Below are positions 1 through 64,000 of a stretch of DNA of 64,000 nt, in pieces. The DNA comes from Methanosarcina sp. GTDB taxonomy: Archaea; Halobacteriota; Methanosarcinia; Methanosarcinales; Methanosarcinaceae. The notes beneath the pieces were generated by a model that was not told the origin of the DNA, made no database searches, and worked only from the letters and a program-made list of their open reading frames with translations. Where the stretch lies: the NCBI RefSeq assembly GCF_028693135.1, contig NZ_JAQUVZ010000010.1, positions 1 through 64,000 on the forward strand, given 5' to 3'. A program made the position numbers and the translations under genes. Within the stretch, counting starts at the first letter, position 1. Each line of letters begins with the position of its first letter.

Positions 1-226
1 TAGAGGCATCGATTGTAATACCTCTTGCCTGTTCCTCTTCATCGGAGTCCATGAATAACTGTCTTCCGGCAAGTTCCTTTGAAATCATGCCGGCGCCTGC
101 TAACAGGTTGTCCGATAATGTGGTTTTTCCGTGGTCAATGTGCGCAACGATACCAATATTTCGGATTTTCTCTGGTTCATTCATGAGCGTCGTTACGCGC
201 TCGACCATTTTCTTCCTTCGTCCCAT
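1..226 (-). CDS. fusA: Translation elongation factor EF-2, N-terminal part (cut by window edge)
   Basis: EF-2 is the GTPase that drives ribosome translocation. Only about the first 75 residues are present; the gene continues past base 1. The start [11 protein letters not shown] is followed by the P-loop [12 protein letters not shown] (G1 motif), the conserved [14 protein letters not shown] segment and the switch I region ending in ARGITIDAS. The ATG at 226 is preceded by AAAAGGT at a suitable distance, which favours it over the internal ATG six codons on. It lies 73 bp after rps7 in the same direction, the usual archaeal str-like order. Confidence 0.96.
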
Positions 227-299
227 GCTAATACCTTTTAAAAAAATATAATTTTAGTAATAGAATTTCATTTTAAATCGGTGCAACCCGCATAATTGA

Positions 300-1309
<1,010 letters not shown>

Positions 1310-1399
1310 TTAAAAATTGATCACAGTTTCCTATTGTGGCATTAAATGCCAGAATTGTCCTTCAACGCCGGATTAATGGATCAACGTAAATTAAGGGTA

Positions 1400-1825
1400 T
1401 TACTGCAGGATCACATCTTCTATAGTGTGGTGACGACGGGCAAGCATCTTCACTTTCTCTATGTTCTTGCCGTTGCGACCGATGGCAAGCCCCTTCTCTT
1501 TATTGGGTACCTCTACATAAGCTAATCGCTTGCCATTTTTGGTTGTAAGGCTTACTGAACTTACGGATACCGGTCCGAAGGCATTCTTTATAAAGGTCAC
1601 AGGATCCTCAGAATACTCCACAAGCTCAATTGGTTTGTCCAGGGCTTTTTTAACACGGTTAATATGCTCTCCGTTTTTGCCTATTGCAAGCCCCATATCG
1701 CCCTGCTTTACAACATACACGAGCCTTTCCTCTTCCGGAATACAGTCAAGTATTTTGGCTCGGGTCATGTTTTCAAACAATGCAATGTACTGGATGCTAT
1801 CTGCAGTAAGTCTTATTTCACCCAA
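1400..1825 (-). CDS. nusA: NusA-like transcription termination/elongation factor (two KH domains)
   Basis: Archaeal NusA consists only of the two KH RNA-binding domains of bacterial NusA. Both are visible: GLAIGKNGEHINRVKKAL in the first half and GLAIGRNGKNIEKVKMLA in the second, each with the GxxG loop. I choose the TTG at 1825 (product begins GEIRLTADSIQYIALFENM, 141 aa) because AAAAGGAG lies 10 nt upstream and the family starts here. A longer reading frame to 1924 would overlap rpl30e and carries no conserved sequence. It is always linked to rpoA2 and rpl30e in archaea; a role in RNA polymerase pausing or termination is inferred from the family. Confidence 0.9.
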   Translation of the reverse strand: MGEIRLTADSIQYIALFENMTRAKILDCIPEEERLVYVVKQGDMGLAIGKNGEHINRVKKALDKPIELVEYSEDPVTFIKNAFGPVSVSSVSLTTKNGKRLAYVEVPNKEKGLAIGRNGKNIEKVKMLARRHHTIEDVILQ

Positions 1826-1845
1826 GACGTTGCAACTCCTTTTTA

Positions 1846-2142
1846 TCAAGCTATGGCTGCCAGGATATCCGATTCTCCCGCATCGAGGATTGCCATGGCC
1901 GCAATCGTAAAGGGCTTCCCGCATACGGGCCCGAGTTCTACACTTGTGCCTCCGAATTCCAGGACCGGGACATTGGTTTCCTTAATTTTCATTTTAATGT
2001 CTTCGGGGCAGTTTGATGCCAGAACCACCATTTTTGCAGAGCCGTCTGCTGCTGCATCCATGGTCCGATTGGCTCCAACTATTACTTTTCCTGTTTTCAC
2101 AGCCTTGATAAGAGATTTATCAACATTGATCTTCATTTTCAT
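1846..2142 (-). CDS. rpl30e: 50S ribosomal protein L30e
   Basis: Member of the L7Ae/L30e RNA-binding family of large-subunit proteins. The product of about 98 residues shows the family pattern [31 protein letters not shown], then the central [23 protein letters not shown] segment. Start candidates are TTG 2145, ATG 2142 and ATG 2136; a GAGACAGAG stretch just upstream fits 2136 or 2142. It follows rpoA2 after a 244-bp gap and is 20 bp ahead of the NusA-like gene. Confidence 0.94.
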
Positions 2143-2389
2143 CAACTCTGTCTCAAATTAACTCGTCTACGCTCTCTCATTCTAAATAAAGATTTCAAGC
2201 TTGGTGAGTATATGGTACTCTAAATACCTGATGCCTTATATCAATTTTCTGGTTATGAGCCTCGCGGACTCAAGTTTCTACAGCAGGATTTGGTGAAGTT
2301 TGTTAAAGGTAATGTATACCTGATCTGAACTGGTCTTCTATCAGGTTATATATTTAAATAATTATAGGTTAAACCCGGAGATTTTCCCT

Positions 2390-3592
2390 TCATTCTTCTT
2401 CTGTTTTGATTTCCTCAGGTTCAACTCTTCCCGTCTTTCTGCTTACAAGATGCACGTCTCCGGTGCCCATGCGAATAGGCTGACCGACAATGATATTTTC
2501 TGTGACACCCTCCAGCTTATCCACATCTCCCCGCATCCCTGCATCCAGCAGGTGATTGACTGTAACTTCAAAAGCTGCACGGGCAAATACACTGGCTTTT
2601 TCACCTGAAATTCCGTGCCTGCCGATCTGTTTTACTTCTCCGTCACAGGTCATGATGTCTGCTACAAGCATGATATGCCGGATATCCACGGTAAGTCCCT
2701 GTTCACGCAGGGTATCTGTGGCTTCCTTGATAATTGCATTTCTTGCAGCCTCGACTCCCAGCACTTCATAGATTTCATTAATGTTGTTTGTGCTGGTTCT
2801 GGCCCTGTCTACCCCTTCAAACTGAAGTACGTCACGCAGAGCTGAGCCTTCTGTATACAGGGTGTACTCTTCACCTTCCTTTCTGACCACCACTCTCTTG
2901 ATCCCTTCTATGCCTTTGAGGGTTACATTGTGGATGCTTTTTGCAAGCTGGAGCAGTTCTCTGTAAGAAGGTTCTCCCGGAGTGATAACAATCTGGTTAT
3001 CTATATCAGGAGAAATGTTGACCAGCACGTTCAACTCTTCATTGAACTTATCCTTCACCTGGTCTATTGTAATATTCCTGCCTTCCATTGCCTTTTCGTG
3101 CAGGTCTATTATAAGTTTCATCTGGGAAAGATCAGTGGTCACGTCAGCGATGTGGTCTATTTTTGTCGCTTCAATTTCCCAGGCAAGTGCTCTTGTTTTT
3201 TCCCTGTGATAAGCATAATCTTCAGGATCATTTTTGGAAAGGGCGATTGTCATCATCGGAGTGCTCGGAATTTTCCGGGCATCTACGATTTCTATCAGGC
3301 GAGGCAGACCGAGAGTAACGTTAATCTCGGCCACACCGGCGTAGTGAAAGGTACGCATGGTCATCTGAGTGCCTGGCTCCCCTATGGACTGGGCTGCAAC
3401 CACACCTGCAGCATCACAGGGTTCGATGCATGAGACCTCATATTCTTCCATTGCCTTTTCTATGATCTCTTCCATTTCCTTCTTGCTTACCCCGGCTTTG
3501 AGGACATCTTCCCTCAGGGCATTCAATGTGCTAGAAGGAAAAGGCAGATCTTTTATCATGCTATCGATAGTAGCTTCACTAATACTCATCAT
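2390..3592 (-). CDS. rpoA2: DNA-directed RNA polymerase subunit A''
   Basis: C-terminal part of the split largest subunit. The motif GVVAAQSIGEPGTQMTMRTF with HYAGVAEINVTLGLPRL marks the region after the bridge helix and the trigger loop, and SGEKASVFARAAFEVTVNHL is the conserved C-terminal region. At 400 aa it is normal for archaeal A''. The ATG overlaps the rpoA1 stop by 4 bp (ATGA), consistent with equal production of the two halves. Confidence 0.97.
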   Translation of the reverse strand: MMSISEATIDSMIKDLPFPSSTLNALREDVLKAGVSKKEMEEIIEKAMEEYEVSCIEPCDAAGVVAAQSIGEPGTQMTMRTFHYAGVAEINVTLGLPRLIEIVDARKIPSTPMMTIALSKNDPEDYAYHREKTRALAWEIEATKIDHIADVTTDLSQMKLIIDLHEKAMEGRNITIDQVKDKFNEELNVLVNISPDIDNQIVITPGEPSYRELLQLAKSIHNVTLKGIEGIKRVVVRKEGEEYTLYTEGSALRDVLQFEGVDRARTSTNNINEIYEVLGVEAARNAIIKEATDTLREQGLTVDIRHIMLVADIMTCDGEVKQIGRHGISGEKASVFARAAFEVTVNHLLDAGMRGDVDKLEGVTENIIVGQPIRMGTGDVHLVSRKTGRVEPEEIKTEEE

Positions 3593-6231
3593 GCCACCTT
3601 CTTGTCTACCACGGAACGAACAATCCTGTGAATAGTATCGGGTTTGCTGAAGTCGCTTTTTGTTGGGTTAATCCCATCTTCCCCGTACTTAAACTGCACA
3701 AGCACACCTCTGGTGTCCCTGACCGTGAGGTCATACTGGACTTCCAGGTCCTGGAGCGCATTGACAAGTCTCCTCTGCAGGTACCCTGACTGTGATGTCC
3801 TGACTGCAGTGTCCACAAGACCTTCTCTACCACCGATTGCGTGGAAGAAATACTCCGTCGGGCTTAACCCGCTCTTGTAACTTGCCTTAACGAACCCGTG
3901 GGCATCCGATCCCAGGTCACCTACCTGGAAGTGGGTCAGAGTCCTGCCTGAGTACCCTCTGCGAATGCGCTCTCCACGCACTGCCTGCTGGCCAACACAG
4001 GCTGCCATCTGGGTAAGGTTCAGGATGGAACCTCTCGCTCCAGAACGCGCCATGATAACTGCCGAATTTTCAAGCCCCATGTGGCTGTCTGCAATTCCAC
4101 CGGTCTCGTCCCTGGCCTTTCCGAGCTTCTGCATGATGCTCATTTCAATTGTTTCATCAAGGGTTCTTCCAGGAAGGGGTTCAAGCTCTTTATTCAGATA
4201 CGATTTGATAAGGTTCTGCACAGCGTCTTCAGCTTTAGCGAGGACCTCATTGATCTGGATTCTGGCTTCTTTAGGAATATCTTCGTCAGCTATTCCGAAA
4301 CTCAGACCTGTACGCATGATCGCCCGGATTGCGAGCTTGGTCATATCATCTATGAACCGAGACCCGACTTCGGGACCTATTTCCTTGATAATACGGTCCT
4401 GAACTTTTCCTTTGAATGCCCCAATAGCCGCTTCGTCTATTGTGCCCATAAGGAGTTCACTGTTCCGAATTATCACATAGGCATCGTTTACACAGTCCCC
4501 TTTCTTACAGGTATCACAGTGTGCACAGACCTGAGCTGTGAACTCCATATTAAGTCCTTCAGGCAGGATCTGACTGAAAATCTGTTTTCCTGTCCAGAAA
4601 GGTTTTCCATCGTCGTCGTGACCCGCCGGTTCGGGCAGGTTGCGTGCGCGGCTCCTCCTCAGAAGATCGTAAGCCTCGTGACTGGTAATATGGTTTTCAA
4701 AACGGGTCAGAAGGAAAAGCCCGGAAATGTGATCGTGAATCCCACCGATAATGGGACCTCCGAAACGCGGGGAGATGATGTTTTCCTGAACCTGCATGAG
4801 GATCTTTGCCTCGGCCCTTGACTCTTCGGTCTGGAGGGCATGCATGTTCATTTCGTCCCCATCAAAGTCAGCGTTGTAAGGAGGACAGACCGCAGGGTTC
4901 AGCCTGAAGGTTTTGTTAGGCAGAACCTTCACGGAATGGGCCATGATACTCATCTTGTGCAGAGAAGGCTGCCTGTTGAAGAGTACAATGTCACCATCTT
5001 TTAACTGTCGTTCCACAACCCAGCCGAATTCCAGCTTATCGGCAAGGTCGTCCTTGTTCATATTGGTTACCTTTATACGCCTGCCGTCGGTCCTGAGCAC
5101 ATAGTTTGCCCCGGGGTGAACGTCTTCGCCGTTCCTTACATAGACCTTGAGATGTTCGATGTTCCTCTGGGTTACCACTGATGGCATTGTCAAAATCCGT
5201 GCAATGGGCATGGGGACACCGACTTCATTTATGCTCAGGTTCGGGTCAGGAGAGATAACGGTACGGGCAGAGAAGTTAACACGCTTACCTGACAGACTCC
5301 CCCTGAACCTTCCTTCTTTACCTTTTAAACGCTGGGAAAGAGTCTTAAGAGGCCTGCCTGATCTGTGTCTCGCAGGGGGTATTCCTGAAACCGAGTTATC
5401 GAAGAATGTAGTAACGTGATACTGAAGAAGCTCCCAAAGGTCCTCAATGATAAGCTGTGGAGCTCCTGCTTCCCTGTTCTCCTGGAATCTCTGGTTGATC
5501 CTGATAATGTCTACCAGCTTGTGGGTCAGGTCGTCTTCACTGCGCTGCCCGGATTCCAGAGTGATCGAAGGGCGCACCGTAACAGGAGGCACAGGCAGGA
5601 CTGTAAGGATCATCCACTCTGGCCTTGCATTCTTCGGGTCCATCCCGACAACCATTATGTCATCGTCCGGGATGTTTTCAAAGCGGTCCCTAATCTCGGT
5701 AGGGGTCAGCTTCTCTCCGTTTTCCAGGTATTCGGTGGGCTTTTCGAATTTGATATCGAGCTGTTCCTCATTACAGTAGGGGCAGCTCTTTACCTTGCTG
5801 GCTTCTTTATATGCCTCATTAATGAGATCATCAGGCATGTGCCCGATTCCTTCAACTGCAAGGAGTTGATCCAGAAAATGCTGTTTCTGGGCCGGGTCCA
5901 GCAGAATCTTGCTGCATTTTCTGCAGGTTGCCCTGAGGAGTTTTCTGATTACTTTGTTAAAACCAACGTGAACAACAGGGGCAACAAGTTCAATGTGCCC
6001 GAAGTGTCCGGGACACTCGCCTGCCCTGCCGGAGCATGTCTTACAGCGAAGCCCGGGGTCGATAACCCCGAGTTTCGTGTCCATAAGCCCCATGTCAATT
6101 GGAAATCCGTCGTCATCGTAAGTGTCAGCCGTAATGATGGGCGTTGAGCTCATCTTACGGATCTCCTTCGGGGACAATAAACCGAATTTGATAGAAGCAA
6201 TTCTTTTTGGAATAGGAGGTACGTTTGCCAT
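3589..6231 (-). CDS. rpoA1: DNA-directed RNA polymerase subunit A'
   Basis: N-terminal two thirds of the largest subunit, holding the catalytic Mg site: NADFDGDEMNMH near residues 453-464. An N-terminal zinc site is seen as CKTCSGRAGECPGHFGH, a second Cys cluster at CRKC and CPYC, and a third as CAHCDTCKKGDC. Clamp and rudder motifs (SGKRVNFSARTVISPDP) are present. The product is 880 aa, normal for euryarchaea. It follows rpoB1 by 14 bp. Confidence 0.98.
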   Translation of the reverse strand: MANVPPIPKRIASIKFGLLSPKEIRKMSSTPIITADTYDDDGFPIDMGLMDTKLGVIDPGLRCKTCSGRAGECPGHFGHIELVAPVVHVGFNKVIRKLLRATCRKCSKILLDPAQKQHFLDQLLAVEGIGHMPDDLINEAYKEASKVKSCPYCNEEQLDIKFEKPTEYLENGEKLTPTEIRDRFENIPDDDIMVVGMDPKNARPEWMILTVLPVPPVTVRPSITLESGQRSEDDLTHKLVDIIRINQRFQENREAGAPQLIIEDLWELLQYHVTTFFDNSVSGIPPARHRSGRPLKTLSQRLKGKEGRFRGSLSGKRVNFSARTVISPDPNLSINEVGVPMPIARILTMPSVVTQRNIEHLKVYVRNGEDVHPGANYVLRTDGRRIKVTNMNKDDLADKLEFGWVVERQLKDGDIVLFNRQPSLHKMSIMAHSVKVLPNKTFRLNPAVCPPYNADFDGDEMNMHALQTEESRAEAKILMQVQENIISPRFGGPIIGGIHDHISGLFLLTRFENHITSHEAYDLLRRSRARNLPEPAGHDDDGKPFWTGKQIFSQILPEGLNMEFTAQVCAHCDTCKKGDCVNDAYVIIRNSELLMGTIDEAAIGAFKGKVQDRIIKEIGPEVGSRFIDDMTKLAIRAIMRTGLSFGIADEDIPKEARIQINEVLAKAEDAVQNLIKSYLNKELEPLPGRTLDETIEMSIMQKLGKARDETGGIADSHMGLENSAVIMARSGARGSILNLTQMAACVGQQAVRGERIRRGYSGRTLTHFQVGDLGSDAHGFVKASYKSGLSPTEYFFHAIGGREGLVDTAVRTSQSGYLQRRLVNALQDLEVQYDLTVRDTRGVLVQFKYGEDGINPTKSDFSKPDTIHRIVRSVVDKKVA

Positions 6232-6245
6232 ATGTCCACCTCACC

Positions 6246-8060
6246 TTATACAGCATCTTCAAGATTAAGCCTGGGAGCAACCCCGAGGGACTTAATCTCG
6301 TCCAGTAATAGCTTGAACGCGTAGCTCATCTCAACAGGGTATATATCCGTGTCAGCACCGCAGGCCGAACAGAATGAAACTTTCCGCTGCTTGTCGAACG
6401 TTGCAATCATTCCACAGTGCGAGCAGACAAGTTCCACAACTTTGTCAGACTCGTCCAGCAATCTTTCTTTTAGGGACATGGCAGCGCCGTGCCCTACCAG
6501 TACATCACGCTCCATTTCACCGAACCTGAGACCACCCTCTCTTGCACGGCCTTCAGTCGGCTGGCGGGTGAGCACCTGTACAGGTCCGCGGGACCTGGCA
6601 TGCATCTTGGAGGTGACCATATGGTGGAGTTTCTGGTAAAGAATCACACCAACGAAGACATCTGCAGGGATCATCCTGCCGGTTGTTCCATCGTAGAAGA
6701 CCTCTTTTCCGGTGTGAGCAAAGCCGTGCTTTTTCAGGGCTTCTCTAAGGTCATCTTCTTTTTCTCCAGAGAAGGCTGTTGCATTCACTCTTCTGCCTTC
6801 CATGGAACCTACTTTTCCGCCAATCATTTCCAGGACGTGCCCTACAGTCATACGTGAAGGGATTGCGTGCGGGTTAATCATCAGGTCCGGAGTCAGGCCT
6901 GATTCCGTAAACGGCATGTCAGCAATCGGGACTTTTAAGCCAATAACACCTTTTTGCCCGTGCCTGGAAGCGAACTTGTCTCCGATGTCCGGGATCCTCT
7001 CGTCCCTTACCTTTACCTTTGCAAGGCGGGTCCCGTTAATGGATTCTGTAAGAATGACAGTGTCTGCAATCCCTGTTTCGTTGGATCGCATAGTAATAGA
7101 GCTTTCTCTCCTCTGCTCAACTGCAATTCCGAAATCGGAAGGCTCTTCCAGGAATCTCGGAGGACTTGTCTTTCCTATAAGCACATCGTTGGGACCTACG
7201 GGGGTCTCAGGGTTTACAAGCCCGTCGATGTCAAGATTTGCGTACGCATCAGGGCTGCGTGCTCCACGGTATTCAGAGTCAGGAATCTCGAACTTGTCTT
7301 CCTGCCCACCAGGATACCTCCTTTCTTCCCCTTCAAAGGTCCTGAGGAAATGACTTCTTCCAAGCCCTCTCTCGATTGAACCATTATTGAAAATCAGAGC
7401 ATCTTCAATGTTATACCCTTCATATGAAAGGATTGCAACCACGAAGTTCTGGCCTGCAGGCCGGTCATCAAAACCGATTGATCCGGAAGTCCTTGTCCTT
7501 GTCATCGCCCTCTGCGGGTAGTGGAGGACGTGGGCACGGGTATCCGGCCTGAGCTTCTGGTTTGCTGTGGATACTCCGATACACTGCTTGATCATGGCTG
7601 CGCCCATTGTGTTACGCGGAGAAGCATTGTGTTCCGGATAGGGAACCATTCCGGTACAGATTCCCAGCATAAGTTCGGGGTCTATCTCCATATGAGTGTG
7701 CTTGGAGGTAATGTCAGCTTCATAGAGTGCAATGTAAGCGTTTTCTTCCTCTTCTGCGTCCAGATACTCCACACAGCCTTCTTTTACAAGGTCGTCATAG
7801 GTGATTTCTTTGCTCTTCAGTTTCTGTATGTGCTCTTCCGTTACCTTCAGAACTCCTTTTTCTACAACTACGAGAGGCCTTCTTGCCCTCCCCATATCGG
7901 AGTTTATAATTAATTCCCTGGTGTTATCGTTAAGAGCTATGTTGACCTGCCTGGATATGAACCCCTGCCGCCTCATCTTTCGAAGCTCTTCTGCAAGTTC
8001 CGCAGGGTTGTCATGAGTCCCGACGAGTTCTCCATTTATGAATACTTTTGCTTTAGTCAT
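6246..8060 (-). CDS. rpoB1: DNA-directed RNA polymerase subunit B' (B1)
   Basis: C-terminal half of the split second-largest subunit. Diagnostic motifs are [26 protein letters not shown] (substrate-binding Lys/Arg), the [29 protein letters not shown] block and a C-terminal zinc site CSHC...CSAC. The product is 604 aa. It lies 14 bp downstream of rpoB2 and 14 bp upstream of rpoA1 in one transcription unit. The B'/B'' split is typical of methanogens and halophiles. Confidence 0.98.
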
Positions 8061-8074
8061 CTGACATCAACCCC

Positions 8075-9670
8075 TCAGTCACCGAACGTTGATCCGGAGT
8101 CATCCGTATCTGAATAATCGTAGAAGTCATCATCTTTGTATTTGATTTCGGGTTCCGGAGTTTCTTCAAACTCTTCAACGATCTCTTCCCCGAATTCATC
8201 GAGTAATATTTCTTTTATTTTTGCCGGGATTTCGGGCACTCTTATAACTATTTTTTCGACATTAAGGTCGTAGAGTATTTTCTTTATATTCCCTACTTCT
8301 TCGATTCCCGTGGAGAGCTCGACCATCTGTGCAAAGTTTTTCACAAGACCACAATTTGGACCTTCAGGAGTCTCGGAAGGACAGAGCCGTCCCCACTGAG
8401 TTGCGTGCAGGTCACGAGCTTCGAAGTGTGGCTGGGCACGGGAAAGCGGTGAAATTACACGGCGCAGGTGGGAAAGGGTAGAAATGTAGTCGTTCCGGTC
8501 AAGAAGCTGGGAAACGCCGGTCCTTCCTCCAACCCAGTTTCCTGTTGCCAGAGGGTGCTGCAAGCGGTCAGTCAGGACATCTGCTCTTACAATTGTGGCG
8601 ACATTAAGTTCCCTGTTCCTCATGTTTGCACGTTCGAGCTGGTACTTTATATCCCTTGCCAGCCTGTTGAAGGATACCCTGAAGAGGTCTTCCATAAGGT
8701 CGCCTGCAAGTTTCAGCCTCTTGTTTGCATAGTGGTCCTTATCATCTTCAGTACGCTTGCCAAGTGCAAGCTCAAAACAGGATTCAGCCATTCTTGCCAG
8801 GAAATGGGCTTTTGAGGGCCTCTCTTTCATATCGTTTCCAAGGTGAGGGAAAAGATACCTGTCAATAACGTAGTTTGCTCTTTTTATCTGGTATTCCTTG
8901 GCCTGCCCTGCAGCAACCCTCGCTCCAATCTTCTCGATTGCTTCTTCCTGGGTTTCGACTTCGGCTTCTTCAAGGTTTTCCAGCATGAACTTGATAATTT
9001 CGGGATCACTTGAAACTGCGTTTACGATATCTTCGTCAGTTACTATCCCGAGAGCTCTCATAAGTGTAATAAAGTATACTCTGCCGGATATTGAAGGGAA
9101 AGATACCTCAAGCAGGGATTTTCTCCCTCTTTCCACAATAACGAGTGCCCTGTATCCCCTTTTCTGAGAGAATACCTTTGCAACCTCTATAGAGTCACCG
9201 TAACGTTCTCCGAACTCAGCAAGGATTTTGTTCGGGGCAAGGTCTTCAAGGGTCATGACCACCCTTTCCGTACCTCCGACAATGAAATATCCCCCGGGAT
9301 CCAGAGGGTCTTCTCCATAGCGAACTTTCTCAGTATCACTAAGCCCGAGAAGGTTACAGACTTTGGATTTGATCATGATAGGAAGTTGCCCGATTTTTGC
9401 TTCTATTACATCGGACTCTATCCCTTCTTTTACGACACTCATCTCCAGGTAAAGGGGGCCTGAGTACGAAAGGTTCCTGAGCCTCCCTTCGTTGGGGTAC
9501 AGTTTTTCTATTGCCCCATCTGCTTCCTTTACCACCGGGTGCTCTACCCGGATCTTGCCGAGTTTGAGATAGGTGTCTTCAATGTCGGTCTCTATAATTC
9601 TTTGTTCGTCTATGATCTTTTGCAGCCCGTAATCTATAAACTTGTTAAATGAGTCTATATGGTGCTGCAC
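8075..9670 (-). CDS. rpoB2: DNA-directed RNA polymerase subunit B'' (B2); start codon uncertain
   Basis: N-terminal half of the second-largest subunit, with SPLSRAQPHFEARDLHATQWGRLCPSETPEGPNCGLVKN near the C-terminus (fork loop region) and an acidic tail. The first standard in-frame start is the GTG at 9670 (product MQHHIDSFNKFIDYGLQKI). The reading frame stays open upstream to a TAA, and those codons read ...SSILSQAYFTRDKIV, which matches the AYF-x-LVRQHIDS region with which archaeal and eukaryotic B subunits begin. The true start is therefore probably upstream at a non-AUG codon such as ATC 9724, with GAGGGTG as ribosome-binding site (see findings). Confidence 0.95.
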   Translation of the reverse strand: MQHHIDSFNKFIDYGLQKIIDEQRIIETDIEDTYLKLGKIRVEHPVVKEADGAIEKLYPNEGRLRNLSYSGPLYLEMSVVKEGIESDVIEAKIGQLPIMIKSKVCNLLGLSDTEKVRYGEDPLDPGGYFIVGGTERVVMTLEDLAPNKILAEFGERYGDSIEVAKVFSQKRGYRALVIVERGRKSLLEVSFPSISGRVYFITLMRALGIVTDEDIVNAVSSDPEIIKFMLENLEEAEVETQEEAIEKIGARVAAGQAKEYQIKRANYVIDRYLFPHLGNDMKERPSKAHFLARMAESCFELALGKRTEDDKDHYANKRLKLAGDLMEDLFRVSFNRLARDIKYQLERANMRNRELNVATIVRADVLTDRLQHPLATGNWVGGRTGVSQLLDRNDYISTLSHLRRVISPLSRAQPHFEARDLHATQWGRLCPSETPEGPNCGLVKNFAQMVELSTGIEEVGNIKKILYDLNVEKIVIRVPEIPAKIKEILLDEFGEEIVEEFEETPEPEIKYKDDDFYDYSDTDDSGSTFGD

Positions 9671-9883
9671 TATCTTGTCCCGTGTAAAATAAGCCTGCGA
9701 CAGTATACTGCTTTCTAACGCGATGATAGCACCCTCTTTGCTTTGTTAAAATGAAAATAAATAAACGATGATCCTAAGATCTTTATGCAGTTATTGAATC
9801 TTTCCGTACGATGGTGCATGGGATTCAAAAAGATGTTCAGTGAAAAAAATGTGATCATGCAAGCGGTTTTAATTCCCCCCCGC

Positions 9884-10120
9884 TTACTCAATCACAAGTC
9901 TGTAATAATCTGCTTCCCCTGCAGTTTGACTTTTTCTTGTGATTTTCACAACATCTCCGACGGCAGCTCCTATTTCTTTACTAACAGGATCCTGCACTTT
10001 AATTTTCGGAAGCTGTTCCTTGTCAATTAAAAATTTGCTTAAAACAGACTTTAATTCGCCCTCTGCGATTATCTCATGTTTTGGGACTGACTCATGGTCA
10101 AGCAGGCTGAATTTTGTCAA
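9884..10120 (-). CDS. rpoH: DNA-directed RNA polymerase subunit H
   Basis: Archaeal/eukaryotic Rpb5 C-terminal domain homologue, placed at the downstream jaw of the polymerase. The product is 78 aa; it shows the diagnostic DHESVPKHEI, LPKIKVQDPVSKEIGAAVGDVVKI and a C-terminal DYYRLV. The start is a TTG at 10120, preceded by GGAGG with 7-nt spacing. It is first in the RNA polymerase operon; 213 bp separate it from the GTG of rpoB2. Confidence 0.96.
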   Translation of the reverse strand: MTKFSLLDHESVPKHEIIAEGELKSVLSKFLIDKEQLPKIKVQDPVSKEIGAAVGDVVKITRKSQTAGEADYYRLVIE

Positions 10121-10206
10121 ATCCTTTCCTCCAAAAATAAAGCATTTAAAAAAACTTGCTGGATAGTTCCTGCGGATGGCCTATCCGCCGGTTATAATAA
10201 AGAACA

Positions 10207-10283
10207 TGGCGGGCCCGTAGGGATTTGAACCCTAGGCCGACTGGTTAAAAGCCAGTCGCTCTGCCGGACTGAGCTACGGGCCC
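10207..10283 (-). tRNA. tRNA-Lys (anticodon UUU), CCA encoded
   Basis: On the minus strand a full cloverleaf can be drawn: acceptor arm GGGCCCG paired with CGGGCCC, D arm GCTC...GAGC, anticodon stem ACTGG/CCAGT around loop CTTTTAA (anticodon TTT), and a T arm with the usual GGTTCAAATCC loop. The discriminator is G and the 3' CCA (10207-10209) is genome-encoded. No intron is seen. It lies 86 bp upstream of rpoH in the same direction. Confidence 0.97.
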
Positions 10284-10410
10284 GCTTTGTTTATCTCTCT
10301 ACCTCTTTATTTTGCACCATTGAAGGCTAATTTTTTAGCATGCCACCCTGTTGCCCCGCTGCATCAGGGAGCACCTCTTACGCCGGTGCAACCCTCTAAT
10401 TATAGCTATA

Positions 10411-10420
10411 CTATTTATAG
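10411..10420 (-). promoter_or_regulatory. Probable TATA box upstream of tRNA-Lys / rpo operon
   Basis: Minus-strand CTATAAATAG is a strong archaeal TATA-box match. Transcription would start about 25 bp downstream, near 10385-10390, roughly 100 bp before tRNA-Lys, and could continue into rpoH. No experimental support; a BRE purine run is not obvious. Confidence 0.4.
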
Positions 10421-10850
10421 TTTATGCTTGGATTACTTTTGTCCCCCATATTCAAGAAAATAGTTATTGAAATTTTTTAATATGTTGGGAATTAATACAT
10501 AAGTTTTTCTGAGTCTGCTGGAAAGCTATATGTACGATTATTTTCACTTTTTTAAAAGTAAAGTTAAAATTATAATTATTTCTCCAAAGATTTGGGTTAG
10601 ACGGAAACTTTTGCCCCGATTTTCAATCGCTTGCCGCTTTCCCGACAGTCACCCCTCCAAAAATGAAGCATCAATTGGTATCACTGTAATCACAATATTA
10701 AATATTATCAGATAAATCAGTCATTTAATCGAATTCAGGTTAAGATTCTCGGAAACTGAAGTAATTGTTGGACATTATAAGTATAATTATTAATATAAAA
10801 AAGATGACAGATAAACAAATTTCTCGAAAGACGGAGTCTTACTGCTTTTT
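10421..10850. other. Intergenic region, no gene seen
   Basis: AT-rich stretch between the tRNA-Lys promoter and the end of the first sensor kinase. A 61-codon open frame on the plus strand has no recognisable sequence and no good ribosome-binding site, so I do not call it. The part next to 10845 resembles the DNA downstream of the second kinase (see findings). Confidence 0.5.
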
Positions 10851-13634
10851 TTACTGTTTTTCTTCCGCTTTGAACCTTACGACGAATTCAGTTCCAGAAT
10901 CCCTTTTTAATTTAAGTTCGCCCTCTAACTGGTCTACAAGGGTGATTACCAGCTGTATGCCGAGACTGACGGGATTTTCCAAATCAAAACTTTCAGGTAC
11001 ACCTACCCCATCATCTGAAACTGCTAAAACGAAACTGGTAGTCTTAAAATCTTCTTTTTTTCTTCCGGTTCTATTTTCCTTACATTCTCCGGTTTTGTCA
11101 CTATAGAGCTTGATTCGGATTTCTCCCCTTTCTCTCTCTACAAATGCATGTTTGAAGGAATTGGAAATAAGTTCATTAACAATTATCCCTAATGGGATTG
11201 CAGTGTCCATATCAAAGAAAATATTCTCTTCGAGATCCATGCTTAAGCTGATATTGGCATTTCCAAGCCTGTATGTCTGGAAAAGGTTCTCAGAGAGTTT
11301 CTCAAGATATGACGAAAATTTCAGTTTATCGATTTCTCTGCCTTCATGCAGTTCCTCGTGGATAAGAGCCATAGATAAAATTCTATTCTGGCTTTCCCTG
11401 AAGGCTTCCATAATCTCTGAATCCTTAACATATTCTCTGTTACTGAACTTTTCAGCCTGAAGATCAAGGAGAGAAGAAATAACCTGCAGGTTATTCTTGA
11501 TCCTGTGGTGAATTTCCTTTTTACGGGCAGTCTCAAAATTTACCAGAGTTTTTTCAGCTTTTTTACGTTCAGTAATATCCTGGACTATTCCCTTTATTCG
11601 AACAGGAATATTTTTCTCATCAAAAATAACTTCGGATTTGATATGGACTGTACGTTCTTCCCCATTAGCCAGGACAATCCTGTAAGTAATGCTGTAAGGT
11701 TTCCCATTCATAGCTTTCTTGGCTGAATCATCAAAGTCTTCTCGATCATCGGGATGTATATAATTTGAATATTCGTTGAAAGATGGTGCTAATTTTTGAG
11801 GGTCGCGTCCAAAAATAGTATACATTTCCTCTGACCAGTATGCTTTATCAGTTGTAATATCCCACTCCCAATTTCCAATATGAGCCATTTTTTGAGCTTC
11901 AGCAAGCCCTGTTTCACTTTCTTTTAAGAAGTTATAAGCCTCTTCAAGCTGGCTTGTCCTTTCTTCAACTAGTTTTTCTAAATATTCATATGCATCTTTC
12001 AACCTGGATTCTGCTTCTTTTCGCTTGGTGATATCCGTAAGCATGCTTATAGAACCAGTAAACTTGCCATACTTATCAAAGAGGGCTTTAGAATTTACAA
12101 GAGCCCATAAAGGCAAGCCATCTTTACGCAGTAGTTTGAATTCATGGCTCTCATTGATACCCTGCAGCCTCTTTTTCATATTCATCTCGAAAATAGCTTT
12201 ACCCTCTTCATCGGTAAAATCCCGTACAGATTTTCCAATCATTGCTTCCCGACTGCACCCTAACATCTCTGCTATTTTCTCATTAGCATAAGTAGTCCTG
12301 GCTTCAGAGTCAAGTACCCATTCAAGTACCCATATACCTTCATTGGCTGTCTCCATGAGATTGCGGTACTTTTCCTCACTTTCGCGCAGCGCGTTAACCA
12401 GGGCATCGCGTTCCACCAGCGCCTGGGTCAGTTTGATATTGCTGTAACTTAGCTGTGAGATCATGTGGGCAAGCTTCGTTAAGAAAGACATGCATGTGTC
12501 TATGGTTTTCCTGCTCAAGCGTGGAACTTTTTCAAGTGCTGCTATGTATTCCTCTTCATTGAAACCGTATTTCCTGGCCTGGACCCGGAAAAGCTCATAT
12601 TCCGGAATCTCCCCCTCAAAAAAGAACTGCCCTGATAAAATATTGCCTATATGCTGACCGTCCACAACGATGGGGGTCGCTACGTCCCACAGATTGTTCT
12701 TGCACTTATACAACTTAAACTCGCCAGGAGCAACCCCCGCGGATAGTTTTGTGTCACTTTCTATGCAGTGTTTGCAGGTTTCCGGGTGAACCCTGTGGAA
12801 TCTGGTACAGATCTCCTCCCAACCGACACCTACCAGAACGTTTCCTTTGAGGTCAAGCAGGGCCATAGTAATGGGTACAAACTTATAGAAATCATCCAAC
12901 AAGGACTGGATCGCCCGGGTATCAATGATATCAGCAAACTTCAGGCCTGCTATCTTCCGAGCAGGCGAAATAGGTAAGAGCATGCTCTCCAGCTTCACCC
13001 TTGCGCGCTGTTCACTCTGGGTCAGAGCCTTTTCTGTCCGGTTTCGCCTGGCACTTTCTATCCGCTCCCATTCTCCGTCCCTTTTGATCAAAGCGAATTG
13101 ATGGTTGTTGACCACTTCGATAATTTCGGTCGCGCTGCACCTGTCAAGACAATAGGTACATAGAGCCATCATATGAAAGCTGGCAATTACATTATCTATA
13201 TTTTCCTCGTATTCAACAAAATTATTCCAATCCTTTTTTTCCAGCCAGAAAGTGTTCCCGTTCGACCTTACGCCATCGTAGCTGTTAGCCAGAGCCTGAC
13301 TGAGTTTTTCGGCCCAGCCGTTTAAGACCCCTTCCGAATCGAAAAAACCCTCTTTTAGATACCAATCTTTGTAAGGGACGATCTCTATTTGCCCTTTTCC
13401 CAGGTAAGTATCGATATCAGAAACAGCTCTTCTCAGGGCTTCTTTTGCATATTCTACTTCCAGAGGTTGCGATGTGACCCACATACAGAATTCGTTATTT
13501 TCCAGCCCCGCTTTGAAGTATGGAACAAGTATGTCCATCAAATCTTCTTTTGTCTGGTAGAACTGGCAGAAATGCGTCCCCCAGGGCACATCCCCAATAA
13601 TATCAATTCCGGATTTTCTCAGCTTTTGATTCAT
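10851..13634 (-). CDS. Sensor histidine kinase: MEDS-PocR-PAS-PAS-HisKA_2-HATPase
   Basis: Predicted cytosolic sensor kinase of 927 aa with no membrane segment. In order: MEDS (DcmR-like) domain about 10-185, starting GIDIIGDVPWGTHFCQFYQT; PocR ligand-binding domain about 230-400 with C276, C287, C290 and C311 (ETCKHCIESD); PAS about 420-540; short coiled coil; PAS about 575-695 (WDITT...GRDP); HisKA_2 with phospho-acceptor region KKEIHHRIKNNLQ at 705-717; HATPase with N box NELISNSFKHA (820-830) and G box DDGVGVP. MEDS and PocR are linked in the literature to one-carbon or small-metabolite sensing; the ligand here is unknown. No response regulator lies beside it. Its paralogue is the next gene at 14100. 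Confidence 0.88.
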   Translation of the reverse strand: MNQKLRKSGIDIIGDVPWGTHFCQFYQTKEDLMDILVPYFKAGLENNEFCMWVTSQPLEVEYAKEALRRAVSDIDTYLGKGQIEIVPYKDWYLKEGFFDSEGVLNGWAEKLSQALANSYDGVRSNGNTFWLEKKDWNNFVEYEENIDNVIASFHMMALCTYCLDRCSATEIIEVVNNHQFALIKRDGEWERIESARRNRTEKALTQSEQRARVKLESMLLPISPARKIAGLKFADIIDTRAIQSLLDDFYKFVPITMALLDLKGNVLVGVGWEEICTRFHRVHPETCKHCIESDTKLSAGVAPGEFKLYKCKNNLWDVATPIVVDGQHIGNILSGQFFFEGEIPEYELFRVQARKYGFNEEEYIAALEKVPRLSRKTIDTCMSFLTKLAHMISQLSYSNIKLTQALVERDALVNALRESEEKYRNLMETANEGIWVLEWVLDSEARTTYANEKIAEMLGCSREAMIGKSVRDFTDEEGKAIFEMNMKKRLQGINESHEFKLLRKDGLPLWALVNSKALFDKYGKFTGSISMLTDITKRKEAESRLKDAYEYLEKLVEERTSQLEEAYNFLKESETGLAEAQKMAHIGNWEWDITTDKAYWSEEMYTIFGRDPQKLAPSFNEYSNYIHPDDREDFDDSAKKAMNGKPYSITYRIVLANGEERTVHIKSEVIFDEKNIPVRIKGIVQDITERKKAEKTLVNFETARKKEIHHRIKNNLQVISSLLDLQAEKFSNREYVKDSEIMEAFRESQNRILSMALIHEELHEGREIDKLKFSSYLEKLSENLFQTYRLGNANISLSMDLEENIFFDMDTAIPLGIIVNELISNSFKHAFVERERGEIRIKLYSDKTGECKENRTGRKKEDFKTTSFVLAVSDDGVGVPESFDLENPVSLGIQLVITLVDQLEGELKLKRDSGTEFVVRFKAEEKQ

Positions 13635-14090
13635 TTCACACCTTCTCCGGCTATTGAGAACTGACTGTGTTTTAACTTCAAGCAGGATCTGTCCTACTAT
13701 CGGGCATTATTCTGAATTAAATTCCATATTGAGATAGAAATAAGAGACTACTTGCTAAAAAGGTATCTGTAATAAGTAGCATTTATACTTCACAAATAAA
13801 AAATTTGAAAATAGGAATAGGGATTCACCTGCGTTTTCAGGAAAAACAGATTTCCAAGATGCCTTAAGAATAAAAAATACATAATAGTTGACAGTCTTCT
13901 TAACTTACTGTTTATACCCCAGATTCTTGTATTTTGAACTTTTGATAAATAGGGTTTGTATATCGAAATATAGTATTTTCTCTGCTCATTTCAAAATACG
14001 ATCAGAGCATGTTTCATACGAATTATTAAAAGTTCTTATTCTTCAAAATAAATATGGCAGAGAAATAACTTCCCGAAAGACGGATTCTTA
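13635..14090. other. Intergenic region between the two paralogous kinases
   Basis: About 450 bp of AT-rich sequence that must hold the promoter of the first kinase (minus strand). GGTGTGAAATG lies at its start codon (rc of 13630-13645), giving a plausible ribosome-binding site. No gene seen. Confidence 0.5.
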
Positions 14091-14099
14091 CTGCTTTTT

Positions 14100-17000
14100 T
14101 TACTGTTTTTCTTCCGCTTTGAACCTTACGACGAATTCAGTTCCAGAATCCCTTTTTAATTCAAGTTCTCCCTCTAACTGGTCTACAAGGGTGACTACCA
14201 GCTGTATGCCGAGACGGGGGGGCTTTTCCAAATCAAAACTTTCAGGTACGCCTACCCCATCATCTGAAACTGCTAAAACAAAACTGGTGGTCTTAAAATC
14301 TTCTTTTTTTCTTTCGGTTCTATTTTTCTTATATTCCCCGGTTTTGTCTCTATAGAGCTTGATTCGGATTTCTCCTCTGTCCCTCTCTACAAATGCATGT
14401 TTGAAGGAATTGGAAATAAGTTCATTAATAAGTATCCCTAACGGGACTGCAGTATCCATATCAAAGAAAACATTCTCTTCAAGGTCCATGCTTAAGCTGA
14501 TATCGGCATTTCCAAGCCTGTATGTCTGGAAAAGGTTCTCAGCGAGTTTCTCAATATAAGATGAAAAGTTCAGTGTGTCAAAACCCCCACCTTTGTACAG
14601 TTCCTCATGGATAAGAGCCATTGATATTACTCTGTCCTGGCTTTCCCTGAAGGCTTCCATAATTTCTGAATCCTCAACACATTCTCTACCTCTGAACTTT
14701 TCAGCCTGAAGGTCTAGAAGGGAGGAAATAACCTGCAGGTTATTCTTGATCCTGTGATGAATTTCCTTTTTACGGGCAATCTCGATAGTTTTAAGGTTCC
14801 CTTCTGCCTCCTTTCTTTCTGTAATATCTTTAACTACCCCAAGAATTCTGTTTACGTTACCTTCTTTGTCTCTAAGGCAGATCCCATTATCTTCAAAGTA
14901 AACATATTCTTCATTCTTTTTTCTAAAACGGTACTCTGTCCTGTAAGCTTCCCCAGAAATTATATACCTGTCATAATTTTCCAGGTACCGATTCAGATCT
15001 TTCGGATGAATACGAGATAGCCAGACCTTAAGGCTCATATTTCTAAACTCATCTGGAGTATATCCTGTACACTCTTTGATACTGCCGGTCCAATTAGCAG
15101 CATCTCCCTCTATATTATAATCGTATACTAGCTGCCCTGTCCGTTCCGTGACTATACGGTACTTTTCCTCGGCTTTTTGAAGTTCTTCTGCGGTTTTTTT
15201 GCTTTCGGTGATGTCCCTGGTGGTAACAACTACCTGCCCATCAGAAAACGGCAGATATGTCGCACTCACATCCGTCCAGATGATGCTGCCGTCCTCCTTG
15301 AGAATCCCAATTTCAGAACTTTGAATCGACCCTTTATCTTTTAAAGCCCTTACGCTGGGAAACTCCTCGGCCGAGATTTCCGTTCCATTTGACCTGATAT
15401 ATTTTCGGGCTCCATAATTTCCGTTGAGCAGATCTGATCTGGAGAGGCCCAGGATTCTTTCCAGAGCGAGATTTGAATCCAGGATATTTCTTTCTTTATC
15501 GGTGATTGAAACTCCAACAGGCAGCAGATTAAAAAGAGCTTTCAATTTGCCCTCGTTCTCTTTAAGCATCTCCTCTGCTTTTTTCCGCTCAGTAATATCC
15601 TGAACTATTCCCTTCACTCGGATAGGTATATTTTCCTCATCAAAAATAACTTCGCTCTGCGCATGGACTGCGCGTTCTTCCCCACTAGCCCGGACAATTC
15701 TGTAATCAATGCCATGGAGCTTCCCATTTAATCCTTTCTTAATGGCATTACTCAAACAGTCCCGGTCTTCGGGGTGTACATAATTTAAAAGTTCATCGTA
15801 AGTTGCACCTGACTCTTGAGGCTCGCGTCCAAAAATACGATACAATTCGTCAGACCAGTATACTTCACCAGTTACAAGATTCCAATCCCAATTTCCAATA
15901 TGAGCCATTTTTTGAGCTTCAGCGAGACCTTTTTCACTTTCTTTCAACGAGTTATAAGCCTTCTCAAGCTGCCTTGTTCGTTCTTCAACTAATTTTTCTA
16001 AATTTTCATATGCTTCTTTCAACTTAACTTCTGTTTCTTTTCGCTTGGTGATATCAGTAAGCATGCTAATAGAACCAGTAAACTTGCCATCCTTATCAAA
16101 AAGGGCTTTAGAATTTACAAGAGTCCATAAAGGCAAGCCATCTTTACGTAGTAGTTTGAATTCGTGACTCTCATTGATACCCTGCCGCCTCTTTTTCATA
16201 TTCATCTCGAAAATAGCTTTACCCTCTTTATCGGCAAAATCCCGTACAGATTTGCCAATCACTGCTTCCCGACTGCACCCTAACATCTCTACCATTTTCT
16301 CATTAACATACGTAGTCCTGGCTTCAGCGTCAAGTATCCATATACCTTCGTTGGCGGTCTCCATGAGATTGCGGTACTTTTCCTCGCTCTCACGCAGTGC
16401 CTCTTCTACATTCTTGCGCTCAGTGATGTCCTGGACGATGCCAGCCATCCGGCGAACGTTTCCGGTAGCGTCCATGCGGTGCTGCCCGGCTGCCCAGATC
16501 CACCGAACCACACCATCCACGCGCCGGATGCGGCACTCGAAACTCCAATCGCTATGTGTTGTCGTAGCCTTTTGAAACTTCGCGTCCACCATCTTGCGGT
16601 CCTCCGGCAGCACGTGATCGAGGAACATCTCGTAGGTCCACTGTGGGAGCAGTTGTTCGTAGCCGAAGATGCGGTCATGCTCGAGCGACCGGTGGGCTGT
16701 ATGCTCCACCAGGTCGAGGTCCCACGCCCCGGTGTGGCTGGTTTCGAGCGCGAAGCGCAACCGATCTTCTCCCTCGCGCAGCGCCTCCTCTGCCCGTTTG
16801 CTCTCGGTGAGATCACGGGCAACATGAATACATCCAGTGAGTTTTCCTTCAGAATCATGCAACGGCGAGACGCTTTCCTGGAAATAACCGCCCAGGCACT
16901 CCTCAAAAACCTCTGCAGTGTGTTCAAGCCCGTCCTTGAGCAGTTGACGGTGAGGGCAAAAAGAGGGCGGTTCGTCCATCCCATGGACAACACGATAACA

Positions 17001-17759
17001 GGTTAAACCTGCACACTCTTCCGGTGTCATCCCTAATCTAGCCGCCATTGCCCTGTTTACACGAACGACCCCATATTCAGTGTCGAGTATGGCTATCATG
17101 TCTGGCACAACATCAAAGGTATATTCCCAGTTTTTTGCAGCCTGATAAGCTTCTTCTTCTGCTTTTTTGCGCCTGGAACTTTCTATCTGCTCCCATTTTC
17201 CTTCCCTTTTGATTAAAGCGAACTGATGGTTGATGACTACATCGATTATCCCGGTTGCGTTGCACCTGTCGAGGGGATAGGCACATAGAGCCATCATATG
17301 AAAGTTACCGATGATGTTGTCTATTTCTTTCTCATATTCAACGAAACCATCCCAACCTTCTTTTTCCAGCCAGAAAGTGTTCCCGCTCAATCTCAATCCA
17401 TCGTAGCCGTTAGCCAGAGCCCGAGTGAGTTTTTCAACCCAGCCGTTTAAGATCCTTTCCGAATCGAATTTTCCCTCTTTTACATACCAGTAAGTGTAGG
17501 GAATAATTTCGATTTGCCCCTTCTTAAGGTAAGCATCAATATCAGGAACAGCCATTCTAAGAGCTTCTTCTGCCTCTTCCACATCCAGAGGTTGTGACGT
17601 GACCCACATGCAGAATTCGTTATTATCCAGCCCTGCTTTGAAGTAGGGGACAAGTATGTCCATCAAATCTTCTTTTGTCTGGTAGAACTGGCAGAAGTGT
17701 GTCCCCCAGGGCACATCCCCAATAATATCAATTCCGGACTTCCTCAGCTGTCCTTTCAT
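14100..17759 (-). CDS. Sensor histidine kinase: MEDS-(PAS)6-HisKA_2-HATPase
   Basis: Large cytosolic sensor kinase (1219 aa from the preferred ATG at 17759, which has GGAGGGG 5 nt upstream; a start six codons earlier is less likely). In order: MEDS about 1-190 (GIDIIGDVPWGTHFCQFYQT, nearly the same as in the neighbour), then six PAS-type units, HisKA_2 (KKEIHHRIKNNLQVISSLL) and HATPase (NELISNSFKHA, DDGVGVP). The PocR domain of the neighbour is absent. The second PAS unit, DNA about 16406-16800, is markedly GC-rich compared with the rest and looks imported. No transmembrane segment and no adjacent response regulator. Ligand unknown. Confidence 0.88.
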   Translation of the reverse strand: MKGQLRKSGIDIIGDVPWGTHFCQFYQTKEDLMDILVPYFKAGLDNNEFCMWVTSQPLDVEEAEEALRMAVPDIDAYLKKGQIEIIPYTYWYVKEGKFDSERILNGWVEKLTRALANGYDGLRLSGNTFWLEKEGWDGFVEYEKEIDNIIGNFHMMALCAYPLDRCNATGIIDVVINHQFALIKREGKWEQIESSRRKKAEEEAYQAAKNWEYTFDVVPDMIAILDTEYGVVRVNRAMAARLGMTPEECAGLTCYRVVHGMDEPPSFCPHRQLLKDGLEHTAEVFEECLGGYFQESVSPLHDSEGKLTGCIHVARDLTESKRAEEALREGEDRLRFALETSHTGAWDLDLVEHTAHRSLEHDRIFGYEQLLPQWTYEMFLDHVLPEDRKMVDAKFQKATTTHSDWSFECRIRRVDGVVRWIWAAGQHRMDATGNVRRMAGIVQDITERKNVEEALRESEEKYRNLMETANEGIWILDAEARTTYVNEKMVEMLGCSREAVIGKSVRDFADKEGKAIFEMNMKKRRQGINESHEFKLLRKDGLPLWTLVNSKALFDKDGKFTGSISMLTDITKRKETEVKLKEAYENLEKLVEERTRQLEKAYNSLKESEKGLAEAQKMAHIGNWDWNLVTGEVYWSDELYRIFGREPQESGATYDELLNYVHPEDRDCLSNAIKKGLNGKLHGIDYRIVRASGEERAVHAQSEVIFDEENIPIRVKGIVQDITERKKAEEMLKENEGKLKALFNLLPVGVSITDKERNILDSNLALERILGLSRSDLLNGNYGARKYIRSNGTEISAEEFPSVRALKDKGSIQSSEIGILKEDGSIIWTDVSATYLPFSDGQVVVTTRDITESKKTAEELQKAEEKYRIVTERTGQLVYDYNIEGDAANWTGSIKECTGYTPDEFRNMSLKVWLSRIHPKDLNRYLENYDRYIISGEAYRTEYRFRKKNEEYVYFEDNGICLRDKEGNVNRILGVVKDITERKEAEGNLKTIEIARKKEIHHRIKNNLQVISSLLDLQAEKFRGRECVEDSEIMEAFRESQDRVISMALIHEELYKGGGFDTLNFSSYIEKLAENLFQTYRLGNADISLSMDLEENVFFDMDTAVPLGILINELISNSFKHAFVERDRGEIRIKLYRDKTGEYKKNRTERKKEDFKTTSFVLAVSDDGVGVPESFDLEKPPRLGIQLVVTLVDQLEGELELKRDSGTEFVVRFKAEEKQ

Positions 17760-18149
17760 CCCTACCCCTCCTGGCATATTTCAATCCTATTCTTATTTTC
17801 AAAAGCAGGTTCTGCAATGAGTTATGGCTAGCTTCTCAAGTGATCACTATGTTCTTTATGTTTATTCTTTTTAAATAGATTCTTTTGCAGCAAAAATGAC
17901 TTTGGAAATATTCCTAAAAAACAGAAAATTTCTTCACTAAAAAAATCTTCTTTTTAAAAAATAAAACGTGTATCTCAGATGTTTAATGTATTTACATTTA
18001 AATATATCTAGATTACGTGATAATTAAAAAGCAGGTGCAGTAAATGCCATAATTTTTCCAAAGCTGGAAAAAGTTGATATTCACTGCACTTATTATGAAT
18101 CAGGAGTTTAGGGGTTGCTGAAAATATTCTCTGCTGCTTCGTCTCTAAA
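17760..18149. other. Intergenic region with a perfect 8-bp inverted repeat
   Basis: AT-rich gap upstream of the second kinase and downstream of the homocysteine hydrolase gene. It contains TTTTTCCA-AAGC-TGGAAAAA at 18053-18072, an 8-bp perfect stem with a 4-nt loop, which could act as a 3' end signal for the hydrolase gene. The rest holds promoter-like AT stretches for the kinase (rc of 17930-18010). No gene seen. Confidence 0.4.
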
Positions 18150-19385
18150 TTATGTCCCGCACTCCCATCCGTTCATGTAGCATTCCTGTTTGGAAGTGAG
18201 TTTGTCGGTGCTTATGCCCATTGACTCAAGCTTCAGGGTTGCCACATAGGTATCAAGTTCCCTGGGGACCCCGTGGACTCCGTTCAAAAGCTTGTTTTCG
18301 GCAATGTAGCGCACACAGAGAGCCTGGTTTGCAAAACTCATATCCATGACCTCGGCAGGGTGCCCGTCCCCGGCAGCGAGGTTTACAAGCCTGCCTTCGG
18401 CTATGACATTAATGCGCCTGTTCCCGATATCGTATTCTTTGATATTGTGCCTGACAGTCTTGACTGATTTTGCAAGGGAGGCGAGGGCTTCCATATCGAT
18501 TTCCACATTGAAATGTCCTGAGTTTGCAAGGATTGCCCCGTCCTGCATGACCTTGAAGTGGTCGGCTGTAAGGATATCGCGGTTTCCTGTGGTCGTTACA
18601 AAGATCTCACCTATTTTTGCCGCATCTGCCATTCTCATGACCCTGTATCCGTCCATCCTGGCTTCAAGAGCTCTGATAGGATCTATTTCAGTGACGATCA
18701 CATTCGCTCCCAGTCCTGCAGCCCGCATTGAAACCCCGCGCCCGCACCAGCCGTAGCCTGCGACAACAACGTTTTTGCCTGCTACAAGGAGGTTTGTGGT
18801 CCGGTTAATCCCATCCCAGGCTGACTGACCTGTTCCATAGCGGTTGTCAAAGAGATATTTGGTCATGGCATCGTTTACCGCTATTACCGGCATCTTAAGT
18901 GCGCCGTCCTTTTCCATGGCATGAAGCCTGTGGACTCCTGTAGTTGTTTCCTCACAGCCTCCGAGGATATTTGGAAGCATACCCGGCCTTTCTTTGTGGA
19001 GTTTGAAAATAAGGTCTGCCCCGTCATCGATTGTGATGTCAGGTTCAAAGTCAAGGACTTTATCTATTGCTTCATAATATTCACTCGTGCAACACCCGTA
19101 TTTTGCAAAACAGCTTATATTTTTCCGGGTATCGAGAGCCATTGACACATCGTCCTGGGTGCTAAGGGGATTGCAGCCTGAAATTGCAACCTGTGCGCCG
19201 CCTGCAGCCAGGGTCTCGACAAGGACTGCGGTTTTTGCTTCCACATGAAGGGCCATTCCTACTTTAAGCCCTTTCAGGGGTTTTTCTTCCTCAAACTTCT
19301 CCCTGATGATCGCAATTACAGGCATGTGGCTTCTTGCCCATTCCATTTTCATGTTTCCGGATTCTACGAGTTCTTTTTCGGTCAT
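18150..19385 (-). CDS. ahcY: Adenosylhomocysteinase family: probable S-inosylhomocysteine (or SAH) hydrolase
   Basis: Splits S-adenosyl- or S-inosylhomocysteine into the nucleoside and homocysteine, removing the inhibitory product of SAM methyltransferases. The NAD-binding motif VVAGYGWCGRGVSMRA, the substrate region GGCEETTTGVHRL, and the C-terminal family signature NAGDGHP-like segment (LAAGDGHPAEVMDMSF) are present. I start at ATG 19385 (MTEKELVESG, 411 aa); upstream codons come from a pentanucleotide repeat. Work on Methanocaldococcus showed that the methanogen enzyme prefers S-inosylhomocysteine made by the DadD deaminase; the adjacent deaminase here supports that specificity by inference. 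Confidence 0.9.
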   Translation of the reverse strand: MTEKELVESGNMKMEWARSHMPVIAIIREKFEEEKPLKGLKVGMALHVEAKTAVLVETLAAGGAQVAISGCNPLSTQDDVSMALDTRKNISCFAKYGCCTSEYYEAIDKVLDFEPDITIDDGADLIFKLHKERPGMLPNILGGCEETTTGVHRLHAMEKDGALKMPVIAVNDAMTKYLFDNRYGTGQSAWDGINRTTNLLVAGKNVVVAGYGWCGRGVSMRAAGLGANVIVTEIDPIRALEARMDGYRVMRMADAAKIGEIFVTTTGNRDILTADHFKVMQDGAILANSGHFNVEIDMEALASLAKSVKTVRHNIKEYDIGNRRINVIAEGRLVNLAAGDGHPAEVMDMSFANQALCVRYIAENKLLNGVHGVPRELDTYVATLKLESMGISTDKLTSKQECYMNGWECGT

Positions 19386-19407
19386 GGTTATCCCGTCATG
19401 TAAGATA

Positions 19408-19454
19408 AATGATTGAATTGAATGATTGAATTGAATTGAATTGAATGATTGAAT
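19408..19454. repeat. ATTGA/ATTGAATG short tandem repeat
   Basis: Array of ATTGA units with ATTGAATG variants directly upstream of the homocysteine hydrolase start (ATG 19385). It keeps a reading frame open in front of that gene, giving a false N-terminal extension rich in Asn, Ser, Gln, Ile and Phe. Confidence 0.85.
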
Positions 19455-19618
19455 ATGGTTTGTACTTTGATTTCTCAAAATAGTTCTATGAGTTTACTCA
19501 AATTGTAACTCTGGTTACCGACAGATTGAAGTGAACCTGTGGTTAAGTTCGGCTTTCAGGTATTTATTCTTCCTGTATGATAATGTGTCATTCGTTATGC
19601 TGCATGCCCTGATGCTTT

Positions 19619-20917
19619 TCAAGCGTTTGCCCTTGCTACAAGCTCTTCTGCTGCTCTCCGGGCTTCTTCCATCACTTTTACCTCATCCAGCACAAGTACC
19701 CTGTAATTGTCCATAAGGACTTTTCCGTCCACTATTGTTGTCCTGACATCGCTTCCTTTTGCAGAATATACCAGATGGGACGGGACATCGAAGCAGGGGG
19801 TAAGGTGCGGTTTTTTCATATCCACTATAATTACATCAGCCTTCTTTCCCACCTTCAACATTCCGGTTTCCGTGCCAAGGGCTTTTGCCCCGTTAACGGT
19901 TGCCATCTCAAGGACCTGGCGAGCCGGAAGAGCGGTCGGGTTGCCTGTACTCACTTTATGCAGGAGGGCAGCGGTCTTCATTTCTTCAAACAGGTCAAGG
20001 TTGTTGTTTGAGGCGCAGCCATCAGTGCCAAGGGTGACATTCATTCCCTTTTCCAGCATCTTGTATACCGGAGCAATTCCTGATGCCAGTTTCATATTAC
20101 TTATGGGGTTGTGGGATACATTTACTCCCCTTTTCCTTAAAATTTCTATATCCCCATCCGAAAGCCAGACACAATGGGCAGCAAGCACATCAGGGCCTAA
20201 GAACCCCAGGTCTTCGAGCAGGTGCACCGAGCATTTCCCGTACCTTTCTTTCATTGCATTCAGTTCGGCTTCGGTTTCCAGGACATGGATATGGATGCCT
20301 GCGCCGTCCCTGCGAGCTTCTTCTTTTACCTTTGCAAGGAACTCCTCTGAGCATGTATTCGGGGCATGGGGGCCATACATGGTTTTTATCCTTCCGCCGG
20401 CTGCTCCCTGCCAGGCCCGGACAAAGCGCTTTCCTTCCTTGAGGTCAGCTTCTCCTTTTTCTTCGTTCCAGAGCTCTATCAGGCCGTGAGAGAGTGAAGC
20501 CCTGAGTCCCGATACTTCAACAGCCTTTGCAGTTTCATCCATAAAAAAATACATGTCTGCAAAGGAAGTTGTTCCGGATTTGATCATTTCCAGGCATGCG
20601 AGCAGGCTGCCCTTATAAACATCTTCTGCCTTCAACTGGGCTTCGGCAGGCCAGATATGTTTCTCAAGCCACTCCGCAAGCTGGAGGTCATCGGCATAAC
20701 CCCGGAAAAGAGTCATTGCTGCATGGGTATGTGTGTTCACAAGCCCTGGCATTACTACCGAACCGTTTGCATCGATCACGATATCGGCACTTTCGTTGGT
20801 TTTTTCCCCGATTTCAGTGATCTTTCCGTCTTCAATAACAACAGTCCCGTTTTTAAGGTCCCCCGCATCAGGGTCCATCGTTAAAACATAAGCATTTTTT
20901 ATTATTATGTCAGCCAT
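19619..20917 (-). CDS. dadD: 5'-deoxyadenosine / S-adenosylhomocysteine / MTA deaminase
   Basis: Amidohydrolase-fold deaminase (432 aa) acting on 5'-deoxyadenosine from radical-SAM reactions and on SAH and MTA. Metal-binding and catalytic motifs are visible: H63-x-H65 (NTHTHAAM), then GIHIHVLETEAE, AAHCVWLSD and LGTDGCASNNNLDL. The N- and C-terminal beta sandwich (ADIIIKNAYVLTMDP; KADVIIVDMKKPHL) is typical. ATG 20917 is chosen because the family starts with MADIIIKNA; the upstream ten codons have no support. It lies 233 bp upstream of the SAH/SIH hydrolase on the same strand, so SAH to SIH to homocysteine could run as a two-gene pathway. Confidence 0.9.
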   Translation of the reverse strand: MADIIIKNAYVLTMDPDAGDLKNGTVVIEDGKITEIGEKTNESADIVIDANGSVVMPGLVNTHTHAAMTLFRGYADDLQLAEWLEKHIWPAEAQLKAEDVYKGSLLACLEMIKSGTTSFADMYFFMDETAKAVEVSGLRASLSHGLIELWNEEKGEADLKEGKRFVRAWQGAAGGRIKTMYGPHAPNTCSEEFLAKVKEEARRDGAGIHIHVLETEAELNAMKERYGKCSVHLLEDLGFLGPDVLAAHCVWLSDGDIEILRKRGVNVSHNPISNMKLASGIAPVYKMLEKGMNVTLGTDGCASNNNLDLFEEMKTAALLHKVSTGNPTALPARQVLEMATVNGAKALGTETGMLKVGKKADVIIVDMKKPHLTPCFDVPSHLVYSAKGSDVRTTIVDGKVLMDNYRVLVLDEVKVMEEARRAAEELVARANA

Positions 20918-20944
20918 ATGATCATATCCGTCAGGTTTGAACTG

Positions 20945-21060
20945 CAACTTTATTTGACTTCAACTTTATTTGACTTCAACTTTATTGGACTTCAACTTTA
21001 TTGGACTTCAACTTCATTAGACTTCAACTTTATTGGACTACAGCTTTATTGAACTGCGAC
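20945..21060. repeat. 16-bp tandem repeat upstream of dadD
   Basis: About seven copies of ACTTCAACTTTATTGG with drift at the distal (21060) side. It begins about 28 bp upstream of the dadD start, in the expected promoter/leader region. Confidence 0.9.
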
Positions 21061-21347
21061 TTATAAGGTAACTAACTCGAGTTTAAGATGTTATCCTAAA
21101 AAAAGTTGTCCTGAGAATTCTCCGGAATTATCCTGTACTCTTCATAAAATACAAGTCTTTATAAATTGTTTCTGGCTAGTAAGGTCTGGAGTTTTCAGGG
21201 TTTAGATTTCAGGATCCCGGAAGAAAAATCGGCTTTTGGAGCGTTATCAGAAACGTCGGGATTTTGCTGCTCCAAATACTCAGCCGAGATTTTTTGCTCC
21301 AAATCCTTCAAATTAGCTATCTAATAGGGTTTTTACTTGCAGGGGGT
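21061..21347. other. Intergenic region, no gene seen
   Basis: Sequence between the dadD tandem repeat and the end of the HD hydrolase gene. I see no open frame of note; a TTTATAA-like stretch near 21160-21170 could serve as a distal promoter element for dadD. Confidence 0.4.
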
Positions 21348-21992
21348 TTATTTGCCGGCTCCGGTTTCCAGGTTAAGAGCTTCAAGGTAAAGGTGCATTA
21401 TCTTCAGCCTTTCTTCTGCAATCTTCTTTGCTTTAGCGGTATTCAACTTTTGGGGGATAGTGAAAGGCTTGTAGTGCATGTATTCGTTAAAGCCTTCAAC
21501 AGGACCCCTGACATAGACCGTCTTTTTTGAGCTTCCTTTATCCAGTCCTGTTGTGTGCTTCAGCATCCTGAGAGCTCCCATTGAAAGGATAGACCTGAAA
21601 ATTCCAATTGCTCCCAGGGCATCGAGCCTGTCGGCGTCCTGAAGGATCCTGGCTTCTATTGTTTCCGGGCTTTCCCCCCCGCTGAACCGGTGTGTCAGGA
21701 TGCAGTATGTCACAGCTTCAATAGTCTTTTTTTCAACACCTGCCCTCCCCAGAAATTCGGAGGCTATCTCTGCACTGTAGAGGGCATGGTCTCCCCCCAC
21801 CTCATGTTCTTTGATAACCCCGACGTCATGCAGAAGAGCCGCAAGCTGAAGGATGAAAAGGTCTCCCCCTTCTTCTTTCTGGATTTCCATGCAGAGGGCT
21901 TCTACGCGGGTTATATGGGACATATCGTGGGAACTGGGCTCTCCGTCATGAAAAGTAGCCGCAAATTCCCTCGTTTTTTCTATCAGGTCCAT
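21348..21992 (-). CDS. HD-domain metal-dependent phosphohydrolase
   Basis: Small HD-superfamily protein (214 aa). The metal ligands can be followed: H in SSHDMSHITRVEAL, the doublet in AALLHDVGVI, and the distal D in ILQDADRLDALGA. Similar single-domain HD proteins hydrolyse phosphate esters of nucleotides; the substrate cannot be told. ATG 21992 is preferred (AGGA 6-8 nt upstream); a TTG six codons earlier is possible. It lies just 25 bp downstream of the 4-phosphopantoate ligase gene and is probably cotranscribed with it. Confidence 0.85.
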   Translation of the reverse strand: MDLIEKTREFAATFHDGEPSSHDMSHITRVEALCMEIQKEEGGDLFILQLAALLHDVGVIKEHEVGGDHALYSAEIASEFLGRAGVEKKTIEAVTYCILTHRFSGGESPETIEARILQDADRLDALGAIGIFRSILSMGALRMLKHTTGLDKGSSKKTVYVRGPVEGFNEYMHYKPFTIPQKLNTAKAKKIAEERLKIMHLYLEALNLETGAGK

Positions 21993-22017
21993 GTAAGTAT
22001 CCTGCTTCAAGTATCTT

Positions 22018-22779
22018 TCAGTATTCTATTTCTGCAATCAGGATCTTGAGGTGTTCCTGAATTTCAGAAATAGCCTCGGAGAGGGCTTTTTTGTTCTCGT
22101 AAGTGGTAATCAGCTCCACAAGTTCTTCTTTCCTCTCCTTTTTCATTTCCTGTGCAAGCTTGGCCATATTTTCGAGAGCCCTTGTAAGGTTGTCCACTAT
22201 TGAGATTGTGGCGGTTCTGGAGGTCCGTGAAAGAGGGTTCAGGTCAATTGTTATGACAGTCTTTCCCATCTCTACAAGTTTCTCACAACGGTCTCCATCC
22301 TCCAGGGGGACGAGCACAACGTCTGCCGTATAGATTCCCTTGCTGTCTACAAGCCGCCTGTCATGGGAGAGTTCAAGGCTTGCATCCGGATTCTTTCCAA
22401 GCACCTCAGAAGCTCCGTTGGCCTTCAAATGTTCTATTATGAGGTGCACCCGGGTTTCGGTCCTGTGGAAAAGATTTACTTCAATCTGAGCTCCGGTAAT
22501 GTCTGCCAGGGCAACGACTTTTTCAGGAGCCAGGACTGCGACGTTACCATTTACGGAAATAACCGGGTTTTCTGCCAGAAGAAGTGCAGCAACTGCCGCC
22601 CTTTCTGCATACAGGGCAGATTCGGTGCTACGCTCGCCTATAAGGTAGTCAAAGCTTTCGCCTCTTCCCTGGGCAATAAGCCCCTGAATACTTGTAATTC
22701 CCATCTTTACCCCGGCTGCAACCTTTTCACGGGCGAGCAGGGATTCATACCTCGGGTGGTCTTGGGGTATATCGGTCAT
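22018..22779 (-). CDS. 4-phosphopantoate--beta-alanine ligase (archaeal phosphopantothenate synthetase)
   Basis: Archaeal enzyme that condenses 4-phosphopantoate with beta-alanine using ATP in CoA biosynthesis, replacing bacterial PanC order of steps. The 253-aa product shows the family pattern IPQDHPRYESLLAREK at the N-terminus, GITSIQGLIAQGRGESFDYLIGE, ANPVISVNGN-like ENPVISVNGN, and the TIDLNPLSRTSRTATISIVDN block. The start ATG 22779 has AAGGT 11 nt upstream. Upstream lies a striking phased repeat with TATA-like boxes. Confidence 0.9.
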   Translation of the reverse strand: MTDIPQDHPRYESLLAREKVAAGVKMGITSIQGLIAQGRGESFDYLIGERSTESALYAERAAVAALLLAENPVISVNGNVAVLAPEKVVALADITGAQIEVNLFHRTETRVHLIIEHLKANGASEVLGKNPDASLELSHDRRLVDSKGIYTADVVLVPLEDGDRCEKLVEMGKTVITIDLNPLSRTSRTATISIVDNLTRALENMAKLAQEMKKERKEELVELITTYENKKALSEAISEIQEHLKILIAEIEY

Positions 22780-22798
22780 ATGTGTCGTTTACCTTCTA

Positions 22799-22869
22799 CT
22801 TTTATATTACTTTTATATTACTTTTATATTACATTTATATAACTTTTATATAACTTTTATATAACTTTT
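22799..22869 (-). promoter_or_regulatory. 11-bp tandem repeat of TATA-like boxes upstream of the CoA-pathway ligase
   Basis: On the minus strand AAGTTATATAA / AAGTAATATAA repeats about 6.5 times with an 11-bp period. Each unit resembles an archaeal TATA box. The proximal one (centre about 22805) is about 26 bp upstream of the ATG at 22779; the others would give transcripts with successively longer leaders. Confidence 0.75.
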
Positions 22870-22907
22870 TTACTTAGATCTTGCCTTATCCAGCCTTATC
22901 TTACATT

Positions 22908-23864
22908 TTAATCTTGAGCTTTTTTATTCGAAACGTCCAGGATGATTCCCTCACTGCTCGGGACGATCATGGTCTGGATTTCCTGGCCCTCAAGCATCTG
23001 GATGTACTTGTAGCGGATAAGGTCAGGGTTTTTCTTGATTTCCTCATTTATCATCATGAGAGCTGCTGCTTCCCCTCGGGCCCGGATGATGGTGGCATTG
23101 GCGACCCCGTCGGCTTCGATGACCTTTCTCTCAGCCTCGAGTTCTTCTTTCTGTTTCACAAAAATCATCCTCTGGGCTTCCTGGTCAGCCTGCAGTTTCT
23201 CTTCGATTGCCGTTGCAACCCTTTCCGGGAGCTGCACGTTCCTGAGCAGGACTTCCTCAACAATGAATCCGTCATTTTTCAGACGATCTTCAAGCTCGGT
23301 TTGCATCTCTTCTGCAACAACCTGCCTCTGCTGCCCATAGATTTCCATTGCTGTGTGCCTGGAGACAACTTCCCTTATCACGGACTTGACGGTCGGACGT
23401 ATGATCTTTTCGGCATAAGCCGTGCCAAGTTTCTGGTGCACACTGCTTGCCTCCGTGGAGATCAGTCTGTGGCGGATCGAAATATCCAGGCCAAGGGTCA
23501 AACCCTCTCTGGTCAGGGCATTGATCCGGTCATCTCCTACCCTTTCCCCTTCCGAAGCCTGAGAACTCATGGTATAGACCTGGCTCTGCACGGAGTACTT
23601 GGTTACTGAGACCCAGGGTGGGACGATGTGCAACCCTTCTCCGAGTTCATCTGCCTGAACCCCTCCGAACTGGCTGAATTTCACTCCTACCTCTCCCGCG
23701 CCGACGGATACTAATATCGATCCAAAGGCTACGGAAAAGATGATAAGGATCGCAAAGATGATTGCGATTGTGCGAAGAATCGGACCCGCCATCGCAGGTA
23801 TCCTTTTAAGTGGATCAATAGGTCTTGAGCTACCTTTATCGTCCCAGTCGTCATTAAGATTCAT
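22908..23864 (-). CDS. SPFH/band-7 (prohibitin/HflK-like) membrane protein
   Basis: Membrane-anchored scaffold protein of the prohibitin/HflC/K type (318 aa). A short polar N-terminus rich in Asp and Trp (NLNDDWDD) is followed by one membrane segment (about 31-55), the SPFH domain (GAGEVGVKFSQFGGV...GLHIVPPWV), and a long charged helix typical of oligomer assembly (EKLQADQEAQRM...AERKVIEADGVANATIIRARGEAAA). ATG 23864 is chosen because GGAAGGT lies just upstream. In other organisms these proteins form rings around membrane proteases; no protease gene is next to it here. Confidence 0.88.
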   Translation of the reverse strand: MNLNDDWDDKGSSRPIDPLKRIPAMAGPILRTIAIIFAILIIFSVAFGSILVSVGAGEVGVKFSQFGGVQADELGEGLHIVPPWVSVTKYSVQSQVYTMSSQASEGERVGDDRINALTREGLTLGLDISIRHRLISTEASSVHQKLGTAYAEKIIRPTVKSVIREVVSRHTAMEIYGQQRQVVAEEMQTELEDRLKNDGFIVEEVLLRNVQLPERVATAIEEKLQADQEAQRMIFVKQKEELEAERKVIEADGVANATIIRARGEAAALMMINEEIKKNPDLIRYKYIQMLEGQEIQTMIVPSSEGIILDVSNKKAQD

Positions 23865-24435
23865 AATCTTACCTTCCGCTCGGTGAATGAAATACAATAC
23901 TCTTTGAAATATGTTGTTTTCATTTCCTGCATCTTTAGATACAACTCTGCAAGGTTTCCAAAAAGCAGGCAGTAGCTGATTTTATCCATTCTCTTTTATT
24001 TCGGCCCTATATTCGGCAGGTCGACATAAAAATGGAAACATTTTTCTAGACACCGTTTTTGAAACAAGAACATCTAACTGACAACCTTTGAGAATGTCTA
24101 CATATACTCTAAATCTCGGTTCATATATAAGTGAAAGAGTGTGTATGAAATTATAAATATTGGTATATATATTGGATGTAATTGCCAAAATATGGTGAAA
24201 AATGGCATCTAAAAAACTTATTCAGAAAATGCAAAACACCTTCCGAATGTAGTTTATATGACCTCCATACCTTTTGTTGTCCGATCATATTTAAACTGTG
24301 GGGCCTGAGAAATTTTGTGCTCACCCGGCTTCCGGCTTTAGCGTTCTGGAGATAACTTCTGTTTTCGAACAGAGTCCGGAACAAAAAAAAGGTTGTAATA
24401 ATAAATACCGATACTTTTTAAAATGACAGAACGAC
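23865..24435. other. Intergenic region, no convincing gene
   Basis: About 570 bp between the SPFH gene and the LysE-type gene. Two minus-strand open frames (68 and 77 codons) overlap each other, have odd composition and no ribosome-binding site, so I reject them. TATATATTG and TATATAAG stretches near 24120-24180 are promoter candidates for the SPFH gene, implying a long leader. Confidence 0.45.
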
Positions 24436-25053
24436 TCATTGTAAAATATTATTGTTATTGATCATGAACCACAGCCCAAAGCATGCCATAAAACCTCCAC
24501 AGATATATACCAGTTTTTCATGTGTGGGCTGTGAAATTATTTCCGTTCCTCTGGAAAAAGATGAAGACACAGCTACAAGAAATCCAAGGTCTGCTGCCCA
24601 GTGCCCGATAATAAATGCAATTACTGCGAAGATGCCTGTAAGATACTCCTGAAGAAGGATCGCACTGCCTGCTGTTAACCACCATGCAACAAAAAATGGA
24701 TTCAGTGCTGAAGTTATAATTCCTGCGGATACCGTACCTGAGAAAGGGTTCAATGCCGAAGTCATAATTCCAGAAGATACAAGACCCGAAGAGAGATTCA
24801 TGCTGCTGGCTGAAATAGAGATATCCATTGTAGAGGCTTCTTTTGCTTTTTTGATCATTACGAGCCCGAAGACCACCATCATTAAACCGCCCGTTATAGC
24901 CAGATACGAGATTACTGATTTTCCAAAGAACGATGATGCACCTATCAGAATAAGTACGAAAAATACGAGTTCTACAAGGGCATGACCTAGGAATATCGAA
25001 GGCCCTGCTCGCCATCCTTTCTGAAAAGACGCTCCGATTGTCGCAAACATCAT
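24436..25053 (-). CDS. LysE/RhtB-type exporter; N-terminus lies upstream of first standard start
   Basis: Polytopic amino-acid exporter family protein. The coded part from ATG 25053 (205 aa) shows FATIGASFQKGWRAGP, five membrane segments and the family ALNPFFVAWWLTAGSA motif. The same frame upstream reads LTKALILGFTVGISAAIIPGP, the expected first membrane segment and PGP motif of the family, so the real protein should begin near 25125, where only ATA/ATC codons exist. A 16-residue internal duplication (SALNPF occurs twice) is unusual. Possibly a start-damaged pseudogene; see findings. Confidence 0.75.
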   Translation of the reverse strand: MMFATIGASFQKGWRAGPSIFLGHALVELVFFVLILIGASSFFGKSVISYLAITGGLMMVVFGLVMIKKAKEASTMDISISASSMNLSSGLVSSGIMTSALNPFSGTVSAGIITSALNPFFVAWWLTAGSAILLQEYLTGIFAVIAFIIGHWAADLGFLVAVSSSFSRGTEIISQPTHEKLVYICGGFMACFGLWFMINNNNILQ

Positions 25054-25125
25054 TGGCCCGGGGATAATGGCTGCAGATATGCCTACTGTGAAACCAAGAA
25101 TAAGAGCTTTAGTTAATTCGATTAT

Positions 25126-25428
25126 GAAACCACCCGGAAACTATCTGAATATAAAAACATAGAGAGTAATTATATAAAAATGTTTTGAGGCTGATCAGAT
25201 AGTATCGTTATGGAATCAATCAGGAAAAATGTATTTCGGCTTACAGAAATCGATTTATTCAAATAGATTTTATGGATTATTACCAATTGATGATTATAGA
25301 GAATATTCGGCAGAATCTTATTTGTAATAAAATAATTATTACTAACTACTTAATGTTAATTGTTCACTTCTAACTGCTAATTGCTTTATAACTGAGTAAA
25401 TTAATTTATTTTTAAGTACTAATTTCCA
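25126..25428. other. AT-rich intergenic region upstream of the LysE-type gene
   Basis: About 300 bp, very AT-rich, holding the promoter region of the LysE-type gene. TTTTTATATAATTAC-like sequence on the minus strand (rc of about 25160-25175) is a TATA-box candidate. No gene seen. Confidence 0.4.
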
Positions 25429-26301
25429 TCATCCGTTCGTTAGCGATTTTTGCTTCCGGTTAACCATATAAAATTTCAAAAGTACAGCTCCTGCCATAAT
25501 TACTGCAAGCCCTGTTGAGAAGTAAGGAGACCTTATTACATCCCAGCGACCAGACCAGATAAGAAATCCTGTAAGGAAAAGGACAGAAGACCCGGCAATT
25601 CCTGAGATTTCTACCGGAACTTTTATCGAACCCAGGGTAAAACGATCTCGATTTTCAATGGCTTCAATGCGGGATTCAAATTTTCTTATACACTCTTCGG
25701 ATACACTTTCCTGAACTTTAATGTCCCTGACTTCATTCCCTAGTTTTTCAATATCTGGCTCAAGGTTACTGTGCACAAAATCAGAAAGTTCAGAAATAGC
25801 AGCCTGTAGAGAATGGAGGCTTTCTGAGAGGCGCGAAAAAAGAGCACTTATATCCCTTACCCGGTAACTGGCTCCTGAAACTTCCGAAGAACTATCATGA
25901 AAAATTATGGAACCATTTGAGGCTTCTGAAGAGGGAAGCACTGCACCGAAGGCAAAAGTTGAAATATCCTCTTCAGAGAGCGACGTAACAGAGTCTGAAA
26001 GCAGAGGATTCTCCGGAAGAGTAAAAAAAGCTTCAGGAGAAATAGAAGGCCCCTGTGGAGAAACTGAAGAACCTGCAGCAAGATTTACAGAGTTTACTTC
26101 TTGAAAAGAATCTGGAGATATTCCTGAAAAAGCCTTTCCAGCCTTCAAAGTCTGAGGTGCTTCAAGGGATAAGCGGCGCTCAACTGCCCTCAACCGCTTT
26201 TCAAAGCTTCTGATACTCTGGTCAAAAACCTCGATTCTCCCCTGCAAATCGCCCCTGATTTCGGGCTCTAACTGATATGATTTACTCAATTGAACCACCA
26301 C
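25429..26301 (-). CDS. Hypothetical coiled-coil protein with two C-terminal membrane segments
   Basis: Not recognised as a named family. 290 aa: a charged N-terminal helix (about 15-50, RIEVFDQSIRSFEKRLRAVERRL), a Ser/Pro-rich low-complexity middle (about 60-140), a long helix with heptad character (about 150-225), then two hydrophobic segments (about 232-250 and 262-282) and a basic tail. Likely a membrane-tethered coiled-coil protein facing the cytosol. GTG 26301 opens the frame, but TTG 26289 has GGAGTGGTGG just upstream and is a strong alternative (286 aa). Confidence 0.65.
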   Translation of the reverse strand: MVVQLSKSYQLEPEIRGDLQGRIEVFDQSIRSFEKRLRAVERRLSLEAPQTLKAGKAFSGISPDSFQEVNSVNLAAGSSVSPQGPSISPEAFFTLPENPLLSDSVTSLSEEDISTFAFGAVLPSSEASNGSIIFHDSSSEVSGASYRVRDISALFSRLSESLHSLQAAISELSDFVHSNLEPDIEKLGNEVRDIKVQESVSEECIRKFESRIEAIENRDRFTLGSIKVPVEISGIAGSSVLFLTGFLIWSGRWDVIRSPYFSTGLAVIMAGAVLLKFYMVNRKQKSLTNG

Positions 26302-26591
26302 TCCATAAAATTATTTAATATTAAATCAGACCCCGACAGTATATAAATTTTTTGACAACATTGCAGAAAGTATAAGAAGTATACCTTGAAAAAAAAAGAA
26401 AGAAAAGGAAGCTCCATATTAATCAGTAATCTGTCCCTTGACCCGGAAACCGATTTTCAATCCATAAGTTATAAAGCTCTTCCAGCTTGTATCAGCCCGT
26501 CAAAAGAAAGAGGAATCAGAAACAAAAAAAAGAAAAAAGTGAAGTATAAAAAAGAAGCTAAAAATAAGGGAATAAAAGGAAAATGAGAGAA
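26302..26591. other. Intergenic region rich in A tracts
   Basis: Poly-purine sequence between two minus-strand genes. A 66-codon plus-strand frame rich in Lys arises from A tracts and lacks features of a gene. On the minus strand it ends in pyrimidine-rich runs (rc of 26520-26580), as expected of a T-rich transcription end downstream of the PIN-ATPase gene's neighbour. Confidence 0.4.
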
Positions 26592-28514
26592 TCAGATAGG
26601 TCTGACCTCAACAATGTCTCCGCTGTCCTGAGCTTCCATAATTCCCGATGCAAGATCCGAGTTTATCCTGAGTTTCACATCTCCATGCCGGCTAACAGTT
26701 GCGCTGAAGAGATATTCGTCTTCGATGAAAATCTCCACGTCTTTTCCTGCTAGTTCAAGAGCCCCAAGGATAAGGTGTTTCTTTGTCCTTTCGATGATGG
26801 GATGAACCGGGGATGCAGGAGTACCTTTTTCAGGCACAGATTCTCTTGCCTTTCCCGGGAAAGTTTTGCGTTCAGCCCCACGTTTCGGACCTTTTGTGCT
26901 TCGTGGAGTTTCGGCTTCCAGTTCCCTTACGTCGATATGGAGCCCAAGGATATTTTCGATCCTGTCAATTACACTCCCACCTTTGCCGATAACCTTTCTC
27001 ATATCGTCGTCATGGACTTTTACGATTGCACTGTCGTCTGAGGTCACTTCCACTTCAACAGGACCAGTTGCATACCTGCTAATAACGTTCCTTATCCCTT
27101 CTTCAGCAAGCTTCCAGGCAGGTTTCCGGCTTTCCGGAGAAGCGCCGATTGGCATGACCACAACCTGCTCCCCATATGTGTAAATCTCATACTCACTCTT
27201 GCCAGTTTCGAAATCCGCAATGGTAATTACCGGCCTTGCAAGATCCTGCTCGGTCATCCCGTAAGGGACCTTAACTATAAAGGCGAGCACCAGGACCTTT
27301 GCAACCTCTCCTTTATCGATGAAAATTACAGTATCGACTACCTGCGGGATCACACCCAGTTCAACCCTTCCGATAAGGCGCTGAATGGCATCCACAGCCC
27401 GGGTTGCATGCACGACTCCGATCATCCCGACTCCTGCAAGGCGCAGGTCTGCAAAGATCAGAAAATCCCCGGTTTTTCGTACTTCATCATAGATAGTGTA
27501 GTCCGGCCTGACCAGAAGCAAGAGGTCAGCGGTGTCTTCCATCCTCCCATTAAGGGGAGAATACTGAGTGATCTCAGGAGGCACCTGCAGGTCCCTTGGA
27601 GATTCCATGGTCTTGACTACCTGCCCGTGGTCATTCAAATAACGAGCAACCCCAGCAGCGAAAGTAGATTTCCCGGCTCCCGGAGGTCCTGCAATAAGGA
27701 CTCCACGCTGGCTTACTATACGCTCTTTCAGCTTCTCGCTCAGACGGTAATGTTCAAGGTCAACAACAACTGTAGGTCTGACGACAGTTATCTCCATATC
27801 ATCGGAGAAAGGAGGATGTGTAATTGCAATCCGCATGTTTCTTATTTGCAGGACCGTAGCCCCGTTCGAGGACATTTCGATAAAAGATTCAGGGTCCAGC
27901 CTCGCCCTCTCGATAAGTTCTTTTGAGATACTGGAAAGCTCCTGGGAAGTTGCAGGCTCTTCCCGGATCCGTACATAACGCACATCCCCCACAGGACCTT
28001 TCTTGCCCATTGGAGAAACCGCATTTTTGAGATGTACGGACATCGTATCATCAGTAAAGAAATGCTCTATTTTAAGAGGGCCGAATTCTGATGTGTCCAG
28101 AACTTTGGGATGAATGTACTCAACATCAAGCCCTTTTGCCTTAGCTATCAGAGACTGCACGCGGTCTTCACTAACGAACAGCCCCCCTACCTCAAAAGCT
28201 GTACGCCGGATAAGGGCATCCACCCTTCCTTCCTTAGAAAGCCTGATTTCCTCAGAAGTGGGCTGAACCCCGCTAAACTGAAGATTAATCTCCCCTCTAT
28301 CTGATAGCTTCCGAAGTTCCGAAAGCTCTTCAAGCCCTTTGAAACCTATTTCTCTGCCCCTGTTTGCCTGAGCTTCAAGCTCCGACACCACAGCTTCGGG
28401 AACAACGACCTCAACGCCCCTGAACTCACCACTTCTGATGCGGGACGAGAGCCTCCCGTCAATTATCACGCTGGTATCTGGAACAATTCTCGATATCCGC
28501 TTCTCATCAGCCAT
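26592..28514 (-). CDS. PIN domain - PilT/VirB11-like ATPase - KH domain protein
   Basis: Archaeal conserved protein (640 aa from ATG 28514). N-terminal PIN nuclease fold about 8-130 with acidic residues (VPDTSVIID, SELEA, DALI, SEDR); central secretion-ATPase-type domain with Walker A GPPGAGKST about 273-281 and Walker B-like LLLVRPDYTIYDEVR; C-terminal KH domain (VIGKGGSVIDRIENILG) about 505-540 followed by a linker and a beta-rich tail. It probably works on RNA; the exact role is unknown. The ORF could be read from further upstream, but that stretch derives from a transposase remnant. There is no ribosome-binding site; see promoter entry. Confidence 0.88.
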   Translation of the reverse strand: MADEKRISRIVPDTSVIIDGRLSSRIRSGEFRGVEVVVPEAVVSELEAQANRGREIGFKGLEELSELRKLSDRGEINLQFSGVQPTSEEIRLSKEGRVDALIRRTAFEVGGLFVSEDRVQSLIAKAKGLDVEYIHPKVLDTSEFGPLKIEHFFTDDTMSVHLKNAVSPMGKKGPVGDVRYVRIREEPATSQELSSISKELIERARLDPESFIEMSSNGATVLQIRNMRIAITHPPFSDDMEITVVRPTVVVDLEHYRLSEKLKERIVSQRGVLIAGPPGAGKSTFAAGVARYLNDHGQVVKTMESPRDLQVPPEITQYSPLNGRMEDTADLLLLVRPDYTIYDEVRKTGDFLIFADLRLAGVGMIGVVHATRAVDAIQRLIGRVELGVIPQVVDTVIFIDKGEVAKVLVLAFIVKVPYGMTEQDLARPVITIADFETGKSEYEIYTYGEQVVVMPIGASPESRKPAWKLAEEGIRNVISRYATGPVEVEVTSDDSAIVKVHDDDMRKVIGKGGSVIDRIENILGLHIDVRELEAETPRSTKGPKRGAERKTFPGKARESVPEKGTPASPVHPIIERTKKHLILGALELAGKDVEIFIEDEYLFSATVSRHGDVKLRINSDLASGIMEAQDSGDIVEVRPI

Positions 28515-28536
28515 ATAAAGGGATATAGAGCCAGAA

Positions 28537-28550
28537 AGTATATAATAAAA
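28537..28550 (-). promoter_or_regulatory. TATA box giving a probable leaderless transcript
   Basis: Minus-strand TTTTATTATATAC ends about 23 nt before the ATG at 28514. With the usual 22-27 bp from TATA centre to start site, transcription would begin at or next to the ATG. The absence of a Shine-Dalgarno sequence agrees with this. Confidence 0.5.
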
Positions 28551-28639
28551 CTTCTGCTGCTTTTTATCCTTAGTTTTATAGCGTCCACTAATTGGCACTG
28601 ATATTTTCCCTTCTTTTTTGACCCAAATGGGTTCGGGTT

Positions 28640-29043
28640 TAGTGCCTTGAAGAATTATACTCCTCCAATCCAGATTTAGATCCGTTTCTTAAAAATCACA
28701 AACCGAAAAAAGACCACTCATAATATCCAGGCGGATTTCCTCTTTGTTACATCCCAGAATTTCAAGGGTATTATAAAGGACTCTTTCAGGGGATCTTTCA
28801 GGGGATCTTTCAGGGAATCTTTCAGGGGATCTTTCAGGGAATCTTTCAGGGAATCTTTCAGGGAATCTTTCAAGGCTCAAGATCTCAAGAATTTCTTCCC
28901 GATTTAACCATTTGCCAGCTTCTTTGATGCTAAAATTATCAGTGAGCTTATAGCTCAACACTCCTATCAATAAGCTATTGAAATTAAGACCCTTGCTTTT
29001 ATGTTTGCCAAAAATATCACAAAAATTAAGTTTTTCATAAAAG
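28640..29043 (-). pseudogene. IS1634-type transposase remnant with 12-bp repeat expansion
   Basis: Minus-strand frame reads EKLNFCDIFGKHKSKGLNF, then NSLLIGVLSYKLTDNFSIKE, WLNREEILEIL, a repeat tract, LYNTLEILGCNKEEI and, after an in-frame TAA at 28687-28689, ETDLNLDWRSIILQG. This is the N-terminal third of an IS1634-family transposase as found in Methanosarcina. Both ends are missing and no terminal repeats are seen, so it is a dead fragment. Confidence 0.75.
28781..28872. repeat. 12-bp tandem repeat inside the transposase remnant
   Basis: About 7.5 copies of GGATCTTTCAGG / GAATCTTTCAGG; on the minus strand they encode E-R-F-P or E-R-S-P units. In intact relatives only one such unit is expected, so this is a local expansion. 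Confidence 0.9.
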
Positions 29044-29268
29044 GACTAAAGCAAGAATAGATCTGATAGGAACACATATATTGTTGTTAGGAATTTAGGG
29101 AAGGCTCTCTATGTTGTGATTTTCATTGGACTGAATAACACAAAAGGGAGAGTATTTATTGATCTCTAACTGTCAAAATCAGGTTTGATCAGATGAATGA
29201 GATTAAAAGAGAGTTTGTAAACTGATAGATAACTATTTTCATGTGGTAGATGTAAAGAAATCTTTTCC

Positions 29269-31464
29269 ATGGACTATGGTATTATGCAGAAAATAAGAAT
29301 GAAAGCAAGAGAAAGCCAGAAATTCACCTGGAAGCTTAAGGAAAAAAATTTAAAAGAAAACGCCGGAATCTTAATACTATATACTTTACTAACTTTTATA
29401 CTCACTTATCCTGTAATTTTTAAAATATCCACTAGTATCCCAGGTGGGTCAGATGCATTTCACTGGATAAGAATACTTTGGTATGCGCCAGTAGCGATCT
29501 TCAATCCCGGACTCACAAAATTAACACATGATTACTTAATATTTCATCCCTATGGGATACCAGCGTCCCCTTTTCAATCTGCATTTAACCAGATCCTTAC
29601 ATACTTGTTATCCAGTGTGATGGCCCTCCATCAAGCATATAATATATTATGGTTATTCTCATTTATTTTTGGAGCATATGGCACATACTTACTTACAAAA
29701 TACCTATCAAATGACAAACTTTCTTCATTCATAGCTGGACTCGTGTTTGCATTTTCACCCTATCATTGTGCACATTCTCTTGGTCATTTCGGGGCAACCA
29801 GTATCGAATGGATACCTTTTTGCGCCCTATACTTGATGAAAATGTTTAGAGAAGGAGGAATTCGAAACAGTTTTTTTGCAGGAATATTCTTTATTCTCGT
29901 AGCCATGAGCGATCTTCAATACATGGTGTTCATGGGAATTTTTGTGTTGTTACTGTTTTTATATGAAATCTACATTGTTTTAAGAAACGAAAAACAAGAT
30001 TATAAAGAAAAATTAGAAAGTATTTTTTATAAGTACTCCTTATTTGGAGTAATTTCATTCTTAGGTTTAATACCCCTTACAATGGAAAATATTCTAACAG
30101 CAATATCTAATGATAATTTTTTAAAAATGGATCCGTTTGAAGCTATTACGTACTCAACTGATTTACTGAGTTTTTTTCTTCCATCTGTTTTACATCCAAT
30201 ATTTGGGGATTTTACTAAGGATATTTACAGCAATTTCTCAGGAAATACCAGTGAAAATACAACTTTTATTGGATACACTGTCATTTTACTCTCTTTATTC
30301 GCGATCGGTAGACTAAAAGAAAACAAGTATGTAAAATTTTGGTCGATATCTGCATTGTTTTTTTCGTTACTCAGTCTTGGCCCACTTCTTCACATAAACG
30401 GTAGTACATCGTTTACAGTGTTCCAGACTACTATTCCTCTTCCACATTTGGCCTTGTATTATTTGGTCCCATTTATGGACAACTGCAGGACAACTGGGAG
30501 ATTTTTTGTAATTGCTTCACTCTCATTTGCAGTTTTGACGGGGTATGGAATTTCAGAATTACTAAAATCGAACAAAAATAATAAAAAAATAATTGCAGTT
30601 GTAATAAGCAGTTTGATAATTTTTGAATATTTAGCAATTCCTTTTCCGATGTCAGTTGTAAACCAACCATCATTTTACAAAGAGATCTCACAGGATGAAG
30701 ACAATTATGCACTGCTCGAAATACCTGCAACTCTAAAATATGTAGCAAGTGTAAATACCATTTATTATCAAACAATACATAAGAAACCGGTCGTAGGTAA
30801 CGTGGCTGCCAGATATCCCTCCAATGCGAGAGATTTTGAACTTAATACACCTGTAGTAAGGGAATTAACTTATTTGCAGCCTCTTACTGTTGATATCCTG
30901 AACCCGGATATAAATCAGGTTGGAACATCCATTTTGAATTATTATAACATATCATATATTGTATTACATACAAATTATATGAATGACAAAGAAGTTGATT
31001 TAGCCGAGAAATTGATACAGAAAGCACTCCACACCGAACGGAAAACATATGAAAAAGATTCTTTAATTGTATACCGTGTCAAAAAAGAGCCTGTAAAGCC
31101 ATTTATGATTTTAAAGGATAATTGGTATAATCGAGAGGAATGGGACGGGGTCCCGACCAGGTGGATATCGAACAATGCTACGTTAATGATATGCTCAAAC
31201 GAAAAAGTAAATAAAACCCTTAGTTTCCGAATACTCAGCTATCAGAATCCAAAAAACATCGAAATCTATGTTGAAGATGACTGCTTTGAGAAAACTATAC
31301 CAACAGATTTCACAGATATAAAAATACCACTAACTTTAGAAAAAGGAGAAAATATCATAAGATTTTCTACTCAGGAAGAATCATTTTCTCCGGCACAAAT
31401 TAGCGATGATAGCCAGGACACAAGAAAACTTAGCTTTGCAATACAAAATCTCACAATATCATAA
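29269..31464 (+). CDS. Polytopic membrane protein, probable GT-C-type glycosyltransferase
   Basis: 731 aa: a first hydrophobic helix about 28-48, an acidic extracytoplasmic loop (SIPGGSDAFHWIRILWY) as in GT-C enzymes that use polyprenyl-phosphate sugars, about eleven to twelve membrane segments to residue 450, then a soluble C-terminal beta-rich domain (from about 470). The catalytic residues are not proven. The C-terminal block DNWYNREEWDGVPTRW recurs in a broken copy at 37.9-38.3 kb. It opens the glycan island; a role in adding a sugar to a lipid-linked or surface glycan is inferred. Start at ATG 29269, alternative ATG 29284. Confidence 0.7.
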   Translation: MDYGIMQKIRMKARESQKFTWKLKEKNLKENAGILILYTLLTFILTYPVIFKISTSIPGGSDAFHWIRILWYAPVAIFNPGLTKLTHDYLIFHPYGIPASPFQSAFNQILTYLLSSVMALHQAYNILWLFSFIFGAYGTYLLTKYLSNDKLSSFIAGLVFAFSPYHCAHSLGHFGATSIEWIPFCALYLMKMFREGGIRNSFFAGIFFILVAMSDLQYMVFMGIFVLLLFLYEIYIVLRNEKQDYKEKLESIFYKYSLFGVISFLGLIPLTMENILTAISNDNFLKMDPFEAITYSTDLLSFFLPSVLHPIFGDFTKDIYSNFSGNTSENTTFIGYTVILLSLFAIGRLKENKYVKFWSISALFFSLLSLGPLLHINGSTSFTVFQTTIPLPHLALYYLVPFMDNCRTTGRFFVIASLSFAVLTGYGISELLKSNKNNKKIIAVVISSLIIFEYLAIPFPMSVVNQPSFYKEISQDEDNYALLEIPATLKYVASVNTIYYQTIHKKPVVGNVAARYPSNARDFELNTPVVRELTYLQPLTVDILNPDINQVGTSILNYYNISYIVLHTNYMNDKEVDLAEKLIQKALHTERKTYEKDSLIVYRVKKEPVKPFMILKDNWYNREEWDGVPTRWISNNATLMICSNEKVNKTLSFRILSYQNPKNIEIYVEDDCFEKTIPTDFTDIKIPLTLEKGENIIRFSTQEESFSPAQISDDSQDTRKLSFAIQNLTIS

Positions 31465-31481
31465 CAGTTATTGTAGCTTTT

Positions 31482-31597
31482 AGGACTTACGCACTTGAGA
31501 TACAAAATCAAGTACGACAGACGTTGTAGCCAAATGAGGATTTTGGACAGTTAAAGGTTTAACGCTATTGATTTCTCGTTTCAACCACGTAAGTCCT
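31482..31597. mobile_element. MITE-like element with inverted ends and target-site duplication
   Basis: A 116-bp element bounded by AGGACTTACG...CGTAAGTCCT. The terminal inverted repeats extend to about 28 bp with 21 matches. It is flanked by AGCTTTT at 31475-31481 and again at 31598-31604, a 7-bp direct repeat (8 bp if one end base is counted with it). It has no coding capacity, so it would move with the transposase of a related full-length IS. Confidence 0.85.
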
Positions 31598-31604
31598 AGC
31601 TTTT

Positions 31605-32350
31605 TAAAAAAGCAAATTGGGTTAAATCATAAAAAAAGTATAAAAGTGACACCGCACATATCTGACATGACCAATTACAAGACATACCCGGGGTTGAGGA
31701 TAATTTTTAACGTGCCCGTATTAAACACTTTTTTCAGATAAGGGCTTCTATTTAGTTGGAATACGACTCTGTTCCAAAATCGAGTAATTTTTACATTTCT
31801 GTATTGAAATTCTAAATTCGCAAGAAGATCCGGTCTTTAATCAAAATAAATATTCGAGATCTAAGACCTCAATCCAAAAATCTTATCACAAGAATTGTAA
31901 CCAATTATAAAATCCAGTGATTTTTAATTTTACATTCATCACTGGATTTTGGTACTGAGTCTTAAATGAGCATAAATAAAAATATAACATACTAAGTTAA
32001 GAAAAAATATATAATAGATTTACATACAGTATGAAGTCTGCAGAATTAATTTAGATCGCAATTCCAAAAACTCTACAAGGATCTCAAAATGGAATTCTTA
32101 CTAATGATTTCTGCTACTGGAACATGGGCACATATATCCCCCGAACCCATAGAACAAAATCAATCTGGATTATTAGTGGTACGCCCATAATTGACCATCT
32201 TCTGGATTGCATGGTCGGTCTGATTCGGGAAATATTTTCAATATCCATTATGTGTAAGTCTTAACAGGAGACAATGCGGATCTTGTAGGAAGCATGATTT
32301 CTTGAATATAAGTAATTCTTCATCGATAAAGTATTCAGAAGCTGGATAAC
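31605..32350. other. Intergenic region with a 13-bp perfect inverted repeat
   Basis: About 745 bp without a convincing gene. It contains a perfect 13-bp inverted repeat AAAATCCAGTGAT/ATCACTGGATTTT at 31909-31950 with a 16-nt spacer, and TATA-like TATATAATAG near 32008-32018 that could start the transcript of the decarboxylase gene with a long leader. Confidence 0.5.
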
Positions 32351-33274
32351 ATGAAAGTTATAGTAACTGGCGGAGCAGGATTCTTAGGTTCGCACCTTTG
32401 CGATCTGTTACTCACAAAAGGGTATGATGTGATCTGTATAGATAACCTTGCAACAGGAGATATAAGAAATATTGAACATATAAAGTCAGAAAAATTCACA
32501 TACATAAAACATGACGTTACAAAACCGATATATTTTGGTGACAAGATTGATTACGTTTTTCACCTGGCCAGTCCTGCATCACCTATTGATTATCTCGAAC
32601 TGCCTATTCAAACATTGAAGGTTGGTGCACTTGGCACTTACAATATGTTGGGACTTGCTAAGGAACAAAAAGCGCGTTTTTTACTTGCGTCAACCTCTGA
32701 AGCTTATGGGGACCCACTTGTAAATCCTCAGCCGGAGTCATATTGGGGTAATGTAAATCCCATTGGGCCACGTGGAGTATATGATGAAGCTAAGAGATAT
32801 GCAGAAGCCATTACAATGGCTTATCATCGTTATCATAATGTCGACACCCGGATTGCGCGTATTTTCAATACCTATGGGCCACGTATGCGGGCAGGTGACG
32901 GAAGAGTCGTTCCCAATTTCATAAATCAAGCCCTGAAAGGTGAGGATATTACAGTTTACGGAGATGGTAGTCAAACCCGTTCATTCTGTTATGTATCTGA
33001 CCTGATAGATGGGCTCCATCGGTTAATTAGGTCAGATTTTGTGGAACCAGTGAATATAGGCAATCCAGATGAAATGAACGTGCTGGAATTTGCAGAAATG
33101 GTTATTAAAATCACTGGCAGCAATTCCAGGCTCGTCTTCAGAGATTTACCCGTGGACGACCCTAAGGTTCGAAGACCGGATATTAGCAGGGCGAAGGAAG
33201 TTCTGGGATGGGAGCCAGCAGTAAAACTATGTAAGGGACTTGAACAGACGATAGAATATTTTAGTGACAACTAA
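32351..33274 (+). CDS. NAD-dependent epimerase/dehydratase, probable UDP-glucuronate decarboxylase (UDP-xylose synthase)
   Basis: Short-chain dehydrogenase-fold sugar nucleotide enzyme, 307 aa. NAD site [12 protein letters not shown], the UXS-like HDVTKPIYF and [11 protein letters not shown], catalytic [10 protein letters not shown] with YDEAKRYAE (Tyr-x3-Lys), and [10 protein letters not shown] plus [19 protein letters not shown] and the YDEAKR version of the YxxxK motif are typical of UXS enzymes, which turn UDP-GlcA into UDP-xylose with CO2 release. First of three closely spaced plus-strand genes of the glycan island. Confidence 0.85.
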
Positions 33275-33288
33275 GGAAAAGTGACTTT

Positions 33289-34173
33289 ATGAAAACATCT
33301 TTGGTTCTTCCTGCATGGAATGAGGAAGAAGCGTTACCTTTAGTTATTGAAGAATATATTGATAAAGTAGATGAGATCATTGTTGTAGATGATGGTTCTT
33401 CAGATAATACTTTTAACGTCGCTAAAAGCTGTGGAGTTCTGGTCTACAAACACGAGGTAAATAAAGGAAAAGTAGCAGCATTACGCACTGGTGTGGCAAA
33501 TGCTACTGGTGACATAATTATTTTTTCGGATGCTGATTGCACTTATCCAGCAGAATATGTACCTCTATTTGTTAATGAGATTGAAAATGGTGCAGATCTT
33601 GTATTGGGTTCTCGATTTATGAATGGAATAAATAATATGCCTCTTCTGAATAAGATCGGAAATAGGTTCTTTTCACTCATGGCAGCATATATAAGTTGTA
33701 TTAATATTACTGATGGTCAAACCGGTTATAGAGCATTTAAAAAGGATAATTTTGAGAAACTGGATGTTCATGCTGTTAGTTTGGAATATGAAACAAAAAT
33801 GACAGTAAGAGCAGCAAAACTTGGCTACAAGATCGTGGAGATTCCTATTGAGTATCGCAGTAGAGTTGGTACATCTAAACTAAGGCCAATTAGAGATGGC
33901 GCCAAAATGTTTAGAGGCCTAATGTCTGTTGCTTATCGTGAAACATCTTTGCTTGCAAAAACAATAATGTTGCCGAGTCTATTTTTTATTATTTTAAGTG
34001 TTTTTTTTGGAACGATCTCATTGTATGAAAAAATCATGTTTGGTGTCTTAGAACATGAGTACTATCCATTGCTAACATTATTGTTTGCTTTTATTTCAAT
34101 GCAATTGATTTCCATTGGACTGATTATGGATTATTTGACAAAAAAATTAGATAGAATAGAAGAAAAATTGTGA
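33289..34173 (+). CDS. GT2 family glycosyltransferase (polyprenyl-phosphate sugar synthase type)
   Basis: 294 aa. GT-A fold with SLVLPAWNEEEALPLV, the nucleotide-binding EIIVVDDGSSDNT and the metal site DADCTYP, then QTGYRAFKKD and RSRVGTSKLRPIRDG typical of DPM1/GtrB-like enzymes that load a sugar on a polyprenyl phosphate. Two C-terminal membrane helices (about 225-245 and 258-280) anchor it. It starts 14 bp after the decarboxylase gene and is followed 9 bp later by a flippase-like gene, so the three look like one operon. Confidence 0.88.
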   Translation: MKTSLVLPAWNEEEALPLVIEEYIDKVDEIIVVDDGSSDNTFNVAKSCGVLVYKHEVNKGKVAALRTGVANATGDIIIFSDADCTYPAEYVPLFVNEIENGADLVLGSRFMNGINNMPLLNKIGNRFFSLMAAYISCINITDGQTGYRAFKKDNFEKLDVHAVSLEYETKMTVRAAKLGYKIVEIPIEYRSRVGTSKLRPIRDGAKMFRGLMSVAYRETSLLAKTIMLPSLFFIILSVFFGTISLYEKIMFGVLEHEYYPLLTLLFAFISMQLISIGLIMDYLTKKLDRIEEKL

Positions 34174-34182
34174 AATACTAAC

Positions 34183-35178
34183 ATGTCATCCACAAAACAA
34201 TATGTCAAGCATATTATTTCATTTGTATTCGGATTGTGTATTATAGGAGCTTTGATACACTATGGAGGTACAGATAATTTTATTCTCTTGATATCAAATA
34301 TGTCAAAAAAAATCTTAATAATCTCCATATGTATCTATTCGATTTCATGGATTTTTAGAATAATTCGATTAAAAGATGTGACTTCACACTTCAAAGCAGA
34401 CATTAAGTTAAAAGACTTGTTTCTGCTGCATATTTCAGGTTATGCGCTGAACGTACTGCTTCCAGCAAAAATAGGCGATGTTGCCAATGTTCTTTATTTG
34501 AAATTGTATGGTATGAAAATAGAGGATTCTCTCGCATCAGTCGTATTCACTCGAATACTCGATTTGCTTGCGGCAGGGATTTTTACAATGTCCTTTATAT
34601 TTATTGGATTGAAGGAGCCAATTATCAACAAGTATGTATCATTATTGATTGGAACCTGCTTAATAATAGTTATAGGGATGGTATTCTTCAGAAAAATTTC
34701 AATTTTTTCTCGCATCTTCAATATAATTGAAAATAAGATTACATTTAAACTTACAAAAGGTTTTATCTCAATTGGGAAAAGCACACATGTTAGCTTAAGT
34801 AATTTGTTTGCTACTCGCATATTGTTAGGTAAATGTATTTTACTATCGTTATTGATCTGGTTTTTCGAAATACTCACTCTTTACTTCATAGCTTTGAGCA
34901 TGAATATTTATGTGCCGATATTCTACATGATATTTGGAGTTGCGCTTGCCAATATTGCAAAAATTATCCCAGCTACACCTGGCGGAATTGGTCTTTATGA
35001 AGGAGTCATAGTTATTGTATTTTCGGCTGCCAACGTCGGATACAATGATGCTTTAGCAGTAGCTGTGTTAGACCATCTTGTTAAAAATTTATACCTAATA
35101 GTGATTGGAATACCTGCCACATCAATGATAGGATTTGATACAGCGAAGTCTATAAAATTGGATTTAAAGAGCTTGTGA
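34183..35178 (+). CDS. Flippase-like / lysylphosphatidylglycerol synthase transmembrane (UPF0104) protein
   Basis: 331 aa with about eight membrane segments. The family signature can be read: HISGYALNVLLPAKIGDVANVLYLK (PxKxGD), SVVFTRILDLLA, and near the C-terminus ATPGGIGLYEGVI with AVAVLDHLVKNLY. Members are often paired with a GT2 enzyme and are thought to help sugar or lipid transfer across the membrane (AglD-type linkage in haloarchaea). The gene starts 9 bp after the GT2 gene. Confidence 0.8.
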   Translation: MSSTKQYVKHIISFVFGLCIIGALIHYGGTDNFILLISNMSKKILIISICIYSISWIFRIIRLKDVTSHFKADIKLKDLFLLHISGYALNVLLPAKIGDVANVLYLKLYGMKIEDSLASVVFTRILDLLAAGIFTMSFIFIGLKEPIINKYVSLLIGTCLIIVIGMVFFRKISIFSRIFNIIENKITFKLTKGFISIGKSTHVSLSNLFATRILLGKCILLSLLIWFFEILTLYFIALSMNIYVPIFYMIFGVALANIAKIIPATPGGIGLYEGVIVIVFSAANVGYNDALAVAVLDHLVKNLYLIVIGIPATSMIGFDTAKSIKLDLKSL

Positions 35179-35217
35179 TGTTAATGTGGATGTATAATAA
35201 AAAAATCAGATAATCAG

Positions 35218-35612
35218 GCTGTCTCAAAACTATGCTTGATTCTACAATTGGGTAAGAACTATTAGGAATATTTATCTTTTTAAAAAAGCAGTGTAGCGAA
35301 AGTTCTGTAAAATATGATTGACTCTGTATCCTTTTCTTTTCACCACAAAAAAACAGGATGCAGAGATGGTAAATTTATTCTCACTCATAAAAGATTATCT
35401 TGTCGATCAGGAAGATGGAATTCGCCAGCTAATTACCTGATTTTTAAACCTTGTAATGGAAGAAAAAGCCCTTTTCCAGGCTGGGACACAACGTTATGAG
35501 CGAACGGATTTCCGTAAAACCAGTCGAAACGGCTACAAACCCCGAACTCTCTTGACCAGGTATGGAGAACTCGAATTGTTAAAGCCTCAATTCCGTGAGT
35601 TATATAGCAATT
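35218..35612 (+). pseudogene. IS256-type (mutator) transposase N-terminal remnant
   Basis: From ATG 35366 the frame reads MVNLFSLIKDYLVDQEDGIRQLIT, an in-frame TGA, then ALFQAGTQRYERTDFRKTSRNGYKPRTLLTRYGELELLKPQFRE, the conserved N-terminal block of IS256-family transposases (ERxxxRNGYKPRxLxTRxGxLxLxxP). The frame breaks off near 35610. GGCTGTCTCAAAACT at 35218 may be the left terminal repeat; no right end is seen. Confidence 0.8.
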
Positions 35613-35775
35613 GAACAGTAATCAACGGAACAGTAAGTAATCAATGGAACAGTAATCAAAAAAGAAGGCTAAGAGGTATAGAGCAAAATTTACAGAAAAT
35701 TAGACACACTGCCGATGGAAAATTATTTGAGAAATATGAATATGAAAATTATCGACATTTATTGGAGTTAAAGGA
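35613..35775. repeat. Short direct repeats ahead of the GT-C-like gene
   Basis: GAACAGTAATCAA-type units occur three times between 35620 and 35660. The stretch ends in GGAGTTAAAGG, the ribosome-binding site of the gene at 35776. Confidence 0.6.
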
Positions 35776-37275
35776 ATGGAATTCGCAGTATATGTAAGAA
35801 AAATATTGGGATTTAGTGGCTATTTAAACCCACTACTAAATTCCTTCAGAATGCTTGTACGAAAACATGAATTAGTCTTTTTGTTTACATTATTTTTTAT
35901 TGTTTACAACATAAATTTGAGATCGATACCTAGTGGAGATACCATACCTGCATCTCTTTTGCCATTTTGTGTTTTGGAGCATCATTGTGTGAATTTCGAT
36001 GGTTTCGGAGCATACATTGGAAAAATCAGTGTTCCTTATATGTTTGGACAAATGGATGGTCATTATTTATCTCAATATCCAATAGTTACTCCTTTAATTG
36101 TCACTCCTTTTTATTCAGTGATATATATTATACTAAAATTATTCCAGTGCCCAATAGATATGCTTAACTCAAGTTTTCAATTTATTGTGATTTTGATGGA
36201 AAAATTAAGTGCTTCCGCAATTGCCTCACTTTCTGGAATTTTTGTATATTTGGCTACAAGAGATTTAACTACCAGAAAAATTGGACTCATTTCAGCGTCA
36301 ATCTATGGTTTTGGAACCAACACGTGGACAATAAGTAGTCAGGCCCTCTGGCAGCACGGCATGGTGGAACTTCTTCTTGCAGCTATGATTTACATTACAA
36401 TAAAAAATGAATTCCTGGAAAGTAAATTAAACTATATTTTCCTTGGGCTTTTTTCGGGACTATATATATTTAATAGACCTTCTGATTCTATTCTTGTTTT
36501 ACCGATCATATTATATGTCTTTCTTAAAATGAATAAAAAAAACATAATGTGGTATTTTACCTCAGTACTTATATCAAGTAGCTTTTTTTTGTTTTATAAC
36601 ATCCATTATTTTGGCAGTATTTTAGGGGGCTATTCCTGTTTAACTCCTGCAATGAAATTAAATTGGGAAATTTTTCCTCATTTTGTTGGATTATTGTTTA
36701 GTCCAAATCGCGGATTATTCGTATATACTCCAGTAGTTTTGTTTTCAGTTTTGGGCTATTTAAAGATCAAGAACCTTTCAAATGAAAAACTCAAGTTTAC
36801 CTTTTATGCGTTTGGTTTAGCATGCATACTCGAAGTAATGGTCTATAGTATTTTTTCTAATTGGTGGGCAGGATGGAGCTATGGCCCTCGTTTTTTGATA
36901 GTACTTTTGCCTGTTCTTGCCATATATTTTGGGCTGTATCTGAACGATGCATCCAAAAAAGCAAATAATTATTCTAAGTTGTTAAAATTTGTATTCATTG
37001 GATTACTTATTGTATGGTCACTGTTTGTACAATTCGTTGGAGCATTTTATTATCCTATGGGCAATTGGGATGGAAGTCCAAATGTTGATGAAAATCCTGA
37101 AAAACTCTGGGATTGGAATGATACTCAAATCATGAGAAGTTTTCATGCAGGTCCTTATAATCCACTAATTCTGATAAATCATCATTTTACCATGTTCCTG
37201 ACACAATTCCATAACCCAGTGTCATTTGAATGCGTTTCAATACTTAGGAAGAGGTACACAGGAGACCCTGTATGA
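35776..37275 (+). CDS. Polytopic membrane protein, GT-C-like; C-terminus replaced by IS21 sequence
   Basis: 499 aa with about ten to eleven membrane segments. The N-terminal loop after the first segment contains IPSGDTIPASLLPF, reminiscent of the acidic catalytic loop of PMT-like enzymes, and WWAGWSYGPRFL is a conserved loop of this group. GGAGTTAAAGG precedes ATG 35776. The last 15 or so residues (from about 37229) are read out of frame through an istA fragment, so the natural C-terminus is lost and the protein may or may not work. Confidence 0.65.
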   Translation: MEFAVYVRKILGFSGYLNPLLNSFRMLVRKHELVFLFTLFFIVYNINLRSIPSGDTIPASLLPFCVLEHHCVNFDGFGAYIGKISVPYMFGQMDGHYLSQYPIVTPLIVTPFYSVIYIILKLFQCPIDMLNSSFQFIVILMEKLSASAIASLSGIFVYLATRDLTTRKIGLISASIYGFGTNTWTISSQALWQHGMVELLLAAMIYITIKNEFLESKLNYIFLGLFSGLYIFNRPSDSILVLPIILYVFLKMNKKNIMWYFTSVLISSSFFLFYNIHYFGSILGGYSCLTPAMKLNWEIFPHFVGLLFSPNRGLFVYTPVVLFSVLGYLKIKNLSNEKLKFTFYAFGLACILEVMVYSIFSNWWAGWSYGPRFLIVLLPVLAIYFGLYLNDASKKANNYSKLLKFVFIGLLIVWSLFVQFVGAFYYPMGNWDGSPNVDENPEKLWDWNDTQIMRSFHAGPYNPLILINHHFTMFLTQFHNPVSFECVSILRKRYTGDPV

Positions 37276-37375
37276 CAACATGAAACAGGTTGTAATCAGG
37301 AAAGCACTGAAATCATCAGATTCTGAATGGAACTCACAATTTGAGGATTTCTTCAAGCATTATGGATTCAGTTGA
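37229..37375 (+). pseudogene. IS21-type IstA transposase fragment
   Basis: Reading NAFQYLGRGTQETLYDNMKQ, VVIRKALKSSDSEWNSQFED and FFKHYGFS: this is the DDE-domain block around YDNMK of IS21-family IstA. The fragment overlaps the end of the upstream gene in another frame and stops at 37375, where intron-like sequence begins on the other strand. Confidence 0.75.
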
Positions 37376-37377
37376 AT

Positions 37378-37474
37378 AGGAAGGAAAGATTACTCCATTC
37401 CTTCCCTTCCAGGAACGAATCGTGCTACTTTCACCGCAGTTCACTCGCGCGTTTTACAACCCATTCTGGCGGCT
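37378..37474 (-). ncRNA. Group II intron 3'-end fragment (domains V and VI)
   Basis: The minus strand of 37413-37446 is 34 nt long and starts GAGTGAACTGCGGTGAAAGT; it matches the domain V pattern GAG-N5-TGCGGTGAAAGT-N-GCACG-N4-GTTC. Next to it 37380-37410 forms a hairpin GGAAGG...CCTTCC as expected for domain VI. No intron-encoded protein or 5' end is present. The catalytic triad position reads AGT instead of AGC, so it is probably dead. Confidence 0.7.
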
Positions 37475-37600
37475 TTAAGTGAAAAATTGCTGGTTCTTTT
37501 GAGGAATAACCCTTCCAACAAAGAGCATATTCACGTAATCATATTCAAATCTGGATAAGAGTTTTTCATTCGGACTTTTATCGTAAATATTAAGATCCAA
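37475..37600 (-). pseudogene. GT4 glycosyltransferase fragment
   Basis: Minus-strand frame reads LDLNIYDKSPNEKLLSRFEYDYVNMLFVGRVIPQKNQ, the start of the C-terminal half of a GT4 enzyme (VNxLFVGRVxPxKNQ). It is closed by a TGA upstream and TAA downstream. A remnant of a further glycosyltransferase lost from the island. Confidence 0.65.
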
Positions 37601-37607
37601 TCAAAAT

Positions 37608-37888
37608 TGCGCTGGCGCACCCACAGCAAGCTAGCGGGGTATTCGACTGAAAAAAATACAAGAGAAACGTAGTATTTTTGCATCAACTTTAATTTATATC
37701 TTAGTTAACCGAATCAGGCCATTTTCTTTTTTGAGTGTTGTATGCTGGTTATCTTATACTTTATGTACATTTATGCAATGAATATTAACCATTTGCAGCT
37801 GATATAAGAGGTTATTTTGCAAGAAATTGCGAACTTATTAATATATTTACAAAAGTACAAATAGTAGAAAACCGTTGTATATTTTAGA
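37608..37888. other. Spacer with an imperfect hairpin, no gene
   Basis: GCGCACCCACAGCAAGCTAGCGGGGTATTC at 37615-37645 includes an imperfect palindrome (CCCACAGC and GCGGGG arms) that may be an IS end. The remainder to 37888 is AT-rich without coding sequence. Confidence 0.35.
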
Positions 37889-38319
37889 GAAAACGCTACA
37901 AAAATGATTCAATGATCATTTACGAAGTCACACCTTACCCTGAAAAACATTTTCGCTTTTAGGTGATGGCTGGTATGGTCTTGAAGAATGGAATGGTGTT
38001 CCATCAAGATGGATGCAGATTCTACCATTTATATTTACTCAGATGAAGATAGTTCAGTGAAACTAAGTTTAGATGCTCTAAGTTTTCAAAGTTCAAGGAC
38101 GCTGGAAATCTTCGATGGGGACTACTTGATTTCGAAATAAATAATCCTCCAACCAAGTTTATTTCCACAGAAACGACTGTAAACTTACACCACGGTGGAA
38201 ATATCTTTCGGCCCCACGTTCAAGAGAGATGTGAAATACCAGGTGAAATTCAAGGCTCAGGGGACTCAGACAATAGAAATATAAGGATCTCAATTCAAAA
38301 CATTAAAATTACAAAATAA
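37889..38319 (+). pseudogene. C-terminal remnant of a GT-C-like gene, paralogue of the gene at 29269
   Basis: With several frameshifts the plus strand reads YKNDSMIIYEV, then GDGWYGLEEWNGVPSRWM, DSTIYIYSDEDSSVKLSLDA and a tail ending ISIQNIKITK. This parallels YEKDSLIVYRV, DNWYNREEWDGVPTRWI and AIQNLTIS at the C-terminus of the protein coded at 29269-31464. At least two frameshifts and a stop break it. Confidence 0.75.
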
Positions 38320-38345
38320 TATAAGATGTTTTTTTGGTGATATGT

Positions 38346-39227
38346 GTGAAATTTAGCATAAGTAAAGTAATATTATATTCAATAATCTTACTTGTCATGA
38401 TAATTTTCTCAGGTATTGCCGGAGCAATAGAGGAGAACAGAACTGAAAAGTCTTCTCTACCTGACAGTGTTTTGGTTTATGACAACGCAGGAACCTGGGC
38501 AATCTGGAACTCCACCACTAATTCGGCTGATATTGTTGGATTCGGCTGGAATGGGACAAAACCTTTAGTTGGAGATTGGGATGGAGATGATATCAAGGAA
38601 ATTGGAATATACAACACTGATGGAAATAACTTTATCCTGAAAACAGATTCCGATTTTGAGGTTATAGGGCTGGGCTGGGCCGGCGTCACACCAGTGGTTG
38701 GAGACTGGAACGGTGATGGAAAAGATGACGTCGGGGTCTACAACAACGCTGGCACCTGGGCGCTATGGAACACTGAAACAAACTCAGCAGAGATAGTAGG
38801 TTTTGGTTGGCAAGGAGTTCAACCAGTTGTTGGGGACTGGGACGGAGATAGTATAACTGAAATCGGAGTCTATCACTCTGACGAAAAAAGCTTCCTCCTG
38901 AGAACAGATTCCGGATTTGATGTGATAGGGTTAGGATATCCGGGAAGTATTCCCCTTGTTGGAGACTGGAACAGCGATGGAAAGGAAGAAGTCGGAATAT
39001 ATTTAAACGGTATCTGGGCACTCTGGAACTCCAATACCAACTCTACATACAATGATGGATATGGCTGGAATGGAACCATGCCTATTGTGGGGGACTGGGA
39101 CGCTGATGGCACAACAGAAACCGGAATTTATAATCCACATGGGTACAACTTTCTCCTGAGGGTGGATACAGACTTTGAGACTATAGGGCTCGGCTGGTAT
39201 GGGGTTACACCACTCTCCAGCTATTGA
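38346..39227 (+). CDS. Secreted FG-GAP/VCBS-like repeat protein (beta-propeller type)
   Basis: 293 aa from GTG 38346 (GGTGAT 5 nt upstream; frames from 38334 possible). An N-terminal signal peptide or anchor (VILYSIILLVMIIFSGIAGA) is followed by about six alternating repeats of the kind VGDWDGDxxxEIGIY...W or F, IGLGWxGVTPVVGDWNGDGKDDVGVYNNAGTWALW. The D-x-D-x-D(G) loops suggest calcium binding. Probably a cell-surface protein. It shares its repeats with the next gene at 39969. Function beyond binding or adhesion is not known. Confidence 0.8.
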   Translation: MKFSISKVILYSIILLVMIIFSGIAGAIEENRTEKSSLPDSVLVYDNAGTWAIWNSTTNSADIVGFGWNGTKPLVGDWDGDDIKEIGIYNTDGNNFILKTDSDFEVIGLGWAGVTPVVGDWNGDGKDDVGVYNNAGTWALWNTETNSAEIVGFGWQGVQPVVGDWDGDSITEIGVYHSDEKSFLLRTDSGFDVIGLGYPGSIPLVGDWNSDGKEEVGIYLNGIWALWNSNTNSTYNDGYGWNGTMPIVGDWDADGTTETGIYNPHGYNFLLRVDTDFETIGLGWYGVTPLSSY

Positions 39228-39968
39228 ATAGTTAAGAGTACATTATAACTTTCAGAAAACCCATTTTTTAGTTTGTGTATTGGGTTTTGATCAACAGATA
39301 AATTTCCTCATCTGTTACAATTTATTATATTCGAAATGTCATCACCAAAACTTGTAGATCTCATAACTTATAGAGTGGAAAATATGGATATAAAGCTCGA
39401 AAACAGATTTAAACCCTATATATTTTCCGTCCATTTTTTCCGCGTTCCTGTAAAGTTTTAAATTCCTTTCCCCTGATTAAAAATGGATTTCCAGTTGTTA
39501 AAAAATAGATACAGTCCGATTTATTATTAGGACATGAGAAAATTATGATAAAAATTGTAATAATTTGACCCAAAATTTATATAAACCTACATTCGGCAGT
39601 TAGCACATACTCACAAATTAATATTTTTGATCGTTATTTTTTATAGATTCAATTGGAAATCAGTATCATGAGGACTATGAATTTAATGAGGTTGTTCATT
39701 TCGTCAATTTTTAAGAAAAATATATTAATAATTTCATGGATAACATTTAGGAGTTTTTAATTAAAAAAATTCCAAAAGTTCAGAGTAAATTGATATCAAT
39801 AGAAAAATCAAATGGATTTTTACGTTTACCTGCCGAAAGAAGATAGAAATATCGTTTTATTATTTTGACAGCGTAGTAAATTAGTTTGCTGGGTGAAGGT
39901 AAAAAGTGAGATTTTTTGAGTATTAATCCAAATTAGAATATTAAAGAAATGTTATACAGGGTTATGTC
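39228..39968. other. Long AT-rich leader/promoter region
   Basis: About 740 bp between the two secreted-protein genes. AAATTTATATAAACC near 39574-39588 is a good TATA-box candidate for the downstream gene and would give a leader of about 350 nt, a length common in Methanosarcina. A hairpin candidate for the upstream 3' end is CCCATTTTTTAGTTTGTGTATTGGG near 39259. No gene seen. Confidence 0.45.
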
Positions 39969-41594
39969 ATGTGGCAAGTGAAAAGAACTGAAATAGTTTT
40001 GTTTGCAGCAGTTTTTGCAATTTACCTGGCAATTGCAGGCAGTGCATCAGCTGCAACAATTTATGTAGACGATGACGGATCCGCAGATTATGCAACAATA
40101 CAGGCTGCGGTAAATTATGCAAAAGAAGGAGATACGATAAGCGTAAAATCCGGGACTTATTCTGGAGACATTACAATTACAGTGCCAAATCTGGTTCTTG
40201 TATCAAGTAGTCCATATAATGCCATAATCAAAGCTAAAGGGAATGCTTTCAATTTGGATGCTAATTATATTACAATAAAGAACTTCAATATAATAGGTCC
40301 GGGTGGCTCGGGTTCCTCAGGCATTATAGACAATTCTTTCTTCTGTACTATTCAGAATAATAAAATTTCTAATTTTAATACAGGCATTGGAGTTTACACG
40401 GGGAACGAGGGGGGAGGCGGCTCAATCATTAATAATGATATTTCTGATTGCGATGACGGAATTTTACTCTGGTCCAGTAATGATAATAAAATAAGTGGGA
40501 ATCGACTTTCAAACTGCAAAACAGGATTAGATATGGTAGATTCTTATGATACTATAATTTATAATAATAATTTTAACAACACCCTAAATGTACAATTTAT
40601 GGATATAAGTACCTGGAATACTACGAAAACACCTGGAAAAAACATTGTTGGAGGCCCTTATATTGGTGGTAATTACTGGGCAACTCCAAAGGGTGACGGT
40701 TTTTCCCAGACACATTCCGATAGCAATGGAGATGGTATCTGTGAAGAACCATATTACATGAATGAGGTAAACATTGACTATATGCCCTTGTTCAAATCAG
40801 TTATAGGTTCAAAAGCTCCTGAAGAAGTTGGTGTTTATAACAATGCAGGAACCTGGGCACTCTGGAACACCGCTACAAAATCGGCAGATATTGTTGGTTT
40901 TGGGTGGGCAGGGACAAAACCGATAGTGGGAGACTGGGAAGGAGACGGGGGAATAGAAGTTGGTATATATAACAACGCGGGAAACAATTTTATGCTGCAA
41001 ACAGATGCCGGTCTCAAGGTAATCGGGCTTGGCTGGTCTGGTGTTACACCAGTTGTGGGAGACTGGAACGGAGATGGAAAAGATGACGTAGGGGTCTACA
41101 ACAACGCCGGAACCTGGGCACTCTGGAACACCGCTACAAACTCGGTAGATATAGTCGGATTCGGATGGGCAGGGTCAAAACCGATAGTGGGAGACTGGGA
41201 CGGAGACGGAGTAACAGAAGTTGGTATATATAACAACGCGGGAAACAATTTTATGCTGCAAACAGATGCCGGCCTCAAGGAAATCGGACTCGGATGGGAG
41301 GGCGTTACACCAGTTGTGGGAGACTGGAACGGAGATGGAAAAGATGACGTAGGGGTCTACAACAACGCCGGAACCTGGGCACTCTGGAACACCGCTACAA
41401 ACTCGGTAGATATAGTCGGATTCGGATGGGCTGGAACTCAGCCTGTTGTAGGAGACTGGGATGGAGATGGTGTAACAGAAGTTGGGATTTACAACACAGG
41501 AGGAAATAATTTCCTGCTACAGAAAGATTCCGGCTCTGGTTCTGTAGGACTTGGATGGACAGGGGTGACTCCATGTGTTGGGTGTTGGGGATAA
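39969..41594 (+). CDS. Secreted protein: signal peptide, parallel beta-helix, FG-GAP-like repeats
   Basis: 541 aa. Signal peptide 1-29 (VLFAAVFAIYLAIAGSASA). Residues about 30-265 have the NosD/pectate-lyase-like beta-helix pattern (ATIYVDDDGSADYATIQAAV, NNKISNFNTGI, NNDISDCDDGI, SGNRLSNCKTGL, NYW), ending with a Ca-type loop DSNGDGICEEPY. Residues about 275-541 carry three FG-GAP-like double repeats (VGDWNGDGKDDVGVYNNAGT). No membrane anchor at the C-terminus. Likely a surface glycan-binding or structural protein; an enzyme activity of the beta-helix is not shown. Confidence 0.85.
   Translation: MWQVKRTEIVLFAAVFAIYLAIAGSASAATIYVDDDGSADYATIQAAVNYAKEGDTISVKSGTYSGDITITVPNLVLVSSSPYNAIIKAKGNAFNLDANYITIKNFNIIGPGGSGSSGIIDNSFFCTIQNNKISNFNTGIGVYTGNEGGGGSIINNDISDCDDGILLWSSNDNKISGNRLSNCKTGLDMVDSYDTIIYNNNFNNTLNVQFMDISTWNTTKTPGKNIVGGPYIGGNYWATPKGDGFSQTHSDSNGDGICEEPYYMNEVNIDYMPLFKSVIGSKAPEEVGVYNNAGTWALWNTATKSADIVGFGWAGTKPIVGDWEGDGGIEVGIYNNAGNNFMLQTDAGLKVIGLGWSGVTPVVGDWNGDGKDDVGVYNNAGTWALWNTATNSVDIVGFGWAGSKPIVGDWDGDGVTEVGIYNNAGNNFMLQTDAGLKEIGLGWEGVTPVVGDWNGDGKDDVGVYNNAGTWALWNTATNSVDIVGFGWAGTQPVVGDWDGDGVTEVGIYNTGGNNFLLQKDSGSGSVGLGWTGVTPCVGCWG
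40830..41590 (+). repeat. 261-bp near-identical tandem repeats inside the secreted protein gene
   Basis: The units (87 codons) recur with a period of 261 bp: for example GACTGGAACGGAGATGGAAA starts at 41061 and at 41322. Long stretches of the second and third units are identical at DNA level, indicating recent duplication or gene conversion. Confidence 0.9.
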
Positions 41595-41659
41595 ACTCCC
41601 AACATCTTTCTTTTTGATTCAAATTTTAATTTTCAGGTGGAGATGAAAAACAAAATGAT

Positions 41660-42826
41660 TCACTTTTTTGTCAGTTCATCTAGCAACTGTAAATACTTCA
41701 TTTCCACTTTTTCCCAGGTATAATTCTTTGTAATATATTCCTTTCCATTATTCCCCATTTTATTCAGGACAATGGGATTTGAGCACAAAAAATTCAGGCA
41801 TTCCGTGAATTCATCGTAATTCTGATACCAGAGGCCTGCGTTACTTCTCATGCAGTGGCCTTTTAAGACCTCACATTCTCCGTTTACAAGTACGGCGGTC
41901 CCACAACCCATGGACTCAAGGGTAACTAAGGATAAACTTTCATAGGGGGAAGGCATAATCAAAAACCGCGCATTTTTAAGAAGAGAATATTTTTCAGCCT
42001 CGGAAACAAAACCAAGGTATTTGATCTTATCGTGCTTTGGAACACCTATAGCATCATAACCTGCCAGAACCAGGGACGGGATTTCTCGAGATTCCTTTAA
42101 TAATTTTAGGTAGTATTCAAACAGCTGGTAACATCCTTTGGAACCTTCAATCCTACCGAGATAGAGAACGTAGTTCTGATCTTTTAGGCCCTTATATTCC
42201 GGAATAACTTCAGGAACCTCAATACCGCACCCAACAATCTCAAAGAGTTTTTCTTCTTCTTTTAGACCCGTTTTTGCTTTAATTAAATTTTGTTCTTCAG
42301 GAGTGCTGTATATGATACCTCTGACATTACGGAAAATTTCTTTTGTAGTGGACAGGTCAAGAGCAGGATCATTTTCTGCGAAAGGAGCAATCAACGCTTT
42401 ATTTCCTACTTCCTTGAGTCCATAATAGCTGGGGTAATACCTGAATGTAAAAAAGACAAAGGCATCGTAATTGTCTTTGTTTTTGGAGATGTATTCTACC
42501 AGTTCAGGACAATAAGGTCCCTGTTCATCAATCCATGAAATTTCATCTTTTAGGTTGTGAGTAGCAAAAAAGGCCTTTTCCTGAATCTTGATGTGCGTAG
42601 TCAGATCACGCTTTTTTGAATTTGCAAATCTTCTCACCAGGACACCATTTATTGTTTCAGTTCCTTTTTTATACTCATTTTTCCATGTATGATAATCTTT
42701 TGCACAGGTGGAAAGAACCTCAATTTCATGATATTTTATCATATGTTCAGCAATAAGTCTGGTCAGATATTCTGCACCCCCAATTATATCTTCGCCGTAC
42801 CTCTGGACGACAAATGCAATTTTCAT
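41660..42826 (-). CDS. GT4 family glycosyltransferase
   Basis: 388 aa, soluble GT-B fold. The N-terminal half starts KIAFVVQRYGEDIIGGAEYLTRLIAEHM; the C-terminal half has NYVLYLGRIEGSKGCYQL, KYLGFVSEAEKYSLLKNARFLIMPSPYESLSLVTLESMGCGTAVLVNG, the donor-binding E-x7-E region. Last gene of the minus-strand export operon; its ATG abuts the stop of the double GT4 gene (shared base at 42826). Donor and acceptor sugars cannot be told. Confidence 0.88.
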   Translation of the reverse strand: MKIAFVVQRYGEDIIGGAEYLTRLIAEHMIKYHEIEVLSTCAKDYHTWKNEYKKGTETINGVLVRRFANSKKRDLTTHIKIQEKAFFATHNLKDEISWIDEQGPYCPELVEYISKNKDNYDAFVFFTFRYYPSYYGLKEVGNKALIAPFAENDPALDLSTTKEIFRNVRGIIYSTPEEQNLIKAKTGLKEEEKLFEIVGCGIEVPEVIPEYKGLKDQNYVLYLGRIEGSKGCYQLFEYYLKLLKESREIPSLVLAGYDAIGVPKHDKIKYLGFVSEAEKYSLLKNARFLIMPSPYESLSLVTLESMGCGTAVLVNGECEVLKGHCMRSNAGLWYQNYDEFTECLNFLCSNPIVLNKMGNNGKEYITKNYTWEKVEMKYLQLLDELTKK

Positions 42827-45249
42827 TAATTAACTTCCTCCCTTAATTTTGCAATAATTGATTGTGCTATTATTTCCCAGGAATATTTTTGTTCAACCAG
42901 GTTTCTTGCATTTATTTTTAATCTTTGTTGCAATTCTTCATTCTCCAGTAACAGGGAAATTTTGGCATGGAACTCTTCAGCAGGACAGATGAGAGCATGA
43001 ACTTCATTTTCGGTATCTAAACCTCTTGCCCCTACAGGGGTACTGACTACAGGGATTCCTGCACTCATATAGTCCAGCATTTTGAGGTTTGTACCTGATC
43101 CACTGAACATAGGGTTTATGGCAATATCTGCCAGTTTATAGATCTCATACTTTTCGTCCTCATCAACAGTTCCAAAAGCCAGAACGTTTTGAGGGAGTTT
43201 CCCGTATTCGTTTAAATAATAATCTTTGACACTCCCAACCACTAAAAATTTATATTGCGTATGTCTTCTGCACAGTTCATCCGTTATAAACTTTAAAGCT
43301 TCAAGATTTGGGGGGTGCCAGCTCCCAACAAAAATAATAGTTGTAAAGTCTGATAATCCTGTAATTTCCTTTTGTTTCTCTCTTTCCTCATTTTTTACAA
43401 AATGTATCCTGGTGGTATCAACTCCATTTGGAGTAACCAGAATTTTTTCAGGATTAGACCCATAAACTTCAATTAAATTCTGTTTATCTTCTTCAGATGT
43501 GCAAAGTATTAGATCTGATTTTAAGGCTGCTTCTTTTTCAGTAGTATATATTTTAGATATATACCTGGAGTCTTTAACGTAATCTTTTTTAAGTAAATAT
43601 TCAAGATTGTGAGCTTCATAGATTACTCTTTTATTGTGATCTATGAACTTATTTAAAGGCCACAAATATGGATGTGAAAAAACTACAATATCCGAATCCA
43701 CTTCTAGTTCTTTTATTTTTTCTACATACTCTTTTGAATAATCAACAAAATCTATCATAGCCACATCATAAAGATTTACCCCAACTTTCTTCTCTGCCAC
43801 CCACTGATACCTTGCATGTTCTGTACTCTGGGGAATACAGATTTGCCTTAATCCATTATCCAGAACAAGATTCTGATATTGTTTATTTGTCTCAATAATT
43901 GAACAGATTGTCACATCAAACTCTTTTGCCAGTAGAGAATAGATATTATATAGCCTGTGCTGTCCTCCACCTCTCGGTGGATAGCATGAATAAGTGGACA
44001 GCACAAGAATTTTCTTTCGATCAGGAGTAGAAATCGTCTTTTTATCCGGAATAGAAATATCCTCTCTATAGGGAGTAGAAATCGTCTTTTTATCCACCAG
44101 ACAATATGCAAAATTCTTCCATGTTATATTTTTTACAGCCTGATATGCAACAAAGCCCATTGTTCGGGCAGCATCTGAATTTTCGATAAGATAATTTATT
44201 TTTTCAGCAATTTTTTGAGGTTCAGGTTCCACAATATATCCGGTTTCGGAATCTTTTACAAATTCCAGAGGGCCCCCGCTATCTTTTGCAGTAATAACCA
44301 GCTTTTTGCTCATCATCCCCTCAATTGTAATTAAACCGTAATCCTCATCATAAGGGACAAAGAGAACTGCAAGAGAATCAGAATATAATTTTATAAGTTC
44401 GTCTTCACTCACAAAACCAAGGAATTCTATTCTGTGATCGTTTTCGGCCATTTTTTTGAGTTTTTCGTCATCGGGGCCTGTTCCCGCAATTTTCAATTTT
44501 ACGTTATGAGGAACATACTTCATTGCCTTTACTAGAAGATCAATACGTTTTGGACCATCAAGACGGCTTGCAGTAAAAAGATAACTATACGAATTACACT
44601 CAAAATTCTCTATTTTTGAAGGGGGATAATTTACATCTACCTGCACATTGGGAGGGAAGTAATCTGCTCGTTTTTTTACATTATTCGACATTGTGAGATG
44701 TCTGTTGACTCTGTCAGGAGCAAGGGCATATTCATCAAAAAAGTGAATGATTTCTCTGATAAAAGGTCCCGGGAATTTGAAAGTCTCTTTATCGTACTTT
44801 TTTTGTTCTTTTTTTAACTCAAAAAGCTTTTCAAATACATTGTCAACATTCTTTTCAGTTTTATTACCATTATGAATAAGGTCCAGGACCTCTTCAACAA
44901 GTCCTGTTCTCAGTTTGGATGAAACCGCATAAGCTTCATTGCAGAAATGATAGGTGTCAAACAGTCCACGTAAATGATGCACCATATAAACTGTATGATT
45001 CTGGTGTTTGAGCATCCAGGAAGGATATTTGGTAGAAATTACCATATCAAAATAAGACAGATCAAGTTGATAAAATTTATAATAGGAGTCAATTAAGTCC
45101 CAGAAATTATTTTCTTTAACTGGTACTTTTATCAATTCACATTGATGGGATGTATTTTTATTAATTGAATTTTGCATCCCTAAAAAAAGTAATTCTGCTC
45201 CTCCAAGAGTAAAGGGCACAGGACTCGGCGCAACAATTGCAATTTTCAT
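42826..45249 (-). CDS. Double GT4 glycosyltransferase (two GT-B modules fused)
   Basis: 807 aa from ATG 45249 (GGTGG 5 nt upstream; a GTG at 45264 overlapping the previous stop is possible). Module 1 about 1-385: KIAIVAPSPVPFTLGGAE, SRLDGPKRIDLLVKAMK, FVPYDEDYGLITIEGMMSKK. Linker with repeated KKTISTP-type segments. Module 2 about 405-807: VLSTYSCYPPRGGGQHRLYNIY, VTPNGVDTTRIHF, IIFVGSWHPPN, FSGSGTNLKMLDYMSAGIPVVSTPVGARGL. Such fusions could add two successive sugars of a repeat unit; this is inference. It lies between the methyltransferase and another GT4 in the operon. Confidence 0.87.
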   Translation of the reverse strand: MKIAIVAPSPVPFTLGGAELLFLGMQNSINKNTSHQCELIKVPVKENNFWDLIDSYYKFYQLDLSYFDMVISTKYPSWMLKHQNHTVYMVHHLRGLFDTYHFCNEAYAVSSKLRTGLVEEVLDLIHNGNKTEKNVDNVFEKLFELKKEQKKYDKETFKFPGPFIREIIHFFDEYALAPDRVNRHLTMSNNVKKRADYFPPNVQVDVNYPPSKIENFECNSYSYLFTASRLDGPKRIDLLVKAMKYVPHNVKLKIAGTGPDDEKLKKMAENDHRIEFLGFVSEDELIKLYSDSLAVLFVPYDEDYGLITIEGMMSKKLVITAKDSGGPLEFVKDSETGYIVEPEPQKIAEKINYLIENSDAARTMGFVAYQAVKNITWKNFAYCLVDKKTISTPYREDISIPDKKTISTPDRKKILVLSTYSCYPPRGGGQHRLYNIYSLLAKEFDVTICSIIETNKQYQNLVLDNGLRQICIPQSTEHARYQWVAEKKVGVNLYDVAMIDFVDYSKEYVEKIKELEVDSDIVVFSHPYLWPLNKFIDHNKRVIYEAHNLEYLLKKDYVKDSRYISKIYTTEKEAALKSDLILCTSEEDKQNLIEVYGSNPEKILVTPNGVDTTRIHFVKNEEREKQKEITGLSDFTTIIFVGSWHPPNLEALKFITDELCRRHTQYKFLVVGSVKDYYLNEYGKLPQNVLAFGTVDEDEKYEIYKLADIAINPMFSGSGTNLKMLDYMSAGIPVVSTPVGARGLDTENEVHALICPAEEFHAKISLLLENEELQQRLKINARNLVEQKYSWEIIAQSIIAKLREEVN

Positions 45250-45260
45250 TATTTCCACCG

Positions 45261-46685
45261 TCACTTTTTACCAATTACGGCATAATCCTGTGCCCCGAAC
45301 AGGATATTATTTAGCTTCTCAGTGTTGTGATTATAGGTTTCAAGATGTGGTTTTACCCATTCTTCGGTGTCATTATTCAGTGGAACTTTTTTTAATCTTG
45401 TTTCTTCCGATACCGGAGAGATGAACTTAGTATCCACATCTTGGAAACCTGCTGAAGTTAGCAGGAACTTAAGTGTTTCTGGATGTATCGGTTTTTTATG
45501 AGTCATGTCTATGTAAAAATTAGCAAATGATACCAGGGAAAGCGGATTTACGGTTTCCACAAAAATATAGTATCCATACTTGAGTTTCTTAAAGCATAGC
45601 TGAAGCAACTTAATCAAGTAATTGGGTTCCAGATGTTCAACCACCTGATCGATAAAAATTCCATCAAGACTTTTATCATCAAGCTTTTCCAGATATGAAA
45701 TCGCTTCATCCTTCATCACATTAAATCCCTTTGAAAGACAGTAATCCACCATGGCATCCTCAATGTCAACACCTTTTGCACCAATACCATGCTCTTTTGA
45801 CACTTCCAGAAATTCGCCCCTTCCACACCCAATATCCAGGACATTAGAACATCCAGTGAAATAATGTATAAAATTAGATTGCCGCTGTTTGATATCTTCT
45901 CTTGAACCTCTAAACTGTTCTTCAAATTGAAAATAATTAATATCTAAATCACTGGAATTAGAAGTTTCAATCTTTAGATTTTTATACCTTTCTTCCAGTT
46001 TTCCACCAAGAATACTGGCTAACCATGCCTTATTTTCAAGGTCCAGATTCATTGAAGAAATTATAGAGTTAACTTCTGCCCTTATACAATTATCCATTTC
46101 AGACTTAAGTTGTCCAATCTTATTCCCAAATTCAGACTTAAGCTGCTCTACCTGAGCGTCTAATTCAGACTTATCTGCCTTAGCGTCTAATTCAGACTTA
46201 TCTGCCTTAGTATCTAATTCAGGTCTGAGCTGCTCTATTCGAGAATTTATTTCAGCTCTGAGTTGCTCAATCTTATTGTTATAATAGCTGAACTTCCCTG
46301 CAGTATCATTAAGAAGGCGAACAGTACTTCCATTAAACTCTGTTTGTTTCCAGATAATGGGGTCCACATATCGTTTGATTTCTCCATGCACCGCTTCTCT
46401 ACCTTTAATTAAGAATTTCCCAACAACTGGACGATGAGAACTGATGAAATAACTGTTATTCTGAATTTCCCAGTTTGAATTTATATAATCGAGATCTCTT
46501 TGAATGTTACTCTCATTTGCAGGTCCTTCAGGTAAAGGGCTTTTTTGAAGATCTTCAATATTTTTCTTTGAAAAACCCCCTGCTTCTTTTCGCTTACGGA
46601 TGTTCGCCCTTATTTTTCCCATTATTTCTTCAACGTTGATTTCTTTTTCACTGGTTTCGTCTTTGTTGATTTCAAATATATCCAT
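45261..46685 (-). CDS. Coiled-coil SAM-dependent methyltransferase, possible glycan-capping enzyme
   Basis: 474 aa. Residues 1-130 are an unassigned N-terminal region; about 135-240 is a predicted coiled coil with tandem 9-residue repeats (DAKADKSEL); about 245-440 is a class I methyltransferase with SAM motif NVLDIGCGRGEFLEV (281-295), VDIEDA and the VVEHLEPNYL segment. Next to Wzt/Wzm genes, this layout resembles the WbdD system of bacteria, where a methyltransferase on a coiled-coil stalk caps the polysaccharide and sets its length. That role is inferred; no kinase domain as in WbdD is present. Confidence 0.82.
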   Translation of the reverse strand: MDIFEINKDETSEKEINVEEIMGKIRANIRKRKEAGGFSKKNIEDLQKSPLPEGPANESNIQRDLDYINSNWEIQNNSYFISSHRPVVGKFLIKGREAVHGEIKRYVDPIIWKQTEFNGSTVRLLNDTAGKFSYYNNKIEQLRAEINSRIEQLRPELDTKADKSELDAKADKSELDAQVEQLKSEFGNKIGQLKSEMDNCIRAEVNSIISSMNLDLENKAWLASILGGKLEERYKNLKIETSNSSDLDINYFQFEEQFRGSREDIKQRQSNFIHYFTGCSNVLDIGCGRGEFLEVSKEHGIGAKGVDIEDAMVDYCLSKGFNVMKDEAISYLEKLDDKSLDGIFIDQVVEHLEPNYLIKLLQLCFKKLKYGYYIFVETVNPLSLVSFANFYIDMTHKKPIHPETLKFLLTSAGFQDVDTKFISPVSEETRLKKVPLNNDTEEWVKPHLETYNHNTEKLNNILFGAQDYAVIGKK

Positions 46686-46703
46686 AAAATCTCACATCCG
46701 AAC

Positions 46704-47927
46704 TTAGATCTTCCAGTTGCAGGGTACCTCAAAGAGTCCAGCATCTCTACCTGTTGGAATTACATCAAAAGAATATTGTTTATCGTGCCAATCATAAGGT
46801 TTTTGATCGTGAGTATGCACAGCTACTGTCAATAGAAATCTTCCTGTAATCATAGGAATTCTCTCTATTATCAGGTCAACATGCCCTTTGCCTTCAAGAG
46901 TCTCAATTTCGACAGTTTTTAATTCCGTATTTGTTCCAAAAAGATTTTCTCCGTTTTCGGAGTACAGAGCAATGCCAAATACCGGATCAAATACTTTTTT
47001 ATGTGCATGGTAGAAGATTTTGATTGTCATTGGATCAAAAGAGTTAAATCTGAAACCTTTATTGCCAAATTTATCATAGAACTCCACATTTGTGATCTCA
47101 ACGGTCTTATCTCCCCACCGGGGATTTTTATCCTCAGGGGAATCTTCTGTTTCAGCAGGCTCGGATTCATTCTTAATGTTTGAAGGTGTGGATGCTTCTT
47201 CTCCACCACCATACACATAACGGTCAATTACATCTCCTGTATCCCCTAAGACTATCTGCTCCCCTTTATTTAGAAGTAAAGTCCTATCACAAAACCTCCT
47301 CACTGCCCCGAGATCATGTGAAACAAAAACAATCGTAACTCCATCCTTTCGATACTGACTAAGGACATCCAGACATTTCTGCTGAAATTCCATATCTCCC
47401 ACTGCCAGAACTTCATCCATCAAAAGAATTTCCGGATCAGTTTGAATTGCTGTTGAAAAAGCAAGTCTTACCTGCATACCTGAAGAAAAGTTTTTGAGTT
47501 TAGCATCCCTGAAGTTCTCAAGTCCTGCGAACTCGAGAATCTCGTCCAGTTTATCATTAATCTCTTTTTTTTGCATGCCCATGATGGTTGCATAGATTTT
47601 TATGTTCTCTGCAGCCGTGAGATCAGACTGAAAGCCAACTCCAAGTTCAAGGAAAGGAGTAAGTTTCTTTAGAGCAGTGACTTTACCTGATGATGGGCGC
47701 AGGATATTTGCAATAATTTTCAATAAAGTACTCTTTCCACTTCCGTTCTCTCCAATAATCCCAAGAGCTTCTCCCTCTTCAACTGTAAAATTGATATCTC
47801 TAAGTGCGTGGAAAGTTTCATAAGTTGGAGGTTTGAAGGCCCCGGTCAAAGTCTCAAATAGAGTTGTTCTTTTTTCATGAGGTATGCGAAATGTTTTGTG
47901 CAGGTGTTCAACCTCAATTGCCGTCAT
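46704..47927 (-). CDS. ABC transporter ATPase with C-terminal carbohydrate-binding domain (Wzt type)
   Basis: 407 aa. N-terminal ATPase about 1-235: Walker A GIIGENGSGKSTLLKI, signature NFSSGMQVRLAFSTA, Walker B ILLMDEVLAVGD, with the long Q-loop region PFLELGVGFQSDLTAAENI characteristic of polysaccharide/teichoic acid exporters. Linker, then a Wzt_C-like beta-sandwich about 270-400 (VEITNVEFYDKFG...FPVTIKI-like, GHVDLIIERIPMITGRFLLTVAV). In O-antigen systems this domain recognises the capped end of the glycan. Overlaps the permease stop by 1 bp. Confidence 0.93.
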   Translation of the reverse strand: MTAIEVEHLHKTFRIPHEKRTTLFETLTGAFKPPTYETFHALRDINFTVEEGEALGIIGENGSGKSTLLKIIANILRPSSGKVTALKKLTPFLELGVGFQSDLTAAENIKIYATIMGMQKKEINDKLDEILEFAGLENFRDAKLKNFSSGMQVRLAFSTAIQTDPEILLMDEVLAVGDMEFQQKCLDVLSQYRKDGVTIVFVSHDLGAVRRFCDRTLLLNKGEQIVLGDTGDVIDRYVYGGGEEASTPSNIKNESEPAETEDSPEDKNPRWGDKTVEITNVEFYDKFGNKGFRFNSFDPMTIKIFYHAHKKVFDPVFGIALYSENGENLFGTNTELKTVEIETLEGKGHVDLIIERIPMITGRFLLTVAVHTHDQKPYDWHDKQYSFDVIPTGRDAGLFEVPCNWKI

Positions 47928-48706
47928 CAGATTTCCTCCGCAAATCGGGGTTCTAATCTGGAAAAAATAATGTATCCGACTAGAAGAAAGAATATTGATG
48001 AAAGGAACATAAATAAAAGGTCCTCAATTTTAGCTGGAGAAGAATAAATAATAGTATCCCTTGCAGAAATAAGAATCCGTGCAATTGGATTCAATAGAAC
48101 AAATTTCTGTAAATATTTAGGAAATATATCAATGGTATAGAGTATAGGAGTTCCAAAATATCCAATCTGTAAAAGAACCTGCCAGATAAACTGCACATCC
48201 CTGTAAAATACATTCAACGCGGAAAGTATCAGAGAGAAGCCGAGTGAAATGATAAACAGGAATGACAGGATCAGCGGCACATAAACAAGGTTGATGGAAA
48301 TTGGCACCCTGAAAAACACCATAAACATTATAAATATTAAAGACTCGAAGATGCTCATGAGCAGAGCCGTGATGCATGAGGAAATAACAAAGATATCCCT
48401 TGGAAAGTAAATTTTCTTAACCATACTTGGTTTTCCCACTATGGAAAACATTCCAATGGTAGTAGCCCTGCTAAAAAAACCCCATAAAATGATTCCAAGA
48501 AGCAAAAATAGCTGGTAGTATTCAACCTGAACCCTCATCAAGTTCGAAAAAACCACATAAAGAACCAGGAGCATAAGCAAGGGTTCCAGAAGAGACCAGA
48601 AATAACCCAGTATGGAATTTTTATATCTCAATTTGAATTCGCTCCATGCCAGTTGCCAGATAAGGTTCCTGTAGCCATAGAGCTCTTTCAGGTGCTTAAC
48701 GATCAT
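47927..48706 (-). CDS. ABC-2 type polysaccharide export permease (Wzm type)
   Basis: 259 aa with six membrane segments, the first after an amphipathic N-terminal helix ([44 protein letters not shown]), a hallmark of polysaccharide and polyol-phosphate exporters. [14 protein letters not shown] and [12 protein letters not shown] are family motifs. It starts inside the 3' end of the upstream GT4 gene (11-bp overlap) and is followed by the ATPase. Confidence 0.93.
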
Positions 48707-49766
48707 TATTTACCACATTTTTTATCTTTTCACTAAAAATCGAAAGATCAAAACATTTTGCCTGCTTAAGACAGGCATCCCTGTAACTCTCGGGTTCACG
48801 AGATATGAATTTGACAGCCTCTATAGCGCTGGAAATATCTGCATTTATAAGAATACCCGTATTTTCGGTAACCGTCTCTTTAAATCCACCTTCGTTTACC
48901 GCGACAACAGGCTTTCCACTTGCCATTGCTTCCACAGGAGTGAGCCCAAAATCTTCGTCAAGCGCTGTGCAGATGAAGCCCCTGCACCTGGCGTAAAGGT
49001 TAATTAATTCCGGTTCTGAAACTTCTCCAAGTATAGTCACGTTGTGAGGTAGCTTATTACTTATATTTTTTGCATACTTTTCAGCGTGATCGCCTTTTGC
49101 ATAACCACCCACAATAATGAGTTTTTCATCAGGCATTTTTCTAAACGCTTCTATTTGCAATTCGATTCTTTTTTCAGGGTAAAGCCTATTTACCGAGAGC
49201 CAGAAATCCCCATAAGCCTCACATTTGAACTTTGAGACATCAACCGGGGGATAAATTATGTCAGCAGTCCTGTGATGATATTTCTCAATTCTTTTCTGAG
49301 AATTTTTTGAGATCGTGACAATCTGGTCAATATTATTCACTGATTTTTGATCCAGCCACCTGTGGCCGTGTACCCAAGCACGAAAAGCCTGTCTTGTAAT
49401 AAAATCCTGCCTCTGTAAGAAAGTGTCGTAGAGATCGTAAAAAGCCCTTACAGGTGTGTAGCAGTACCACATATTAGGGTGGTGCCTATGGGCTGCATAA
49501 TGACTCCAGTTCCCTGTGAAGATGAAAAAATCATAATCATTTGAGAAGTCACAAGAATAAAATTTTTCGGTTGCAGAAATCTGTTTTAGTGGGGGGATTT
49601 TCTTTGTTTGTCCAAGAGATATCACATTTACTTCTTTATTCAGTTTATCAACTGCATCCAGATCTGTAGTGATAATATCAGCGTTCAATAACTTTGCTAA
49701 AGTGATGACAACTTTCTCTCCACCACCAATAGCACCGAAGTAATCATGAAAGATAGCTGTTTTCAT
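48696..49766 (-). CDS. GT4 family glycosyltransferase
   Basis: About 356 aa from ATG 49766 (an ATG four codons upstream is possible). [26 protein letters not shown], the [16 protein letters not shown] segment, [21 protein letters not shown] and the donor site [36 protein letters not shown] with E-x7-E. This subgroup is common as mannosyl- or fucosyltransferases of O-antigen clusters. It is the first gene of the minus-strand export operon. Confidence 0.88.
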
Positions 49767-49778
49767 ATTTGTTCTCAT

Positions 49779-50157
49779 TTTTTAAATTATTTCACGTTAA
49801 ATTTAAATTGGGATTTATATGTGTTTCGAAGCAATCTTTAATTTGAATAAAAACTCAGTTATTTACTGCGAAATATAGTTAATTTTGCTAGTTAGATTTC
49901 CTTAAGTGAACTTTTTTTACCTTGCATGGCCACCAGTTACAGCCTGAATAAGAGACTTAACAAGAAAAACTTGGATATATCAGCCTGAATCTTACGGAGT
50001 AATAACAATTCGACAGGAAGTTAACAAAGATTTGGTGTATCAGTTAGTTTATATAGATTAAGAAGATATGCTTTTTGCAAAGGGAGCTACGTTTTTAAGA
50101 ATAATAAATGTCCTATCTCCTCCAGGATAAGAATGGGGAGCAAAATAAGGTGATTCC
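49779..50157. other. Divergent promoter region
   Basis: Separates the minus-strand export operon from the plus-strand gmd-gmd-aglB set. GTTTATATAGATT at 50047-50059 is a TATA-box candidate for the plus-strand genes (start site about 50080). On the minus strand AATTTAAATT-type sequence near 49790-49815 may serve the GT4 gene. No gene seen. Confidence 0.5.
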
Positions 50158-50160
50158 TTG

Positions 50161-51180
50161 ATGAAGGTCGCACTGATAACAGGCATAACTGGCCAGGATG
50201 GCACATACATTTCAAAACTTTTATTAGATAAGGGGTACGTAGTGCATGGAATAAAGAGAGAATCTTCTACCAGAACAGAAGATAAGAACAAAGAGCAGAA
50301 AAACGCAAATCTTCATTTTCACTTCTGTGACATGACCGATTATTCAAAGCTTGTTAGAATAATTCAAGAGGTTTGTCCGGATGAAATCTATAATCTGGCG
50401 GCTCAAAGCAATGTACATACCTCTTTTGACCGACCAGAATATACAGCAGAAATTAATGCACTTGGCACCCTGCGCCTCCTTGAAGCCATACGTACTCTTG
50501 GGCTGGAAAAGAAAACAAGGTTTTTTCAGGCTTCCACTGGAGATCTATTTGGAAACTCACTGGAATTCCCACAAAATGAAAATACTCCCTTTCACCCCCG
50601 AAACCCTTATGCAGTGTCCAAATTGTATGCTTACTGGATTGCCATAAACTATCGTGAAGCTTATGATATGTTTGTCTGCAATGGTATCCTTTTTAATCAT
50701 GAATCCCCAATAAGGTCCGAAAGTTTTGTTACGAGAAAAATTACCAGATCTGCAGTTAGAATAAAAAAAAGACTTCAAGAAAAGCTGTACCTTGGAAATC
50801 TGAATGCAAAAAGAGACTGGGGTTTTGCAGGAGACTACGTTGAAGCTATGTGGCTTATGTTGCAACAGGATGAACCGGATGATTATGTGATTGCAACAGG
50901 TGAAACACATTCAGTACAGGATATGGTGGAATTTGCATTCAGAGAGGTCGGGCTTGAGATAGAATGGGAAGGAGAGGAGCTTGAGAAAAAGGGGATAAAT
51001 GCTGCAACAGGTGAGATCCTTATTGAGGTAGATCCCCAGTTTTATAGGCCTCTTGAGTCAAGCTTATTAGTTGGAAATCCTTCAAAAGCCAGAGAAAAGC
51101 TTGGATGGATGCCAAGGGTAAATTTTGACGAACTGGTCAAAATGATGGTCGAAAAAGACCTTGAATGCGTAAAATGTTAA
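50161..51180 (+). CDS. GDP-mannose 4,6-dehydratase paralogue with altered active site
   Basis: 339 aa from ATG 50161 (AAGGTGAT 6 nt upstream). SDR fold: [49 protein letters not shown] (Y150-x3-K154) and [25 protein letters not shown], all of the GMD type. But the catalytic STSEL motif reads STGDL (S125-T126-G127-D128), so the Glu base is Asp, and the RIDHL segment after the RRSS motif is replaced by a shorter unrelated loop. It may act on a different substrate or have become a partner subunit of its neighbour. First of the plus-strand set with gmd and aglB. Confidence 0.88.
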
Positions 51181-51208
51181 AATATTTGTTTAAAATTGTG
51201 TGGTAAAA

Positions 51209-52237
51209 ATGTCTAAGGTCGCATTACTTACAGGAGTAACCGGGCAGGATGGAGCATACCTTGCCGAACTTCTGTTAAATAAAGGATATACAGTGCACGG
51301 CATGCACAGAAGATCATCTCTGAGTAATACAGGACGTATAGATCATCTCCTGCAAGATCCACATCAAAAGGACTCCAAGTTTTTTTTGCATTACGGAGAC
51401 CTGACTGATTCAGCAAACGTTATCAGACTTATTAAGGACATCGAGCCTGATGAAATTTATAACCTTGGCGCCCAAAGTCATGTCCAGGTTTCTTTTGAGG
51501 TCCCGGAATACACTGCAAATTCGGATGGAATTGGAGCCCTTCGTATTCTAGAAGCAATAAGAATTCTCGGGCTTGAAGACAAATCTAAGTTCTATCAGGC
51601 ATCAACCAGTGAATTATTCGGGAAAGTACGTGAAGTTCCCCAGAAAGAAACAACTCCCTTCTACCCCCGAAGTCCCTATTCAATAGCTAAACTGTATGCT
51701 TACTGGATTACCATAAACTATCGTGAAGCTTATGATATGTTTACCTGTAACGGTATCCTGTTTAATCACGAATCTCCTTTGAGAGGAGAAACTTTCGTTA
51801 CCAGGAAGATTACAATAGCAATATCAAAGATTAAAAAAGGCCTTCAGGAGAAACTCTACCTTGGAAACCTCAATGCCAAACGTGACTGGGGATTCGCAGG
51901 TGATTACGTGGAGGCCATGTGGCTCATGTTACAGCAGGATAAACCCGAGGATTATGTTGTAGCGACAGGGGAAACTCACTCCGTTAGAGAATTTACGGAA
52001 CTTGCATTCAGAGAAGCAGGTATCGACATAGAATGGGAAGGAGAGGAAGTTAGCGAGGTAGGAAGGGATGCTGACAGCGGAAAAGTACTCGTAGAAGTTG
52101 ATCCGATGTTTTACAGACCTACTGAAGTGGACCTGTTGATAGGGGACCCTTCAAAAGCCAGAGAAAAACTTGGCTGGAAAACAAAGGTCAGTTTTGAAGA
52201 ACTGGTCAAAATGATGGTAAAAAGCGATATGAGATAA
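51209..52237 (+). CDS. gmd: GDP-mannose 4,6-dehydratase
   Basis: Makes GDP-4-keto-6-deoxymannose from GDP-mannose, the entry to 6-deoxyhexoses such as rhamnose and fucose. 342 aa from ATG 51209. NADP site [34 protein letters not shown], catalytic ASTSELFG with T133 and E135, [12 protein letters not shown] with Y157 and K161 (the same numbering as the E. coli enzyme), and [21 protein letters not shown] complete canonical active site. The gene follows its paralogue by 28 bp; no reductase or epimerase for the next step is found in the window. Confidence 0.94.
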
Positions 52238-52329
52238 ATACCTCTCGAGTGGGATAGAAATCCATTTTATTAAAAAGCCTGATTTTTATAAATAGACGCT
52301 AAAATATATAATTAGTTAAAAAAATAAAT

Positions 52330-54828
52330 GTGAGTGATATGGAGAAGTCAGAAAAAATCAATCAAAACAAAAACGCACGAAATGGATTTTCAAAAAATAT
52401 CTTCGTGCTTGGAGCTGCTCTCTTAGCTGGCTTCATCATGCGCATGCTCACCTATGCTTCACTCACTGCAGATGGGATAACCTTCACGGGATATGATGAG
52501 TTTTATCATATGCGGCGCATTCTATATACGGCCTCCAGTTTCCCTCATTCTCTAAACTTTGATACCTATCTTAACTATCCTAATGGTTTTGAGATTGGGT
52601 GGCCGCCACTCTTTGACCTGTTAGGTGCCCTACTTGCAATAATTCTGGGAGGAGGACAGCCTGACACGCATACTGTCGAATTTGCAGGGGCTCTTTTGCC
52701 TGTACTGCTCGGAGTCCTGACAGTAATTCCGGTTTATGTGCTAGCAGCTTCAGTCTTTGACAAAAAAACAGGGCTTCTTGGAGCTGTCATTTTTGCGGTT
52801 CTGCCAGCTCATGTATACATATCCCGTTTTGGGACAGTCGATCACCACGTAGCTGAAGTTCTCCTCTCAACGGCTGCCTATGCACTTTTAATACTTGCCT
52901 TAAAGCTGGCAGGGGAGAGAAAACTTTCATTAAGTTCACTCAAAAACATATCCTCAGATAAGAAACTTATAAATCCTCTGGGGCTTGCAGCGGCTTCAGG
53001 GCTCTTTTTTTCGCTCCTGATCTTTACATGGGTAGGAGCACCTGCCTTAATCAGTTTTGTTGTCCTTTATGCACTGGTTCAGGCAACACTTGACCTTAAA
53101 GCAGGAAAAAGTTCAGATTACCTCTTCGTCTGCTCGGCTGTAACTCTGTTTGCAACGTTTTTGTTTACAATTCCCCTCTCGGCAGGAGCAGCCCGTCCGG
53201 GACTTGAAATGAGCGCGATGTATCTTTCCTGGTTCCAGGTGGTCTATGTACTGATCCTGCTCGCCGGAGTACTCCTTCTCTGGGGCTTTTCAGCATATGT
53301 CTCAAAGAAAGAAATGGACTGGAAGTACTATCCTGGCATTTTAATACTCGTTTTCGGCTCAGGGCTCCTTTTCCTCCGGCTATTTTCCGTTGAATACTAC
53401 GGTTTTGTTATCGAAGGACTGAGGTTCTTTTCCGGAAAAGGCGACTACATAGGCACAATTTCCGAAGCAGTGCCCCTATTTCTTACCTCACAGGGAAAAC
53501 TTACCTTCTCATCGGTGCTGGGGAGCTTCGGGCTTTCTTTCCTGACGGCATTTGCGGGATTTTTCCTTTTAAGCCTTGAGTTGAAAGGCAAAAAGTCAAA
53601 GCCTGAAAAGGTATTTTTCCTTGTATGGACACTTTTTTATGCATACCTTGCCCTTTCCCAAAGGCGTTTTACCTACCTTTTTGCAATAAATGTCTCAATC
53701 CTTACCGCATATATAATGTGGGTTTTGATGGACTCTCTTGATTTCGGAAAAGAAATAAAAAAGCTGGTAAAATCCGGAAAGGAGACAGAGAATAATTCGA
53801 AATCTGCCTCGCAAAAAGGAAAAAGGACAGTATCAAAAACTAAATCAAAATCAAAAGCCAGAAATGCGGCAGAGTCTAAGAGCACAGATGAAGGACCTGA
53901 CTATTTCAAACTTGTTTCAGGAGTGGCACTGATAGGACTTGTCTTTGTGCCCTCCATATGGTTAGGTGCTGCTTTTTCAAAGGATGCAGTCTCAATTGGC
54001 CCTGAATGGCAGGACTCCCTCAAATGGCTTGAAGCCTCAACACCTGCAACTTCCTATTATCTAGAGCCTTCAGAAACCCCTGAGTACGGGGTCCTCAGCT
54101 GGTGGGATTATGGAAACTGGATTGTATATGTGGGAAAACGGCCTGTGGTCTCCAATAACTTCCAGACAGGTATAGAAGATTCTGCGCGCTTCTTCATAAC
54201 TGATTCCGAAGAGGAAGCAAAAACAATAATTGAAAAGCTCAATGTGAAATATGTAATAACCGACACACTGATGGCAGAAGGTAAGTTCGGGGCTATTACT
54301 AAAATAGCAGGAAAAGAAATTGGAGACTATTACGAAGTCAAAACCACTACAGAAAATACAGGCCTCATAACCGTTGCAACCCCCAAACAGGCTCTTCTGC
54401 AGACTCAAATATATAAGCTTCACAAACTTGACGGGACATCCCTGGGAAATTTCAGGCTAATCCATGAAAGTACGTTAAATACCACAGAGAATGAAAGTAG
54501 TAAAAAAGACACTGTGAAGATATTTGAATATGTCCAGGGAGCCACACTAACAGGCACTGCAAGCCCTAACCAGGCCGTGATGGCAACACTTGAGCTCAGC
54601 TCAAATACAGGCAGGAAATTCACATATCAGAAAGGTGAAATGACAGATGAGAATGGTTCATTTGAAATAACCGTGCCTTATTCGACCGAAGATACAGGAA
54701 AAGGGGTTCATGCAACCTCTGCTTATTCACTGACAGCAGGAAAAAACTTAACTATTGCAGAAATTCAGGTAACTGAGAGCGACATTTTGGACGGAAATAG
54801 GATAGAAGTCAAAAATTCCCCTGAATGA
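52330..54828 (+). CDS. aglB: Oligosaccharyltransferase AglB/STT3
   Basis: Transfers the lipid-linked glycan to Asn in N-x-S/T sites of secreted proteins, acting on the outer face of the membrane. 832 aa: about thirteen membrane segments to residue 490, first acidic motif in GYDEFYH (D56), second in GTVDHHVAEV (D171), a Lys/Ser-rich linker about 485-525, and the catalytic-site motif SWWDYGNW (W591-W592-D-Y-G595) in the soluble C-terminal domain, followed by a beta-rich extension. GTG 52330 is taken; ATG 52339 is an alternative. Last gene of the plus-strand glycan set. Confidence 0.95.
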   Translation: MSDMEKSEKINQNKNARNGFSKNIFVLGAALLAGFIMRMLTYASLTADGITFTGYDEFYHMRRILYTASSFPHSLNFDTYLNYPNGFEIGWPPLFDLLGALLAIILGGGQPDTHTVEFAGALLPVLLGVLTVIPVYVLAASVFDKKTGLLGAVIFAVLPAHVYISRFGTVDHHVAEVLLSTAAYALLILALKLAGERKLSLSSLKNISSDKKLINPLGLAAASGLFFSLLIFTWVGAPALISFVVLYALVQATLDLKAGKSSDYLFVCSAVTLFATFLFTIPLSAGAARPGLEMSAMYLSWFQVVYVLILLAGVLLLWGFSAYVSKKEMDWKYYPGILILVFGSGLLFLRLFSVEYYGFVIEGLRFFSGKGDYIGTISEAVPLFLTSQGKLTFSSVLGSFGLSFLTAFAGFFLLSLELKGKKSKPEKVFFLVWTLFYAYLALSQRRFTYLFAINVSILTAYIMWVLMDSLDFGKEIKKLVKSGKETENNSKSASQKGKRTVSKTKSKSKARNAAESKSTDEGPDYFKLVSGVALIGLVFVPSIWLGAAFSKDAVSIGPEWQDSLKWLEASTPATSYYLEPSETPEYGVLSWWDYGNWIVYVGKRPVVSNNFQTGIEDSARFFITDSEEEAKTIIEKLNVKYVITDTLMAEGKFGAITKIAGKEIGDYYEVKTTTENTGLITVATPKQALLQTQIYKLHKLDGTSLGNFRLIHESTLNTTENESSKKDTVKIFEYVQGATLTGTASPNQAVMATLELSSNTGRKFTYQKGEMTDENGSFEITVPYSTEDTGKGVHATSAYSLTAGKNLTIAEIQVTESDILDGNRIEVKNSPE

Positions 54829-54849
54829 AGCAGAAAACATATAATAAGT

Positions 54850-54912
54850 AATAAGTGTTAAAAGTGAAAAAATAAGTGTTAGAAATGAAAAAATAAGCGT
54901 TAGAAGTGAAAA
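54850..54912. repeat. 21-bp tandem repeat, three copies
   Basis: AATAAGTGTTAAAAGTGAAAA and two close variants follow each other exactly at 54850, 54871 and 54892, just downstream of the aglB stop. The region to 55105 lies between convergent genes and contains no other feature I can name. Confidence 0.85.
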
Positions 54913-55105
54913 AAGAGGAATAAAAAAAAGATCTGAAAAAATAGAGGGAAAGAGAAAATCCCTCCTTCTTTTCTCTCTTAGAAAGTTAAATGATGATTTT
55001 TCTACTGAAAACGTCTGCTTTTCTCCCGAAGTTTGTCTCTGCAGGTGGGAAGACCCCGTCTTCAAAAATCTGAGCCTTTAGGCAAAGATTTTAGGGAGAG
55101 GGAGT

Positions 55106-56572
55106 TCACTCTCCTGTACTTTCAACTCCGACGGCACTCAGGAATCTCTTGACGACTGCTTCGTTAACGAGCCTTAAGAGTGTCTGCCTGTCTTTTGTGG
55201 AACTGAAAACTCCGAGGGGGATCTGGGCACCTGCTGCATTTGCATGCCCTCCTGCGTCTTCTCCGAAGGCCTGGCGCATAATCTCTCCCAGGTTGACCCT
55301 TATATCGTTGCTGCGCCCCGAGATAAAGATGCGTTCCTCAGTGACCCCGAAGACAACAGTTGTGGAGATTCCTTCAAGGCTAAGGAGGTAATCCGCAGCC
55401 TGAGGAAGAGTATCCCTATCGCGAATGTTCCCGACATTTGAGAGAAGGTAACTCCCGAGTACCTGACGGTTTCGGATGGCTTCCCCAAGCACTTCGAGGG
55501 TTTCAATAGCCATTGAAGGCTGCTCGAGCTGGTCCAGGATCCCATGATTCGAAAGCGGATAGAGGTAAGAAGCAGCCGAGAGGTCTGCAGGGTCGGTTTT
55601 CCGCTTGAAGTCCTGTGTGTCAGTCCTGATCCCATAGAGTAAAGCCGTTGCCAGGGTCTTCGAGATATTGATATTGAGCTGCTGCAGGTACTTTGTCATG
55701 ATAGTAGCTGTTGCTCCGAAGTTGGGCCGGATATCTATGTAATCAGCTTTGATCTCGGTTTCTCCTGGGGGGTGATGGTCTATAACAATGCCTACATAGG
55801 AGCTAAGAGGGACCATATTGTTAACGCCGGCGATTGAGCAGTCTATCAGGGCAATTTCATCAAAGTTTTTCAGGTCATGCTCTTCCATCTTGCCGAGGTC
55901 AATCCCGAGAAGATTTACGAAAGCCTTGTTTTCCTGATGCCCTATCTTTCCATGGTAGAGGATATTTGCTTCAACTCCAAGGCTTTTTGCGATTTCCTTT
56001 AAAGCAAGCCCACTGGATATCGCATCAGGATCAGGGTTGTCGTGGATAACGATAGCAAGTTTTTTATCCCTGATCCCTTTCAGCCATCTGGCAAGCCTGT
56101 TGCCCCTGTGAACTGACTCAGCTCTCTCAAGGGAACGAGAAAGGGAGCTGGCAACAAGCTTGGAGGGCATAAAAACGTAATCAGAACCCAGCCCTTCCAT
56201 CTTTTCTTTATTGATGATGTCCGAGGCACGGGAAAATATCTGGATATCCGGGTTTACTATTTTCTTAAAGTTTTCAATTCCTTTCCTGTTGGCCTCATTG
56301 TTGGAACTCAGGAAGAGTATTGCAACGACATTTTTAAGGTCAATATTATTAATGAGCTCGGGGTCAGAGATATCTCCAAGAATAGTTTCAAAGCCTTCTT
56401 CTCTGAGAGTTTCAACCTTGGCTTCATCATTATCTACAATGATTACAAGCTTATTGCTTTCCCTGAGCTCTTTTGCAAGCGCAAAACCAATACTACCGCT
56501 GCCCAGAATAAGGTACCTGGGTTTAACTGTGCTCTTAAGGTTGCTATCCGCATCTTTTGAAGAATTCGACAA
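55106..56572 (-). CDS. TrkA-N (RCK) domain - DHH phosphoesterase fusion
   Basis: 488 aa. N-terminal Rossmann RCK/TrkA-N domain about 18-140 (RYLILGSGSIGFALAKEL...IIVDNDEAKVETL) that binds a dinucleotide or nucleotide in other proteins; DHH phosphoesterase about 170-330 with DNPDPDAISSG, IDCSIAG, and VIDHHPPGE; DHHA1 domain ending in GGHANAAGAQIPLG, the RNA/substrate-binding motif. DHH enzymes of this group cleave oligonucleotides or cyclic dinucleotides. The combination suggests a nucleotide-regulated phosphodiesterase in the cytosol; substrate unknown. Confidence 0.88.
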   Translation of the reverse strand: MSNSSKDADSNLKSTVKPRYLILGSGSIGFALAKELRESNKLVIIVDNDEAKVETLREEGFETILGDISDPELINNIDLKNVVAILFLSSNNEANRKGIENFKKIVNPDIQIFSRASDIINKEKMEGLGSDYVFMPSKLVASSLSRSLERAESVHRGNRLARWLKGIRDKKLAIVIHDNPDPDAISSGLALKEIAKSLGVEANILYHGKIGHQENKAFVNLLGIDLGKMEEHDLKNFDEIALIDCSIAGVNNMVPLSSYVGIVIDHHPPGETEIKADYIDIRPNFGATATIMTKYLQQLNINISKTLATALLYGIRTDTQDFKRKTDPADLSAASYLYPLSNHGILDQLEQPSMAIETLEVLGEAIRNRQVLGSYLLSNVGNIRDRDTLPQAADYLLSLEGISTTVVFGVTEERIFISGRSNDIRVNLGEIMRQAFGEDAGGHANAAGAQIPLGVFSSTKDRQTLLRLVNEAVVKRFLSAVGVESTGE

Positions 56573-57177
56573 AAGTCATCCTCCTGCTCTCATGTAAGTC
56601 CAGACACGTGCAAAGGAAAGCAAACATTTAATCAGATTCCTGCCTGCTTACAATTTTTTACTTTACTCTCTATTTGAATCTCAATAAAGGAATAAGATAA
56701 AAACATTACATTGTTAGACATAAGAATATTTAAGATTATTTCAATACTGAATCCGATTTACGAAATAATTTTAATTTTAATTTTAATTTTAATTTTAATT
56801 TGCAGAATTATCTTCGTTTTTAGAATTTAAGTGCTGAATATTAACCTGTGATCTTCAAATATGCTAACTTTAGTTATTAACTCCTCTTACTTTACATTTG
56901 TCACTATTTATGAAGTGGTTTATTACGGAATTAACAGTCCAGGCAACAAACTGGCCTTAATTCCTGTATAAACCTGTTTATTACGGCATAAACCGGATTC
57001 TTAAGGTTTAACCTGAATTCTGCCTGTATACATGTTATATTTGAATATAGCGTATATAGTTGATGACATTAGATGAGTTTTCCTCAGTATCAACTACCCG
57101 CTAAATCTGAAGATTTAACGGGTTTCCTGCTGAAGATTTATAAAGGCAATAAATAAAAAGACATTCAGGCAATCAGC
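56573..57177. other. Intergenic region with hexanucleotide repeat and a strong hairpin
   Basis: Between diverging genes. Contains TTTTAA x about 6 at 56767-56801 and, at 57097-57122, CCCGCTAAATCT-GA-AGATTTAACGGG, a 12-bp stem with a 2-nt loop and a single G-U pair. ATTTATAAAGG near 57136 is a TATA-like stretch 30-40 bp upstream of the NAD(P)HX repair gene. No gene seen. Confidence 0.6.
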
Positions 57178-58680
57178 ATGAAATATATCAGTTCTTTACG
57201 GATGAAGGCTATCGATACCAACTGTTCATATCTGGGCCTGTTCCCGCTTCAATTAATGGAAAATGCGGGCGCGGCTATTGCACAGAGTATAAAGGAAAAG
57301 CTTGGTAGCGGAAAGGTACTGTTTGTGGCAGGTAGAGGCAATAACGGAGGCGATGCTTTTGTTGCTGCCAGGCATCTTGCAGGTATTCCCGGATACAATG
57401 TAAGGGTTATTCTGCTTGGAAAAGATCGGGATATAGGGACTGAAGAAGCGTTTAACAATTTCTCCCTGTTAAGGTTCAGCAGAGTGCAAACCCTTGAAAT
57501 CAGAGATTCAAGCCAGCTTGCAGCCTCTGGGTGGTTTTCGGAAGCCGACATGCTGGTGGATGCCATCTTCGGCACAGGCATTAAGGGAAACATAAAAGAA
57601 CCAGAATCAACTGCAATTGACATTATAAACAGCGAAAGAAAAGCCGGAAAAGCCGTAATTGCCGTAGATATCCCGTCCGGCCTTGACCCTGAGGGGGGAG
57701 GTTTTGAAAAAGCCGTATATGCAGACCTTACGGTAACCTTCCACCGCATGAAAGCAGGGCTCCTGGGGGAGCAGGCAAAAGAGCACACCGGCGCGATAAA
57801 GGTTGCAGAAATAGGAGTCTGCACGGATGCTGAACAATATGTGGGACCCGGCGACCTGCAGATGCTTCAGAAGAGGAAGCCTGGAGCGCACAAAGGAAAT
57901 GCCGGAAGGGTCCTTATCATAGGAGGCGGCCCTTACTCCGGGGCTCCAGCACTTGCAGCACTTGCTGCCCTCAGGGCAGGGGCAGACCTGGTAACTGCGG
58001 CAGTGCCTGAATCCGTAGCCGGGATTGTAGCCTCTTACTCTCCTGACCTCATTGTCCGGAAGCTTTCCTCAAGCGTACTCTGCCCCGAAGACCTGTCCAT
58101 CCTCCCTGACCTCATCAATTCCCATGATGTGGTTGTAATGGGGATGGGGCTTGGGAGAGCAGCAGAGACCCTTGAAGCTGTCAGAAAGATCCTGCCCTTC
58201 TGCAGGAAAGCGGTCCTTGATGCCGACGCCCTTTCAGCCCTGTCAGGCACTCTCTTTGAAACCCTTGCAGGAAACTGTGAAATAATAGTAACCCCTCATG
58301 CAAGAGAATTTGCCCGCCTGAGGGATGTAGAGACCCCCGATGCCCCTGAAACCCGTGAAAAAGCTGTAAGGGAATTTTCAGAGGAAAAGGGCGTAGTAAC
58401 ACTCCTGAAAGGAAAGATCGACATAATTTCTGACGGGAAACAGACCCTTCTGAACAGGACTGGAAACCCTGGTATGACTGTAGGAGGCACTGGAGATGTC
58501 CTGGCAGGTTTAACCGGATCTCTTTTTTCCAGAAACCCTGCGTTTCTTGCCGCAGCCTGTGCAGCTTACATTAATGGGACAGCCGGAGACCTGGCGTTCG
58601 AGAAGGCGGGAAATGCCCTGCTTGCAACTGACGTGATTGAAAAGATTCCTGAAGTAATCAAAGAGGCGGAAATCGGGTAA
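57178..58680 (+). CDS. nnr: Bifunctional NAD(P)H-hydrate epimerase / ADP-dependent NAD(P)H-hydrate dehydratase
   Basis: Repairs hydrated NADH and NADPH. 500 aa. Epimerase domain about 1-210: MENAGAAIAQSI, AGRGNNGGDAFVAARHL, DAIFGTGIKG, DIPSGLDPEGG. Dehydratase (ribokinase-like) domain about 225-495: HKGNAGRVLIIGGGPYSGAP, AGADLVTAAVPE, VMGMGLG, ATPHAREFARL-type VTPHAREFARL, and the nucleotide-site GGTGDVLAGLTG. The fused arrangement is common in prokaryotes and its length is normal. Confidence 0.94.
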   Translation: MKYISSLRMKAIDTNCSYLGLFPLQLMENAGAAIAQSIKEKLGSGKVLFVAGRGNNGGDAFVAARHLAGIPGYNVRVILLGKDRDIGTEEAFNNFSLLRFSRVQTLEIRDSSQLAASGWFSEADMLVDAIFGTGIKGNIKEPESTAIDIINSERKAGKAVIAVDIPSGLDPEGGGFEKAVYADLTVTFHRMKAGLLGEQAKEHTGAIKVAEIGVCTDAEQYVGPGDLQMLQKRKPGAHKGNAGRVLIIGGGPYSGAPALAALAALRAGADLVTAAVPESVAGIVASYSPDLIVRKLSSSVLCPEDLSILPDLINSHDVVVMGMGLGRAAETLEAVRKILPFCRKAVLDADALSALSGTLFETLAGNCEIIVTPHAREFARLRDVETPDAPETREKAVREFSEEKGVVTLLKGKIDIISDGKQTLLNRTGNPGMTVGGTGDVLAGLTGSLFSRNPAFLAAACAAYINGTAGDLAFEKAGNALLATDVIEKIPEVIKEAEIG

Positions 58681-59019
58681 AAGAGTTATAGCTATAAAAA
58701 CGGCTCTAAAAGTCATAAAAACAGCTCTAAAAAGGCAAAATGATGCAGAAACAATATTCAGATGAAACGATACTCAAACCATATTAAACAATATCAAACA
58801 ATATCAAACAATATCGAGAATATCCAAACAATATTAAACAATGTCAAATAACACTCAAAAAAGATCAGATTATACTCAAACAATATTCAAATAATAACCT
58901 CTAATTAATTAGATAATATCCAAAAAATTCAAGCAATACCTGAGAATCTGGACTATTACAATGGTAGTCCTGTATTATAAATAATATAAAACTGTATGCA
59001 GGGAAGGGGGTAACAGAGT
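58681..59019. repeat. Intergenic region with 10-bp CAATATCAAA-type repeats
   Basis: From about 58775 to 58860 the sequence is an imperfect array of CAATATCAAA/CAATATTAAA units (period 10 bp), fading into similar CTCAAACAATATTCAA sequence to 58890. AAGGGGGT at 59005-59012 is the ribosome-binding site of the small gene at 59020. Confidence 0.75.
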
Positions 59020-59205
59020 ATGACACATGATTTTGAGAGAAAAATAGATGTAGAAATCGAAAGGACAAGAATAAGGCTTACGATTTTTCACGGGGAAGAT
59101 GAGGAAGTTATAAAGTTTAACCTTGAAGAAGCCGAGGAACTTGCAGGAAAACTGGAACAGGCGATACAGGATTACTCGCAGCGAAAACAAATCCGGATTG
59201 ACTGA
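59020..59205 (+). CDS. Small conserved acidic/basic protein, function unknown
   Basis: 61 aa, not a family I can name. A beta-rich N-terminal half (KIDVEIERTRIRLTIFHGEDEEVIKFN) is followed by one helix with heptad spacing (LEEAEELAGKLEQAIQDYSQRK). GGGGGT about 8 nt upstream of the ATG and strand agreement with moaC 105 bp downstream support it as a real gene. It could be a small binding or adaptor protein. Confidence 0.7.
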   Translation: MTHDFERKIDVEIERTRIRLTIFHGEDEEVIKFNLEEAEELAGKLEQAIQDYSQRKQIRID

Positions 59206-59310
59206 ACAGAAACTTAAGAAACTGGGGATTGCGGGTAAAAAGATTAAAAATTACAAAAAAATTAAAAGAGATATGGAATTCTAGATAAATACGAAAAACG
59301 CGGTGATTTA

Positions 59311-59778
59311 GTGGAAAAGTCATTTACTCATATTGAAGCCGGCAGGGCGCGAATGGTCGATATAAGCGAAAAAAAGCCTGTACCCAGGCTGGCAAGGGCT
59401 GCAGGAGAAATCGTACTTTCCGCAGAAACCCTGGAGAAAATAAGGACAGGGACCGTTGAGAAAGGAAATGTGTTTGCAACTGCAAGGGTTGCAGCCGTGC
59501 TTGCTGTAAAAAAGACCCCTGATACAATCCCTATGTGCCACCAGATCCCGATAACAGGGATAGATGTGGATTTTGAGGTAGGGGAAGAGGCGGTTTCTGC
59601 AATTGTGGAGGTCCGGACTGTCGGGAAAACCGGAGTTGAAATGGAAGCTCTGACGGGAGTTTCGGTTGCGCTGCTTAATGTCTGGGATATGGTAAAATCT
59701 GCCGAAAAGGATGAGAGCGGAAATTACCCGCATACCCTGATACGGAAGATCAGAGTGCTTGAAAAGCTCAAAGGATGA
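59311..59778 (+). CDS. moaC: Cyclic pyranopterin monophosphate synthase (molybdenum cofactor)
   Basis: Converts the MoaA product into cyclic pyranopterin monophosphate in molybdopterin biosynthesis, needed for tungsten/molybdenum formylmethanofuran dehydrogenase in methanogens. 155 aa. MVDISEKKPVPRLARAAGEI, the substrate site IPMCHQIPITGIDVDF, and the conserved GKTGVEMEALTGVSVALLNVWDMVKSAEKD. The GTG start at 59311 has GGTGAT 5-6 nt upstream. moaA is not in the window. Confidence 0.95.
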   Translation: MEKSFTHIEAGRARMVDISEKKPVPRLARAAGEIVLSAETLEKIRTGTVEKGNVFATARVAAVLAVKKTPDTIPMCHQIPITGIDVDFEVGEEAVSAIVEVRTVGKTGVEMEALTGVSVALLNVWDMVKSAEKDESGNYPHTLIRKIRVLEKLKG

Positions 59779-59875
59779 AGGTTCAATAAGTAAAAGCCCG
59801 AAAAAAGAAGGGGCAATTTAAAATAAGCTTTTTAAAGGATGGGATATATCAAGACGGCAAACTGAGGTATGTATC

Positions 59876-60727
59876 TTGAAGATCATAGGTGGACCAGCAT
59901 CACAATTACTTGCCAGCCGCACGGCAAGGGCTCTAGGGACAGAGCCTGTACTCTGCGAGTTTAATTGTTTCCCTGACGGGGAACATTACCTTAGAATCGC
60001 AGACGAAATCGAAAACGAAAAAGTGACCATTATCCAGAGCACGCCCACAGATTCCGATCTTGTTGCTCTACTTCAGCTTATTGATGCCTGTGAAGGAGCA
60101 GCTGAAATCAATGTTGTGATCCCCTACATGGGTTATGCCAGGCAGGACAAGAAGTTCAAGCCAGGCGAACCCATAAGTTCCCGCGCTATTGCCCGCTGCA
60201 TTAACGCGGACCGGGTTTTTACAGTAAACATTCATGAAAAAAGTGTACTTGAATACTTCCCCTGCCCCGCCAGAAATCTTGATGCGGCAAACCTGCTGGG
60301 CACATACATCGCAGATTTTGACCTCGAAAATCCCATGCTGATTGCCCCAGACGAAGGAGCTCAGGGGCTTGTAAAGAATGTGTCTTCAGGACATGGTTTT
60401 GACCATGACCACCTTCAGAAAACAAGGCTCAGCGGAGATACCGTTGTGATCAAGACAAAAAACCTTGATGTAACCGGCAGGCACGTTGTCCTTGTAGATG
60501 ACATGATTGCAACCGGGGGAACAATGGCTGAGTCAATTCGAATGCTTAAAGCACAGGGAGCAATTGATGTCCACCTTGCCTGCGTGCACCCTGTCCTTAC
60601 AAGAAATGCAACTCTAAGGCTTTTCAATGCAGGAGTGAAAGATATAATCGCAACCGACACCCTCGAGAAAGCCGAAAGCAGGTTGAGTGTTGCCCCTCTT
60701 ATTGCAGAAGCCCTTTCCGGGCTCTAA
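59876..60727 (+). CDS. prs: Ribose-phosphate pyrophosphokinase (PRPP synthetase)
   Basis: Makes PRPP from ribose 5-phosphate and ATP for nucleotide, His and Trp synthesis. 283 aa, the short archaeal type. CEFNCFPDGEHYLRI, PYMGYARQDKKFKPGEPISSRAIA (ATP/flexible loop), VNIHEKSVLEYFP, DEGAQGLVK, and the PRPP loop VVLVDDMIATGGTMAES. The start is TTG 59876 with GAGGT 7 nt upstream. Confidence 0.95.
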   Translation: MKIIGGPASQLLASRTARALGTEPVLCEFNCFPDGEHYLRIADEIENEKVTIIQSTPTDSDLVALLQLIDACEGAAEINVVIPYMGYARQDKKFKPGEPISSRAIARCINADRVFTVNIHEKSVLEYFPCPARNLDAANLLGTYIADFDLENPMLIAPDEGAQGLVKNVSSGHGFDHDHLQKTRLSGDTVVIKTKNLDVTGRHVVLVDDMIATGGTMAESIRMLKAQGAIDVHLACVHPVLTRNATLRLFNAGVKDIIATDTLEKAESRLSVAPLIAEALSGL

Positions 60728-60795
60728 TTCGGTTTTAAAGGTCTGTTGAAGTCCTTTAAAAATAATTCAAATTACTTAAATTCTCTTTTTTTACC

Positions 60796-61220
60796 AGCAA
60801 GGCACATCCACCAGCTACTTCTTCCGCGATGACGAACGCGTAGCCAAACAAACATCCGAAAGCATGGAGTGGTACCTCTCCGACCACATAGGCAGCACTT
60901 CCCTGATGGTGGACGAAACCGGGATTGAGTTTGAACGAACCGATTATTTCCCATACGGCCAGGTTCGGTCAGGCGGTCTGGAGAAATACGGGTTTACAGG
61001 GCAGGAAAATGATGCCGATACCGTGCTGATGTACTACGGTGCAAGGTATTATTCGCCTGAGTACAGGGTTTTTGTCCAGCCGGATACGATGCTTCCTGAT
61101 CCGTATAACCCGCAGGCATTGAACAAGTATTCTTATACTTTGAATAATCCGGTCAAGTATACTGATCCGAGAAGGCATTATGTTGAGACTGCCATTGATG
61201 CTGCATTGATCCTGACATGA
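60796..61220 (+). pseudogene. RHS/YD-repeat core fragment
   Basis: The frame, open from about 60795 (QGTSTSYFFRDDERVAKQTSE) and with an internal ATG at 60864, gives the end of an RHS-repeat protein: WYLSDHIGSTSLMVDE, DYFPYGQVR, YGFTGQENDADTVLMYYGARYYSPEYRVF and LNKYSYTLNNPVKYTDP, the RHS core that precedes a variable C-terminus. The large N-terminal repeat region is missing and no ribosome-binding site is seen, so this is a displaced fragment. It sits right after prs. Confidence 0.75.
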
Positions 61221-61461
61221 TCAGAGATCAGATCACAAACTTCAAGCCTGCCTCTCCCTTCAAAGTGCAGATACGCCAGAGAGTGCAGCCATATATTCAG
61301 TTCAAAAAATCTACCCACTTTGCGGAATATAGGCTTTAATCAAGCGTAGTAAAAGTGAGAGGTTTTGAAGTATGAGCCTTGAGCCATTTCAAGGGTTCCA
61401 ATCATTTACTCCAATTTTATTACCGTTAACTATTTTTTATGTTCTGCGTATTCTTAGTATT
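61221..61461. other. Spacer upstream of the Cys-rich protein gene
   Basis: No clear gene. A frame continuous with the next gene can be opened at 61372, giving a hydrophobic 30-residue leader (SFTPILLPLTIFYVLRIL); I consider ATG 61462 more likely but cannot exclude a membrane-anchored long form. Confidence 0.4.
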
Positions 61462-62262
61462 ATGACCCTTCCAGAAGTTTGTCCGCTTGATGAAACCCAG
61501 ACATGTAAAGGGCTGGAATGCCACCTATTCTGCCTGGAATGGAGAACAAGAGAGCCGACCTGCCTTATAGGCTACAATGCAACAAGTAAAGTCAGGTCCG
61601 GCATGGATGACCGTAAAAAAGATACCTACGCTGAAGACACATTCCGTAAGTTAGGGAGGCAGCCCCTACCCAGAATGAAAAACTCCTCGGATAAAGGAGA
61701 TTGGGCTCCTACCAGGCCAGTAGAACTCCCTCCTGAAAGACCTGTTGAGAGAAGGGAAGAAAAGCCTTCTCAGAATACGGAAAAAAACGCCCAGAAATAT
61801 TTCTTCGGATGCCGTGAAGCACCCGTGGCTGCAAAAACGGAAAAATGTCATGAAGAAAGTCATGAAAAATGTCATGAAGAAAGTCATGAAAAAGGTCCCG
61901 AGAAAAGGCTGCAAGGAAGACAGGCTTCCAACGAGGCTGAAAAAGCTTCCCTTAGACTGGAGTCCAGGCTGAAAAAAGATCCTGTAGAAGAAGTCAAAGA
62001 AAACCCGATTATATATGCAAAGGCACAGCCAAAGGCTCCGGAAAAACCAAAAACCCCGGAGAAAGTAATCTCCAGAGATAAGCATACAACAATCTTTGCA
62101 GCCTGTGATGAAGCAGAAAAGAAAAATATATATCCTTCCGGCAGGGAAGAAAAACCAGGAAAAGCAACTGAAAAAAGGGAAAAAATGGATAAACGTAAAA
62201 AACTTGATGAAGTGATGGAAATAGACCTTCCCGATAATTACGAAGATGAGTTCTGGAGTTAA
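61462..62262 (+). CDS. Cys-cluster protein with long charged tail, function unknown
   Basis: 266 aa from ATG 61462. The first 40 residues hold five cysteines (CPLDETQTCKGLECHLFCLEW and a later TCLIGY) that could bind a metal or Fe-S cluster. From about residue 50 on the protein is low-complexity, rich in Lys, Glu and Pro, with two copies of an 8-residue CHEESHEK unit. It ends in an acidic motif (IDLPDNYEDEFWS) that could be a docking peptide. The layout suggests a small metal-binding head with a disordered tail ending in a short interaction motif. I do not recognise the family. Confidence 0.65.
   Translation: MTLPEVCPLDETQTCKGLECHLFCLEWRTREPTCLIGYNATSKVRSGMDDRKKDTYAEDTFRKLGRQPLPRMKNSSDKGDWAPTRPVELPPERPVERREEKPSQNTEKNAQKYFFGCREAPVAAKTEKCHEESHEKCHEESHEKGPEKRLQGRQASNEAEKASLRLESRLKKDPVEEVKENPIIYAKAQPKAPEKPKTPEKVISRDKHTTIFAACDEAEKKNIYPSGREEKPGKATEKREKMDKRKKLDEVMEIDLPDNYEDEFWS
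61846..61894 (+). repeat. 24-bp tandem duplication within the Cys-cluster gene
   Basis: TGTCATGAAGAAAGTCATGA and four more bases recur exactly at 61846 and 61870, coding the repeated CHEESHEK octapeptide. Confidence 0.9.
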
Positions 62263-62748
62263 AATAATTCCTCTGTTGAGGAAAGAGATAACCTGGACTT
62301 ACTCAAAATTAACTTATAAGAGTAGAATTATAAGGTAACTCCGGATAAACTTAGGGTTAACAGAGCTAACCAGGGTTAACCAGGGTTAACCGAACTAATT
62401 AAAGTAGAGTTAACGAACTAATTAAGTTAACTTAGAATTGACTTAGAGTCAACTTATCATTACTCGGAATTATTCTAATTAATTTGAAAATAGAGCCGCA
62501 GGCCGAAGTTTCGGAAAAAACGTTTAGAGCCCTAAAAAGGGAGAAAATGTTTTCTTCATTTCCTGAGTTTCCAAGCAGGCCTGCAGAACCTGTCTGATGA
62601 ATATCTTCCCGGGATTGCGGCTTGATTCCGGGCTTTATGCCTTCTGAGATTTTTCGTTCATGTTATTTGATTTTAATTCCTATGTTAAAAACAAGTCATG
62701 TTATTCGATTTATTTTCTATATTAAAAACAAAAACAGGAATATGATGA
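62263..62748. other. Intergenic region with short GTTAAC repeats
   Basis: Contains several GTTAACCAGG and GTTAAC/GAACTAATTAA units between 62355 and 62425. TTATTTGATTTTAATTCC and a near copy near 62660 and 62700 also repeat (GTCATGTTATTCGATTT). No gene seen. Confidence 0.5.
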
Positions 62749-63549
62749 TTGAGGATGGACCGCCAGACATACCAGAAGATATACAGTTCACTGAATAACT
62801 TTGGAGACGTTTTCCGCCTCTCAGAGGAATATTCCAGACCTGCAGGCATGCTTGCTACCATTCTTAACCAGAAAATAGTGAAAATGACAAGGTTCAAGCA
62901 CAGGAGGATATATTCCAGAGAAAAGGAACTCTTTTTGAGGTGGGAGAAGGGAAGGTCTATTCTTGAGCTTGCAGAGTATACCTTTTTCCCTCCGACCCTC
63001 ATGGCTTCCCTGATCCTCAAGAACTGTGACCTATCCCGAAAAAGCATAAACTGGCTCTTCAAACACCTCGACTGTATTGAAAACCGCCGCCTGAGAAAAG
63101 AGATTGGAAAAGCCCTTGATGCAGACTATTTCTTTTCTCCCCGCGCCCATGAGATGCAGTGCAAAAAAGGCGAAATGGGAGAGGGAATAATCCAAAGATG
63201 GCTTGACGACAGGAATATTTCCTACTGCACCGAAGCTGAAATCAGAGCTCATGGAGACGGCAAGACCCCTGATTTTGTCCTTTCGGACCCTATCTGCATA
63301 GAGAACCATATGGTCAGGTGGATTGAAAGCAAAGCCCTCTTCGGGGATGAATTAGAGCATAAACATTACGCAAAGAAACAGTTCGGGGAGTATGCCAATA
63401 TTTTCGGAGAAGGCATGGTTGTCTACTGGTATGGTTACCTGAAAGACCTTCCGTCCGAAGGCGAAGGTTACCTTGTAAAGGACCACAGCTTTTTTGAGGA
63501 ATATAAAGAGCAGACTGACGAACTGTTCAACTACCTTGTGTACTGGTAA
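62749..63549 (+). CDS. Archaeal homologue of CDAN1-interacting nuclease 1 (CDIN1/C15orf41), TPD domain
   Basis: 266 aa (TTG 62749; ATG 62755 also possible). N-terminal half all-helical, two helix-turn-helix-like units (RSILELAEYTFFPPTLMASLIL). C-terminal nuclease-like domain: IRAHGDGKTPDFVLSDP with the TPD motif at 173-175, and WIESKALFGDELEHKHYAKKQF with E193-x-K195, a PD-(D/E)xK arrangement, then FGEGMVVYWYGY. The same motifs in the same order (KTPDF, WIESKA-FGDE, FG-G-V-YWYG) occur in human C15orf41, mutated in congenital dyserythropoietic anaemia type I. Predicted nuclease; convergent with rad50. Confidence 0.88.
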   Translation: MRMDRQTYQKIYSSLNNFGDVFRLSEEYSRPAGMLATILNQKIVKMTRFKHRRIYSREKELFLRWEKGRSILELAEYTFFPPTLMASLILKNCDLSRKSINWLFKHLDCIENRRLRKEIGKALDADYFFSPRAHEMQCKKGEMGEGIIQRWLDDRNISYCTEAEIRAHGDGKTPDFVLSDPICIENHMVRWIESKALFGDELEHKHYAKKQFGEYANIFGEGMVVYWYGYLKDLPSEGEGYLVKDHSFFEEYKEQTDELFNYLVYW

Positions 63550-63569
63550 AGGCAGATTTGCACCACCCT

Positions 63570-63631
63570 AATTGCGCCTCGCCCGAATTGCGCCTCGACC
63601 GAATTGCGCCTCGCCCGAATTGCGCCTCGGG
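63570..63631. repeat. 16-bp tandem repeat, 3.9 copies
   Basis: AATTGCGCCTCGCCCG repeats at 63570, 63586, 63602 and 63618 with one base change. It is GC-rich in contrast to the surroundings and lies just after the CDIN1-like gene. Confidence 0.92.
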
Positions 63632-63649
63632 AGTACGCGGTCCTTTTCG

Positions 63650-63676
63650 CTACGCTCAAGAGGACTATATTTTGGG
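63650..63676. terminator. Possible hairpin between convergent genes
   Basis: GTCCTTTT...AAGAGGAC forms a stem of seven pairs in eight around a 10-nt loop between the convergent CDIN1-like and rad50 genes. It could be a 3' end signal or part of the adjacent repeat unit; downstream T tracts near 63690-63760 could serve as archaeal terminators. Confidence 0.3.
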
Positions 63677-63788
63677 ACAGATTATACAATACTGCACGAA
63701 AACACTCATTTTCAAATTACTTTCTGATTTCTCTTTCTCAGGTTTTTTCTTTTTTACCTTTTTTCCGTTTTCCTGCAGGAAGGAATTT

Positions 63789-64000
63789 TCAAAGCCTTGT
63801 AATTGAGGACATGTTGGTGAGGGGGTCTTTTTCTACCTGGAAGACATGGTCCGCCGAATCGATAAGGGACTCGTCATGGGAAACCACTATGATCTGGCCG
63901 ACTCCGATGCTACGCATCATGTCTATGAGTTTCAAAAGCTGCTGGATGTGCCCGCGGTCCAGGAAAACTGTGGGTTCATCAAGGATCATAGGGGGAAGCC
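63789..64000 (-). CDS. rad50: DNA double-strand break repair ATPase Rad50, C-terminal end (cut by window edge)
   Basis: Last 70 residues of an SMC-like ATPase: LPPMILDEPTVFLDRGHIQQLLKLI (Walker B and D-loop) followed by QIIVVSHDESLIDSADHVFQV (switch His) and a short tail. This matches the C-terminal ATPase lobe of archaeal Rad50, which with Mre11 processes DNA ends. The rest of the gene is outside the window. It converges on the CDIN1-like nuclease gene. Confidence 0.85.
   Translation of the reverse strand, partial: LPPMILDEPTVFLDRGHIQQLLKLIDMMRSIGVGQIIVVSHDESLIDSADHVFQVEKDPLTNMSSITRL

Follow-up and report, generated by a model that had tools for sequence, protein, structure and literature searches.

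How did about 1.1 kb of a methanogen genome (37229-38319) come to hold pieces of unrelated genes and genetic elements side by side, and does any of it still act? The piece lies in the window, the whole stretch of 64,000 nucleotides analysed (G000:C59:1-64000), which belongs to a genome of 4.2 Mb in 89 contigs, here called the own genome (G000); as it encodes methyl-coenzyme M reductase alpha (E 2e-145), its owner is a methanogen. The original prediction saw here a nested graveyard of four remnants abutting each other: an istA block, a group II intron end, a GT4 fragment and a frameshifted GT-C C-terminus. Separate istA, intron, GT4 and C-terminal remnants are there; a relic of an IS200-type element was missed, not all the pieces abut, and the name GT-C is unconfirmed. 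The locus (Table) is very probably a non-functional composite that mobile elements and deletions have left behind in a region with glycan genes, and none of its pieces is expected to act now.

Table. Features of the composite and of its immediate surroundings, by position in the window.
Feature	Positions	Strand	Support
Membrane-protein ORF, 499 aa, called GT-C in the original prediction	35776..37275	+	71-73% identity, 3/29 other genomes
Internal fragment of IS21-family istA gene	37199..37370	+	85.5% DNA identity to G003
Group II intron, 3' terminal 117 nt (domain V, domain VI and the sequence just before)	37371..37487	-	RF00029; 79-90% DNA identity
Group II domain V, 34 nt	37413..37446	-	three changes vs G012 and G019 sequences
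Internal fragment of GT4 glycosyltransferase gene	37488..~37598	-	83-88% DNA identity, 7/29 other genomes
Decayed left-end/right-end fusion of IS200-type element, PATE-like	37599..37657	+	34 other own-genome matches
A+T-rich stretch	37658..37887		no DNA match (29 genomes), no Rfam match (E <= 5)
C-terminal remnant (~143 codons, frameshifted) of ~740-aa protein	~37888..38316	+	protein matches, 9/29 genomes

The limits of the pieces were set by comparison with a genus sample of 30 genomes, 29 besides the own one. A DNA search with 37220-37600 found 51 places in 20 of the 30 (own genome included), counts that are lower bounds, the best 23 candidates having been scored in the larger genomes. With local re-alignment at 29 loci it resolves three blocks: 37199-37370, 37371-37487 and 37488-37605. 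Matches stop at 37370/37371 and at 37487/37488, coming from either side, and the 50 outside the own locus extend at most 3 nt across a join. The first block is present in 11 of the 29 other genomes (G001, G003, G007, G009, G010, G011, G016, G017, G022, G023 and G027), the second in four (G001, G005, G012 and G019, the last with an additional match of 22 nt only) and the third in seven (G004, G005, G014, G015, G025, G027 and G029).

An assembly in 89 contigs could in principle have created such joins falsely, through misassembly of repeated mobile DNA. In the own genome, 3' ends of group II introns with high scores (C18, C62, C77, C82, C86 and C89) and istA starts (C12, C55 and C68) often stand at contig ends, so repeats of this kind do interrupt the assembly. 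Misassembly of the joins in the window is nevertheless highly improbable: none of the best 40 of 66 own-genome candidates gave a second DNA match (E <= 0.01) to the istA, intron or GT4 piece, and pieces that look single-copy would not mislead an assembler.

The istA fragment corresponds to residues about 188-243 (~57 codons) of a 440-aa relative, with its reading frame from 37220. DNA homology covers 37199-37370 in the comparison with G003 and about 37216-37356 at most other istA loci (29 loci compared). Translated on the plus strand from 37220 it reads CHLNAFQYLGRGTQETLYDNMKQVVIRKALKSSDSEWNSQFEDFFKHYGF, and over 50 aa this shares 84% of its residues with G003 IstA; at four of five distinct places protein identity is 80-84% over 50 aa, and at the fifth 81% over 37 aa (L022 and L064, being the same place, are counted once). 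Together with the DNA identity, this bears out the IstA block read on that strand in the original prediction. Pfam gave nothing useful on a 48-aa piece, with one match at E 0.12, and the IS21 family was assigned via full-length relatives, in which an rve domain stands beside an IstB_IS21 gene; the istA gene of G003, of 440 codons, has that domain and adjoins such a gene. Set against this family (IstA/IstB), the window piece is close to an rve-domain IstA but is an internal fragment only: it has neither IS ends nor istB, and the blocks adjoining it are an upstream membrane-protein gene and the intron.

The second block is the 3' end of a group II intron. A covariance-model search, the check proposed with the original prediction, matched RF00029 over the full model (positions 1-77) at 37448-37371 on the minus strand with 27.7 bits (E = 0.005), short of the gathering score of 40, and across the 4.2-Mb genome this is the weakest of the eight matches listed (E = 0.0036), the other seven being above the cut-off. 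Because the score is below the Rfam gathering cut-off, the call rests on homology to other introns: identity over 98-119 nt to places in four of the 29 genomes (G001, G005, G012 and G019) is as high as 79-90%, which makes a chance origin untenable. All four relatives align as intron ends, and the two that were scanned are above the RF00029 cut-off. One of these, in G012, scores 50.3 bits with a D1-D4 match upstream (34.6 bits vs a cut-off of 34), and its copy is ~830 nt long, from GTGCG to CAAC, with limits set by eye. Domain V and domain VI were thus correctly recognized on the minus strand.

Group II introns begin with GUGYG. A 5' GTGCG end and the upstream domains are seen in the G012 copy; in the window neither domains I-III nor a 5' GUGYG end was found, and intron homology ends where the GT4 fragment starts. 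The predicted fold of domain V, at -5.6 kcal/mol, is weaker than in G012 (-16.2), G019 (-16.2) and G001 (-14.1) and not much weaker than in G005 (only -7.9). With its 5' part missing, the window copy would be unable to splice or to move by itself. Excerpts on group II introns in methanogenic archaea (PMC4424553, PMC8919778) include a survey's mention of a Methanosarcina mazei intron split by a transposase. The window intron resembles the introns of those excerpts in having domains V and VI, in its 3' end, in its truncation and in lying within mobile DNA, and differs in keeping the last 117 nt only and in its three changes within domain V. Elsewhere in the genus, G019 has three group II domain V-VI units in 1.2 kb (L033 395-470, 1303-1379 and 1521-1597), possibly nested introns.

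At 37370/37371 the 3' terminal base of the intron adjoins the last base of GGATTCA in istA. Intron copies in G012, G019 and G005, delimited by BLAST alone, have CCTATTC[A/G]AC as their end, and beyond it their sequences diverge; the G001 copy shows this end as well, although the motif used to read it presupposes as much, and its BLAST match likewise begins at 37371. In G003 istA is uninterrupted at the same codon, GGATTCA being followed directly by TTCCTCGC. Because copies elsewhere end there and the G003 gene reads through, the junction marks the place within istA where the intron itself ends on its 3' side. As read from the sequence, then, this is a group II intron inserted into istA and antisense to it, the relation that the original prediction had suggested, and no uninterrupted IS21 sequence runs across the junction in the window. 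In no relative was a complete intron found at this codon of istA. An exact-pattern scan for the istA-intron join gave a single match, in a Poribacteria record, which by arithmetic is about what chance provides; the own genome was perhaps left out of that scan.

Group II introns spread by mechanisms such as retrohoming and target-primed reverse transcription, and this one may have arrived by ordinary retrohoming or retrotransposition. Lying antisense it would not be spliceable from the istA message, and that copy of istA would have been disabled. The fragment could also be a 5'-truncated retrotransposition product, for which reverse transcription stopped early and no full copy was later deleted. 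This is unlikely: target-primed reverse transcription stopping early does predict the presence of only the 3' 117 nt, but the other half of istA would be expected upstream of an intron truncated in that way, and the internal piece of GT4 found there calls for at least one further rearrangement. If reverse transcription did stop early, no 5' part was ever inserted, and all that is fixed is that IS21 preceded the intron. On the preferred reading, with IS21 arriving before the intron and the intron losing its 5' part later, the order of the pieces is in part the record of insertions and deletions for which it had been taken.

The other end of the istA fragment meets the upstream membrane-protein ORF, which is native to about 37186-37198, the join being placed within about 15 nt only, and then continues in an out-of-frame tail from istA DNA to a stop at 37275. 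Amino acids 1-470 have homologous ORFs in three other genomes that extend 15, 17 and 31 residues past the residue 470 point. No Pfam family is above the cut-off for the ORF itself, and its relative in G004 is just below that of PMT_2 (25.7 vs 26.1 bits). Since 499 codons are open, and 470 residues are 71-73% identical to the homologues, the tail taken from istA might serve the protein as a new, functional C-terminus, with part of the composite under selection. This is unlikely, as the tail comes from translating istA DNA in another frame and is absent from the three homologues found.

Beyond the intron is the GT4 fragment, on the minus strand as predicted and confirmed by its DNA identity to seven genomes. 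In each of the seven loci read, the matching stretch lies within an open frame of 355 codons, and the one frame scanned matches Pfam Glycos_transf_1 (PF00534; E 7e-29). Upstream of domain V the intron is joined to the inside of this gene, and the IS200-type relic lies beside the GT4 scrap. The istA, intron and GT4 pieces therefore do abut; the last scrap does not, being set apart by the IS200-type relic and by ~230 nt of A+T-rich DNA.

That last scrap is, as was predicted, a frameshifted C-terminus, with at least three changes of frame. A 66-aa piece of it has matches in nine of the 29 other genomes (E <= 0.001; 31-39% identity), and the open frames of these relatives are of 744-794 codons in eight genomes and 541 in G025. 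The name GT-C found no confirmation here, neither of two relatives read at full length (741 and 736 aa) having a Pfam family at E <= 0.01. Nor is the scrap the C-terminal end that the upstream membrane protein lacks: comparison of that ORF with one full-length relative of the scrap gave no significant similarity (best E 1.3). Derivation of the GT4 fragment, the scrap and the upstream ORF from one collapsed operon is also unlikely: their counterparts in G004 lie far apart on a single contig, at 3.82, 2.20 and 3.92 Mb respectively, keeping in mind that the gene at 2.20 Mb is only a 37% relative.

What was overlooked between GT4 and the A+T-rich stretch is the fused ends of an IS200-type element, one with a Y1 transposase. 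The own genome has 34 further DNA matches to this piece (E <= 0.01), some being two parts of one element. The motif of its right end occurs once in the window and in 23 of the 30 genomes, up to 41 times in a genome (41 in G008, 39 in G027); a reversed control pattern gave 0. The spacing of the ends was compared at 19 other own-genome loci. In a short form of ~60 bp they are 22 nt apart (five loci, with two more that align as such a unit), and in a long form of ~220 bp there are 177-181 nt between the end motifs (nine loci, with two more by eye). At a single locus (C36, about 193-825) the form is of ~630 bp with 591 nt between the end motifs. This last has both element ends and, on the opposite strand of its interior, an open gene for a 148-aa Y1_Tnp protein (E 2.6e-35), the stop counted in the interior preceding the start codon of that gene. 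In G008, five of six matches to a relative of the C36 transposase sit ~50 nt from a right-end motif.

This recalls the palindrome-associated transposable elements (PATEs) of Haloquadratum walsbyi, presented in excerpts of their description as derived from IS605-type transposons and as arising by fused ends with loss of the transposase core (PMC3119063). Here too the ends recur in an element with a Y1 transposase gene of its own, that of C36; relative to the elements of those excerpts, the window copy is in another genus and its hairpin stem is damaged. Recombination between the similar hairpins of both element ends may have removed the transposase gene and left the relic. It is improbable, though worth keeping in mind, that there is a putative genus-wide non-autonomous IS200-type family moving by transposase in trans and helping to drive such joins or, failing that, that the membrane protein with the istA tail is a working new protein.

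The remaining joins would have been made by deletions or other rearrangements, and the sequence does not tell in which order the GT4 join, the IS200-type relic and the last scrap came about. Altogether the composite is real and precisely mapped, and looks like ordinary genome decay with known kinds of element throughout, so that no new class of system is opened by it. It does follow, to the base at two joins, the erosion of a glycan-gene region by nested mobile elements in a methanogen, and through it a short repeat abundant in the genus is linked with an IS200-type transposase. Among the papers listed in literature searches, no title or start of an abstract gave an account of this composite or of the IS200-type repeat, and plasmid records had no match to 37220-38340.

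Three further Rfam matches, to two snoRNA families and to IS605-orfB-I, were taken as chance, the last (38119-38166) scoring 15.9 bits vs a gathering score of 94.2. Set aside likewise were tblastn matches of low identity, at 21-25% for an FG-GAP ORF and at 22-24% for the terminal part of the upstream ORF, along with some further short matches. Close by in the window (38334-39227 and 39969-41594) are two proteins of VGDWDGDG-type repeats (FG-GAP_3), the second of which also has a NosD domain.
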